NCBI GenBank assembly: GCA_018340805.1
Contig: JACMZG010001870.1
Coordinates: 53,920,073 to 53,984,072, forward strand
Length of the DNA: 64,000 nucleotides
DNA from: Microvelia longipes
Taxonomy: Eukaryota > Arthropoda > Insecta > Hemiptera > Veliidae
Direction of reading: 5' to 3'
A program made the position numbers and the translations under genes. The notes beneath the pieces were generated by a model. The model was not told the DNA's origin. It did not search any database and worked only from the letters and a program-made list of their open reading frames with translations. This document shows positions 1-64,000 of the stretch, piece after piece. Each line of letters begins with the position of its first letter. Within the stretch, counting starts at the first letter, position 1.

Positions 1-630
1 CACACACATACACATATACAGGGTGTACAAAATAAAACTCCCTTCCCGAAAGAAGGTGGTACTACAGCCCATTTCCAACAAAAAACTTTTATTAACTATG
101 GTCCAATTCTCAACCGTTTTCCCACAAGGTCAAATTTCATGATTTTTTAAAACTCCTTGACTTGCATTTAGAAAATGGCTGATATCTCAGGAAGTATACA
201 ACCTAGCTTCAAAATATTGGATTTGTTGGAAAGCTGAAGAAATTTCCTACAAGACAACATGGTTTTTATATCCAAAAAGTATGTATTTAAGTGTAAAAAA
301 TAGTCCTAACTCAAAAATTTTGACAAAAAATGAAACTTTTTGACGGTACATTGAAGCTTAATGAGCCAATTTGAGAACCTCTTGTTGGAGGAAAACTACC
401 TTGAACACTCCTCTTTAAGGTGACACCCATAATTATACCCATTTTTAGGGCTATTTTTTTGAGTGAAGACTGATATAAACTCAAAAAAACACCCAAAAAT
501 ACAAGTTTTTTGTATTTCTTGCGAGTTAACTTATGAGGTCTATATCGTCAAACGTTTTTTTATTCAGTAGTATTGCTATTCTAAGTTTACTGTTGACTTT
601 CTGACATTATAACTAATTTGCTTTGTTTAG
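1..630. other. non-coding, no gene seen
   Basis: Begins inside a CA/TA microsatellite. From about 25 to 500 runs a low-complexity interspersed-repeat-like sequence; reading frames here are short and resemble nothing. Taken as intron sequence upstream of the first visible SNX14 exon. Confidence 0.5.
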
Positions 631-699
631 GATTCTAAGTGGGCTATCGACTCTACTCGCTTACATATGTGGCTTCATCTCTTTCAGATACATCTTTGA
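631..699 (+). CDS. SNX14: SNX14 exon 1 of window: transmembrane segment
   Basis: Bounded by TTTAG and the consensus donor GTGAGT. It starts with one base completing a codon, then 22 codons, then two bases (GA). The product is hydrophobic: ILSGLSTLLAYICGFISFR followed by YIF, a single membrane-spanning helix. Vertebrate SNX14 has such an N-terminal hairpin or anchor ahead of PXA, which places the protein in the ER membrane. The two trailing bases join the first base of the next exon to give Asp, so the phase fits. The initiator exon must lie left of position 631 and probably outside the window; I see no convincing one in 1-630. Confidence 0.7.
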   Translation, partial: DSKWAIDSTRLHMWLHLFQIHL

Positions 700-831
700 G
701 TGAGTAAATTAACAATATATTGCACTTGACTATGATTTCGTGTTCTCATGACACAGAGGTAGAGAATACTCGTGAAAGAATTTTTCCTGGCTGTTTTACC
801 TCATGATATTCTAATAACTTATATTTGACAG

Positions 832-1027
832 TTACAGGGAAGAGTTGCGATTGGCCGTGAGTGCTGCAGCCAAGACCATCAGATCAAATCGAGAGAAACA
901 AGCAACGTGTAATGTCACTTGTCATGCATGTGGAGATAAAGACTGTAAGAGAGAGAAGATAGTACAGAAACACAAACCATGGCAAGGGTTACTCATCAAC
1001 AGACAGGTGGACCAGGCATTAGAGAGT
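832..1027 (+). CDS. SNX14: SNX14 exon 2: start of PXA domain
   Basis: Bounded by TTGACAG and donor GTCAGT; begins with one base of a split codon and ends in phase 0. Encodes YREELRLAVSAAAKTIRS, then the SNX14-type cysteine motif CHACGDKDCKREK and KPWQGLLINRQVDQALES. In vertebrate SNX14 the equivalent stretch has C-x2-C-x3-CKRH and PWLDLKISSKVDASLSE, so the correspondence is close in order and spacing. The cysteines could bind a metal; that is inference. The open frame runs on past the donor to 1168, but those residues are not SNX-like, so the donor at 1028 is preferred. Confidence 0.88.
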
Positions 1028-1797
1028 GTCAGTATTACATTGTTTGCAAATTACCTATGTCAACATTCATTTGCTCAATTTATTTTATCTAAAAGTTTTG
1101 CACCTGTAATGTGGGAATTATTATTTGCCTTACTCAATATTATTTGTCTTTTTCATAGGTTTACATAATTTTTAATTTTTTTGGGACACTATATGGTTTG
1201 TAGACACGACTATGCATAGATACAGCCAAGCAACCATGTAGATGGTTTACACAAATCATTTAAATAAGTAAAAAGTTGTTACTGCAGTGCTATCTAGTGT
1301 CTTAACATTTTCATCAATAGTGTGAAAGTCATTTTTTTCTTATGAGAGGCATTGCTATAACTTACACTACCAACAAGGAGGAGCTTGAGGGAAAGCTGTC
1401 ACTATGTACTCACAGCAATCATTAGACTGATAATGAGTTATATTCACTCCAAGTTAAAGATGCCATTAATAAGTCAGGTGACGTTGATACTTACTGTTTA
1501 TTATGAATATCCCTACACCTGTGTTGGTATAACACCATCATCAGCACCTAAGCTTTTAACTAATAAAGTGATATCAGTTATTACCTTCTAGTTCAATAAC
1601 TGATAGTTCAGAGCTCAAGCCCTCTTAGGAAAAGTCAGTAAATCATAATCTATCTACTGACATTATGATGCTTTGTTCTTATATATAAGTGTTCCAGTAT
1701 CACGGGTTTCCCGATTTCATTATTTGTCAAGTGTTGGTCTGAGTGCCAACTAGTATTTATTTAAATAAATAAAAAATATGAGTATTGAAAAAGTAAT

Positions 1798-2106
1798 GTC
1801 ATGAGAGATAAGTATTGTTAGAAGTCAGTTGGGTGCTCATGGAAGATAAGTTGGTTGAGATCAGTGCTCATGGAAGATAAAGAGTGTGGGGTGCTCATGG
1901 AAGAGTGGTTGAACAGTCTCATGGAAAATAATGTTGAAGATCAGTGGTGCTCATGGAAATAAGTTGGTGGAGATCAAGGGGGGTGCTCATTGAAGATAAG
2001 TTTAGTGGAGATCAGGTGGGGTGCTCATGCAGAAGATCATATAGTTTGGTTGGAGATCATTGTGGGGTGATGGATAAGTGTTGGAGATGAGTTGGGGTGC
2101 TTATTA
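1798..2106. repeat. minisatellite, GTGCTCATGGAAGATAAG core
   Basis: Imperfect tandem copies, roughly 35-45 bp each, of a unit containing GGGTGCTCATGGAAGATAAG followed by TTGGTGGAGATCA. About seven copies, strongly degraded. Lies in the intron between exons 2 and 3, ending about 50 bp before exon 3. The stretch 1028-1797 has no gene and no repeat I recognise. Confidence 0.8.
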
Positions 2107-2153
2107 CCTGACTTTCTTTACAACTAGGTGACGTTGGTCACTATTTATTTCAG

Positions 2154-2285
2154 CTACTGGATAAAACACTGAACGAGTTTGTTTGCAGTTGGTATAAGAA
2201 TGTTTCTGTGGATGATAGTTTTCCAGCTCAGATAAGATACAACATCAGGTTCTCTATATCAATCCTACTAAACAAGCTATTTAAG
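2154..2285 (+). CDS. SNX14: SNX14 exon 3: PXA domain
   Basis: Bounded by TTTCAG and GTAACT; exactly 44 codons, phase 0 at both ends. Encodes LLDKTLNEFVCSWYKNVSVD, then DSFPAQIRYNIRFSISILLN and KLFK. The WY(K/R)xVSxDxxF pattern followed by an amphipathic helix is the hallmark of the PXA domain, a helical lipid-associated module shared by the RGS-PX sorting nexins. It joins exon 2 directly, without a gap relative to the vertebrate protein. Confidence 0.9.
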
Positions 2286-2393
2286 GTAACTTAATGTTTT
2301 TATATATTTTAATGTTAGGTTTAAATTTACTCATGCTTATTTTGTAAAGACATTTTTTATAAAACAAAATATTTGATGTCATCTCACTGTTTG

Positions 2394-2470
2394 AAGGTAG
2401 CTATTGCATAGCTGCTAGTATAGTTAGCTAATTGACTGCATAGCTGCTATATAGTTAGCTAATTGACTGC
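2394..2470. repeat. short duplication, GCATAGCTGCTA..AGTTAGCTAATTGACT
   Basis: Two adjacent near-identical copies of about 36 bp with the core AGTTAGCTAATTGACTGC. Intronic, between exons 3 and 4. Confidence 0.7.
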
Positions 2471-2606
2471 GCTGAGTATATTAACTATGACTGCAAGCAG
2501 CATTTTTAATCTTATACAATTTTAAATTCTTTAATTCACGTATTAAAACAACAAAACCATGGAAATATGCTTCTCTTGCAACCTCTATCCTATATTGGAA
2601 CCCTAC

Positions 2607-2610
<4 letters not shown>

Positions 2611-2645
<35 letters not shown>

Positions 2646-2680
2646 TATATATAAATATAATATAATATATATATATATAT
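2611..2680. repeat. (TA)n microsatellite
   Basis: About 70 bp of TA with a few AAT interruptions, ending 7 bp before the exon 4 acceptor. Such a tract is error-prone in assembly and lies next to the exon with the broken frame. Confidence 0.95.
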
Positions 2681-2687
2681 TTGGCAG

Positions 2688-2876
2688 TTAATTATGTGAG
2701 TTGTTGTCATAAAGTACCAGTTATTTCTGCGCCACATGAATTGTGAAAGCAGAAAAGAGAGTGAAAGTGCTGTATCATCCTGCTTGCTATAACAGAGCAG
2801 CTGAGATGGAATACCTCAGACTCAGGGTTAAACAGATACTGCCGTATATCATAGATAAACCTCAGCTACACTGCAC
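2688..2876 (+). CDS. SNX14: SNX14 exon 4: PXA domain, frame disrupted
   Basis: Acceptor GGCAG directly after a (TA)n tract; donor GTAAGT. It opens in phase 0 with LIM, then a TGA at 2697; the homologous text resumes in another frame as VVIKYQLFLRHMNCESRKES (2703 onward), and shifts again near 2763-2770 to LYHPACYNRAAEMEYLRLRV and KQILPYIIDKPQLHC. Both halves match the expected PXA helices (vertebrate KHIEVIVKARQK and ELHYLRKLTELLFPYI), so this is one exon with at least two indels. As every other exon is open, residual assembly error in a region next to a TA repeat is the simplest explanation; a true lesion would destroy the gene. Ends with two bases (AC) that pair with T of exon 5. Confidence 0.7.
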
Positions 2877-2967
2877 GTAAGTCACTCCTACCAACATAAG
2901 TTGTTAAATCTTTGTATTGTGTGTGGCTATGCAGTGTTATTTTGTATTAGATAACACTGCCTAATTG

Positions 2968-3538
2968 TATTGGTTTGGAGGAGTGGAATGAGGTTCTGAT
3001 TGGTTTGGAGTGGAGTGAGTTCTGATTGGTTGGAGAGTTGAGTCTGATTGGTAAGGAGAATTCGATTGTTGGAGGAGTGGTTTGTGATTGTTTGAGGAGT
3101 GGAGGAGTTCTGATTGGTTTGATGAGTGAGTTCTGATTGGTTTGGATGAGTGGTGAGTTCTGATTGGTTTGGAGGAGTGGAGTGAGTTCTGATTGGTTTG
3201 GAGGAGTGGTTTGAGGTATTGGTTTGGAGGAGGATTTGAGTTCTATTTGTTTGGAGGATGGAGTGAGTTCTGATTGGTTGAGTGGAGTGGAGTTCTTTGA
3301 GTTCTGAGTGGATGGTTTGAGTTCTGATTGGTTTTGGTTTGATCTGATTGTTTGAGTGTTTGAGTTTGATTTGTTTGGAGAGTGGAGTGAGTTCTGATGT
3401 TTGATGAGTGAGTGAGTTCTGATTGTTGGAGGAGGTGGAGTGAGTTCTGATTGGTTTGGAGGAGTGGTTTTGAGTTCTGATTGGTTGGAGGAGTGTTTGA
3501 GTTCTGATTGTTTGGAGGAGTGGATGAGTTCTGATGCT
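2968..3538. repeat. minisatellite, GAGTTCTGATTGGTTTGGAGGAGTG
   Basis: About 20 copies of a 25-32 bp unit with the core GTTCTGATTGGTTTGGAGGA. The minus strand is open for 225 codons across it (3604-2927) only because the repeat contains few stops; the product is a repetitive S/N/Q/T-rich string and is not taken as a gene. Confidence 0.9.
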
Positions 3539-3583
3539 GTGATTTAACTTGTTACGGGATGCTCTGCTCTCTCCTACATACAA

Positions 3584-4472
3584 ACTAGTAATGCGTTGCA
3601 TCAAGAACTCACGTCAAAAGAATACATCAAATAACATTATTTATTTAAAGCAAGCGAAGATACTCTATAGACACATTAGGACGCTTTACTATTTTAAAGT
3701 ATAAAGTCAAAAAGGCTTGCTTCCCTTGCTAGTTAAGGTTTCTTTAACATTCTACATAGTATAAAAGGCTACTCTTAAAGAGCTTTAAAACGATATACAA
3801 CACGATTTCGTCGCTCAAAATTTTTTCATCCGGTCCGCCATATTGGCCGCCATTTTGAAAATATTTTTTGGAATATTACCAACAACTGTACAGCTCTGAC
3901 ATATAGTAAATTTAATTTGAATGAAAGTATCTAAAGTGTATTATAATAAATCTTTTTCTTTATTAAATTCTTATAAAATTAGTAAAAACTAATTATTATA
4001 TTAAATTATGGCCGCCATGTTGAATTTTTCGGAATTTAGTATATATCATTTTTGTTCTACTAATCAAGAGCTCTACAACGATATATTACTCGAGTTATTC
4101 TTTAATTTAAATTTTTTGAGTTCATCATTTTAGCCATTTTTAAATTATTCAAAAAATTTTAATTTTGACCATGAAACATATATTTTCTTTGTGTTGTATT
4201 CTAAAATGATATACAACACAATTTTTCGCTCAAATTTTTTTTTATCCGGTCCGCCATATTGGCTGCCATTTTGAAAATATTTTTCGGAAGATTACCAAAA
4301 ACTATACAGCTCTGACACATAATTAGTTTAACCTGTATACAAAATTTTATTATAATTGGTTAATTTTTACTGCAGTTATCGCGACACGTACAAACAAACA
4401 CACAAACATACAAACAAACATACGCGCCGTCCCAATCTTCTGAAATGTAAGAACTCACTTACGTTCGTTCAA
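3584..4472 (+). mobile_element. satellite-bearing element, short copy
   Basis: Begins ACTAGTAATGCGTTGCATCA and ends CTTACGTTCGTTCAA, the same borders as the next copy at 4524-6740. Inside are two related blocks (about 3793-3895 and 4208-4310) with CCGCCATATTGG and GCCATTTTGAAAATATTTTT, then an ACAAACAAACA tract near the right end. Where the second copy has a large GCTCGCTTCGCTCGCT array, this one has a single poor unit (3711-3726). No ORF. The superfamily is not clear: no long terminal inverted repeats; AAGAACTCAC occurs near both ends, and a small hairpin (GTAAG...CTTAC) lies near the right end. A non-autonomous Helentron-like element is one possibility. Confidence 0.6.
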
Positions 4473-4523
4473 TGAATAGCCCTTGTTGACATGGAGGTGA
4501 CTGTTCTCATGTCCCTTCTATTG

Positions 4524-6740
4524 ACTAGTAATGCGTTGCATCAAGAACTCACGTCAAAGAATACATAAAAAAATATTTATATAAGGCAAGCGAAAATGAG
4601 TTTATTAAAACATTCGATGCTATACTATTTTAAAGTATAAACTCAAAAAGGCTCGCTTCCCTTGCTAGTTTAGGTATCTTAAACATTTACATAGTAAAAA
4701 AGGCTCGCTTTGCTCGCTAGATTGCTTATATTTTATAATAATAACAAAGATAAAAAGGGCTCGCTAGATCGCTTATATTTATAATAATACAAAGTTAAAA
4801 AAGGGCTCGCTTCGCTCGCTAGATTGCGTATATTTAAAATAATACAAAGTTAAAAATAGGCTCGCTTCGCTCGCTAGATTGCTTATATTAATATAAAATA
4901 TAAAGTAAGAAGGCTCGCTTCGCTCGCTAGATTGTGTAGATTTATATTATTGCATAGTAAAAAAGGCTCGCTTCGCTCGCTTAATTGCGTATATTATATG
5001 ATAAATATATATATTTAAATGATACATTCATATAGAAGGCTCGCTTCGCTCGCTAGATTGCTTAATACAAAGTTAAAAAAAGGCTCGCTTTGCTCGCTAG
5101 AATTGCGTATATTTATATTAATGCATAGTAAAAAAGGCTCGCTTCGCTCGCTAGATAGCTTATATTTATAATAATACAAAGTTAAAAATAGGGTCGCTTC
5201 GCTCGCTAGATTGCTTATTTTAATGTTAATGCATTGCAAAAAAAGGCTCGCTTCGCTCGCTAAATAGCTTTATATTTATAATATTACAAAGTTAAAAAAA
5301 GCTCGCTTCGCTCGCTTTTTTGCGTATATTTATAATAATAAAAAGTAAAGAAGGCTCGCTTCGCTCGCTAGATTGCTTATATTAAATAAAATTATTGTAA
5401 ATAAGGCTCGCTTCGCTCGCTAGATTGCGTAGATTTATATTGATGCAAGTAAAAAGGCTCGCTTCGCTCGCTAGATTGCGTATATTTATAATAATACATA
5501 GAAAAGAAGGCTCGCTTCGCTCGCTAGATTGCTTATATTTAATATTAATGCATTGCAAAAAAGGCTCGCTTCGCTCGCTAGATAGCTTATATTTACAATA
5601 ATAACAAGTTAAAAATAGGCTCGCTTCGCTTGCTAGATTGCTTATATTTATAATAAAATATTGTAAAAAAGGCTCGCTTCGCTCGCTTTTTTGCGATATT
5701 TATAATAATAAATAGTAAAAGAAGGCTCGCTTCGCTCGCTTGATTGCGCAGATTTATATTCATGCATAGTAAAAAGAGGCTCGCTTTGCTCGCTAAATTG
5801 CTTATATTTATAATAAATATATTGTAAATAAGGCTCGCTTCGCTCCGCTAGATTGCGTATATTTAAAAAAATATATTGTAAAAAAGGCTCGCTTCGCTCG
5901 CTAGATTGCTTATATTTAAAATTATTGTAGTAAAAAAGGCTCGCTTCGCTCGCTTGATTGCGTATGTTTATAATAATACATAGTTAAAAAGGCTGCTTTA
6001 AAATTTTATTTTCTTTTTCTACTCTTTAAGAGCTTTTAAACGATATACAACACGATTTTTTGCTCAAAAATTTTTTATCAGTCCGCCATATTGGCCGCCA
6101 TTTTGAAAAATATTTTTCGGAATATTACAAAAACTATACAGCTCTGACATATAGTTAATTTTAATTGTATAAAAGTATCTAAAGTATATTACAATAGATC
6201 TTTATCTTGTAAATCTTATAAAATTAGTAAAACTAATTATTATATTAAATTATGGCCGCCATGTTGAATTTTTCGGAATTTAGTATATATCATTTTTTGT
6301 TCTACTAATCAAGAGCTTTACAACGATATTACTCGAGTTATTCCTTTAAATTTAAATTTTTTGAGTTCATTATTTTGGCCGCCATTTTTTAAAATTATTC
6401 AAAAAATTTTAAAAATGCTGACATGAAACATATATTTCTTTTTCTACTCTTTAAGAGCTTTGAAACGATATACAACACGATTTTTTCGCTCAAAATTTTT
6501 TTTTATCCGGTCCGCCATATTGGCTGCCATTTTGAAAATATTTTTCGGAATATTACCAAAAACTATACAGCTCTGACACATAATTAGTTTTACCTGTATA
6601 CAAAATTTTATTAAAATCGGTCAATTTTTACGGCAGTTATCGCGACACGTACAAACAAACACACAAACACACAAACATACAAACAAACATACGCGCCGTC
6701 CCAATCTTCTGAATGTAAGAACTCACTTACGTTCGTTCAA
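4524..6740 (+). mobile_element. satellite-bearing element, expanded copy
   Basis: Same left border (ACTAGTAATGCGTTGCATCA) and right border (CTTACGTTCGTTCAA) as 3584-4472, and the same two internal blocks (about 6041-6130 and 6460-6560). It differs by an expanded central tandem array. The two copies lie in the same orientation, 51 bp apart. No protein-coding sequence. Its right border abuts the 5' break of the LINE at 6741. Confidence 0.6.
4640..6000. repeat. 53-bp satellite with GCTCGCTTCGCTCGCT core
   Basis: About 25 tandem units of roughly 53 bp. Each holds a nearly invariant 16-bp core GCTCGCTTCGCTCGCT followed by AGATTGCTTATATTTATAAT-like AT-rich sequence. The core is far more conserved and GC-richer than the rest of the unit. 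It is internally a run of TCGCT/CGCT direct repeats, not a palindrome. Confidence 0.95.
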
Positions 6741-6906
6741 AGATGTTAGGCTTTACAAAATATTTGCTACTAAATTTTTTAAAGAAAATTCAAAAATGAA
6801 AAAACTTAAGCCCTGGATATCACAGGGCTTAGTTATTTGTGTTAGAAAAAAAGAAAATTTAGCAATTCTTCAAAAAAATGTCCCAACAATAAAAAATTAA
6901 GAATTA

Positions 6907-7765
6907 CAGTCGGACTCTCTATATAACAAACTTAAAAAGGTTCAAGTGAAAAAATTCTTTATATAGAAATTCGTTTGTTATAGAGAAATTGAAATAAATA
7001 CTCTGTACTATATTATGATTGTAATTAGATATAATAGGAATGAATAATAACTCGCAGTTGCATATTCAGTAGCTTTTTCTTTATTAGCGGTACTGTCACA
7101 GGCATATTTTGTCCCTTAACATTGTCACCCTCTGTAAAATTGCGTCATCAATGTCTTCATACTTGCATACTCGAGAACTTTTTTTTAAAATTGCCACTCG
7201 TTCCGTATAACCTAAGTATAGATTCCCGATTTTTTTAAATTGTTGATAAAGAACTAGGAGCGATTTTATACTTCAGAGACAAGTCTTTGTTTTTGACTCC
7301 ATCGTCAGAATCTTTTAATAAATTGATTTTTTCAGAAAGGGACAGCAATTTCCGTTTTGACATTTTAATAAACTCGATTTACAAACAAATAAAAGTTTCA
7401 CAAACGAACTGGTCAGACCGATACCAATTAAAACTGAAAAATTTTTAGTTCTATGCTGTGTTAATCCTAATTTCATAGAAAATTGTAAAGAAGCAAAATT
7501 AGATAAGGCAGGGCGAGAATCAATAAATAATTGTTCTGGGAAATTACAGAAAAACAGAAGTGCCGTTTTGGTCAATTCCTTGAAAGTTTGCGGGTCTTGT
7601 CTTTATCTTTATTTCTGAAAATTTTGTTCGTTATAAAGAAATTATTTTTGTTAAATAGAAACACTTTTAAAACACAAAATTCAAGGGAACGTAAAAAAAT
7701 TTGTTACATAGAGAACTTTCGTTGTAATAGAAGTTTTCTTTCGTTGTTATATGGAGGTCCGACTG
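6907..7765 (-). mobile_element. Tigger/pogo-like DNA element 1 (859 bp)
   Basis: Termini CAGTCGGACTCTCTATATAA and, inverted, CAGTCGGACCTCCATATAAC, with TA on both sides (6905-6906, 7766-7767), the target duplication of the Tc1/mariner-pogo group. On the minus strand from about 7363 it encodes the N-terminal part of a Tigger transposase. The DDE domain is missing, so this is an internally deleted copy. Inserted inside LINE A. Confidence 0.88.
7110..7363 (-). pseudogene. Tigger transposase N-terminus, remnant
   Basis: Minus-strand text MSKRKLLSLSEKINLLKDSD, then GVKNKDLSLKYKIAPSSLST, is the psq-type helix-turn-helix that begins CENP-B-like and Tigger transposases and binds the terminal repeats. 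It hits a stop soon after (IxKNRESIL), then a frameshift. The second HTH domain is only hinted at by SSRVCKYEDIDDA-like text in broken frames, and no DDE catalytic domain is present. Confidence 0.75.
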
Positions 7766-7808
7766 TATATTACACAAATACAGAAATAAATTAGTAACTC
7801 TTATAAAG

Positions 7809-8815
7809 TACAAAAGATGATTATTATGCCAGAAAACTGGAAAAAGCTGGAACTAATCAAAAACAGATTTGGAAAACTGTGAATGAAGCCATGGGTAAGG
7901 TACTTACTTATGACTCAATTCAAAGCATTAACTATGAAAATAAAATTAATTTAATTTCTGATCCTAAAATAGGGACAGGTATTTTTAATAAATACTTTTT
8001 ATCTGTTGGTGCTAATTTAGCTTCAAAACTTCAAAAAGTTAATTCCACTGGAAACCATTGGAATAAACAAAAAGTTACAAGTACTTTTTATTTTAATGAG
8101 GTCTCCTCTGAAGAGATTTCTAAAATTATTGATGGCTTAAGAGGTGGATCAGGTCCTGGGTTTGATGGACTCCGTGCCAATACTCTGAAGGAAATCAAAA
8201 TGTTTATTCTCTCTCCACTTACATATTTAGTAAATTTAAGTCTTAAGACAGGCACTTTCCCTGACTACTACAAAACAACAATAGTTACTCCTATTTACAA
8301 ATCAGGGGAAACAGACACTGTTACTAACTACAGGCCCATATCTTTATCATCAAATATAGCCAAGATATTTGAAAAAGTAGTGAAACAGCAGTTGGTGAGA
8401 TATTTAAAAACCAATAATATTATGTCTAATAAACAGTTAGGTTTCCAGGAGGGGCTTGGCACTGAGGATGCCATTCTCAACTTACAGAAATCATTTAAAA
8501 TAATTTAGATAATGGTAAAGCGGGCTTGGCCATACTTTTGGATCTGGGCAAAGCATTCGATACCATTGATCATAAAATCCTTGAAACTAAATTAAAAGAA
8601 TATGGAATTTTAAATGAATCTTTGTTCTGGTTTGCTTCCTATCTAAAAGATAGGCAACAAATGGTCAAAATAAATGGTATTTTCAGTGAACCAGCACAGT
8701 GTCCTTTGGTGTACCTCAGGCACTGTTATAGGCCAATTTTGTTTATTTTATACTTGGATCAGCTTTATCCTTCACTGGCTGTACAGTGTGGTCATATTGT
8801 GATGTGATACTGTTT
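7809..8815 (+). pseudogene. LINE A reverse transcriptase, N-terminal half
   Basis: From 7809 the frame gives KDDYYARKLEKAG, then RGGSGPGFDGL (RT block 1), VTPIYKSGETDT, NYRPISLSSNIAKIFEKVV (block 2a), SNKQLGFQEGLGTEDAI. A stop at about 8506 and a shift lead to LLDLGKAFDTIDHKIL (block A with the first catalytic Asp at the start of the palm). PQGT and the YxDD block are disrupted near 8700-8830 by indels. Dead copy of a reverse transcriptase-endonuclease ORF2. Confidence 0.85.
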
Positions 8816-9171
8816 TGGTCATTGAGGGGACAGCTGGTCGGAGGTATTAAACAATCTAATATCTGTCTATACCTTGTTAAACCTGGCTTGATCATAACAG
8901 ACTCACTTTAAATTCACTGAAATCGAGTTAATTTGACCTTTTGGAATTACCAAAGCAACACTCTCAAAATGATGAATTTAATAATAAAATCACATGACTC
9001 TTTGCCTAATTTTAGAAACATAAAGTGTTGTTCAATATTTAGGATACTTATTGATCAACATTTGAAATGGGACTTTCATATTAATAATTTAATAAAAAAA
9101 GTACGACAGTTTTATACGTCTTCTTTATTATGCAAGATTTGCCAGTAGATTAGTTTTAAGATCTCTGTATT
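8748..9171 (+). repeat. LINE A segment, left copy of long direct repeat
   Basis: From TATACTTGGATCAGC to GATCTCTGTAT this segment is nearly identical to 13119-13547, apart from scattered one-base indels. It lies immediately left of LINE C; the other copy lies immediately right. It includes the C-terminal RT/thumb region of LINE A (LIDQHLKWDFHINNLIKKVR). Confidence 0.9.
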
Positions 9172-9412
9172 GGAAGGAAGAAGAAGAAGAATTGATAAGA
9201 ACAACATGTTATTTTTTTTATCTTGCTTTTTTTAGTGATTTTAAATAATTTATTGTACAGAATTACAGTTTTTGTCAGTTTTTTACAATTTTTTAAATAG
9301 TATTGATAATTACTAAAAAGATTTACCAATAATTATCCATAATAATTAACTTTCGGGTGTTTGTTTGTGACCTGACCTAGTAGGGCTGTGCATTCTAGGG
9401 TTGAACAAATAA

Positions 9413-10247
9413 ATGAGTGGTATTAAAAAAAGAAAACACAGAAACATGGACCCAGAGGACTTTGAAAGACTGTTAGAAGATAAATTAAATGAGAAGTTTA
9501 ATATGCACACAGAGTGGTTAGGAATATGTTTCAAGAACTGCAGTTATCTGCCGGCTACCAGCAACAGGTTAGTAACCTTCAGACAGCTATTGATGATAAT
9601 GTTATTAAATTAAATAATCTAGAGAAACGATTAGAGGCATCCGAGAAGAGAGCAGACATTGCAGAGCAAAAGGCAGATGACCTAGAAGGACGTTCTAGAA
9701 GAAATAATTTGTACTTCAGAGGACTGATAAGATCCAACCTTAAATTTGCTGATCAAATTAAATTTTATATCTGAAACCTTAGGCCTTAATGATGTGATTG
9801 TGAATAGAGCCCACTATGTAAGCAAGAAAACTAGTAACTTAAGTGTTATCATAGCACATATACCACGGGATGAAGACATAGATAACATCATGAGAGCTAA
9901 ATCAGTGCTTCATGGCACAGGTATCTCAATTTACAAGGAATACAGAGAAAACGTTAAAGAAAAGAACCAAATTGCTGTTCCTACGTAAACTTATCAAGGA
10001 AAGAGCCCAAGATTGTACTCCCAAGCTGAATTTTGATAAACTAGTTGTTAAGGGAAAATGGTTTACCATTAATGGGGCAGGACAACTGCAATGTGACGAT
10101 AAGGACAGGTTTTTGGTTCTTGAAGAAGATTTTAACTTAGATTTAGAGGAAGATTGGAAAAGGCCTAGGCCACCGCGCTTAGGGAAGAACTTAAATACAG
10201 AAAAGGATAATTCTGAGACCCTAGTCAACCTGGAACAATCTTCCTGA
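9413..10247 (+). pseudogene. LINE C ORF1 (coiled coil + RRM-like)
   Basis: ATG at 9413 gives MSGIKKRKHRNMDPEDFERL. After an indel near 9515 comes a heptad-patterned coiled coil (NNLEKRLEASEKRADIAEQK), then RSRRNNLYFRGL, the strand that opens the RRM-like domain of L1-type ORF1 proteins, and ending with RKLIKERAQD and KGKWFTINGAG. Nucleic-acid chaperone of the retrotransposon particle. Frameshifts near 9515, 9750 and 9960 break it. Confidence 0.75.
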
Positions 10248-10251
10248 TAAA

Positions 10252-13118
10252 ATCTCGGAAGAAAATCTAAAAATAGTGTCATATAATGTTTGTGGCTTAC
10301 AGAAAAAATTGTGGAATCCTGAATTTGTTAATTTTTTATCTAAGTTTGATATTTTTATTTTGATTGAAACTTTTGTAGAAGTAAGTTAAGAAAATGATCT
10401 CAACAAATATTTTAAAAATTTCCTTTTTCTGTGGGTACCAGCAACCATGGTAAATGTAAGAGGCAGAGCAAGTGGTGGCATGCTTTTAGGCATTAAGCGA
10501 TTATCTAAGTATTATTGTAGCATGTCTTTTAAAAACCAGCTTGGTATTAATTTTGTTCATGTAAAAAGCCTTAATCTAGATTTGAAAGTAGTGCCAATAT
10601 ATTTAAACTGCAATAATTGGGAAAGTGATTTCGAATCACTACAAGTTTTTATGAGAGGCACGGATTTAGGGGACTTGATTATTCTGGGCGATTATAATGT
10701 TCGCATTGGCAATCTACAAGTACTCCCTGATGAAATACATTTGCCTGCTGGAATTTTCCATGAAAGGCAATCAAAAGACCTTCTCATAAATAGCAGAGGT
10801 CAGGAATTGTTAAGTTTGTGCTGTGAATTTGGTCTTACTATATTAAATGGTAGAACCTCAAGCGATAAATTAGGAGAATTTACTTGTTTTGGTCCTAGAG
10901 GCAATTCAGTAAATGATCTAGTATGTATTAGTTCAACTTTAATCTCAAATGTAAAGGGGTTTGAGGTTTTACCATTTATTTCTTCAGACCATCTGCCAGT
11001 TAATGTTAATCTCTGTTTTAGCTTGCAAACTAATGTTGAAAATCATAAAATACTTCCTTTAGTGCCTAGTTTTGGGTGGAAGCAAGAGTATCAGGATAAG
11101 TATTGCAAAGAAATGGTTCTCTTTTTAAATTCAGTAAATGATATAGACAGGTTGGAGAGTTCAGGAGAAGCGGGTAATATTATTAAAGATGTAGTAGATG
11201 GCATCTCAATGGTAGCAAGTAAGTTTCAATGTTCCAAGCAATCCAAGGCAGTTGTTTTTAAACAAGAATGGTATGACTTTGATTGTTTCAATCAAAGAAA
11301 GAGAGTTTTTGCAATGTTAAACTTGAAACGTAAAAAAGCAAATGACTATGTTAAGAAGCTTTATAAAAGAGAAGAGCTTAAATATAAAGAATTGTGTTTG
11401 TTAAAGAAAAAAGCTTTTAAGTATGTAATGGTTCAAGATTTAACCTATGCAAAAGACTCTAAGGATTTCTGGACCATTGCTAATAAATTTAAACAAAAAA
11501 GATTTATTTGTACTGAGAATATTAAACCAGGAGAGTGGGTTACATATTTCCAGTCTCTTCTGAACCCTCCAACTAATGTTTTAGAATGTGTATTTATTGG
11601 ACCATTAAACTATGACTCTGTTTTAGATTGTTATTTTTCTGTATATGAACTTAAAACCGTGCTTAAATCAACAAAAAATAATAAAGCCCCAGGGATGGAC
11701 AGAATCAGTTATGAGTTCTACAAGTATGGACCACCTGAACTTTTAGATAAACTATCTGTACTTTTCTCTAAACTGTATAATGAAGGCTACACTCCAGAAA
11801 TTTTGGAGAATCAATAATATTTCCTTTGTATAAAAAAGGAGATGTGGAGATGCCTTGTAATTATCGGGGAATCTCCTTCATTAATACCATAGCAAAATTA
11901 TTTACAGCTATTTTATTATTACGTCTAGAGGCCTGGGTGTCTAAACATCATGTTCTAAATGAGTATCAGGCTGGGTTTCGGAGGGGTTACTCTACCGTGG
12001 ACAATGTTTATAATTTGATATCTATGGTCCAGTTAGTGTCAGCTCAAAAAAATGGTAAGCTTTATGTTTTCTTTGTGGATTTTTCAGCTGCTTTTGATAG
12101 CATTCTTCGCAAGGCACTCCTTCATAAACTGAAGGTCATGGGTGTTTCAAGTAAATTTGTAACTATATTAGAATCATTGTTCAAAAATACAAAAGCAAGA
12201 GTGTGGACTAAAGAAGGGCTCTCAGAAGCTTTTGAAACATGCTCTGGAGTACGTCAGGGTTGCTTACTATGCCCATTGCTCTTTGCTCTCTTCTTAAATG
12301 ATCTTTACGATGCAGTAGGCGGGGGGCTTAGAATTGGTGGTAAACTTATTAGAGTCTTGCTTTACGCAGATGACATTATTCTTGTAGCCTCTGACCCCAG
12401 AGTTCTTCAGTTTATGATTGACTGTCTTGCAGAATATTGTCGAGTTTGGAATTTACAAGTTAACTTAAGTAAATCCAAAATAATGATATTTGGTAAAGGG
12501 GGCAGGAGAGCAAGAAATGAGCACTGGAGTTATAGAAAAGTTAATATTGAAGTGGTATCAAATTATAAATATCTAGGTATTGTAATGTCTCCGAGGCTCA
12601 GCTTTGATACTCATTTAAAAGAAAAATTGCTTAATTCCAAAATAAGTATAGGTTGTCTCTGGAGGCAACTTTTTCAAGATAACCAAATTAGTTTTGAGGA
12701 TAAAGTAAAGGTTTTTGATTCAATCGTAAGGACTGGAATGTGCTACGGCTCTCAAATTTGGGGTTTAAAAAGTATGATACTGTAGAGCAACTTCAAAGAT
12801 TTTTCCTAAAAAAGATACTCTTGCTTCCAACCAAAACGCCTAACTGTATGGTACAACTTGAAACAGGCTTAGAATCTCTCTTTGTGTTCACTATGAGAAC
12901 TCATATCAACTATGTTTTATAAACCCTTGAAATGGACAAAGCTAGACTGCCTAACTTTTTCTCAAACCTCTTAATAGAAAAAAATGTAGGATGAAAAAAA
13001 GTTTGGGAAGATTGGTTACAAAAATTAAACCTTGTCATAGATTGGAAAGATTTGAAAAGTGTCAGAGAGGCCTCAAAATGTATTTTAAGTGAAATAAAAT
13101 TGCATGAAGTATGTGTGT
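10252..13118 (+). pseudogene. LINE C ORF2 (endonuclease + RT)
   Basis: Endonuclease: ENLKIVSYNVCGL, a stop near 10387, LIILGDYNVRIGN, then FISSDHLPVNV (the SDH catalytic motif). RT: NKAPGMDRISYEF, CNYRGISFINTIAKLF, QAGFRRGYSTVDN, FVDFSAAFDS, GVRQGCLLCPLLF, and LLYADDIILVAS with the intact YADD catalytic pair near 12363-12375, then LQVNLSKSKIMIFG. Lesions: stop near 10387, one-base shifts near 11815, 12780 and 12960. The long open stretches (10447-11817 and 11826-12785) show this is a fairly young copy. Confidence 0.88.
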
Positions 13119-14019
13119 GTATACTTGGATCAGCTTTTATCCTTCACTGGCTGTACAGTGTGGTCATATTGTGATGATACTGTTTTGGTCATTGAGGGGG
13201 ACAGCTGGTCGGAGGTATTTAAACAATCTAATATCTGTCTATACCTTGTTAAAACCTGGCTTGATCATAACAGACTCACTTTAAATTCACTGAAATCGAG
13301 TTATTTGACCTTTGGAATTACCAAAGCAACACTGCCTCAAAATGATGGAAATTTAATAATAAAATCACATGACTCTTTGCCTAATTTTAGAACATAAAAG
13401 TGTTGTTCAATATTTAGGAATACTTATTGATCAACATTTGAAATGGGACTTTCATATTAATAATTTAATAAAAAAAGTACGACAGTTTTATTACGTCTTC
13501 TTTATTATGCAAAGATTTGCCAGTAGATTAGTTTTAAGATCTCTGTATTTTGCTCTGATACAATCCAGATTACAGTATGGTGTTGTAGGGTGGGGTGGAG
13601 CAGGTATTACCTTGCTCAACCCCCTTTACAACACTCAAAAAAGGATTATAAAAATAATCCTCAGAAAAAAGTTAGATTACAGTACAGAGAAACTATTTAA
13701 AGATTTTTAAGTCCAACATTTATTGAAAATTATAAATTACAAAGCAATTTTTCAGCTATATAAGGATAAGAATATTTTTATTAAAAAAATTGACCATGAT
13801 CCACTTCTAAACATACAAAAATCCGTTCAAACTAGATCCATGGACCAACTAAAATATTTAGTTCCAAAAATGAAAACTGCTTTTGGGCAAAAATCTTTTA
13901 TCTATAGGGGTACAGATCTCATTAATTCCTTACCTAAGGAATTAAGGGTTGTTACTGTTACAGATATAAAAAAATTCAAAACTGAACTAAAAAAAATTTT
14001 TAATGAAGACTCTTCTTAA
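13119..14019 (+). pseudogene. LINE A RT C-terminus, right of LINE C
   Basis: Starts with the right copy of the long direct repeat (13119-13547), containing YCDDTVLVIEGDSW (the RT catalytic motif as YCDD, here better preserved than in the left copy), LIDQHLKWDFHI, then new sequence: SRLQYGVVGWGGAG and NTQKRIIKIILRKK, and the terminal NSLPKELRVVTVTDIKKFK. The protein ends at TAA, 14017-14019; AT-rich sequence follows. Confidence 0.85.
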
Positions 14020-14030
14020 TTAATTTTATT

Positions 14031-14846
14031 ATTATTTATCATCATTATTTTTAATCTAGTTTAAAAGCAGAACAAAATCAAAGATTATTAGTTCTATCAC
14101 ATAAACAAAGTATTACTATTGATGTTCAATTATTGAAACAATTAAAAATTATATAATATTATTTAACAATATACAATAACAATATTATTAAAAAGCAATA
14201 ATCTTTCCCCTTTTTTAATTTATCATTCTTAATTTATAAAATTATTTTACAACTTTTAAAAAAATTATAAGATAATATATACTACTAGCTGCAATTATAA
14301 TGATTTTCTTTTTTCTCTAAGTAATTTCTCTAAATATAATTTTATATTTTTTTCTTACAAGTAACTACTTATTTTAAATTTCTATTTTTTTTGTTAACAG
14401 GATATTTTCTTTTATATTTCTTATTTCTCAATCTATTTTATAACTTCTAAACAACATCACTATCAGGTGTTGCTGAGCTCAGGACTGAGTCATTTATCTC
14501 TCTGTTGTGTATTGACTATCCTTGTGTTTTGTAGAAGTAACTATTTGACAGAGAATACAGGCCAGTCCGAGAGTCTGCCATGTCACTTATTTTGTTAAAA
14601 CTTTAAACTAAATTTTCTTTAAATATACCAGCAATGGCACAGCATGCATGGTCTGAGTCTGCCAATCTAAAGCACTGTGTTTTACAGTTTTAGCAATAGC
14701 ATGGAAAGTTAAACCCAATTTTTCAAGCTTATACAATTTTAAACAATGAATTTTATTAAATTTTTAACCATCGAAAGGAGGTTAGGTCCATGTCTCTGTC
14801 TATGAATTTGCTGTTTGAAATGTTAATTTAGAACTTTGTGCTACAG
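14031..14846. other. AT-rich intron sequence, no gene seen
   Basis: Begins with the LINE A 3' tail, then AT-rich sequence without recognisable motifs up to the exon 5 acceptor. Confidence 0.5.
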
Positions 14847-15051
14847 TGTGCTTAGCAGTCTAATAGTAGAGATCCTTAGTGGATGGCTTCTGCTACCTTT
14901 GTCTTCAGTAGCAGATCCAGCTGTACCCAACAGTCTGCTACTGCTGCTACTTAACCAGACCTACTCCTCATCTCACTCATCTGCCCTTGAGGAGAAAGTA
15001 GAGTTGCTTGCTAACTTTGCCAACAAGTCTAGTGGTCTCCAGTCTAATAGC
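14847..15051 (+). CDS. SNX14: SNX14 exon 5: end of PXA domain
   Basis: Acceptor CTACAG, donor GTAAGT. One base completes Thr from exon 4, then 68 codons. Encodes VLSSLIVEILSGWLLLPLSS, VADPAVPNSLLLLLLNQTYS and EEKVELLANFANK. The pattern REIL(S/T)G..LLPxxxxxADPxxxNxLL is the conserved C-terminal part of PXA in the whole SNX13/14/19/25 group. The intron before it is about 12 kb and holds the satellites and nested LINEs described elsewhere. Confidence 0.93.
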
Positions 15052-15509
15052 GTAAGTCTGCTTCCTTGTATATCTTGAAATGTTTTATTTATGTAGACTT
15101 TCAACTCTACTTGAAGCAAACCTTATTCATTGATAATTTGATAGTTTTGTTGCTTGCAATTTGACTACAGTTTAGTTGAGAAACATAAATACTAACAGAT
15201 TATTTGTCTAAAGTAAAAGAAATACTGTCAGTTATGGTTTAAATTTAAAAGTAACTGTTGTTCTTGAGCAAGTTCTAATGTTTAGTTAATAGGTTATATC
15301 TGAGAAAATTTTATCAAAAATTTCAATAAATTTAAAGCTATCAACAATTTTTTTTCAGAATCAGCTTCTGTTGATCCTTCCCTGTGCTTAAGATATTCCT
15401 CCACCAAATTGAGCTTGACACCATGAGGTGGAGCTGCAGCTACACCTGACCTTATAGATTGATATTACATTTTTATTGAATTAATATGATCAATTTTGCT
15501 GTGAGGTAG

Positions 15510-15624
15510 GCACTGATGGCAGATATGTGCAGCATGATGAAAGACAGATCTCTATTATGCTGGTTCATGCAGTTCCTCAAGGATCGTGGATCTCTCCACA
15601 TCCTCCAGTTTGTACTTGATGTAG
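15510..15624 (+). CDS. SNX14: SNX14 exon 6: start of RGS domain
   Basis: Acceptor GGTAG with a poor pyrimidine tract, donor GTTCGT (weak). Starts phase 0, ends with one base. Encodes ALMADMCSMMKDRSLLCWFM and QFLKDRGSLHILQFVLDV. The F(M)xFLKxxGxxHxLQFxLxVEEF pattern is the first helix pair of the RGS domain. In SNX14 this domain is degenerate and not thought to be a strong GTPase activator for G-alpha; that is family knowledge, not visible here. Confidence 0.9.
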
Positions 15625-15901
15625 GTTCGTATCTTCCATTCTACCATTTCACAAACATAATTAAACTTGTATATATAATTTTTTAAATTTCAAAAAACCT
15701 CTACAATTAGACAACAACAAGAAGTGAAACTTTTTTGCTTCTTCTGTGCCCTACAATGAATTTGTTAAGTTTTTAGTTTGCCATTTACTTGTTTTTAATG
15801 TTGATAGTCCAAGAATGGGAAATAAAACAAAATAATTATTGTGATGACGTATTGGTCAAACTGGCCATAATCATGCCAAAAAAAGAAAACAGAAAATTTG
15901 T

Positions 15902-16003
15902 TATTAATCCATTTATATTATTAACCCATTCATGTTAGTAATCAATTCATGTTAGTAATCCATTCATGTTAGTAATCCATTCATGCTAGTAATCCATTCA
16001 TGG
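15902..16003. repeat. 20-bp minisatellite TTAGTAATCCATTCATG
   Basis: Five tandem, slightly varied 18-20 bp copies of AATCCATTCATGTTAGT. Intron 6. The flanks (15625-15901, 16004-16250) show nothing recognisable. Confidence 0.9.
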
Positions 16004-16253
16004 ACAATAAACATTAAAAATAAGTTCAAAGGGGTCTGTATACAGACAGTTCAACAACTTGATTTACTTGTTTTTAAAATTTTCTATATTTTTCAATGTA
16101 ATGAGTCTATTCATCCGACTGATACCAAGCGATGACCATCCTTTCAAAGTTGTTAAAAAGTTGTTTTAAAGTTGAGGGTGATAACAAGTGCTATCAGTGA
16201 TAACATCTCGATCTGAGTTTTTATTAATATTTAATATTAACTATACCTCTAAT

Positions 16254-16543
16254 TATGGCCAATGTGTGCATTTCATGTACACAAGAGGTAAGTGAATCTT
16301 GTGCAATTTACAAATGTGATGGATGTGAAAACATAATGCATAAAAACTGCTCGGGATTGAGAGCCTCTGAAGTCAAGTGATGGATTACACTAAGGGGTCC
16401 GAACACTCAAATTTTACTGCATTTTATGTAAAAACTCATCAATTATTGACTTAATTAAAGAAATTAAAGATTTAAAAGAAGAATTCACACAAATGAGAAA
16501 ACTAATCTTGCAACCAAGTACCGGAAACGAAAACATGAATAGA
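16254..16543 (+). pseudogene. PHD-finger ORF1 fragment of a LINE
   Basis: ATG at 16254: MANVCISCTQEVSESCAIYK, CDGCENIMHKNCSGLRASEV; after a TGA and a shift, CILCKNSSIIDLIKEI then a short coiled coil (KDLKEEFTQMRKL). The C-x2-C, C-x2-C, H-x2-C, C-x2-C spacing is a PHD zinc finger. PHD fingers with a coiled coil are known in ORF1 of some CR1/jockey-group LINEs, so I read it as such rather than a host gene. It stops where the antisense LINE B begins. Confidence 0.6.
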
Positions 16544-16544
16544 A

Positions 16545-19500
16545 TAGAATAGAAAAATATTTTTATTTACATTAAAATACAAAAAGTATTTGCGTAAATA
16601 GTCAAAACTAAAATTCAACTCACATTACAACTAAATTTTATAAAAAAAATTAATTAAATTAAATAATTATAAATTAATTAATTATTAAATTAAACATGTT
16701 GTCTTAATTACATAAAATTGCAACAAAAAACATTCTGGTAGGAAAGGAAACAAAATTTTAACTAGGTATATTTGAAATAAAAAGGAACAATTTAGTCATT
16801 GAAAAGAAAATGGTATTAACTTTTAAAAAATACTAAAAATAAATATAAAAAAATTATGCATCAGTTTTATTTTTAATAAGAGGTTTCTTTTTCCTATTTA
16901 AAAAATCTTCAACAGTGTAGTATGTATTTTCTAAAAGAAGCTTCTTAATATTTTTTAAAAAAGTATCATCATCAATTCCATTTTTAAAAACTATCTTCAA
17001 TACTGTTGTACAAAATCATACTATTGTATTCACAAGTTTTTTTTGTAGTGAGTTTTATGTTTTTTTTAATTTTTAAATTCTTTTTATTTCTTGTTTCATA
17101 AACATGACAGGCTTGAGAATTATTACAATAACCTAAATTATTTCTTGCATGCTTTACACATTCTAATATATATAGTGCAGTACTTGTCAAAATTTTTTTC
17201 TCTTTAAATAATTTTTTGCAACTAGATCCTATTTTTTTCTTAAATATTATGCGTAATATTTTTTTTTTGTAATCTTAAAATTTTTTTTGCAAATGGTGAT
17301 TTCCCCCATAAGATAATCCCATAAAGTTTTGACTGAAAGAGACCAAAGTAAAGATTAATTAGATTTTTATCAGAAAGCGATCTTTTAAATGATTTAATTA
17401 AATAGATAGATTTATTAAGTTTTTTAGCAAGAGAATCTATATGTTGTTCCCAGCTAAGTTTATTATTTAAAATCATGCCTAAATATCTAACGTTTTCATA
17501 TTCTTTTAATTTTTCATGGTTTATGTATAAGTTATATTTATGAATTGATTTTTTATTACCTTTGAAATAAATATATTCAGTTTTGCTTGAGTTTATTTAA
17601 TGCCCAAATGAAAAGCTTATTTAGTTCAATATTTATTGTATTATTTAAACGTATCTTTTTATCTACAATACATTTTAATTTCACACTGGTCTAGTGCCTT
17701 CACTATATCATTTATATATAAAATAAAAAGAAGAGGCCCCAATATAGAGCCTTGAGGCACCCCTCTGTTTATTTTGCGTTGGCTGGATTTACAAGTTTGG
17801 CCATTTAACCCTTTAAGTTCAGTATACTGATACCTGTCTGTTAGATAGGAGGCTATGAGTTTTAACTCCTCTAAGCCCAAGGCAATATAATTTATGGAGC
17901 AACATCTCGTGCTCCACCAGATCAAACGCCTTAGAGAAATCAACCAGTACTACAACTGAGTTGACTCCTTCATCCAATTTCGCTTGAATTTCATCAATGG
18001 TGCCTACAATTGCTTTGATGGTCGAGCTGTTCTTTTTAAAACCATACTGCCTAGCAGTGATCAATTTATATTTTGTTACGAAAGAAAAAAGCCTTTTATA
18101 TAATATCTTCTCAAAAATCTTTGAAAGGATTGGCAAAACAGAAACAGGTCTGTAATTATTTACATCCTTCGAATCTCCTTTCTTAAATAAAGGAGTAAGC
18201 TTAGCAACCTTCAACTTTAAAGGAAAAATCCCTTGCTCAAGCATAAGATTAATTATAAAAGTTAGAGGTTTCAAAATAAAAGGTTCTATAAATTTAATGA
18301 TTTTATTATTCATGAAATATATGTCATAAGAAGTTTTATTTTTCATTTCTTTTATAATATTTTTTACTTCACCTTCAGTAGCCTCTTCCAAAAATATAGA
18401 ATTTGCATGTTTATACAATTTGGATTTGTATTGTTCTTTCAAATCTTTAGGAGGATCTTGCAGTTTCACATCAGGAAGTGTAGTAAAATATTTGTTAAAT
18501 TCCTCTGCTGCCTCTGTTTTTTCCAGAAATTTATTATTAACTTTTAATTTCACAGATTCCGGGCCACAACTTTCTGAATTACTTTCTTTTACCACTTTCC
18601 ATAGTCCTTTATTATAGTTTTCTATATTTTCAATTTTTTCATTAACATGCATTTTTTTAGCTTCTTTTATCACTTTTTTGTATAATCTTCTATATTTTTC
18701 CAAAACTTTTCTATCATCTTTTCTTATCATCATATTATTTAAATTTCTACTTGATACCTTAATTCCTTTTGTGACCCATGATTTTTTATTTGTTTTAACA
18801 TTTTTGGTTTTTACTGGCATAGCATTATTTATAATAGACAAAAGCTTATCATGAAAAGTATTATAAATATAATTCACATCTTTATCCTTACTAAGTACAA
18901 TTTCATCCCAGGTTTCTTGCTCAAGTTTAGCTTTAATTTCCTGAAGACTATCTTGTGTAATAATCCTATTGTGAATCTTTTTATTAATTTTCAAATTTAC
19001 ACTTGATCCTGGCAGATTTACTATTTGACCCCTGTGATCGGATAGGCCTAATTCAACAACTTTCATATCAATCTTGGATCTAGGTAGATCTGATACCACA
19101 TAATCTAAACAGGTTTTAGAAGTTCCACTTATTCTAGTGGGCTCTTTGCAATAGTTTTTGAGATTAAATCTAGAAAAAATCCCTATAAGATCTTTCTTTT
19201 GCCTAGCCTTTAACTTCTTTTTTGTAATAAAATCAACATTCAAATCACCTGTCAGGAGTAATTTAAAATTGTTTTCGAAATTATAAACTTTAGACAATAA
19301 AAGTTCTAATTTCTTAAAAAACATCATAAGATCCTTTTTCAGATCTATATATATTTAATATTATATATTTAACATCTTGTCTCTTTTTACCTTTTATTTG
19401 GATCGCACTACATTCCAAATTTAATTCTTCACTAATATTTTCAAGATCAAGTCGATTTTTAATTTCATAGTTGTTTTTCAGAATTTTTTTACACCATACG

Positions 19501-19960
19501 GAAGTACCCCCGTGTCTGTATGATTTCCGATTAAAAGATGAAATTAACTCATAGTCTTGGATATTAAAGGAATTTATTTCATCATCCACACACCAATGTT
19601 CACTCAGGCACAAAATGTCAAATCTGTGTTCTTGCAAAATTACCTCTAACTCATTAATTTTATTTTTTAGACACTGCATATTTTGAGAAAAAATAGTAAT
19701 TCTATTTTTAATTTTACTATTAAATGTTTCAGCATTGTTGTGCTTACTTGTCCTGTCATCATCAGCAGCAGGATTATTCTGGTTTTGTCATATAGAAGAA
19801 ATATTGACATTTTCCTTCATACATAAATGTTCCATAATATATTTTTCCCAGCATTCAGCAATTTTTTGTTTACAATGTATTTACATTTATGAAATATTAT
19901 GTTTTATGAATATGTATTTACATTATCAAAACGGGAAACTGTCACCTAATCAAGCATTTG
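16545..19960 (-). mobile_element. jockey-like LINE (LINE B), antisense
   Basis: Minus-strand LINE with its 3' tail at about 16545 (AT-rich, AGAATAGAATAG at the edge) and its 5' part near 19960. It holds an endonuclease, RT and C-terminal tail, reading leftward. Inserted in or next to the + strand PHD-finger ORF1. RT text GVPQGSILGPLLFILYINDI and NYRPVSVLP are typical of the jockey group. The 5' limit is uncertain because the sequence runs into a (TA)n tract. Confidence 0.85.
16984..19790 (-). pseudogene. LINE B ORF2 (endonuclease-RT)
   Basis: Reads leftward. Endonuclease: ITIFSQNMQCLKNKINEL, FDILCLSEHWC, frameshift at 19320, LLLTGDLNVDF, SDHRGQIV. Linker and RT: KSWVTKGIKVSSRNLN, LKVAKLTPLFKKGDSKDVNN, YRPVSVLPILSKIFEK, VVVLVDFSKAFDLVEHEML, then after a shift NRGVPQGSILGPLLFILYIN. 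The YxDD motif is lost: the text stops after KMYC at 17660 in an indel or deletion. The remainder has NNKLSWEQHIDSLAKKLNKS and a C-terminal tail LYILECVKHARNN...HVYETRNKKNL. The longest open stretch is 502 codons (19327-17819). Confidence 0.88.
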
Positions 19961-20005
19961 TTACCGAAAATGAAAACCTTAATAAAGAAAAGGTAACAAA
20001 AAACA

Positions 20006-20010
<5 letters not shown>

Positions 20011-20067
<57 letters not shown>

Positions 20068-20086
20068 ATATATAATATATTTTATA

Positions 20087-20171
<85 letters not shown>
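20011..20171. repeat. (TA)n microsatellite
   Basis: About 160 bp of TA with short interruptions (20060-20110), ending 53 bp before exon 7. Confidence 0.97.
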
Positions 20172-20173
<2 letters not shown>

Positions 20174-20223
20174 CAGAGTGGGCAGAGTTATTATAATTGA
20201 TGTGTTGCATTGTTTGTTAACAG

Positions 20224-20379
20224 AGGAGTTTAACCGTCGAATGCTGAGTCCAGATCTAGAGAGTGAGGAGTTGGACACCCTATATAGAGATGCCTGGGAC
20301 CTGTATTCGGTGTACTTCAGTCCTCACTCCCCTGACAACATAGGACTGTCGTCTGATCTGGTTCTTCAGATGAGGAAAG
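20224..20379 (+). CDS. SNX14: SNX14 exon 7: RGS domain
   Basis: Acceptor TTAACAG, donor GTATGA. Two bases complete Glu, then EFNRRMLSPDLESEELDTLY, RDAWDLYSVYFSPHSPDNIG and LSSDLVLQMRK, ending with one base. VEEFNxRxLxPxL matches vertebrate SNX14 directly. The exon lies 50 bp downstream of a long (TA)n tract (20011-20171), the remains of repeats in the intron. Confidence 0.93.
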
Positions 20380-20569
20380 GTATGACAGAGCTCCACTAAC
20401 ACTCCATCAACTCTTCACCTGACTCATGTCTTGTCAGGAAATTACAATGCTTCTGTATAACATTCTATACTATGCTCAATTCTTATAAAAACTTGTTAGT
20501 TAACTAATTATAATCTTACATATTTCCAAACTTTTATTACATTTCAAAGAGTCTTTCTCTTTAAGGAGA

Positions 20570-20909
20570 GCTGAGCCAAACAGAATCTCTAAAAAATAAA
20601 AAAAAACTTGGACCTGTTCCATTCCATTCAGGGTCCCAAAAACATAGATAAGGACCTTTTCGCAACAAAAAATTTAATTCTGAATTTGACCAAAAATTTT
20701 CCTGACTCAGCAAACCAGGTTAATGACGTCACAATAACCTGGTTTTCAATATATCCTGGTTCCTATTGAACCCTCCCCAAGTTTGATTTTTGTTGATCAA
20801 TGTTGTGATCGATAGTGTGTGATTAGGAAAACTTTTATTTAACAATAGAAAGATAGCAGGTTTATAAGAAAGTGTCAAGCAATACTTACATACATACACA
20901 CACACACAG

Positions 20910-20968
<59 letters not shown>

Positions 20969-21260
20969 TAATATATATTATTTTTTTTTTTTTTTTTTTT
21001 TTGCAAAATGTATTTTTTCATGATCAGGGACCTCTGAAACAATTATATTTATATAGGAGTGAAATCAGACATTAGGCCTAAAATATCTCAGTCAAAAAAG
21101 AAAAGACAAACGAGTCAAATAATTAATTAAAAATAGAATTTACAGAGATACTAACACTGCTGCTCAATTGCTGGAGAGAAGAATTAAAGAGTTTGTCGTG
21201 TTGCGAGGTTTGACTCCTGCCATGACACCTATCCCATTAGTGACTATATTCAAAGGAAAC
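20570..21260 (-). mobile_element. family B fold-back element, degraded copy B3
   Basis: Shares blocks with 56160-56610: AACCTGGTTTTCAAT with GTTAATGACGTCAC before it, AAGAAAGTGTC before a (TA)n tract (20911-20980, followed by poly-T), GGGACCTCTGAAAC and GCCATGACACCTATCCCATT. Older than the copies at 54-58 kb, judging by many substitutions. No ORF. Confidence 0.65.
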
Positions 21261-22130
21261 GGTCCAAAGTCGATCTACTTTAAGTGACCAAAAAATAAAA
21301 AAAAAAACATGGTAAATTACTGGAAACAAAAAATTACAGTTGATAAAAAATAAATTTTGAGTAGGGTGTTGTTTTCAATGTTTTTTGGGTGATAAATTGA
21401 ATAAAGCCAGTCTGAAGCTGATACGACAATTTAAAGTGACCAAAAAGTCAAAAGAACATTAATCAATTTCCGTTAACCTAAAATACAGCCAGTTAACTAC
21501 TTATTTCAAGTGGGGAGCGAGTTTAATGAAAATGTTCCTGAGTCAATACAAGCACTCAAAGCCAGGTACCAGGTTTGAGCACTACTCAAAGTAAGCACAC
21601 TCAAAGCCAGGGTACCTGGGTTTGAGCACTTAAAGTACTTAAAGCCATGGTACCTGGGTTTGAGCACTTACAGTACTCAAAGCCAGGTACAAATCCAGTG
21701 GACGATAATTTTTTATGGTTTTGTTTTTAGTTATATGAGCTTATAAGTACAAAATAATTCTGCTGCAGTCTTCTTGTCAGACAGTTTTCTTTAGAATGTG
21801 TGTCTCCAGACTTAACAACCCATTTATCAAGCACTGCTTGTACTTTAAGCATTTTTCCTATATTTTTTAAAGGAAATGTGCTGAAACCTTTAAAGATAAG
21901 CACTAACTGAGCTTTAAGCTAGAGCAAATAATAGTGCGCACTGTCAATTTTTGAGGCATAGTTTTGTATTACCAACAGGATAATTATGTGCGTTTTCTTT
22001 TTAAATACAGACAAAATGAGTTACTAGCAGTGCTTGATAATTGAGTAACTGTTTAGGATATAAAGCATAAAGCAGAACCTTAAGCAAGAAATGAGTTGTT
22101 AAGCTGGAAAAACACATTTCGAAGGATATT
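21261..22130 (+). mobile_element. family B element, degraded copy B4
   Basis: Resembles 57040-57960 in the same orientation: GTCCAAAGTCGATCTACTTT, GAGTAGGGTGTTGTTTTCAA, a GGTACCTGGGTTTGAGCAC block repeated three times (21560-21700), then the hairpin-end block with GACAAAATGAGTTACTAGCA and CAGTGCTTGATAATTGAGTA. It lies head to head with B3. Its right end is lost near 22130. Confidence 0.6.
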
Positions 22131-22343
22131 ATCCCGATGTGCAGACCACTGTGACAGAATTTGTGACAGAGACTCTTGAGGGTTCCTTAATACTTTAATG
22201 ATTCTTGAAGAGTTGTTAAAGAGGTCTTTGTACTTCCTTTCCTGGCGTGAAGTCGGGCCTGGAAAATGCTGACTCATATTGTACTGCTTCAAAAAAATTT
22301 CATTATATTTCAAAATAATATACATTAAATCATGAAGAAACAT
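22080..22343 (-). other. unidentified open frame, 87 codons
   Basis: Minus-strand frame with balanced composition: YNMSQHFPGPTSRQERKYKD, LFNNSSRIIKVLRNPQESLS, QILSQWSAHRDNILRNVFFQ. It looks more protein-like than most chance frames here and overlaps the edge of a family B copy. I recognise no domain. It may be a decayed transposon ORF or chance. Confidence 0.2.
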
Positions 22344-22619
22344 TGTCTACCCATCTTGAGTGGAGCCCTTTATATGATTGCACACTCTCAACATTTGGAA
22401 AATTTCAAGAAGTTTTGCCTTGTTGAAATAAGTGATTCCTTTCTGGTAATTTGGAAAACTTATAGATAATAATTACAAGGTGATAACTTGAAGTTATGAC
22501 AAAGCAACCAACAAATTGCTATTTTTTTTCATATCACCATGCTTTAAAAAAATGTCAAGTTTTGTGCGTCTTTGAAGTCATTTTGGAAATGCTCTTCAGA
22601 ACTCTAGTTGTAATAAATA

Positions 22620-23794
22620 ATCTGGGGGCACGGTAGTGCCCCAGCCAAGTCTTGCTTTATAAGGCACAAGTTTCATATCCAAGGCTGACACTGACGAACA
22701 CCCTTTTTCTCGAAGCAATTCGGAGCATTTTCTACCCTTTATATCTTTTGACCTGGTTATCCTAGAATCTTACAATTTGGCTTATGCAAAGATCATATCG
22801 GAACAATATTACTTTTGAAATTACAATTCTTTATCTTTTATAGAAAACGAGAAATTTCGCTTTGAAAATGACTAATTTCGACCCTGACTGACTGACTCAC
22901 TCACTCACCATAATTCTAAGGCACTTCTAATAATCGTAGAAACTTGAAATTTGAAACGAGGGTAGGATTTGTTTGATAAAGCAAGGAAAAATTGTCAAAT
23001 TTGCAATATTTTAGTTAGATCTCCTAAATATTGCCTCTGATATGAAAAATTAGTGGTTTATAAATACTTTATCAACAGTATTTGATTCATTATTTGTAGC
23101 ATGAAAATATATATGTCTAACAATAATATAATGACTGTATTATATAAGTGATATATTTTTCTTAAATCTTTATCAAGTATGTTGAGAAATTTAAATAATA
23201 TAAACTTAATAGTGTATTGTTGATTTCAATATGAAGCATCCATTGTTATAATTATTTCAGATGCAACATGAGTTATTTTACTTGTAAGGTTGTAAGAAAT
23301 GGCTCAACCATATGTGAGCAAATCAGTACCTGCTGTTAGCTTTACGCAGTTAAAATATGTTAAATTTTATGTATATGTCATCTAATATTTTTAAAATAAA
23401 AACTATTTATTACGTTTGAGAGTAATAACAATGCGAAGTATAATATTATAAATTGCCAGGACCTATGCAAAGAGGAAGTTACACGATTATAAACAGTTAA
23501 AACAGTTTCTAAATCTTTAAATATCAGATAAAGATTAGTCGACATGTCTAGCCAAGGGTTTTACATAAAAGGCTTGCATTTGAGTGTCATAAACTTATAT
23601 ACGTAAAAAAATAGTTAAGATAGTGCAGGTATCAACACATATTAATGAAAGAAATTTAAATACCATCTAGATTTATTATCTATATGTGACATAAAAATTG
23701 ATTAAAAAAGACAGGAAATAGGCTCTTCCAAAATCCACACATCTTAAGCTCAAAAGCAAAAGTTAATCGAAATTACTTACAAAAAGAAGTGAGA
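22620..23794. other. interspersed repeat-like intron sequence
   Basis: GGGGCACGGTAGTGCCCC near 22625 forms a short hairpin, followed by CAGCCAAGTCTTGC, a phrase also found in the fold-back at 23795. A CTGACTGACTGACTCACTCA run lies near 22885. No coding sequence recognised. Confidence 0.4.
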
Positions 23795-24311
23795 TCCCAA
23801 CAAAAACACTCCGTGAAAAAATGCAGCCAAGTCTTGCATAAAAAGTTATGATATCAAAGTTTATACGCCAAGTCTATTGATTCCTTGTTTTCATAAATCT
23901 TGAGAGATATAGATGTTTTTTTAATATCCGCAACGTATGCTCTCTAAACCTTACAAAATTTAACAGTAAAGAAATTTCTGACTTGGCAAGAACGCTAAAT
24001 AACGAAATTAGAAATAGAATAAATAAGTAGGTAATACCTATTTTATATATTTAAAAAAACCATCAATATTAATTTGAGGAAGAAATTCATGATTATTTAA
24101 TTTTACCTCTGCGTTCTTGCATGTCAGAAATTTCTTTACTGTTGAATTTTGTAAGACTTTTGAGCGCATACATTGCGGATATTAAATAAACATCTATATC
24201 TCTCAAGATTTATGAAAAAAAGGAATGAATAGACTTGGCGTATAAACTATGATATCATAACTTTTTTCTCAAGACTTGGCTGCATTTTTTCACGGAGTGT
24301 TTTTGTTGGGA
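23795..24311. mobile_element. 0.5-kb fold-back element
   Basis: Two arms of about 200 bp, 23795-23997 and 24111-24311, are inverted copies: the left begins TCCCAACAAAAACACTCCGT and the right ends ACGGAGTGTTTTTGTTGGGA. The arms differ at only a few positions; the loop is about 113 bp and AT-rich. A MITE or fold-back; superfamily unknown because no target duplication was recognised. Confidence 0.85.
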
Positions 24312-24737
24312 TATTATCTTTACAGTTGTCCAATGTTAATAAATAAACACTCTGTTTATTTGAAATTTTTTCAGCTTTTAAAAATGTCCTCTTTAAGTTT
24401 TGCACACGACTAACAGGGACACTACACTTATTCTAAGAAACCTAAAATGTGTTGTTATCTAACATTTTGAGTTGTGCATTAGGCCCTCACTCTGGATAGT
24501 GTGAAGCTGGACAAGCTGAGTCATGTCTCTCTGGACTATTAGTGTCCCAGCAGTTTCATTTCATTATTATTATTATTACTATAAATCTATTGTAGTAACA
24601 TATCTGAGCAAAAAGCAGTCAAAGCACAGTTTGACCATTTAGGCCGTTCTTGTTTTGCTTGAAATAGTCATTAAATAAATTAGAGAAAGTCATATTTGAG
24701 TATCTCCTTTCAATAACTAAACTCTTTCTGTTTTCAG

Positions 24738-24853
24738 TTCTCTCTAAAGATGTGACCAAGCTAAGAACATCTCCCCCACTATTCCAGGCCTACGAACATG
24801 CTTACAGCCTTCTAGATAATATCTACTGTCCTCTGTTTCATACTAGCGACGAG
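24738..24853 (+). CDS. SNX14: SNX14 exon 8: RGS domain, last helices
   Basis: Acceptor TTTTCAG, donor GTAACC. Two bases give Val, then LSKDVTKLRTSPPLFQAYEH, AYSLLDNIYCPLFHTSDE, phase 0 at the end. LFxAYEHxxSLLxNxxxPxFxxSDE is nearly word for word the vertebrate SNX14 RGS end. The open frame continues to 24982 through the intron, with no SNX similarity. Confidence 0.94.
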
Positions 24854-25268
24854 GTAACCATGTGTTTAATCATTAGCTCCCTATGTATTGCTTGCCTTAC
24901 TTTTAACTTAATCTCAAGTCAAACCCTTACTTGTCATGCTAAACAAACTTACAGTTCTAATATTAAGATTTGGTTTTATTAAGCTAACTGATTGCTATGG
25001 AAGCTACTCTAGGTTTGATTTTAATGGGAAAAATCCCAAATAGTGTACTGTGTGTTGTGTAGTTCAGACACAAATTGTATTTCGCTATTGACAAGAAATA
25101 TGTCAATAAAAGATTTATAGAGTTTGGACTCTTTAGGTAATACAGAACCCTCAGAAAGAAAAAATAAAGAGGAAGTTCATTTTGCAACTGAACAGTATTT
25201 CTTTGAAACTGTTTCTGTCAATGAAGAAAACTTATATGTTGTTTGATTGCCGTGGCTAGAAGTTTGTC

Positions 25269-25910
25269 ATGACTTACTATCCAATTTTTACTTTAAAATG
25301 TTTTTGTGGATGGCTTCAACAAGAAATTGTTGAAGAAGTTCCATATGATGATAAGTTGTCATCACTTTCAGGTCATTATTTACTGGAAATGACTTGTTTA
25401 TCAAAAAGAGCCAAATGTAGAGTCAGGATTAAGGAAGAACTAAAAAGAAGGACCGAGTATTTAGGTGAGTTGGTTCATCACGCAAAATACCGACCGATCC
25501 TAGAACTGGAGGTTGGAAAAAATTTTCTAGTGGAAGACGAACATAAGAAAAGAATACCGGGGCCGTTACCTCGAGTAGTGGAAAAGGTTTCGGGACCCGA
25601 TGGAATCAGTCGATTATACAAAATTAAGCTGAAAGGGAAAGAGATTTTGAAACCTCTTCAGTAATTAATTCCGCTAGAGGCAAGGGGTGATAAAATTTGT
25701 TCTGAAGTAAACAATGCTGCTCCCACTTCTTCAGCAGAGGAGAAACTACAGAAAATAAGCACCCTAGTTCTTCTGGAACTAAACTGAAAAAACTAAATAG
25801 AATGGGAGGAGCTCATAAAAACAAAAATATGAATTATTCAACCAGAGGAGGTCGCAAGACATGGAAAACCTGAGCTGTACTCCTGTTGAGGGCGAGAGGA
25901 TGTTGGTCAT
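25269..25910 (+). mobile_element. BEL/Pao retrotransposon, 3' pol fragment plus LTR start
   Basis: Frame 25269-25664 contains KYRPILELEVGKNFLVEDEH, KKRIPGPLPRVVEKVSGPDG, YKIKLKGKEILKPLQ and, after a stop, LIPLE. This is the C-terminal domain of BEL/Pao polyproteins (VGDxVLVxDExxxRxxWPLGRVxxVxxGxDGxxR...RPIxxLxPLE). Past it TGTTGAGGGCGAGAGGATG (25884 onward) looks like the start of the LTR. Everything upstream of the domain is missing. Located in the intron between exons 8 and 9. Confidence 0.8.
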
Positions 25911-26071
25911 CACTGCTCTATTTTATTTATTTATTTGAATTTTATTTTTATTTGTCAAATTTTGTTGCAGTCATCTCTCTATACAAGTGTTATATTATTT
26001 GTTATTTGATAATTTGTTGTGTATTGTAGAGCACTTGGCTTTATTAATTATTTGTTATTTGTTTGTGATAG

Positions 26072-26130
26072 TTCTACATGTGGCTGTGTGGACCCCGCAC
26101 CCCCCTCAGTCATAGCAGATCCGGCTCTAG
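26072..26130 (+). CDS. SNX14: SNX14 exon 9: short linker exon
   Basis: Acceptor GTGATAG, donor GTAAAT; 19 codons plus two bases. Encodes FYMWLCGPRTPLSHSRSGS. Position and pattern match the vertebrate segment just after the RGS domain (YFRQLLRGAESPTRNSKLNR). Support comes mainly from phase: it must start in phase 0 after exon 8 and end with two bases to feed exon 10, and it does both. No other candidate was found in the 25-kb gap between exons 8 and 10. Confidence 0.75.
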
Positions 26131-26162
26131 GTAAATATATACTTCATGTTTTTTTTTATAAG

Positions 26163-26262
26163 ACAGCACCCTAGACTTGGAGCTATACAGGGGTGTAATT
26201 TGACAGCACCCTAGACTTGGAGCTATACATGGGTGTAATTTGACTGCACCCTAGACTTGGAG
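26163..26262. repeat. 40-bp tandem repeat
   Basis: Two and a half copies of GACAGCACCCTAGACTTGGA plus GCTATACAGGGGTGTAATTT, starting 32 bp after the exon 9 donor. Confidence 0.9.
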
Positions 26263-27079
26263 GAAGTAGTGAGATCTGGGTGTGTTTAAACCTCTACCTC
26301 CTTCTATTTGCACGTTACTCTCTTATACCTCTACAATTCTAATAAACTTTAGCTTAACTATGCCCTGATTTCTTTTCTTAAAATTTTCTAACATATACAG
26401 ATTTAAATAAATAGTGTAAAATTTATATCATTTGATACTACCGAGTTTTGCAAATCATGATTAGTTGACACAATATTATATTTTTCAGAATTTTAATTAA
26501 AGGTCAGAGTGAGTTCAAGCTCAGTCGGTGCCCTGATGAGTTAGACGTTACAAAACAGAGTGGGACTTGTTATTATGTCGAGTCATCAGTATATATATTG
26601 ATGACATATATCATTTGATTTGTCAATAATGACGAATGTCGAATGATGGAACAGTTCCCAGATGTAGCATTGCATTTTGCTTGTTTCATTTCCTATGTGT
26701 CTCTTGCACAATTATATTGTGTCAGTGTAAAAGTTATTGATATTAATTTGAGATTAATGTTTTTTTATTTATTTAACTTATATACAGATGTATAATAAGT
26801 TAACTGTCATAATAGACACATAATTAAAGTGAACAACTAAATGTTAAGTAAAAACTAAAATAAAAAATCCGTCAAAGTGCTTGCTTTGCAAGCATTATAA
26901 GGGTTTCTCAGATATTTGCATAAATATAATGTATTAATACTATACAATCATACTTATACTTAATATTCTACGCCTCGCTTCAATAGCCTATATGTTAGTA
27001 TTTGTCGATACCTAATGTTAGAAAAATAAATAAGTTATAACAAAATATTCACAGCTCGCCCCGCATGCGTTTCTGTGTA

Positions 27080-29150
27080 TCAGAAATCAGTACCTAATTT
27101 AGAATCTACACAAAATATATAAGTGCTCGTATTGCTCGTTTCATTTGTATGTTTGTTATTTGCAAATTTCGCAGAGTAAACATAATTTTACCAATTTCAC
27201 TAGGGCTCATTTCGCTCGCCTATATGTGTCTGTTGGCACTGATTTTAGAAAAAAAAAAATTATAATACAACATAAAATTTGAGTAAACATCTGCTTGTTT
27301 AGTACTAGCCAATTTCAAACTATAAATTAAATTTTTACATAACAATCTAGAGCTCGCTTCCCTCGCCTATATATATTTGTTTGTCGATACCTAATTTTTG
27401 AGAAAATTTAAAACCATAACAAAATTTAAGGGCTCGCTTCACTCGCCTTTATGTATTAGTTTATCAGAACCTCATTTTAGCATAGAGTAAAGACATAAAT
27501 AATATTCTGGGCTCGCTTTGCTCGCCTTGAGGTGCTTGTTTGGTACTAGCCAATTTTAAACTATAGAATCAAACTTTTACATATCAATCTAGGGCTCGCT
27601 TCGCTCGCTTATAGAAGTTTGTTTGTCGATACCTAAATTTAGAAAAAAAATTAAAACATAAAATAAGATTCAAGGGCTTGCTTCGCTCGCCTTTATGTGC
27701 TTGTTTGTCAATATCTACTTTAAGAGAAACATTTTAAACAAGGCATGAAAATCATGGGCTCGCTTCGCTCGCCTTGATGTATATGTTTATCAGTACCTTC
27801 TTAAGAGTATAAAATAAAAATAACCATACAATACTAGGGCTCGCTTCGCTCGCCTTTATGTTGTTTTTCAATATCCATTATAAGAGAAACATTTTAAACA
27901 AGGCATTAAAAACATGGGCTCGCCTTTTTGTATATGTTTATTAGTACCTTCTTAAAAGTAAAAAAAAAAAAAACCATACAATACTAGGGCTCGCTTCGCT
28001 CGCCTTTATATGCTTATTTGTCAATATCTACTTTAAGAGAAACATTTAAAACAAGGCATAAAAATCATAGGCTCGCTTCGCTCGTCTTTTTGTATATGTT
28101 TATCAGTACCTTCTTAAGATTATAAATTAAAAATAACCATACAAAACTAGGGCTCGCTACGCTCGCCTTTATGTGCTTGTTGGTCAATATCTACTTTAAG
28201 AGAAACATTTTAAGAAAGGCATAAAAATCATGGGCTCGCTTCGCTCGCCTTTTTGTATATGTTTATTAGTACCTTCTTAAAAGTAAAAAATAAAAAAAAC
28301 CATACAATACTAGGGCTCGCTTCGCTTGCCTTTATATGCTTATTTGTCAACATCTACTTTAAGAGAAACATTTAAAACAAGGCATAAAATCATGGGCTCG
28401 CTTCGCTCGCCTTTTTGTATATGTTTATCAGTACCTTTTTAAGAGTATAAATTAAAAACCATACAATACTCGGGCTCGCTTCGCTTGCCTTTATGTGCTT
28501 GTTTGTCAATATCTACTTTAAGAGAAACATTTTAAACAAGGCATAAAAATCATGGGCTCACTTCGCTCGCCTTTTTGTATATGTTTATCAGTACCTTCTT
28601 AAGAGTATAAAATAATAAAAATAACCATGCAAAACTAGGGCTCGCTTCGCTCGCCTTTATGATCTTGTTTGTCAATATCTATTTTAATAGAAACATTTTA
28701 AACAAGGCATGAAAATCATGGGCTCGCTTCGCTCGCCTTTTTGTAAATGTTTATAAGTACCTTCTTTAGAGTATAAATTAAAAATAACCATACAATACTA
28801 GGGCTCGCTACGCTCGCCTTTACATGCTTGTTTGTCTATATCTATTATAAGAGAAACATTTTAAAAAAGGCATAAAAATCATGGGCTCGCTTCGCTCGCC
28901 TTTTTGTATATGTTTATCAGTACCTTTTTAAGAGAATAAATTAAAAATAACCATACAATACTAGGGCTCGCCTTTATATGCTTATTTGTCAATATCCATA
29001 ATAGAAGAAACATTTTAAACAAGGCATAAAAAACATGGGCTCGCTTCGCTCGCCTTTTTGTATATGTTTATCAGAACCTAATTTTATAGCATAGAGTAAA
29101 AACATAACATAATATTCTAGGGCTCGCTTCGCTCACCTTTATTTGCTTGG
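27080..29150. repeat. dimeric ~80-bp satellite with GGGCTCGCTTCGCTCGCC core
   Basis: About 24 units with a period near 80 bp. Two unit types alternate: one with TTTGTCAATATCTACTTTAA after the core, the other with TTTTTGTATATGTTTATCAG, so the higher-order period is near 160 bp. The core GGGCTCGCTTCGCTCGCC is almost invariant, while AT-rich parts vary. The left part (26990-27430) is more divergent, consistent with array-edge decay. The core is the same 15-mer as in the otherwise unrelated array at 4640-6000. Confidence 0.95.
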
Positions 29151-29186
29151 TTATATTACTGCTTGGTGCCTTATGACGATATTTTT

Positions 29187-30010
29187 GGCGGGTGTAATAG
29201 CCGCTATTTTGAAACTTTTTTTCCGAAGAATTTCTATGGCTCGGAAAGTGCTTTTATTGGCTATTGGTCCCATATTTTTAGGGCTTCTCCTTATGCCTTA
29301 AAAGGGGGGGACAAGCATTTTTTGGTGGTTTTCGAGATTTTTGGCGGGTGTAATAGCCGTCATTTTGAAAAGCGATGCATATTTGTGTACTACCCATCGA
29401 TACCTACAATTTGATACCCCACATGATTTTTCAAAAAAATATTTTTTTTGGCGCGTGCGCGTATGGGCGATTTTGAAATTGCTAAAATTAACTTTTGAAA
29501 CTTTTTTTCCGAAGAATTTCTATGGCCCGGGAAGTGCTTTTTTTTGGCTATTGGTCCCATATTTTTAGGGCTTCTCCTTATGCCTTAAAGGGGGGGGGAC
29601 AAGCATTTTTTGGTGGTTTTCGAGATTTTTGGCGGGTGTAAGAGCCGCCATTTTGAAAAAGCGATGCATATTTGTGTACTACCCATCGATACCTACAATT
29701 TGATACCCCACATGATTTTTCAAAAAATATTTTTTTGGCGCGTGCGCGTATGGGCGATTTTGAAATTGCTAAAATTAACTTTTGAAACTTTTTTTCCAAA
29801 GAATTCTATGGCCCGGGAAGTGCTTTTTTTGGCTATTGGTCCATATTTTTAGGGTTTCTCCTTATGACTTAAAAGGGGGGGGGACAAGCATTTTTTGGTG
29901 GTTTTCGAGATTTTTGGCGGGTGTAATAGCCGCCATTTTGAAAAAGCGATGCATATTTGTGTACTACCTATCGATACCTACAATTTGATACCCCACATGA
30001 TTTTTAAAAA
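29187..30010. repeat. 288-bp tandem repeat, about 3.2 copies
   Basis: Copies start with GGCGGGTGTAATAGCCG at 29187, 29343, 29631 and 29916. The spacing is 156, 288 and 285 bp: the first copy lacks about 130 bp and the last is partial. Each full unit holds GCGCGTGCGCGTATGGGCGA and a 7-10 base G run. Frames open on both strands are by-products of the repeat. Confidence 0.95.
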
Positions 30011-30176
30011 AAATCATAAATCGTCATAAATCGACAGATGCGCGTGTGATATAGTTGGCTATATTTTTCCTGTTGTTGGATAAAATAGTTACTCATGTAT
30101 ACTAAATTTCATTTTCCTAGCTATTGTAGTTCCTGAGATGAGAAATCGGACAGACAGACGCTCGACAGAAAGTATA

Positions 30177-30205
30177 AGGGTTTCGAAGATTATCTTCGAA
30201 ACCCT
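30177..30205. repeat. perfect 29-bp palindrome
   Basis: AGGGTTTCGAAGAT, one T, then its exact reverse complement. Stable hairpin at the right end of the satellite element; likely its 3' terminus. Confidence 0.95.
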
Positions 30206-30226
30206 AATAAAATAAATCCATTACAG

Positions 30227-30660
30227 TTAATTATTAAATCTAATATTATAAAATTCCGAGAGACTGTACAGAGGATATCTTACTAGTATTTCTCCCATAT
30301 ATTTGCTAAATTCTTTACTTTCTAAACGTCTTACATGATGTGGTAACAAATTAAATAATTTAAGACCTGCATTAATCGAATGATACCTAGCTGTTTTTGT
30401 AAGGTTATATCTTTGTACAATGTATTGACTAGTTTGTCTTGTATAGTAAGAATGAATATTCTCTACTGCGGGCAAACTAGACTTAATGCTGTGACAAATA
30501 AGAGCAACTCATAACAGTACAGTGAGTAAAGAGTAAGTAAATTATTCTTTTTAAAGTACTCCTTACAAGACTTTTTCGGTGGTAACCTAAATAAAATTCT
30601 AATGGCTCTTTTTTGTAAAATAAATATTCTATTGACAGTAGAAGCTCCTATATTGTTAAT
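30227..30660 (-). pseudogene. LINE fragment (C-terminal tail of ORF2)
   Basis: Minus strand reads NRIFILQKRAIRILFRLPPK, KSCKEYFKKNNLLTLYSLYC, then after a stop ENIHSYYTRQTSQ and GLKLFNLLPHHVRRL. The QKRAIRI...C..F....LTL.SLY...L...H.Y.TR......G..LFN.LP pattern is the C-terminal end of jockey-group ORF2. Both ends are truncated. Confidence 0.8.
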
Positions 30661-31201
30661 AATAAATTAATCTTAAAGAATTAACTGAAAGGAAATTAAC
30701 TGTTAGATATTATTCAACACTCGTCAGATAATAATAATAATTCACGAAAAGAAACAATTTTTCTATATACCTAGGGTATAAATGAAAACAAGTAAAAATT
30801 ATAAAGGAATCCATAAAATAATGTATTTTTAAACTATGAAATAAAATAAATTTAATAGATTATTAAATAAAATAGTGAAATGACAAAATAGGTATTTAAC
30901 AATAGTTGTACAATAGGCTTATATTGAATAGTTATGTGGTGTATTATTTATAATATAGTAAACCAAACAAATAATAATGTTTTTACAACAAGAATTATTA
31001 CTATTATTGTTATTCATAACTTTTATAGTAATTATTCTTGTAATTATTTAGTCTTATTTAATAAAATAGCATAGGCTAAACAGTTAAAGAGAAGAAAGGC
31101 AAAAATTGTACTGATTCTCTTTGAAATTAGTTTGATTTCTGTCAGAAATATTAATACAAGATATTGGATGTGAGTGCAAGAGAGTGAGAGATAGTATAAA
31201 G

Positions 31202-32108
31202 CAGGCCTGGGCAAACTACGGCCCGCGGGCCACATGCGGCCCGCGAAGGATTTTTATGTGGCCCGCGGGCAAATTTGGGGGAATACAATAAAATTATAAA
31301 TACATGTGCAGAAAATATAACTATTATAATTAATTATTACTTACTTACTATTATACCTAATAGTCCAAGAGCCAGACCCGAAAAAAAGTGACTAATTTTG
31401 TACTGTTTCATTCCAAACTATTCTTAAAATATGTCAAAATTATAAACTGCCATTCCAAAGCAGAGACTAGAACATTTAAAAACGCACTCAGAAGTTTGAA
31501 AAATCGCTCATTTTTAGTTGTTTAGGAATAAGCTTTCTTCTATTAAAGAAAGCATGAGCGTGAGTTAGTTGAACCTATAATCTGGACTTTAATTTAAGCT
31601 TATGAAATTCCAGAAAATTTGAGTATTTAAGCGTTGAAATTGATTAAGTACAACCAAAGTTACGACCGATAAAAAAACACCAAAAAGTAACACTTTTGCT
31701 TTGTGCAAAGTTAGCGAATTTCTTTGCAAAATAGGAAATGTTTTTAGCGTTTTTGAATTGTTTTCAAAACGTTATTACTCGGTTGTACTTATTTAATTAT
31801 GACAATTAAATACTTTTCTTTTTAGGAATTTCAAGAGCAATCAAAAATGCTGCTCGCTACGCTCGCATTTTGGTTTTTATAAGCGGCCTGGAGAATGCAG
31901 GAAAAATAAGAACTTTTTCTCTGATTATACCTGACACCCAGGCTAAGTTTCCGTTGTTTTTGAAATCTGTAAAGTACAGATTCTGACTACACAACGTTGC
32001 GCTTTTTTGTTGCGGGCTTAGCATGCTTAAAAATGGAAGTTGTGCGGCCCGCGGCTACCTGTAAAAATATTCAGTGGCCCCTTTGCCGAAAAAGTTTGCC
32101 CAGGCCTG
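31202..32108. mobile_element. 907-bp hAT-like non-autonomous element
   Basis: Inverted termini CAGGCCTGGGCAAAC and GTTTGCCCAGGCCTG, with subterminal GCGGCCCGC motifs at both ends. Flanked by GTATAAAG (31194-31201) and GTATAGAG (32109-32116), an 8-bp target duplication with one mismatch, as in hAT. No transposase. It contains GCTCGCTACGCTCGC (31852-31866), the satellite core seen in two arrays elsewhere. Confidence 0.88.
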
Positions 32109-32116
32109 GTATAGAG

Positions 32117-33120
32117 GAAGACCAAGGTATCAATTCATGCCTCCCCTTGCAACACTATACCAGGGTGTCAGTGTGGAGCCTACCTTCCAAGGCTTGGGTT
32201 CAGTCAATATTCTTCCATGTGGTGGTGCTTGACATCACAAAGCTTTAAAAATTCTTGGTGGATTTTTTTTTAAAATGAGTGGTTTTTACAAAAATTTGAA
32301 TAATATAAGTTTGTTTACGTTTAAAAAAAATCAGAAAATAAATAATGCAATTATGTTAACATTTGGTCAGAGTGCACCTTTAAATTATAAATAAGTACAC
32401 CAAGTTTTGTTTTGATGAGACAAGTATTTTCATGATTTTTGTTAGATCATAAAAGTTAAGCTGCATCGAGAGTGTTGAGTGCCTGGATTACTATCTGAAG
32501 ATGAACAAAGAGAGACCAAAGCAGAGAGGATGAGCTTAGTGAATCCGATGTCATAAGAACAACTTGTGAGGTACCCCGTACCCTGTACCCCATACCCTGC
32601 ACCCTGTATAGTTTCATTCAGCATTCATTGATATGTAAATGTATTTTTCCCCACTCTCTCGTCCTGGTTTGATAATATGATAATATTTCTTGTTTTATTT
32701 ACAAATATAAGTTTATAAGTGGCAGTGGCAGGGAAGTGAGAAGAGTGGATGGAACCTCTCAACCTTGTTGAAACCTTTCCCCTAAGCGGATTCTGCAAGG
32801 TTATCCTTCTTTAATTGTCTTCATGTAAAATTAGACTAGATGTCATTTTGTATACTATTTTATTTAATTTATCCTGCAAGTAAAAAAAAGTTAGGAAATA
32901 TTTAATAATTAGTGGTAATTATATATTTATGTTTAGCTCTCCTTGTCCGGACTCCCCATCAAAGTAAGTATCTTATGTTAAGTGCAAACTAATAAATCTT
33001 TAGTACAAGCCTCCACTCAACCAAGGATCTATCGCATGCCCAGCCTTTTCCTCTTAAGAGCCAAATGTTTATGCATTAAGGGCTATGGACTAAAGCTTAA
33101 AAATTATTGCAATGCTTCAA
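32117..33120. other. intron sequence, no gene seen
   Basis: Nothing coding recognised. A short (TACCCYG)n tract, GTACCCTGTACCCCATACCC, lies at about 32570-32610. Confidence 0.5.
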
Positions 33121-33121
33121 A

Positions 33122-33123
<2 letters not shown>

Positions 33124-33186
<63 letters not shown>

Positions 33187-33190
33187 TATA

Positions 33191-33223
<33 letters not shown>
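33124..33223. repeat. (TA)n microsatellite
   Basis: About 100 bp of TA with two interruptions, ending in a TGTGTGTG run. Confidence 0.97.
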
Positions 33224-33464
33224 CTGTGTGTGTATGATATATAATACTGTATTTTATTTTTGAATCTAGTTAATTAATCTAATGAAATTAATTTGTCAGT
33301 ATTACTTTTCTTGTTTAACTTGTAAATAATTGCAATGTAGGTGAGTAGATTTTGTTCAAATGTTTCCTTTGGTTACTAAACTAACTAAAAGTAAGAAAAA
33401 TAAACTAATAATAAATTATTTATTGAAAAAAATGTATTAATTTTATCCATGCAAAAATAAATTA

Positions 33465-36315
33465 ATTATCGGAGACATAAACATAAATATTAAAGTAGAA
33501 GATGGTGAGTCACTAGATACAGAAGCATACAATTACTTAGATATGTTGACTGACTGATTGAAAATTAATTCCATTAATCAATGAATATACCAGAGTTACT
33601 GATCATAGTGCAACATGCGACCATATTTTTCCTCTCAAAATATATCTAATGATATTTCTACAGAAGTCATTAAAACAAGAATTACAGATCATTACAGTTT
33701 ACTAGCTACCATTGACAACCTAACAAACAACAGACTAACAAAACAAACAGATAACATCCAAAACAAATAAATACAATTAATTACAATGAATTAGGCAATT
33801 TATTAAAGTCTGAAACCTGGAACCTAATAACACAAGAAAATGATACGAATAAAGCAACAAATATATTTATAAAAACAATAAAAAATTATATTACGCTATC
33901 TACTGAAATAAAAACATACCCACCAACACATAGAAAATTTATCAAATTAAAACCATGGATAAGTCATGGTTTGGTTGTATCCATCTGAAAAAAAGAAAAA
34001 TTAAGTAAAAAAATAAGCAAACAACCGTATAACACTAAACTAAAAGATTTTTTAAAAATATTGCAAAACATTAAAACAAATTAATTACAAAAAAAAAATA
34101 TGTACTAAAGAAAGTAGAACGATGTGAAAATAATGTTAGGAAAATCTGGTCAGCAACAAATGAAATATTTGGTAGAAAAAAGAAAACAGATAACTATATA
34201 GGCAAAATAACCACTGAAAACGGACTAGTAATAGATGGGAATAAAGAACCGCTTAAAGTTGCAAATGAAATGGGAAAATCACTGAAGTTGGTGAAACATT
34301 AGCCAATAAAATAAATAAATCAAACCAAATAAATTCAAATAATACACAAGTCTATAATATTATAAATTATTGGGAAAACTTAGAAATAAATGAAGAAAAA
34401 TAAAAAAAGCAGTGCAAGACCTTAGAGGCGGTTCTGGTCCAGGACATGACCAAATAACAGCTACTTTACTTAAGGACAACATTGACTCATTAGTCAAACC
34501 ATTATTACATATAACAAACTTAAGTTTTAAAACAGGCATTTTCCCTGACACTTTAAAAATAGCAATAATTACTCCTATACATAAAAATGAATCTAAATTA
34601 GACCCAAAGAACTACCGACCCATATCTCTAGTATCTAACATTTCTAAAATAATAGAAAAAATTGTAAAAGAAAAATTTATAGAGCACTTAAATAAAAATT
34701 CAATACTATCTAAAAATCAATATGGTTTCCAAGAAGGAGTCAGTACTCAGGATGCAATCTCGGATGTTACAAACTATATTATAGAAAAAATTGACTCAGG
34801 AGAAAAACCAGTTGCAGTACTACTGGATTTAACAAAAGCATTTGACTCTGTGTCTCACACTTTATTAATAAAAAAAACTTAAAGAGATTGGAATCAAAGG
34901 CTTAATGTTGCAATGGTTTATAAGTTATTTAAAAGATAGAAAATACAAAGTAAAAGTAAATGGAGTCGTTGGTGACGACTACACTGCAAAATATTCTATA
35001 CCACAGGGAACAGTGTTAGCTGGTCTTTTATTTCTCGTCCATATTAATGATATATTTAAACTAAACGTACATGGTATACTAAAAGGGTTTGTTGATGACG
35101 TCATACTTCTTTGTTCTTCAAATAGTTTCACAGAAAGTTTAAATAAAGCAGAAAGAAGTATGACTGTCAATTAGTTAGACAATAACTTACTCACTATAAA
35201 TGTTAAAAAAACTAATTTCATGACCTTTACACTAAACTACCTATCGCAACCACAAATAGACCATATAAAAATTCACACTCCTGACTGCTATATAAATTTT
35301 CCTGCCTGTTACTGCCAAACAATAAAAAAAGTCAACTCAGCAAAATACTTAGGGATAACACTGGATAGCCACCTAAACTGGAAACCACATATCAACAACA
35401 TAACAGACAAACTATGACAGTACATTTATATATTTTTAAGAATGAGAACAATACTAACTATACCGGAACTAAAAATACTGTACTACGGACTGATTGACTC
35501 TATACTGCAATACGGAATACATGGCTGGGGAGCTGCGACAAAAACTACTAAACATGCACTACAAATTCAACAAAACTCTATTATACGAATTATACTTAAA
35601 AAGAACAGACGACAAACTGCACACCCTCTTTTTAAAAAATTAGAATTATTACAAATAGATGATATATATAAATACAATACAGCACTGAAAGTATTTAAAG
35701 GACAACACACACTAGAAAAAATAGAACACGGAAAATCCACCAGATCCGAAACAAATAACTTATATAAAACCCCCTTCTGTAGATCTAGTGCAGCACAAAG
35801 AACTTGGCAATATAGAGCAGCACAGATATGGAATGAACTTCCACAAGAAATAACTTGCATTGAAAATATAAAATCTTTCAAACAAAAATTAAAACAATAC
35901 ATACTTAATAATACAGAGAGCAATTAAATTAAATTAAAATTGACCAACAATATAATAATAAAACCTAAGATTACACACTCACTCACCACACTCACTCACA
36001 CTTAACAAGAACTATACACTACACAATAATACACCACTCTTTATTTTAAAAACTTTATTTCATACTTATTTTATAAAAAAACTTATTTACTTTATAAACA
36101 ATTTTTTTTATATAAAAATATTATTTTAATTATATATAATATAATAGATGTTTATATAAATAATTATTATTATCAAATAAAAAAATTATAAAGCCAATTA
36201 GATTCCCTCCTGCAGCACAGATCTCCTGATCTAAGCAGGAGGTATCTTTTGTATATTTTGTAATGAAATTTATACTTATTTATGTATTAATAAAGAATTG
36301 TTGTTTAAAAAAAAA
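33465..36315 (+). mobile_element. jockey-like LINE (LINE D), 5'-truncated
   Basis: Starts inside the endonuclease (GDININI at 33468) and ends in a poly-A of 12-13 (36307-36319), so the 3' end is intact. RT text closely resembles LINE A (LRGGSGPG, NYRPISL, GFQEG, DAIxD), suggesting one family with two subfamilies. No target duplication was recognised. Confidence 0.85.
33467..35927 (+). pseudogene. LINE D ORF2 (endonuclease end, RT)
   Basis: Endonuclease remnant IGDINININIKVEDGES, then frameshifted linker. RT from 34412: DLRGGSGPGHDQITATLLKD, IITPIHKNESKLDPKNYRPI, YGFQEGVSTQDAI, VAVLLDLTKAFDSVSHTLLI; frameshift at about 34880; SIPQGTVLAGLLFLVHIND; and GFVDDVILLCSS, where the usual YADD reads FVDD, keeping both Asp. 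Stop at 35173, then KYLGITLDSHLNWKPHINNI, LQYGIHGWGAAT and a terminal YRAAQIWNELPQEITCIENI. Dead through at least five lesions. Confidence 0.87.
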
Positions 36316-36539
36316 AAAATACAAATTTAAAAATTTATAACAAAATTAATTAGATCTGTGTACGGATCTTTTAATTTATTTCTTTTTCTTAATATATTTA
36401 TTAGGTTAAATTTAATTTTTGATATAGGAGACAAAAGACATTTCTTTGGAGGGGGGGGGGGGGCTAAAAAAGCTAGAAGCTCTATGAGTATACAACGAGG
36501 AGTTTGCACCTAAGTCTGATTAAAAACTGTTGAAATCAT

Positions 36540-36990
36540 CAATATTTTAAGCAATAGAATAGATATAGTGAGTGGAACACCACCGGGGGGGGGGGGTCGC
36601 TATCAGACCCATTACTCTTTTCCATGTACATTAATGATATATTTAAATTAAAAACAAAGTGTACCATAGGTTGTTTTGCAGATGATACCTTGCTATTATT
36701 TACTGGTGATTGCTGGATGTCTTTACAGGATGAGACTGGGAAAGATTTATTCCACATATATGATTGGTTTAGAAATTTAGAAAGCTTAATGCAAATAAAT
36801 CCTATTGGGTTCCTTTTACTATGAATAATGTAAAACTTGCAATTGATTTAAAACTACATAACCATGTAAAAATTACTAATACTTGTTGTCATTGTAGTTG
36901 TTTAACTAATGCTGACTCTAACAAATATTTAGGACTTGCCATTGATACTAATCTGAATTAGAAAAAACATAATGAACCTATGTAAAAATA
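36540..36990 (+). pseudogene. LINE RT fragment (LINE E)
   Basis: After a poly-G run (36585-36597) the frame reads PLLFSMYINDIFKLKTKCTI, GCFADDTLLLFTGD, keeping the FADD catalytic motif, then DWFRNLESLMQINP. Only 150 codons of RT; both ends lost. The poly-G interrupts what would be the PxGxxLSxPLLF block. Confidence 0.75.
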
Positions 36991-37388
36991 GTTATTTATG
37001 CAACAACGGATGAAAGTAAGTTTTACAGCTCAAGTTAAAGTTTTGTCCTAAGGCAGCGCCGAAGGAGGAAACTTCATTAGCTCACGAGGCCGGTAGGCCG
37101 AGGGAGATAAACTAGTTAGCTCCCGAGGCTTGCCGAGGGAGACAATACGAGAGCTGAAAACTTTCATCCCTTATTGCATATTAAATTTTATCTACGACTA
37201 GAGAACTAATACTAACAACTATTAATATATTCTTCAGCTCCTTAATTGTTATTGTGTTAGTTTAGTTTATTCTTACCATGTCAATTACTCTGATGAAGAG
37301 AGAATAAAGCCACTATCTTCACATTATTTTATTGTAAGCTGTCAATAGAATAATGTGTAATACTATATTTGTAATTTAAACATTAGTG

Positions 37389-37397
37389 TGTGTATAT
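37389..37397. repeat. target-site duplication TGTGTATAT, left
   Basis: Nine bases directly left of the fold-back element, identical to 48596-48604 on the right. Confidence 0.85.
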
Positions 37398-40265
37398 GGT
37401 ACTCACTATTTCACCGAACTGCCGAATTTTTGCCGAACTATGTATAGCTAAGTGTATAAGTAAAAAACGCTCAAAATTAAATAAACATATCGTATAGATT
37501 GTCAAAAATTTTAATATTTGTGTAATAAACTATAAATTAATATACTGTATTGCGGAATTTAACATACCTGTCGTAAAAGAAACATATATTATTTAACACA
37601 ACACTTTATTAACAAACATAAATTATTTAACTATTGCTAACTATATGGTCTAATATACGAGTACACAACAAAAAGTAGAAAACTATAAATAATTAATAAT
37701 TATAATTATATAATTACATATAGAACATATTTTTGCGGGTTTAGTATAGTTAAGCAACTTAATTTGATTCTGCAAAACTAATTATTGCATTCTCAAATTC
37801 TATAAAAATTCAAGAGGCGCAGCAAAACTAGCTAAATCATGTTGTTGCGTTACAGGTTTCATATAATTCGGTACCAACATTAACAGTTGTGACATACTGT
37901 AAATTAATAATTATACATTGCAGGGTTAGTATAGTTCGGCAGCTTTGTGTAGTTCGGCCGAACTATAAAAAAATCTATATAAAATCAGGGGATTGTTGAA
38001 ATTAAATAAAACTTAGTAAACATATAGAAACTAATAGCAGTAGTAACATACTGCAAATTAATGATGCTATATTGCGGTTTAGTATAGTTCGGCAACTTGT
38101 ATAGTTTGGCCGAACTATAAAAAAATCTATATAAAATCAGAGGATTGTTGAACTGAAATAAAACTTTGTAAACGTGTACAGAGTAACAGCAGTGGTAACA
38201 TACTGCAAATTAATAATTCTGCGTTGCGGCTTTAGTATAGTTCGGCAGCTTTGTTTAGTTCGGCCGAACTATATAAAAATCTATATAAAATCAGGAGATT
38301 GTTTAAATTAAATAAAACTTAGTAAACATATAGAAACTAACAGCAGTAGTAACATACTGCAAATTAATGATGCTATTTTGCGGGTTTAGTATAGTTCGGC
38401 AGCTTTGTATAGTTCGGCCGAACTATAAAAAGATCTATATAAAATCAGGAGATTGTTGAAATTAAATAAAACTTTGTAAACATATAGAAACTAATAGCAG
38501 TAGTAACATACTGCAAATTAATGATGCTATATTGCGGGTTTAGTATAGTTCGGCAACAATGTATAGTTCGGCCGAACTATAAAAAAATCTATATAAAATC
38601 AGGAGATTGTTGAAATTAAATAAAACTTAGTAAACATATAGAAACTAATAGCAGTAGTAACATACTGCAAATTAATGATGCTATATTGCGGGTTTAGTAT
38701 AGTTCGGCAACAATGTATAGTTCGGCCGAACTTTTCAAAATTCTATATAAAATCATAGGATTGTTGAACTGGAATAAAACTTTGTAAACGTATACAGATT
38801 AACAGCAGTGGTAACATACTGCAAATTAATAATTCTGCGTTGCGGCTTTAGTATAGTTCGGCAACTTTGTATAGTTCGGCCGAACTATAAAAAGATCTAT
38901 ATAAAATCAGGAGATTGTTGAAATTAAATAAAACTTAGTAAACATATAGAAACTAATAGCAGTAGTAACATACTGCCAATTAATGATGCTATATTGCGGG
39001 TTTAGTATAGTTCGGTAACATTGTCTAGTTCGGCCGAACTATAAAAAGATCTATATAAAATCAGGAGATTGTTGAAATTAAATAAAACTTAGTAAACATA
39101 TAGAAACTAATAGCAGTAGTAACATACTTCCAATTAATGATGCTATATTGCGGGTTTAGTATAGTTCGGTAACATTGTATTGTTTGGCCGAACTTTAAAA
39201 AAATCTATATAAAATCAGGAGATTGTTGAAATTAAATAAAACTTAGTAAACATATAGAAACCTAAACAGCAGTAGTAACATACTGCAAATTAATGATGCT
39301 ATTTTGCGGGTTAGTATAGTTCGGCCGAACTATAAAAAATCTATATAAAATCAGGGGATTTTGAACTGAAATAAAACTGTGTAAACGTATACAGAGTAAC
39401 AGCAGTGGTAACATACTGCAAATTAATAATTCTGCGTTGCGGGTTTAGTATAGTTCGGCAGCATTGTATAGTTTGGCCGAACTATATAAAATTCTATAAA
39501 ATCAGGAATTGTTGAAATTAAATAAAACTTAGTAAACATATAGAAACTAACAGCAGTAGTAACATACTGCAAATTAATGATGCTATTTTGCGGGTTTAGT
39601 ATAGTTCGGCAGCTTTGTATAGTTCGGCCGAACTATAAAAAAATCTATATAAAATCAGGGGATTGTTGAACTGAAATAAAACTGTGTAAACGTATACAGA
39701 GTAACAGCAGTGGTAACATACTGCAAATTAATAATTCTGCGTTGCGGGTTTAGTATAGTTCGGCAGCATTATAGTTTGGCCGAACTATATAAAATTCTAT
39801 ATAAAATCAGGAGATTGTTGAAATTAAATAAAACTTAGTAAACATATAGAAACTAACAGCAGTAGTAACATACTGCCAATTAATGATGCTATATTGCGGG
39901 TTTAGTATAGTTCGGTAACATTGTCTAGTTCGGCCGAACTATGTAAAATCTATGTTAAATTAGGGGATTGTTGAAATTCAATAAAACTTAGTAAACATAT
40001 AGATATTACTTACATACTGCAAATTAATAATGCTACGTTGTAGGTTTAAAATAGGCCGGCAGCTTTGTATAGTTTGTCCTATTTATATAAAAATTGTTTT
40101 CGAAATCAGGGGATTGTTGAAATGAAATAAAACTTTGTAAACATATAGAAAATAACAGCAAAAGTAATATACTGCAACTAATAATGCTATATAGCGGTTT
40201 TAGTTTAGTTCGGCGAAAGTATATAAATTTCTATATAAAATCAAGTAACTGTTGAAATTAAATGA
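37398..40265 (+). repeat. left arm, ~153-bp satellite
   Basis: About 500 bp of unique terminal sequence (37398-37920), then tandem units such as TAGTATAGTTCGGCAGCTTT-GTATAGTTCGGCCGAACTAT followed by AAAATCTATATAAAATCAGG. Palindrome GTTCGGCCGAAC recurs about every 153 bp (near 37953, 38260, 38412, 38564, 38876, 39028, 39320, 39625, 39927), with variants between. Two unit types occur: one with AGAAACTAATAGCAGTAGTA and GATGCTATATTGCGGG, the other with ACAGAGTAACAGCAGTGGTA and AATTCTGCGTTGCGG. Innermost units are the most degraded. Confidence 0.95.
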
Positions 40266-40593
40266 ATCTGCATCTGCTAGATGTAGATGCAGATTTAAGG
40301 GGCAGCTGAGATGACCAGCTGAGGAGAGTTGCGACCTCCGATAAGTTCACCCTGAGCTTAATTACCTCATCCCAACACTTACACAAGCAATTACACTCTC
40401 AAGGTCAATAAGTTGAGGTGCTGGAAGCCTTGAACCAAGGTGGCAGGAATCAGTAAGCGAGACATGGAATGGCAGCGTTTTTAGCAACGGAGTAGCGTCC
40501 GGCCGCTGCCCCAGCCTCTGATGTCCTTTCTGGCCTCGGCCAGTTAGCCCAAAGGAAAGATGGGTTATCCTAGGTCAGTGTAAAATCCGCGGG

Positions 40594-41829
40594 ATGAGAT
40601 GCAGTGCCAGGTGGGCGCCTGGAAAGGGACCTGCTCCTTACCCCGGGGAGGCTTTGACGCGGCTGCTATGTCTGACCTGCTGTTGGAGTTTTTCCAGCCA
40701 TCTTGTTTATGGTATGAAAGCGATTCTCCTTACACCTAATCTGACACTTTTTACATTGGACACAGATGTACTCTTAGTTTATTTCAGCTATTATGATTTA
40801 ATAGAGGAAGAAGTAAATACGACTGATGCGCCAAATTCGTTGGGAGTCCTGCCCCAAGTTACGAGTTAAGTAGATAGAACAGCAGTAGGAAAGGAGAATG
40901 TAGGAGGTATATCTTAAGCAGAAGAGGAGGCCCTTCTTAAGAGCGCCCTTTTGTCGCCGACACCCTCGGACCCTTTATCAGACACCACCTCAGAGGAGCC
41001 AAATGAGGGAACGTCATGTGAGGAGGCGGCGACGAGGAGGGTTCTCAAGGGAAAAGAAAGAAAAAAGAGACAAATGAGAAAAAAAGGACAGGGAAACGAG
41101 GAGACTATCTAAAAGTGAAGGATCCAAGGAGCCACCTTTGGTACCAACCTTTGGGCAAGCAGGTGAAAGTGGGAGTCATCCCCAGCAACCAGTTCACTCA
41201 CAAGCACTGCAGGGCCCTCAGGTCTCCGGTTCTGGCGGGTGGACAGGAGGCAAAGTTTCATCTGATCCAGAGCCTCCAGGCTACCCCATTTCAGCGGCTA
41301 CAAAAATCAATCCACTTCAGGTGGTTGTTTTAAATGAGCTCTCTGATCTCCCTTTAACTAGAGCCGAGACAGACCTACTTAGGCGACATTTAGATGACAG
41401 CTCTATGGAGGCAATGGGTGGTGAATTTTCTTTTGAACACCAGGGTCCGGAGTTGAGATATGAACAAGCTGGCCTCGTGAACCCAGGTTGGTTACTCATC
41501 GCCTCTTCTGATGAAGTCTCTATGGAATGGACTCTAAAGGAATGGAGGCCACCAACTATTGAGGGACTGGGTTTTAGAGTGGTGCGGCGTTCTGACGCTC
41601 CCTGGCCCATCAGAGTGACCTTTTGGTTGCGGGTAGAACAACAGCCAATCCTGAAACCACCTTCTGTCGGTTATACCACCGGAACCGATCTACAGTTCCT
41701 GGTATACGCCACTGGACCTCTAGTGCTGTTGAGGGTAGACCTGGAAACTGGCATGTTTCCTATTGGGCCAGGTCAGAGGACTTACCTCATTTAGAGGAAG
41801 TAGGCTGGAGGTTGTACTTTAGGCAGTAG
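40594..41829 (+). pseudogene. LOA-like LINE ORF1 (DUF4780-like)
   Basis: Broken frames. 41138-41794 carries HPQQPVHSQALQGPQVSGSG, then LNELSDLPLTRAETDLLRRH, GLVNPGWLLIASSDEVSMEW, TLKEWRPPTIEGLGFRVV. The xGWLLIxxxDExSxxWxxxxxP pattern resembles the DUF4780-type domain found in ORF1 of LOA/R1-type arthropod LINEs. A basic, Arg/Lys-rich stretch (40980-41090) precedes it. The N-terminus is disrupted near 40700. Confidence 0.6.
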
Positions 41830-42316
41830 TTTCTCTAACTAAAGCAGTCGAGCAAGACACTGGCTCCAGCACAGAGCAGGAAACCTCCCAGACTAATGAC
41901 CAACCGACCCCATGATGGTGCATTTTTATCAAATAAATCTGCATCACAGCAAGGAGGCGACAGCTGAGCTTGTACGCCATCTTGCAAAGAGGTCATCTAC
42001 GGTGGTTCTCTCAAGAACCTTATGTCTTCCGTGGCAAGGTCAGAGGTCTGGGAGGATATGAATTCACTATTCTCACAGATTTGAGGTGTCTTGGACTAAA
42101 GTTAATAGTAAAACAGTTCGGTGCTCTATCCAAGACTGATGTTAAAATCTCTATTTTTCAAAAATTGAAAACATCGACATAACAACAATAATAATAATAA
42201 AATTGCATTTCCTTAGAGATCGCGACACTCTGAGGGCAGAGAATTAAGCTGGGTAAGCTTCAATGATATTAAAGGCTGCTACTTGATCTGTCCAGGCCTT
42301 AATTTTGCCTTTAGTC

Positions 42317-43163
<847 letters not shown>

Positions 43164-45729
43164 GACAGTCTCTAACTCACTGAAAGAAAGTCTAACACAA
43201 CCTACTGTCCTTCTCAGACAATTTTGAATATTATAAATTAAGCGTTCATAAAACCACTTTCTGCATCCAATTCTGCCTTGGACTAAAGTTAATAATAAAA
43301 CAGTTTGGTGCTCTATCCAAGACTGATGTCAAAATCTCTATTTTTCATAAATTGAAAACATCAACATAACAACAATAATAATAATTAAATCGCGTTTCCT
43401 TAGAGAGCGCGACATGAGGAATGACATTCCAAGAAGCTGCATTGTAGCAACCAAGGATTTAAAAATTTCTCACCTATTAGAAATTGGATCCAGGGATGCT
43501 ACAGCAGCTATCTTGGAATGTAAGGTTAATGGCCAACCCTCCAACATCCTGGTGGTGAGTCTATACTTACCGTATGACTCTGCCACCCCTCCCCCTTCGG
43601 AAGAGATGTGTAGAGTGGTTGGATAAGCTGAGGAAAATAACCTTGAGATGGTTATAGGATGTGACGCTAACGTTCACCACATAGTGTGGGGCAGCTCTGA
43701 TTGTAACCAGAGAGGAGAATCACTATTTAAGTACCTCTTGGGAACGAATTTAGAGCTGCTTAACCGTGGTAAGGAGGCGACTTTTGTCAATCGAAGGAGG
43801 AGGGAAGATATTGACATAACGGTTGCATCCAGAGCGTTGGACATGAAAATCTCAAAAACTGGAGGGTCACTACGGACATATCAACTTCCGATCATCGTAT
43901 GATTTCTTTTGATATGCCTAGTGACGATGGGCCCCCCACTTTTAGGCGCAACCCCAGGAAGACTGACTGGACGGCTTTCTCTGAGAAGCTGTCCTCTCTT
44001 CCAGAGTAAACGCCAGGGGATTATGGCAATGGCCAGATTTTTCTGGAAGGTGCCATAGCCCTCTCTAACAATCTAAGGAATACCTTTGAGGAAACCTGCC
44101 CCTTAGTCTCTGAACCGGTGCGTAAGATGCGATGGAGGACTCGCCATCTTTCTCTTCTACGGAGGAAGATGCGAAGGGCTCTAAACCGTGCCGTGAGATC
44201 TATGGACCAACTGCACTGGGATAATTAATAAGGGGCTAGAAAGGAATTTAAAAAAAGAGGTCAGGAGAAGCAAATGAGCCAGCTGGCAGACCCATTGTGA
44301 GGAGATTTCATCCATGGCAGATGCTTTCAGGCTCTCTAAACTGCTTAGTGAGGAAGGGAGAAGAAATGTGCTTGGATCTCTTAAGAGATCATATGGCACA
44401 TCGACCAAAGGAAAATATGGAACCTAGCTGATAAGGTCATCTCTTATGGTGCCATAAATTAGGCATTCAGTCAGTTTGAGGCTATAAAAGCACCAGGCCC
44501 TGACAGGATTCCTCTTATTGTGCTGCAGCATAGCATGGATGTCATTTACCCATCTTTGAGTAAATTATTTCGAGCTAGCGTGGCATGGGAGGAGGTTCCC
44601 GGAATGGAAGGCGGCAAGGTGGTCTTTATTCCCAAACCTGGGAAGACTGACTACACTCAGGCTAAGTCTTTCAGACCTATTTGCCTTACTTCCTTTATAG
44701 GTACGGGCCAAGAAAGGATTATGGATAATTATATCCGTGAGGAATTTCTCTCCCGTGACCCTCTTCATCCAAACCAGCATGCTTTTCAGCGGCATAAGTT
44801 GACTGAATCTGCCCTTCATGCGCTGGTCAGTGAGGTTGAGAAATTTCTGGACTCTGGAGAATTCTGCCTTGCTTTCTTCTTTAATTTTGAGGGTGCCTTC
44901 GATCGGGCAAGAATTAAGGTCATATGCAAAGCTCTCAGTAAGAGAGGGTCCCCAAAGGCCCTTACGAACTGTGTTACCTCCTTATTGGAGGTGACGGAGG
45001 GGCGGAGGTTCAAGTGACTGGCGGCTGCCCTCATAATAGCTACCTGTCGCAATTAATATGGTGCTTGGTCATTGATAGCTTTCTAAGGAAGTTAACCGCC
45101 AAAGGCTTTTAAGTCCAAGCGTATGCCGATGATGGTGTTGTTCTAGTAAAAGGACGCTTTCTTATAACGGTATGTGAGCTAATGCAAGAGGTTGCCTCTT
45201 TTTTGGAAGGCTGGCAGCCATTTAAAGCTTAGTAACGGTATTAAGTTTTTGGGTATTATCTTGGATCTGAAACTTAACTGGAAACCCCACAATGATAAGG
45301 TAGTTAATAAAGGATTGTCAACGTTGTGGCAGCTTAGACGCGCAGTTGGTAGGACTTGGGGATTTACTCCCAAAGTTGTCCACTGGCTCTACACTGCGAT
45401 AGTCAGACCAAGGATCCACTATGGATCCATTGTCTGGTGGCCGCGTGTGGAGCTTGCAACTGCTGCAAAAAAGCTGTCTAAGATCCAAAGACTTGTGTGT
45501 CTTGCGTTCTCTGGTTCTCTAAGGTCTACACCCTCCACTGCTGTGAAGACCTTACTCGGTCTTCCTCCTCTCTTAAGTTAGATTGAGTCACAGGCTATGG
45601 CAACCTGTTTAAGATTACGCCCGACGGGTCTTTGGCTTGATCCTAGAAAGAGAACGAAAGGGCATGCAAGGATCGCCAATTTGTTAACCACGGAGTTACC
45701 AATTACTTCTGCCTAGGGCAAAGCAATTT

Positions 45730-48595
45730 ATGATTGTATACTAAACCAGCAACGTAGCATTATTAATTTGCAGTATATTACTTTTTACGTTAATGTTTTT
45801 TGCAGTGTTTTACTTTTTTTATTACTATCATGTTCTGCTGTTATTTTTTTCATGTTTACTTAGTTTTGTTTAATTTCAACTATCCCCTGTTATTATACAA
45901 AATTTTACATAGTTCGGCCGAACTATACTAAAGCCGCAACGCAAAATTATTAATTTGCAGTATGTTACTACTGCTGTTACTCTGTATACGTTTACAAAGT
46001 ATTATTTCAGTTCAACAATCCCCTGATTTTATATAGATTTTTTTATAGTTCGGCCGAATTATACAAAGCTGCCGAACTATACTAAACCCGCAATATAGCA
46101 TCATTGCAGTATGTTACTACTGCTGTTAGTTTCTATATGTTTACTAAGTTTTATTTAATTTCAACAATCTCCTGATTTTATATAGATTTTTTTAAAGTTC
46201 GGCCGAACTATACAAAGTTGCCAAACTATACTAAAGCCGCAATATAGCATCATTAATTTGCAGTATGTTACTACTGCTATTAGTTTCTATATGTTTACTA
46301 AGTTTTATTTAATTTCAACAATCTCCTGTTTTTATATAGATTTTTTTATAGTTCGGCCAAACTATACAAAGTTGCCGAACTATACTAAACCCCCAATATA
46401 GCATCATTAATTTGCAGTATGTTACCACTGCTGTTACTCTGTATACGTTTACAAATTTTTATTCCATTTAACAATCCCCTGATTTTATATAGATTTTTAT
46501 AGTTCGGCCGAACTATACAAAGTTGCCGAACTATACTAAACCCGCAATATAGCATCATTAATTTGCAGTATGTTACCACTGCTGTTACTCTGTATACGTT
46601 TACAAAGTTTTATTCCAGTTTAACAATCCCCTGATTTTATATAGATTTTTTTATAGTTCGGCCGAACTATACAAAGCTGCCGAACTATACTAAATCCGCA
46701 ATATAGCATCATTAATTTGCAGTATGTTACTACTGCTGTTAGTTTCTATATGTTTACTAAGTTTTATTTAATTTCAACAATCTCCTGATTTTATGTAGAT
46801 TTTTTTATAGTTCGGCCGAACTATACAAAGTTGCCGAACTATACTAAAGCCGCAACGCAGAATTATTAATTTGCAGTATGTTACCACTGCTATTAGTTTC
46901 TATATGTTTACTAAGTTTTATTTAATTTCAACAATCTCCTAATTTTATATAGAATTTATATAGTTCGGCCAAACTATACAAGTTGCCGAACTATACTAAA
47001 GGCACAACGCAGAATTATTAATTTGCAGTATGTTACCACTGCTGTTACTCTGTATACGTTTACAAGTTTTATTTCATTTCAACAATCCCCTGATTTTATA
47101 TAGATTTTTTATAGTTCGGCCGAACTATACAAAGTTGCCGAACTATACTAAACCCGCAAAATAGCATCATTAATTTGCAGTATGTTACTACTGCTGTTAG
47201 TTTCTATATGTTTACTAAGTTTTATTTAATTTCAACAATCCCTGATTTTATATAGATTTTTTATAGTTCGGCCGAACTATACAAAGTTGCCGAACTATAC
47301 TAAAGCCGCAACGCAGAATTATTAATTTGCAGTATGTTACCACTGCTGTTACTCTGTATACGTTTACAAAGTTTTATTTCAGTTCAACAATCCCCTGATT
47401 TTATATAGATTTTTTTATAGTTCGGCCGAACTATACAAAGCTGCCGAACTATACTAAACCTGCAATATAGCATAATTAATTTGCAGTATGTTACTACTGC
47501 TGTTAGTTTCTATATGTTTACTAAGTTTTATTTAATTTCAACAATCCCTGATTTTATATAGATTTTTTATAGTTCGGCCGAACTATACATGTTGCCGAAC
47601 TATACTAAACCCGCAATATAGCATCATTAATTTGCAGTATGTTACTACTGCTATTAGTTTCTATATGTTTACTAAGTTTTATTTAATTTCAACAATCTCC
47701 TGATTTTATATAGATTTTTTTATAGTTCGGCCGAACTATACAAAGTTGCCGAACTATACTAAACCCGCAATATAGCATCATTAATTTGCAGTATGTTACC
47801 ACTGCGGTTACTCTGTATACGTTTACAAAGTTTTATTCCAGTTTAACAATCCCATGATTTTATATAGAATTTTGAAAAGTTCGGCCGAACTATACAAAGC
47901 TGCCGAACTATACTAAACCCGCAATATAGCATCATTAATTTGCAGTATGTTACTACTGCTATTAGTTTCTATATGTTTACTAAGTTTTATTTAATTTCAA
48001 CAATCCCCTGATTTTATATAGATTTTTTTATAGTTCGGCCGAACTACACAAAGCTGCCGAACTATACTAACCCTGCAATGTATAATTATTAATTTACAGT
48101 ATGTCACAACTGTTAATGATGGTACCGAATTATATGAAACCTGTAACGCAACAACATGATTTAGCTAGTTTTGCTGCGCCTCTTGAATTTTTATAGAATT
48201 TGAGAATGCAATAATTAGTTTTGCAGAATCAAATTAAGTGTCTTAACTATACTAAACCCGCAAAAATATGTTCTATATGTAATTATATAATTATAATTAT
48301 TTATAGTTTTCTACTTTTTGTTGTGTACTCGTATATTAGACCATATAGTTAGCAATAGTTAAATAATTATTATGTTTGTTAATAAAGTGTTGTGTTAAAT
48401 AATATATGTTTCTTTTACGACAGGTATGTTAAATTCCGCAATACAGTATATTAATTTATAGTTTATTACACAAATATATTAATATTTTTGACAATCTATA
48501 AGATATGTTTATTTAATTTTGAGCGTTTTTTACTTATACACTTAGCTATACATAGTTCGGCAAAAATTCGGCAGTTCGGTGAAATAGTGAGTACC
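45730..48595 (-). repeat. right arm, ~153-bp satellite
   Basis: Reverse-complement counterpart of the left arm: units such as AACCCGCAATATAGCATCAT, TAATTTGCAGTATGTTACTA and ATAGTTCGGCCGAACTATAC. The palindrome recurs near 45913, 46052, 46198, 46504, 46658, 46812, 47118, 47270, 47421, 47573, 47725, 47878 and 48034. The outermost 480 bp (48110-48595) are the unique terminal sequence, matching 37398-37900 inverted. The same two unit types mix in both arms. Confidence 0.95.
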
Positions 48596-48604
48596 TGTGT
48601 ATAT
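48596..48604. repeat. target-site duplication TGTGTATAT, right
   Basis: Nine bases directly right of the fold-back element, identical to 37389-37397. Confidence 0.85.
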
Positions 48605-50057
48605 TGTATATTCTACCCATAATACCAACATAACACGGAAAAAATTTCCTAAAATTCCTAAAAATTTTACTAAACAATTCTGTCAAGTTGGCAACACTTT
48701 CACTTTTCCTCCCTAGGGAGTAAAAGTACATTTGCAGTGTGAGATAACAAGACTGTAAGTAGAACTTACAATACAAGGAGTAGATAAATTAAATTTGTTA
48801 ACTGATTATTTTGATTTCATGAGAAATGTGGAGTTTCCATCTCTACTCAAATAATTTGACCGTGCAGTAGTAGAAAGTGCAAGTGTATCTCTGTTACGGC
48901 ATAATCTCCTTTTGAGAGCAGCAAAACTTTAGTTAACTATTTGTTTGGCAAAAATCCAAGTCATGTGGAAAATGAGAGCTCTATAAATTAGATTTAGATT
49001 GTAGCACTCAAAATATTTTTAGATTAGAGCACTTTAAATTTATTCAAAGAATTCAAAGTACTTCTGTCAGCCAAATATACACTAAAAAACATTTGTTCAT
49101 CCATTCACAAAAATAAAGAAAACTTTGAACAGACTCAAAACATGTATAATACAAGATATAAATGCAAAACTAGGAAGTAGTCATAAAAATTAAAATCAAA
49201 TTACTGTTATGGTATAAAATTATACCATACTGTACCTGAAGGACTGTACCTGAGGTACACTGTAACTGAAGGACTGTATCTGAGGTACACTGTAACTGAA
49301 GGACTGTACCTGAGGTACACTGTACCTGAGGTATACTGTAACTGAAGGACTGTACCTGAGGTACACTGTACCTGAAGGACAACAAATGAAAACAAAAATC
49401 TTTAAAAAATATAATTAAGGAATGGCTCCTAGATACCCAAACTAACTTACTTTTAGTATAAATTATGATAGTTTTAGAATTTTGAATTAACTTAATAAGT
49501 TTTAATTTTATTTTCTTAATTTTGTAATTCTTATTCTTACTTTTAACTTGACTACCTATAGTTATGTATTTCATCTCATAAGTTTGCAACCAAATAACCT
49601 CTAACATCCGATACTTTATCAAAGAAATGAGAAATAAAAGCTTTATAAGAAAAAAGTTTAATTGTGTAATTTTAATGTATCAGTGCGAATATTTAGTAAA
49701 TTAATAAGTATAATATGAATATGGAATTTGTAAAATTAGTTTTGTTTGAGTCTGAGCACTACTCTACCACTTGGCTGAGGTGCCATCCTTGTGACAGTGT
49801 TTGCTTCATTCTGTTGCTAATTATTATTCTAAGCAAAAAATGCTATTTATTAATGGAGAGTAACTGTTTTAGACTCACGGTCACATTGAGTGCTAAATAC
49901 CTCTTTATTTGCTGGAACTTCTGCATTACTGTTGAATGTAAAATAGTCTAAAGTTTTCTCATTTTAGGTGTTTCACTCAATAGAATGAAATGAAGTAATT
50001 CAAATGAATTGAAAGGCAAAAGTTGTTCACTACTAGACGGTGTTGAATTTGTTTTAG
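48605..50057. other. intron sequence before exon 10
   Basis: No gene seen. Contains the minisatellite at 49213-49383 and AT-rich sequence. Confidence 0.5.
49213..49383. repeat. minisatellite CTGTACCTGAGGTACACTGTAACTGAAGGA
   Basis: About six copies of a ~31-bp unit. Each holds GTACCTGAGGTAC, an imperfect palindrome, next to CTGAAGGA. Minus-strand frames across it (VYLRYSPSVT repeats) are artefacts of the repeat. Confidence 0.92.
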
Positions 50058-50202
50058 AAGAGTTAAGAAGAATGAAGGGGCTGTAGGCAAGCTGAGTAAT
50101 AAAGTTCAGAAGATCAGGGGAGCCTTGGGTGCGGCGACTCTGGACGGACAGCCTTACGATGCTGCTCATTCTGCTCTACCCCTCGAACCAGCAGCAGAGT
50201 AT
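50058..50202 (+). CDS. SNX14: SNX14 exon 10: RGS-PX linker
   Basis: Acceptor GTTTTAG, donor GTGAGT. One base completes Arg from exon 9, then RVKKNEGAVGKLSNKVQKIR, GALGAATLDGQPYDAAHSAL and PLEPAAEY, phase 0 at the end. The vertebrate counterpart is SRIGSKIKGVFKSTTMEGA; the basic SxKxxxIxGxxxxxTxxG pattern is kept. The preceding intron is about 24 kb and contains the 11.2-kb fold-back element. Confidence 0.85.
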
Positions 50203-52012
50203 GTGAGTGTCTCAGTGTCACCACTTAAACCTAAACTTTTATTTGCAATCAGCAATGCAATGCAATGCCTTTCTTGTTTTGTATTGGCATAATGTAAAAA
50301 TTGGCAAAAATAATTTAATTCTTTCAATCAACTTACAACCCGCCAAAGTCTGCCAAGTTTAGCATTTTTCTTCATATTTAAAGTTTATGTGGGATTGTTA
50401 CTCCTCTGTAACCTGTTTATTACGATGCTGATTTGATAGTCACTTCTACTGTGGAAGGCATCTTCAGGGGAATGGTATGTGTGTCCAGGTATAGCTGAGT
50501 GACAAAAAGGTTAGTTACTGTTACTAATTATCCAAAACTATGTAGAATCCACTTGAAAGCTTTCAAATGTCAACAAGATCAGAATGTTACCTTAAATAAA
50601 ATTTTAAGAATTGTTGAAAGATATCAATTTTTGGAATATGTTACACCTGTAGTATGTCTGCACTGAATGAGCTAAATATCAGGATTTTTTTCTTTTTTCT
50701 ATGGTGCCTATCTATTTGCCAAATTTTATTAAAATCAGCCAAATCGAGTACAAAAATGTACTTTTTTGAGTTGATTTGAAATGGAATGAGCCCTGTAAGA
50801 TAAAAATACCAATATTGATGTGATGAAGTTATTGCTTAAACCATTGGGTATGGGGTGGGGGGGGGGGGAGGTAATCAGTAGAGTAGGATTTGGGTTTAAA
50901 TATGATATTAAGAAGCTGGGAGAGAAGTACTGTGGCTGCCTGCCTTGTTCTTTGAAAAACAATTGCATATAATTATTTCATTATTATTTCTTGTTATATA
51001 CTTTACTACAAGATGTGTGTGTGTGTGTGTAGGGAGAAGAGCTTAGTGAGGAAGATATAGAGAGAGATATGAGCTGTTGGAAAATCAAAATTATTTCTAC
51101 TGATAATAAAAGTGAAAGCAAACAGCAAACCATATTCACTATTCAGGTATTAGTTAGTTATCTCAGTAGATTTTTTACTATGTAGTTCTCTCTTAGTGTT
51201 TCCTAGCATAATTATAGGAGCGGTGAGAACGACTTGTTCAATCCCACACTGACTGCTCAAAAGCTGGCAGCCCTATATATTGCTGCTTTCTCTAAAGTCA
51301 GTTTGATTAGAGAAAGAAAAATCCTTCTATTAGCTTTATTTAATAGCATTGTGCAGAGGATGGAGCAGAACCAGGGCCAGGATCTGTTGCTCTGTTTTAT
51401 AGCCTAGCCTGTGACCCCCCCCCCCTCTTCCAGGACAGCGTGTAGTGTAACAGTCAGTATTTAATTCAAAAAGAAATATATTTCAAAAAATTACAAAACT
51501 ACAGGATTTCCCCAAAACAGTTTTTTAAACTAATAAAATAAAATAATACTTCTAAATTTATGTCTACAGATTTCAAAAAATAAAATAAAAGTAAAATGCA
51601 AATTATTAGGCAATAAATATAAAAACAGATTTCAAGTACTCAGGGTCCAGAGGGCTAAATAAAATTTAATCTAAAATTTTATAAAACAAAACAAAAGCAG
51701 GTTTAAACATATTTTATATTAAACATAATTTTGTTTAAACTTATTTCTGCCTTTTACACATTATATAAATAATAAGCAAAGCAAATATGCCGAAACTTTT
51801 ATCTCTAGTGATACAGTTATACATTCTAATTATTAAATTCATTTTACAAAGTGAGTTTGTTCTGTTGTCTATGTATGTTTATATGTTCTATTTTACTAGA
51901 AAAAAATAATCCAGAAAGCAAACACTTATTGTAAAATTAAAAGTGATGGGCAATTTTATGGAAATACCTTTGACATTTTTATTGCATTGAGTAACACTTA
52001 AGCTATAGTTTA
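50203..52012. other. introns 10 and 11, no further gene seen
   Basis: Apart from exon 11, I see no coding sequence. G run at about 50857-50869, (GT)n at 51014-51030 feeding the exon 11 acceptor, and C run at 51415-51425. AT-rich from 51450. Confidence 0.5.
51033..51146 (+). CDS. SNX14: SNX14 exon 11: acidic linker and PX start
   Basis: Acceptor is the end of a (TG)n tract followed by TAG; donor GTATTA. 38 codons, phase 0 both ends: GEELSEEDIERDMSCWKIKI, then ISTDNKSESKQQTIFTIQ. The acidic stretch leading to a W-K-I strand is the entry into the PX domain, as AAWKISIPYVD is in vertebrates. The pyrimidine tract made of a dinucleotide repeat may make this acceptor length-variable. Confidence 0.85.
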
Positions 52013-52300
52013 GTCTATACAATCTATAAAAATACTGTAGTTTAGTCATACAATATAAAAATACTGTAGTTTAGTCCATACAATCTATAAAAATACTGTA
52101 GTTTAGTCTATACAATCTAAAAAATACTGTAAGTTATACAATCATAAAAATACTGTAGTTTAGTCTATACGATCTATAAAAATACTGTAGTTTTATACAA
52201 TCCATAAAAATACTGTAGTTTAGTCTATGCAATCTATAAAAATACTGTAGTTTAGTCTATACAATCTATAAAAATACTGTAGTTTAGTCTATAAAATCTA
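52013..52300. repeat. 32-bp minisatellite
   Basis: About nine copies of TAGTCTATACAATCTATAAA followed by AATACTGTAGTT, with small deletions in several. Intron 11, next to the LINE F fragment. Confidence 0.95.
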
Positions 52301-52469
52301 TACTCCATCACATTTATGCTGACAATGTTTATTTATTAATAATTGAGAATTACAAGCATTATAGGGCCTGTTATAACAACTATAACAATCAATCCTACAA
52401 CAAACTGAACAAAGTATTTTTATAAGTACTGATGGACATGTTGAATATGTCATGTTGACAGTGTGAGTT

Positions 52470-53410
52470 ATACAAACTCATCATTATTATGACATTGAGT
52501 TCTGGATGCAGGTATGTAAAAAAGCTCTCGCTGTCTTATAAGTCTCTTATAATAATATTCACAACTGTCAATATTATTATTTATAAGTTTATATAATATG
52601 ACCATACTGCTGACTTTGCGTTGAGTCTCTAGATTGTTGTAAGAGAGATCAGTTCCTAAAGTCAAAGTGGGAGTATCTCCAGGAGTACACATCATGTTTC
52701 TTGTAGTAGAGGTACCTGAGGAACCTGTTCTGGACCACCTCAATCTGTTTACATGCTTTCTTGCTACTTGGTGACCATACCGCCGGACAGTATTCTAACT
52801 TAGATCTTATTAAAGAATTAAATAATAACTTGATAGCTGTCAAGTTATTAAAGTCCATAGTGTTTCTTTTAATAAATACAAGTAATTTATAAGGGTCATT
52901 AATAATGTTATTTATATGTAGTTTAAATGAAAGATAACATGTTGTTTATGCATTTTTGAGGAGAAATCCAAGTTATTTTTTCATGTAAACATCATGAAAT
53001 TACATTTCTCTATATTGAGATACATGTTATTTAGAGGAAACCAGTTCACCACTCTATCAAGATCTGCCTGAAGTAGAGAGACATCCAGAATATTATAAAT
53101 TTTTTTATATATTTTACTATCATCCGCAAAAAGAGATTTGCCTGGAATGCTCCACCACTCCAGGCAGATCATGATTAAAAATAATAATGGAGCCAGAACA
53201 GATCCCTGAGGCAACCCACGGCTATTAATAAAACAAGCAGATTTCCAATCAAACACCTCAACATAATTTTCTCTGTTAAACAAATAACTAATAATAAAAT
53301 TAATCAAATTTGTTGAAAAATTCATTTTAAACATTTTATTAATTAAAATATCAAGATGCAATTTATCAAAGGCCTTGGCAAAATCCAGATAAATGACATC
53401 TGTGCGTTGC
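52470..53410 (-). pseudogene. antisense LINE RT fragment (LINE F)
   Basis: Minus strand: LQRTDVIYLDFAKAFDKLHL (RT block A), INSRGLPQGSVLAPLLF (block B), SLFADDSKIYKK (FADD catalytic motif), NNMYLNIEKCNFMMF; after an indel, NSLIRSKLEYCPAVWSPSSK, IEVVQNRFLRYLYYKK; C-terminal part MVILYKLINNNIDS. 5'-truncated exactly at the exon 12 acceptor: the last recognisable codon (Leu-Gln of LQRTD) is the complement of the TTGCAG splice signal. Confidence 0.85.
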
Positions 53411-53412
53411 AG

Positions 53413-53580
53413 GTTGAAGCCTGGGCTCCTGAAGGAGTTCACAGAGAGAAGTGGACCATAGAGAGAAGAATATCAGATTTCTACAGCTTGGAAGCCAAAC
53501 TGAGTGAATTCCATGGCGAGTTTATTGAAAATAAATTACCTTCCTCTGGTATATTATCTACAATACCTACTCAGCCTCAG
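53413..53580 (+). CDS. SNX14: SNX14 exon 12: PX domain
   Basis: Acceptor TTGCAG, donor GTAACT; 56 codons, phase 0. Encodes VEAWAPEGVHREKWTIERRI, SDFYSLEAKLSEFHGEFIEN, KLPSSGIL. W-x2-xRR-x-x-(D/E)F-x-x-LExKLxEFHG is the PX signature; the two Arg of ERRISDF occupy the phosphoinositide-contact position of the fold. SNX14's PX is reported not to be a classical PI3P binder, so no ligand is claimed. Its acceptor lies within about ten bases of the 5' break of an antisense LINE (52470-53410). Confidence 0.93.
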
Positions 53581-53671
53581 GTAACTACATCACTTCTGTT
53601 AAGTCATTATCTGTTGCAGTTTTGTACTGTTTGTCAAAATTTGACCTGAATTTGTTGGCTACCTTGCTTTA

Positions 53672-53698
53672 GAGTTTGATGTCTGTCTATCAATAAGA
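53672..53698 (+). other. possible micro-exon candidate
   Basis: Between exon 12 and exon 13 the vertebrate protein has about a dozen residues (around YEFLKSKREEFQ) that neither exon supplies. A 27-bp stretch here is bordered by TGCTTTAG and GTAAGG and lies only 91 bp after exon 12. In the required phase 0 it reads SLMSVYQ then a stop, so either it is not the missing exon, it carries an indel, or the insect protein simply lacks this loop. Kept only as a lead. Confidence 0.15.
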
Positions 53699-53827
53699 CG
53701 TAAGGATCCTCCATCTGATGGTATTCTTTGTAGAAATAACTGAAGTTTCTAACATTAGGCATCTTCTGATGTAAACTACTGCGTAGATTATCGTTTTATT
53801 CGTGATGTCTATTGTATAAGGAACTAC

Positions 53828-54160
53828 ACTATTGTAGTATGAAGGAACATCTATCCTACATGAAGGATCATATATCCTACATGAGGCATCTATCCTACAT
53901 GGAACATCTATCTACATGAAGGAACATCTATCCTTCATGAAGGATCATATATCCTACATGAAAGTGCATCTATCCTAACATGAAGGATCATATATCTACA
54001 TGAAGGAATATCATCCTACATGAGGCATATATCCTACAATGAAGGATCATATATCCTCATGAAGTGATTATCTACATGAAATAAATATTCTACATGAAGG
54101 AATCATATTATCTACATAAGGATCATATATCCTACATGAAGGTGATCAATATTCTACATC
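53828..54160. repeat. 21-bp minisatellite, left part
   Basis: Degraded tandem copies of CATCTATCCTACATGAAGGAT and ATCATATATCCTACATGAAGG, the same unit as at 59036-59505 and in the same orientation. Copies here contain more deletions than in the right part. The two parts are separated by 4.9 kb of nested transposons. Confidence 0.9.
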
Positions 54161-54171
54161 ATATATCCCAT

Positions 54172-54283
54172 TTTTTTGCGAATTTCCTTTGGAAATTCGC
54201 GGGATGGGCATCATGGCGGAATTTCGACCTCGGACCTCGACACAAATACGTTTCAGAGGTTCTAATGACGAAAATACGTTCGC

Positions 54284-54360
<77 letters not shown>

Positions 54361-54368
54361 TATACATA
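54172..54368 (+). mobile_element. family B fold-back element B1, left piece
   Basis: Starts GCGAATTTCCTTTGGAAATTCGC, itself a hairpin, and matches the inverted text at 56480-56612 (GGACCTC, AGGTTCTAATGACG, ACGTTCGCG...). Ends in a (TA)n tract (54288-54364) into which Tigger 2 is inserted; B1 resumes at 56779. Confidence 0.7.
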
Positions 54369-54777
54369 CAGTCGGACCTCCATATAACGAACTTCTATAC
54401 AACGAAAGTCTCTATGGAACGAATTTTTTACGTTCCCTGAATTTTGTGTTTAAAAGTGTTTCTATTTAACGAAAAAAAAATTCTATATAACGAACAAAAT
54501 TTCCAGAAATAAAGATAAAGACAAGACCCGCAAACTTTCAAGGAATTGACCAAAACGGCACTTCTGTTTTTCTGTAATTTCCCAGAACAATTATTTATTG
54601 ATTCTCGCCCTGCCTTATCTAATTTTGCGAACTCTTTCTTTACATTTTTCTATGAAATTAGGATTAACACAGCATAGAACTAAAAATCTTTCAGTTTTAA
54701 TTTGGTATTTAGTCTGACCAGTTCGTTTGTGAAACTTTTTTTTGTTTGTAAATCGAGTTTATTAAAAATGTCAAAAC

Positions 54778-55035
54778 GGAAACCGATGTCCCTTTCTGAA
54801 AAAATCAATTTATTAAAGATTCTGACGATGGAGTCAAAAACAAAGACTTATCTCTGAAGTATAAAATCGCTCCTAGTTCTATATCAACAATTTAAAAAAT
54901 CGTGAATCTATACTTACGTTATACGAAACGAGTTGCGATTTAAAAAAGAGTTCTCGAGTATGCAAGTATGAAGACATTGATGACGCAATATTACAGTGGG
55001 TGACAAAAATATGCCTGTGACAGGACCGCTAATAA
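54778..55035 (+). pseudogene. Tigger 2 transposase N-terminus, remnant
   Basis: MSKRKPMSLSEKINLLK, then frameshifts, YKIAPSSISTI, a stop, NRESILTL. The same psq-type helix-turn-helix as in Tigger 1, broken by indels. No DDE domain: both Tigger copies are missing the same catalytic part, so they probably derive from one deleted non-autonomous subfamily. Confidence 0.72.
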
Positions 55036-55037
55036 AA

Positions 55038-56408
55038 AAATAATTCTGGCGCGGTGGTCCGCATATCGGGCGAATTTCCTTTGATGCGTGTTTCCGTGCT
55101 TTTTATATAAGTTTACAACTACTAAAAATAATTCCGGCGCGGTAGTCCGCTGTCGGGCGAATTTCATTTAGAATACGTGTTTCCGTGCTAAACAACCATT
55201 TTCTTGCTTATGCAAGAACCATGCCCATTGCGTGGTTCCGGTTCATGCTTTAGAACCTAAGCAGTTACTCAATGTGTCAAGCACTGCTCGTAACTCATTT
55301 TGGTCTGTATTTCCAAAGGAAATGCGCATAACTATCCAGTTGGTTGCAAAAACTATGCCTCTAAAATTAGAATTACGCTCTATTATTTGCACTATTTTAA
55401 AGCTTAGTTACTTATCTTTAAGCTTAGTCAGTTATCTTTAAAGGTTTTAGCGCATTTCCTTTGGAAAATACAGACAAAATGAGTTACGAGCAGTGCTTGA
55501 CAATTGAGTAACTGCTTAGGTTCTAAAGCATGAACCGGAACCACGCAATGGGCATGGTTCTTGCATAAGCAAGAAAATGGTTGTTTAGCACGGAAACACG
55601 TATTCTAAATGAAATTCACCCGACAGCGGACCACCGCGCCGGAATTATTTATTTAGTAGTTGTAAACTTATATAAAAAGCACGGAAACACGCATCAAAGG
55701 AAATTCGCCCGACATGCGGACCACCGCGCCAGAATTATTTCCTAGTTGTAAACTTATATTAGGTAAAAAAACGATAAAAAATGATCGACCCTTCCAGGAT
55801 GTGAACCCAGGTACCCTGAGTTTGAGTGGTTGTATTGACTCCGGACCACAGGCATTCATCTCAGAGGCCCAAAATACATTGAAAACGACACCCTACTCGA
55901 AATTTAATTTCAACGACCGTAATTTTGGTTTTCTATAATTTTGTGGTTTTTTCGACTTTGGTAACTTAAAGTGGTTGTATCGACTTCGGACTGGTTTCAT
56001 TCGATTCCGCGCCCAAAATTACATTGAAACGACACCCTACTCGAAATTTTTTTTTATCGACCTAAATTTTGGTTTTCGGGAATTTAGAATGGTTTTTTCG
56101 ATTTTTAGGTCACTTATAGTGTCGTATCGACTTCGACCGGTTTCATTCGATTCAGCGTCTCAAAAACATAAAATATTGACCTTTTTTTGCGGCAAAAAAT
56201 ATTAACCCTGAATTTGCCGATTTTTTGAAAATTTCGCTGACTCAGCAAACCGGGTTAATGACGTCACAAAAACCTGGTTTTCAATAGGGTTTGTGTCCTC
56301 CCAAAGGTTGATTTTTGTACCAAGTTTGGTTAAAAAATATTAATCCGTTCGAAAGATAGAGTGTTTACAAGAAAGTGTCTAGATAATATATATATATATA
56401 TATATATA

Positions 56409-56490
<82 letters not shown>

Positions 56491-56612
56491 TTCAAAAAAA
56501 GTATTTTTTCGTCATAAGGGACCTCTGAAACGGATTTGTGTCGTGGTCCGAGGTTCGAATTCCGCCATGACGCCTATCCCATTAGGCGAATTTTCAAAGG
56601 AAATTCGCTAAA
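55038..56612 (-). mobile_element. family B element B2, nested in Tigger 2
   Basis: Inverted relative to B1. Parts: large hairpin 55040-55752; unique blocks 55770-56370 with GACACCCTACTCGAAAT and AACCTGGTTTTCAAT; (TA)n 56382-56486; end block with GGGACCTCTGAAACGGATTT and GCGAATTTTCAAAGGAAATT. About 1.57 kb, close to the length of B1 without its insertion. No ORF. Confidence 0.75.
55040..55752. repeat. large hairpin of element B2
   Basis: Arms of about 320 bp: the left reads ATTCTGGCGCGGTGGTCCGC, AATTCCGGCGCGGTAGTCCG, ACGTGTTTCCGTGCT, CATGCTTTAGAACCTAAGCA; the right reads the complement in reverse order, ending GCGGACCACCGCGCCAGAAT. The short loop is near 55400-55440. Each arm has an internal direct repeat (CCGGCGCGGTxGTCCGC twice, about 90 bp apart). 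Confidence 0.93.
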
Positions 56613-56778
56613 AGCTGCTGAATATTCAACTGCGAGGTTATTATTCATCCTAAATATACATTAAAATATCATAAAATATTACAGAGTTATTTATTTGTTC
56701 AATTTCTATACAACAAAATTTCTATATAACGAATTTTTTCACTTGAACCTTTAAGTTCGTTATATAGAGGTCCGACTG

Positions 56779-58125
56779 TATATGTATATATATATGTATT
56801 TCTAGACACTTTCTTGTAAACACTCTATCTTCGAACGGATTAATATTTTTCAACCAAACTTGGTACAAAAAATCAACCTTCGGGAGAACACGAACCCTAT
56901 TGAAAACCAGGTTTTTTGTGACGTCATTACCCGGTTTGCTGAGTCAGCGATTTTTTCCAAAAAATCGTCAAAATTCGGGGTTAATATTTTTTGCCGCGAA
57001 AAAGGTCAATATTTATGTTTTTTGAGGCGCTGAATCGAATGAAACCAGTCCGAAGTCGATACGACCACTCTAAGTGACCAAAAAGTCCAAAAAACCATTG
57101 TAAATTACCAAAAACCAAAATTAAGGCCGATAAAAAATAAATTTCGAGTAGGGTGTCGTTTTCGATGTATTTTTGGGCGCTGAATCGAATGAAACCGGTC
57201 CGAAGTCGATACGACCACTCTAAGTTACCAAAAAGTCCAAAAAACCACTAAAATTATCGAAAACCAAAATTACGGTCGTTAAAAATTAAATATCGAGTAG
57301 GGTGTCGTTTTCTATGTTTTTTGGGCCTCTAAGTTGAATGGCAGTGGTCCAGAGTCAATACGAGCACTTAAACTCAGAGTACGTGGGTTCAAATCCTGGT
57401 AGGGACGATCACTTTTTATCGTTTTTTTACTTAATATAAGTTTACAACTAGAAAAATAATTCTGGCGCGGTGGTCCGCATGTCGGGTGAATTTCCTTTGG
57501 ATGCGTGTTTCCGTGCTTTTTACATTATATAAGTTTACAACTACTAAATAAATAATTCCGGCGCGGTGGTCCGCTGTCGGGCGAATTTCATGTAGAATTC
57601 GTGTTTCCGTGCTTAACAACCCATTTCTTGCTTAAGGTTCCGGTTCATGCTTTAGAACCTAAGCAGTTACTCGATTGTCAAGCACTGCTCGTAACTCATT
57701 TTGTCTGTATTTTTCAAAGGAAATGTGCTAAAACCTTTAAAGATAACTGACTAAGCTTAAATATAAGTAACTAAGCTTTAAACTAGTGCAAATAGTGCGT
57801 ACTTCTAATTTTAGAGGCATATTTTTGAACAACCAACTGGATAATTATGCGCATTTCCTTTGAAAAATACAGACAAAATGAGTTACGAGCAGTGCTTGAC
57901 AATCGAGTAACTGCTTAGGTTCTAAAGCATGAACCGGAACCTTAAGCAAGAAATGAGTTGTTAAGCACGGAAACACGAATTCTACATGAAATTCGCCCGA
58001 CAGCGGACCACCGCGCCGGAATTATTTATTTAGTAGTTGTAAACTTATATAATGTAAAAAGCACGGAAACACGCATCCAAAGGAAATTCGCCCGACATGC
58101 GGACCACCGCGCCAGAATTATTTTT
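56779..58125 (+). mobile_element. family B element B1, right piece
   Basis: Resumes after Tigger 2 with (TA)n, then TTCTAGACACTTTCTTGTAA, the GAGTAGGGTGTCGTTTTCGA block (repeated at 57149 and 57296), and the large hairpin (57446-58118), ending GCGGACCACCGCGCCAGAAT. Together with 54172-54368 this restores a complete family B copy. Confidence 0.72.
57446..58118. repeat. large hairpin of element B1
   Basis: Second copy of the hairpin at 55040-55752, with arms of about 270 bp (57450-57720 and 57850-58118) and a ~130-bp middle. Arms match base for base over long stretches. Confidence 0.93.
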
Positions 58126-58149
58126 TTTTAGGTAGTAACCCTACCTAAA

Positions 58150-59030
58150 ATGCATTTATTTTTTTTCAGATGTTCCATACAAATATTACATGTGTTATCA
58201 GCTAAATTTTAACAGGGGCACATATGTAAAATTTTGACTCTTTAAGTAGTAACAAGATATGCAAGGTAGCTTGAATAAACACATAATTAAATTATATACT
58301 TAAAGATATTTATATATACAGAAAAAAAATATGTAACTTGATTTGTAAATAATTTAAAATCATAATAAAAAAATGTGTAAAAATAATAATTATAAAGATA
58401 AAAAATTATTTAAATATAATAGTTATAAAGATAAGAAATTTAGTTACAAACTTAATTTGTCAAAATCCAAAGAGTTAATTAAATTAGAGAAAATATTAAA
58501 ATATTAAAACATTTGAAGATTAGTAGAGTCCAAGACTCTCCTCTTGTGACAAGGCTAGAAATTAATGAGCTTCTCAGCATCAAATAACGGGCAATCAAAA
58601 ATAATGTGGTGCCATGTTTGGGGAGTTACCATGTCGCAGCTACATGATGGATCTGGAATAATTTTAAAACGGTTAAGATATGCTTTGTTGGAACCATGGC
58701 CAAAAAGGGCTTGCGTAATTTTGTACGTAAGGACTATATTTTTTTGACCTGCTCTCTACGGTTGGGAAAAATTGTTTAGTCCACATCCCTTTCTCTGAAT
58801 TTATCCACATTTCTTTCCATTTTTCCAAACTTATCTCATAACTTAACCGTTTTAAAGTTGACTTGGGGATTCTTTCATAAGCTGGGCTTACACTAAAGGA
58901 GTTGAGTAAAACTTCCTTGGCTAATTCGTCAGCTTTTTCATAACCACCAATATCAGAATGACCTTTGACCCATCGTATTTGAACAGATGATCCTGTCTCA
59001 AAAGTTGTAGTAATAAACACCGGCAGGATT
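58150..59030 (-). pseudogene. antisense LINE 3' fragment with RNase H (LINE G)
   Basis: Minus strand from 59020: ETGSSVQIRWVKGHSDIGGY, EKADELAKEVLLNS, the end of an RNase H domain (WVxGHxxxxGxExADxLA), then KWKEMWINSEKGMWTKQFFP, and further left, in another frame, RFKIIPDPSCSCDMVTPQTW with HHIIFDCPLF, the C-x-C...H-x4-C end typical of R1/LOA/I-type ORF2. Left of 58550 lies AT-rich 3' UTR. Its 5' end is cut at the minisatellite. Confidence 0.82.
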
Positions 59031-59035
59031 CTACA

Positions 59036-59505
59036 TAAAGATGCATCTATCCTTCATGAAGGATCATCTATCCTTCATGAAGGATCATATATCCTACATG
59101 AAGGTGCATCAATCCTACATGAAGGTGCATCTATCCTACATGAAGGTGCATCTATCCTTTATGAAGGATCATATATCCTACATGAAGGATCATATATCCT
59201 ACATGAAGGTGCATCTATCCTACATAAAGATGCATCTATCCTACATAAAGGTGCATCTACCCTACATGAAGATGCATCTATCCTACATGAAGGATCATAT
59301 ATCCTACATGAAGGTGCATCTATCCTACATGAAGGTGCATCTATCCTACATGAAGGTGCATCTATTCTACATGAAGGTGCATCTATCCTTCATGAAGGAT
59401 CTTATATCCTACATGAAGGATCATATATCCTACATGAAGGTGCATCTATCTTACATGAAGGTGCATCTATCCTACATGAAGGTGCATCTATCCTTGACGG
59501 AGGAC
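59036..59505. repeat. 21-bp minisatellite, right part
   Basis: About 22 units of CATCTATCCTACATGAAGGTG with a variant CATATATCCTACATGAAGGAT. The 21-bp period leaves an open frame of 162 codons (HLSYMKV repeats), not taken as a gene: there are no flanking coding signals and the left part of the array is full of frameshifts. Confidence 0.95.
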
Positions 59506-59560
59506 AATGAACAAATTATTATGTTTTAGAATGAGCATGAATGGAGTGGATCAGAAGGAG

Positions 59561-59638
59561 AGAATAAAAACTCTCTCCACAGTTAAAGATTTTATTAAAA
59601 ACAAAGCAGAGCGCTTTCGACTAAACAAGTGTCTTCTC
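59561..59638. repeat. 78-bp inverted repeat, left
   Basis: AGAATAAAAACTCTCTCCAC ... ACAAAGCAGAGCGCTTTCGA matches, inverted and about 80% alike, 61570-61647. The two may be ends of one element that contains or was invaded by the copia remnant. Confidence 0.6.
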
Positions 59639-59834
59639 TAATAGACCTTGGTTCAATAAATCTTTCCCTTTCTTCTCTTCTAAAAATTTAACATCTCTGG
59701 ATTCAAATATTTTTTTTTTCTCACTATTAAAAATTCACTCACTATTGGATTTAGGCAAATAAGCTGTACAGCTTATTCGCCTTAATCCAATGAAGTTAAA
59801 AAAAACAACAATTTTGAGCAACAGTTAACTACAT

Positions 59835-60545
59835 AGTTAACTGTTGCTCGATACCCTGCTGTTTATACAGTTGAGTAATTTTATGGTTATACCACTCAGT
59901 TCCGTTATCACTTTTGATATATTTAATTCTATATTCTTTATTTTTTGACCTAATTATAAATTATTTTATATTTTCAAATGTTTTGGATTTTTTTATTTAA
60001 GAATCGAGTGAATATTTACCTACTATAATCATCTACTATAGTCATAATATATCTAGATCCCCCAAGGACTCTTCTTCTATTGGACCAACTAAGTCTACAT
60101 GAAGTAGTTGGAGGGGTTTAGAAGACTGTTTATGAACTACTGAATGAAATGATTTGCGAGGAAATTTTGCTTTTGCACAAGACACACAATGCTTTTCCAG
60201 CAAGTGTGTTTTCACAGCATTTAATCAAAATGTCCAAGTAATTAAGTTTTTTATAAATAAATAAATGAATATCACAACTTCATTAATATTAATATGGTCA
60301 TCACAACGTCGTAATAGCTTAAATACCTCATAGTCATTAAAGAGTTTTACAATTTCCAAATTCCTCAATGGAGTAAAACGCATGTTTTAACTGGATCTGT
60401 TTTACATAAGCTTTAAACTGCTCTGGTGGAAGGTTGATAATCCCTATATCCAAATGATTAATTAGTCTGACGCCTTGGTGATGAGGTGATAAGGATGTTA
60501 GGTGGAGGCAATGAGCTCCTTGATCCAGTCAAACCTTGTTTCATA
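59835..60545 (-). pseudogene. Ty1/copia pol remnant (GAG-pre-integrase, integrase)
   Basis: Minus strand, broken frames: NLPPEQFKAYVKQIQL-like pre-integrase text, then KHCVSCAKAKFPRKSF-type zinc and linker text, LGGSRYIMTIVDDYSRYI (integrase, first Asp region), and SDNGTEWYNHKITQLYKQQG with IEQQLT (the DNG motif). The order fits copia integrase. LTRs were not identified. Confidence 0.75.
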
Positions 60546-61569
60546 TGAATGCTTTTTCTCAGGTGAGCAGATTCAAGATGTATATAGATAGTAAGGTATT
60601 TTCCATTGAACCATGGCACATTAATTTTATTGCTCATTATTTTTTCTTAACTTTTTTTTAAGTTTATTTATGATTATTTTGTCAAAAAAAATTATATGAC
60701 TTACCAATATTGTGTAATATTGATTCAAATTTTATCTTGTCTTTCAATTTTATTCTAGTCCTGGGCCCATAACCTTTGTTGTTCGGAAATTTAAGTTTGA
60801 ATTTTTAAGTTTAAAAATCCACGGGATTTTTATGGAAATTCCTTGAAAATTTATTTTTGTAATTTTGGATAGTTTTATTTTTAATCTGGTTTATTTCTTT
60901 TCTATCGGTGTATATTTTATTTTGGTTGAATGGTTTCTTAATTTTATTTAATTTAGTTTTGTAGTAGAATATTGAGGAGGCTTTGATTTTTCACTCGCAA
61001 TGGAGGTTAGAAAATTTTGGTTGTCCGCTTGTGGCCTCAGCGTTGCCGAGGGCTTGTCCCTTTTACTTTATTAGTTAGATTTATTTTTGGTTTGTTTTTG
61101 GCTTCAGTCATTTAGTAGAGTTAAATTATGTTGTGCAGGACATTTTTTTAAAGTTATATAGTCTCCCTTCAAATGAAGGTAAGATTCGTAATTTTATACT
61201 TCTAAGTCTATGTCATTCACCATGTTGCCGTAGCTCGCTTTTCATGTTTTCTAATGGTTCCGTTCTCGATTTATTTTACAGGGTTCTAGTCTTGGCTAAG
61301 ATGGCAGGTCTAGGCATGGTACTTGGTTCTAAATTTGATTAAAATGAGTACAAGGTATTTTAGTCAACCGTTCATCCCTTCTCCTCAACCAACCTTTTAA
61401 ACACATTCTAGTTTTATGATTTAAGTTACGTTTTAAGTATTGCATAGCTTTATTTAAACCTAAAGTATAGTTTTTACCTTTTATAGTGATGCAATAAAAA
61501 TATATACATTTAATCGTCTTAACTGTGGTTATGAACCGTCACCAGGTTATTTGTTTAATAGGCATTGAT
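60546..61569. other. unassigned repeat-like sequence
   Basis: A frame at 61133-61342 (69 codons) resembles nothing I know. Probably part of the element bounded by the inverted repeats 59561-59638 and 61570-61647. Confidence 0.35.
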
Positions 61570-61647
61570 GATGACATCTTGTTAGGGCGAAAGCACTCTG
61601 CTTTACTTTTAATAAAATCTATAACTGTGAAGAGACTTTTTATTCTT
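61570..61647. repeat. 78-bp inverted repeat, right
   Basis: ATGACATCTTGTTAGGGCGA, AAGCACTCTGCTTTACTTTT, then AATAAAATCTATAACTGTGA: the inverse of 59561-59638. GATGA...GCGAAAGC text recalls ends of Penelope-like elements, but no Penelope RT is present. Confidence 0.55.
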
Positions 61648-61690
61648 TTGTTCTAAACAAATGATTGCATGATTGGTCTCCATATTAGTT

Positions 61691-62591
61691 TAGTAGTGAT
61701 GAGTGGGCACAATGAGACAATGTGATATTGTTTTTACAGAACAATATTTCACTCCACACTGATATTCATGTTACACGTTAATACCTAAAAATAAAAACCT
61801 TAAATAGTGAATAATTCATAATAAACAGGAAAATCAAAAAAACTACTCATGCTGTTAAAATTATTAATTAAGAAAAAAGAGGTAAAACTTACATACCGTT
61901 AGATAGTCTAACTAAGTTAAAATCAAGGTCTGAATAATGTTACAAATACCTAAAAATAATAGCAATAAATTACCAATTGAAAATAACTCATAAAATAGAA
62001 GGTGAGTAAAGACTGATAAGGATAATCAAAACAAAATATATTATAAGATGCTAACTTACTGTTAAACATGCAAAAGTCGAAGTGCAGAAGTGCAATAATT
62101 AACTATTTCATTCTTTAATTATTAGTTTTTATTAAATTTGGTTGTTTTTGTGTTTTAGCAGTAGTAATAGTAGATTTAGTGTAGATATGCACTTCGACTT
62201 TTGCATGTTTAACAGTATGTTAGCATCTTATAATATATTTTGTTTTGATTATCCTTATCAGTCTTTATTCACCTTCTATTTTATGAGTTATTTTCAATTG
62301 GTAATTTATTGCTATTATTTTTAGGTATGTGTAACATTATTCAGACCTTGATTTTAACTTAGTTAGACTATCCTAACGGTATGTAAGTTTTTACCTCTTT
62401 TTTCTTAATTAATAATTTTAACAGCATGAGTAGTTTTTTTGATTTTATTTTCCTGTTTATTATGAATTATTCACTATTTAAGGTTTTTATTTTTAGGTAT
62501 TAACGTGTAACATGAATATCAGTGTGGAGTGAAATATTGTTCTGTAAAAACAATATCACATTGTCTCATTTGTGCCCACTCATCACTACTA
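61691..62591. mobile_element. 0.9-kb fold-back element next to exon 13
   Basis: Arms of about 400 bp (61691-62090 and 62184-62591) are nearly perfect inverted copies: the left begins TAGTAGTGATGAGTGGGCAC, the right ends GTGCCCACTCATCACTACT. The loop is about 90 bp. The right end is 20 bp before the exon 13 acceptor (62611). No ORF; superfamily unknown. Confidence 0.93.
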
Positions 62592-62611
62592 ATGATTGTT
62601 ACATGTTACAG

Positions 62612-62841
62612 ATCTATGAAGCGTACATAGAGAAGTTACTGCTCAACCCCACCCTGAGAGGATCCGAGATGTTACACTGGTTCCTTACCAGCCCTGTAGA
62701 ACATTTGTCCTACATGGAGGAGAATGCTTTCAACAAGTTATTGAAGAGATCTGTTGGGACACTAAAGAAAGAGAGAGGACAAAACCTAGACACATTCATA
62801 CAGACCTACATACAATCCACTGAGAGCAAGCAGAAGAATAA
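62612..62841 (+). CDS. SNX14: SNX14 exon 13: PX domain end
   Basis: Acceptor TTACAG, donor GTAAGC. 76 codons plus two bases: IYEAYIEKLLLNPTLRGSEM, LHWFLTSPVEHLSYMEENAF, NKLLKRSVGTLKKERGQNLD and TFIQTYIQSTESKQK. ExYIxKLLxxPxLxxSxxLxxFLSP closes the PX domain; xKxxxGQxLxxFIxxxIxSxES is the SNX14-specific continuation. The acceptor sits about 20 bp from a 0.9-kb fold-back (61691-62591), and a 25-bp tandem repeat starts 5 bp after the donor. Confidence 0.93.
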
Positions 62842-62846
62842 GTAAG

Positions 62847-62926
62847 CATGTGCTTTCTCCCACTAGTACAGCGTGTGCTTTCTCCCACTAGTACAGCGTG
62901 TGCTTTCTCCCACTAGTACAGCGTGT
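62847..62926. repeat. 25-bp tandem repeat, three copies
   Basis: Three exact copies of GTGCTTTCTCCCACTAGTACAGC plus GT, starting five bases after the exon 13 donor. The copies contain TTTCTCCCACTAGTACAG, an acceptor-like pyrimidine tract with AG. Confidence 0.95.
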
Positions 62927-63012
62927 CCTACTAATTCTATACTGTCAAATACTATTGCTATTTAACTTACTCAGCCAAAAAACTGTCCTATAGCTATAAC
63001 TATAGGCCTATA

Positions 63013-63130
63013 ACTATAACTGTCAGTTATAGTTGTTACACTATAGCAATAACTGTCGGTTATAGTTGTTACACTATAGCAATAACTGTCAGTTATAGTT
63101 GTTACACTATAGCAATAACCGTCGGTTATA
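63013..63130. repeat. 39-bp tandem repeat
   Basis: Three copies of GTTATAGTTGTTACACTATA followed by GCAATAACTGTCG. Each contains inverted TATAGT/ACTATA. Intron 13. Confidence 0.93.
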
Positions 63131-63462
63131 CTTTGAATTCTAGAAGTTAAGAATTCCAGAAGTTAATGCCAACTTAAATGACAAAAACAATCATTTTGGT
63201 TTTGGATTTAATAGTAATAGTAATTAGGAAACATGAAGTGTATTTCATGTCTTTTCTTAGCTAAGGCTTTTTAGATAGATCCCTCCTTCAGGAGGCCTTG
63301 TTCTAGTTTAGAAGTGTTTACATGTCATATTGCTTGCATCTTCAATGAATCAGTGCATCAGGGGCTTTTATTTTGAAATAAACATTTATTTCAGAGCTAT
63401 TGTTATTATCAAGTGTTTAGACTAGGCAGGATATTTTATTTTGCTTGATCTGTTTTGTTTAG

Positions 63463-63638
63463 ATTAGATTTTGTTGGTTCTTACGAAGTATCTCCTCGCA
63501 GGAAGAGAATATTAACTAACAGTGTATTCAAAGATAATTTATCTCTACCTTTAGATCTGTTTGCATCCACTGCTTATGGTGAGACGTGTATTAGAGTTGC
63601 TGCTATAACAACTCCCACCCAGGCAGTTCTCTATATAG
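63463..63638 (+). CDS. SNX14: SNX14 exon 14: post-PX linker
   Basis: Acceptor GTTTAG, donor GTACCA. One base completes Lys, then LDFVGSYEVSPRRKRILTNS, VFKDNLSLPLDLFASTAYGE, TCIRVAAITTPTQAVLYI, ending with one base. Vertebrate SNX14 has LFNDLFKNNA followed by the GVYDYLMYVGRVVF strand at this point; VFKDN and QAVLYI are the probable equivalents, more diverged than other exons. The nexin-C (PXC) domain would follow to the right of the window. Confidence 0.75.
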
Positions 63639-63863
63639 GTACCAGTTTCCTTACTCTCATTCTTTTACTCATTTAAATTCTATGTTTTCTCCTAATTTTA
63701 AATATTTTGGTTTTTCAAGTATTGCCATAGGGCTCCTTAAACCCTAGCCCAACCTCTATGGTAGAACTATGTAAGAAATCCTCAGGTAAACTTATATTCT
63801 AGAGGATGTTAAACAAGTAGATACTTACAGATGTCTTTAATCAAATGGATAACATCCATGGTT

Positions 63864-64000
63864 TGAGGTCATGCCTTGTAAGTTGTACTGTGTAAGGTTG
63901 TACTGTGTCCATGCCTTACAAGGTGGTACTGTGTCCATGCCTTGCAAGGTGTACTGTGTCATTTGTACTGCATGCTTGCAAGGTTGTACTGTGTCCATGC
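63864..64000. repeat. minisatellite at window edge
   Basis: Repeats of AAGGTTGTACTGTGTCCATG plus CCTTGC, about 26 bp, running off the right edge. Confidence 0.9.

Follow-up and report, generated by a model that had tools for sequence, protein, structure and literature searches.

Inverted arms built from tandem repeats are an established design among DNA transposons, described in beetles, flies and nematodes and shared by Rehavkus-1_TC, Tetris and Foldback. Members of the Mutator superfamily (MULE, including Phantom) combine an 8-11-bp target duplication with long terminal inverted repeats, and the Rehavkus group specifically has 9-bp duplications, inverted repeats that span 26-400 bp, a PHD-finger transposase and a minisatellite located ahead of the 3′ end (PMC6446971). 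Rehavkus-1_TC from Tribolium castaneum, 9.5 kb long, has inverted termini that contain TCsat23, a satellite with a 164-bp unit (Repbase report, as cited in PMC10218199), and occurs in several copies that are about 95% identical (PMC10218199). In Drosophila virilis, the long inverted arms of Tetris consist of a flanking domain and tandem units of ~220 bp on either side of a variable middle (PMC4079207). Tm1, from root-knot nematodes, has composite inverted ends that resemble those of Foldback and vary in length, along with 9-bp duplications, and one of its members contains the gene Cg-1 (PMC3169594).

The locus described here, in a 64-kb stretch of Microvelia longipes DNA (the window), is a fold-back transposon of 11,198 bp (37398-48595), the length that a first-pass annotation had given it. 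Its left terminus, GGTACTCACTATTTCACCGA, starts at 37398 and the reverse complement of GGTACTCACTATTTCACCGA ends at 48595, with TGTGTATAT on both flanks as a 9-bp target duplication, so that the inverted termini and identical flanks of that annotation stand. The mirrored tandem arms it had described were likewise recovered, with 16 matches per arm to a 154-bp unit, + on the left and - on the right. Including the outer domains, the arms measure 2,874 bp on the left and 2,859 bp on the right (Table 1). The arms are satellite DNA, and dead pieces of other transposons are carried along inside the element. The structure in the window is a genuine multi-copy mobile DNA element.

Table 1. Features of the element copy in the window
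Feature	Position	Strand	Basis
Left 9-bp target site duplication TGTGTATAT	37389..37397	.	Sequence match with right flank
Left outer domain, 486 bp	37398..37883	+	
Left satellite array, 16 matches to 154-bp unit	37884..40271	+	
Middle region of captured retrotransposon remains, with no visible transposase	40272..45736	.	
238-aa stop-free frame, non-LTR ORF1-like by eye; DUF4780 E 0.05, below cut-off	41078..41794	+	
141-bp direct repeat copy 1, sharing 92.9% identity with copy 2	42087..42227	.	
BEL/Pao-like fragment, two frames, split by TA repeat	42317..43328	-	
(TA)n repeat	42740..43042	.	
141-bp direct repeat copy 2	43274..43414	.	
Non-LTR retrotransposon endonuclease domain (PF14529)	43627..43902	+	
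Non-LTR reverse transcriptase fragment (PF00078, at its cut-off)	44463..45017	+	
Right satellite array, mirrored, 16 matches to 154-bp unit	45737..48112	-	
Right outer domain, 483 bp	48113..48595	-	
Right 9-bp target site duplication TGTGTATAT	48596..48604	.	

The first-pass annotation had staked its reading on further copies with the same termini. These were found, with 9-bp duplications that differ, in a search of the element's own 664.6-Mb assembly, in which 40 end matches were scored of 83 candidates and 16 two-ended elements of 5.5-18.5 kb were resolved. Exact 9-bp duplications flank 14 of the 16, at differing sites (P2 being counted with its left end one base in); the exceptions are P3, with an 8-bp match, and P4, with three mismatches. 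The flank matches lie beyond chance, because exact 9-bp matches numbered 0/16 in a control offset by 50 bp and 0/240 when flanks were compared between elements. Units run + in the left arm and - in the right in 15 of the 16 elements, that is, wherever both arms are seen. The sixteenth, S6, presents a right array only and holds 1,203 N. Mirrored arms also occur in the partly read S7, and P9 contains three arrays (+,+,-) and two middles.

Long inverted tandem-repeat arms, together with the 9-bp duplication, correspond to the Foldback structural class. Arms of this kind and a duplication within the 8-11-bp range are likewise those of the Mutator superfamily, and a 9-bp duplication with satellite or minisatellite sequence at or near inverted termini is characteristic of Rehavkus, membership of which is here a structural assignment. 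Set against the 26-400-bp repeats of Rehavkus, the terminus common to the copies spans ~285 bp and the window copy has an outer domain of 486 bp, yet the whole arms are inverted, and these are far longer than the Rehavkus repeats (PMC6446971). The element is probably a non-autonomous, Mutator-related DNA transposon of the Foldback/Rehavkus type.

The first-pass annotation saw no transposase, and none, including any DDE transposase with a PHD finger, was found among the interior ORFs of the window copy scanned with Pfam, a set covering part of the short ORFs. An intact transposase between the ends, the mark of an autonomous DNA transposon, is thus lacking from the scanned ORFs of this copy. The Pfam matches were to RVT_1, Exo_endo_phos_2 and, below the cut-off, DUF families; five interior ORFs had no match in NCBIfam, and Rfam and tRNA scans of the whole window returned nothing. 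The earlier reading of an element of Foldback/Mutator type is supported by the 16 two-ended copies, their duplications and their mirrored arms; we infer that the element is non-autonomous and moved in trans. As a candidate autonomous copy, S1 (C558:26830136) was rejected: it has no match to the middle of the window copy, no right end within 16 kb and no stop-free stretch longer than 59 aa in the 5.7 kb past its left array. Further on, S1 contains frames that appear non-LTR-like by eye.

It is unlikely that the mover is a Galileo-like transposase of the P superfamily, rather than one of the Mutator/Rehavkus kind, and that the fold-back arms arose independently. Galileo does have arms of the Foldback kind in which transposase sites recur (PMC3688188, PMC3573991). 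The duplications here, however, are exactly 9 bp in all but two of the 16 elements. P-type elements make duplications of 7 or 8 bp.

The family shares with Rehavkus-1_TC a satellite unit in the inverted termini, and with the Rehavkus group the 9-bp duplication; it differs in having 6 to 61 units per arm, where TCsat23 arrays mostly have 5 and 8, in showing no PHD-finger transposase among the ORFs scanned, and in its retrotransposon passenger, which the accounts of Rehavkus-1_TC cited here do not mention (PMC10218199, PMC6446971). Like Tetris, it has arms made of a flanking domain and tandem units that share a stretch, a variable middle and no known transposase, and the duplications of Tetris are 8-10 bp. 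Unlike Tetris, which is described from three structurally complete copies with arms of up to 1,735 bp and a middle without apparent coding capacity, it has 16 two-ended copies, a retrotransposon passenger that descends from a common source and, in P6, an array longer than 9 kb (PMC4079207). Tm1 is similar in its composite ends and 9-bp duplications, but its unit is most often 14 bp, with 1-9 units per end, and certain members code for a putative transposase of Phantom-like type (PMC3169594). Foldback FB4, as the Pack-TIR Ssk-FB4 of Drosophila, also captured and multiplied foreign sequence, in that case a host gene rather than retrotransposon fragments (PMC8277862). The description of the element as possibly undescribed is fair for the family and not for its kind, since Rehavkus-1_TC, Tetris and Foldback follow the same plan. 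The arm unit of Foldback FB4 is much shorter than the 154-bp unit.

The middle of the element is retrotransposon-derived. A non-LTR fragment is present in the window copy and in P4. In the BEL/Pao-like segment, one frame matches DUF5641 (E 0.0049, below cut-off) and the other, which has no Pfam match, was assigned by eye; at the position of the (TA)n repeat, P4 has just about 20 bp. In related copies, positions 43649-43897 of the window are replaced by Ty3/Gypsy pol, which occurs in 13 of the 16 elements, in one of them merely as a 33-aa remnant. Its junctions lie, in window-equivalent coordinates, at 43649 in 12 elements and at 43897 in 12, and both are present in S7. Junctions common to 12 elements indicate that one composite was multiplied as a unit. 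The retrotransposon origin of the middle is an addition to the first-pass annotation.

That this pol is the engine of the element is very improbable, even though most copies carry some of it and P10 retains a frame of 672 stop-free codons with partial domains (RVT_1 from its C-terminal portion, profile positions 133-205 of 205, together with RNase H and integrase). In 12 of the 13 carriers it is fragmented, interrupted by stops or reduced to the 33-aa remnant, and the same ends occur in the window copy and P4, which carry no Gypsy pol. By eye, the Gypsy piece starts inside the reverse transcriptase and shows neither gag, protease nor LTR; judged in this way, it is not a complete Ty3/Gypsy LTR retrotransposon with gag and LTRs. 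Ty3/Gypsy integrases make duplications of 4-6 bp. Less credible still is a mirroring of satellite arrays through recombination or assembly error, with no transposon: although much of the element is rearrangement-prone satellite, P9 is irregular and gaps of 1,000-1,203 N lie inside P9, P11, S3 and S6, the copies have one ~285-bp terminus in common, 14 of the 16 carry exact 9-bp duplications at different sites, junctions in the middle are shared, and the false-inversion artefact raised in the first-pass annotation is rejected because 16 loci agree, mirrored arms recurring in 15, and because in the five elements compared, including the window copy, the unit order of one arm has no mirror match in the other.

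We propose that a transposase encoded elsewhere would recognise the outer domain and move the whole element, inserting it by a 9-bp staggered cut that the observed duplications would reflect. The enzyme would probably also recognise the repeated GCCGAACTAT-type motif of the arms, much as Galileo arms carry repeated transposase sites (PMC3688188). The arm palindrome is a putative binding site, its conservation not markedly above that of the rest of the unit (0.945 versus 0.921); with 49 of 141 windows scoring higher, it is not supported as the most conserved part. The window copy contains 30 and 37 half-sites of GCCGAACTAT, where 0.007 would be expected on each strand, counts that follow from the array itself. 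The 154-bp arrays would vary freely in length, probably by unequal exchange or slippage, as the unequal arms suggest. The middle would be a passenger, at first a piece of a non-LTR retrotransposon lying between the two arms; a Ty3/Gypsy pol fragment would have been gained once, later, and then multiplied with the arms, the order of these events being proposed. It is conceivable, if somewhat short of probable, that the arms act as expandable arrays of transposase sites, and that the DNA transposon is a vehicle for two repeat classes together, seeding mirrored satellites genome-wide and having multiplied, by DNA transposition, one dead chimera of retrotransposon sequence in which non-LTR material is joined to Ty3/Gypsy pol.

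The family is a clean, many-copy case for testing how fold-back transposons and satellite DNA are connected, and one assembly suffices to read arm length, insertion sites, and the exchange of units from arm to arm and from element to element. Further, retrotransposon sequence multiplies here inside a DNA transposon, and estimates of the copy number and age of those retrotransposons could be misled by this. The case for homogenisation between an element's two arms is weak: of 618 units, 308 are closest to a unit of a different element and 264 to one within their own arm, while 46 have their closest relative in the opposite arm of their element (ties divided).

Exact patterns of the terminus and of the palindrome had 0 matches each in viral contigs. 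A comparison of a single exon, made for host identity, produced 1 candidate and no match at E 0.001. A degenerate satellite piece lies inside the left outer domain (37733-37812) and matches the 154-bp unit better than 300/300 shuffles. Matches of the outermost 285 bp to the unit are within chance (equalled by 15/300 shuffles on one strand and 26/300 on the other), and with only the inner piece matching, derivation of the satellite from the terminus was rejected. Near the tip of the same domain, CCGAAC/GCCGAA motifs are spaced about 11 bp apart. All 40 scored ends match its outer ~285 bp, and the right end of P3 and a few others match further in. In the window copy, the right and left outer domains are 97% identical over 500 bp, rising to 99.3% over 276 gap-free sites in the outermost 280. 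Across the family, the similarity between the two ends of an element averages 0.980, compared with 0.960 between ends of different elements.

The first-pass annotation had described matching inverted termini with identical flanks and arms of mirrored tandem units, and both descriptions hold for the 11,198-bp copy in the window. Its left terminus, GGTACTCACTATTTCACCGA, begins at 37398 and the reverse complement ends at 48595, with TGTGTATAT flanking the element on either side. The tandem unit measures 154 bp, for which TRF counts 15.4 copies in one arm and 14.4 in the other.

Satellite arrays of the window copy, from the profile search
Feature	Position	Strand	Unit matches
Left satellite array	37884-40271	+	16, all +
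Right satellite array	45737-48112	-	16, all -

This element belongs to a family. Used as query against the 664.6-Mb assembly that contains the window, its terminal 500 bp gave at least 83 candidate matches; 40 of these ends were scored, every one at E < 1e-97, and counts are lower bounds. Twenty-four of the 40 formed 12 pairs, the window copy among them. Among elements first found by one terminus, a second end was located for S3-S6, and none for S1 or S2. The resulting 16 two-ended elements range from 5,479 to 18,479 bp, and four contain assembly gaps (1,000 N each in P9, P11 and S3; 1,203 N in S6). Twelve ends stay unpaired. Sequence was read over 16 kb for S1, 20 kb for S2 (with analysis of the end alone) and 10 kb for S7; the other nine are known from the search match. 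S1 (G000:C558:26830136) has a left end and a 13-unit array, with neither a right end nor the usual middle within 16 kb.

A search for further copies with 9-bp duplications, suggested alongside the original description, succeeded: identical 9-bp flanks border 14 of the 16 two-ended elements, and all 14 sequences are distinct. This count sets the left end of P2 one base in, its first G being absent. Strict boundaries give 13/16, and a one-base shift for both P2 and P3 gives 15/16 by reading, as the 8-bp match of P3 would then reach nine. The flanks of P4 differ by three mismatches. Controls were almost uniformly empty: lengths of 5, 6, 7, 10, 11, 12 and 13 each gave 0/16 and a length of 8 gave 1/16, while shifting the flanks by 50 bp gave 0/16 and pairing the left flank of one element with the right flank of another gave 0/240. 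The duplications are as AT-rich as their flanks (GC 0.31 versus 0.30), and 11 of the 14 have A at position 8.

Left and right ends of the same element share a mean identity of 0.980, against 0.960 for ends of different elements, and those of the window copy reach 0.993 over 276 gap-free sites. Together with the intact duplications, this identity points to fairly recent movement, although exchange between the two ends could give a like effect.

Arrays run + on the left and - on the right in 15 of the 16 elements, S6 showing a - array alone; S7 is likewise mirrored. Arms hold 6 to 61 units, both extremes occurring in P6. P9 (G000:C564:22773991-22792469) is a rearranged copy, with three arrays (+,+,-) and two middles within one end pair and a perfect 9-bp duplication. 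Mirrored orientation does not extend to the order of units in the elements compared. In the window copy, the best right-arm partners of left units lie out of mirror order, and identity along the mirror diagonal (0.901) is barely higher than the overall mean (0.896); the arms of P7, P4, P8 and S5 show the same, making five of the 16 elements compared. Across 618 full units from all 16, units of one arm share a mean identity of 0.932, compared with 0.921 for units in opposite arms of an element and 0.908 for those of different elements.

Judged by its domain matches, the middle of the window copy holds a non-LTR fragment, with an endonuclease (PF14529, E 4.5e-14), a reverse transcriptase (PF00078, whose E of 7.1e-7 lies at the cut-off) and a frame resembling ORF1, for which the match to DUF4780 falls short of cut-off. 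A further piece appears BEL/Pao-like from a DUF5641 match below cut-off and reading by eye. Direct repeats of 141 bp (42087-42227 and 43274-43414, 92.9% identical) bracket this piece, in P4 too. The P4 middle repeats the window copy's layout in pieces at 89-98% identity, and a tree of ends groups the two with support of 0.89.

By tblastn, Ty3/Gypsy pol occurs in 13 of the 16 elements, S3 having only a 33-aa remnant, and was not found in the window copy, P4 or S6. Of these 13 pieces, 12 are broken into parts, carry stops or are nearly lost; the remaining one keeps 672 stop-free codons. The P10 frame includes part of an RT domain along with RNase H and integrase. Of 7,981 scored database candidates, 4,227 proteins matched this frame, the best about half identical and one named after an errantivirus-like virus. 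Twelve elements have the left pol junction, at window-equivalent 43649 (S3 lacks it), and 12 have the right one, at 43897 (P11 lacks it); S7 carries both. Because the non-LTR endonuclease is uninterrupted in the window copy, its layout is likely older than the Ty3/Gypsy-bearing one. In S3 the truncated middle gives way to a low-complexity, GC-rich repeat of about 3 kb.

CCGAAC/GCCGAA motifs lie near the tip at a spacing of about 11 bp, the window copy having one fewer than most other elements, and recur as a palindrome in the satellite unit. Half-site counts are well over chance in 16/16 elements because the array itself repeats the unit. Palindrome conservation is 0.945 versus 0.921 for the rest of the unit, and 49 of 141 windows score above it. 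The palindrome thus shows no special conservation, and any function as a binding site is putative, by analogy with Galileo (PMC3688188).

Known systems offer close parallels. The 9.5-kb Rehavkus-1_TC likewise has a satellite inside inverted ends (PMC10218199), with a 164-bp unit where ours is 154 bp. Rehavkus shares the 9-bp duplications, but its inverted repeats are given as no longer than 26-400 bp, with a minisatellite preceding the 3′ end (PMC6446971), so that the two papers describe the arms differently. Tetris also has arms of tandem units, of ~220 bp, with 8-10-bp duplications and no known transposase (PMC4079207). The structural plan is already known; what is new is the family itself, its arm size and a single-origin retrotransposon passenger. 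A limited search of the open literature turned up no account of a retrotransposon passenger like this one in an element with satellite arms. We file the element as Foldback-type by structure, and it is probably Rehavkus-like, short of proven membership of Rehavkus.

Elsewhere in the window, an exon at 53347-53649 (+) encodes a PX domain closest to sorting nexin-14 (E 2.7e-7), a match that points to animal DNA. By eye, 20076-20399 and 62516-62845, neither with a Pfam match, are perhaps further exons of this sorting nexin-14-like gene, and the element may lie in one of its introns. Tandem arrays at 4645-5998 and 27337-29149 differ in unit length and have the block GGCTCGCTTCGCTCGC in common, and 29207-30012 is a tandem repeat of a 285-bp unit (2.8 copies, 95% matches).
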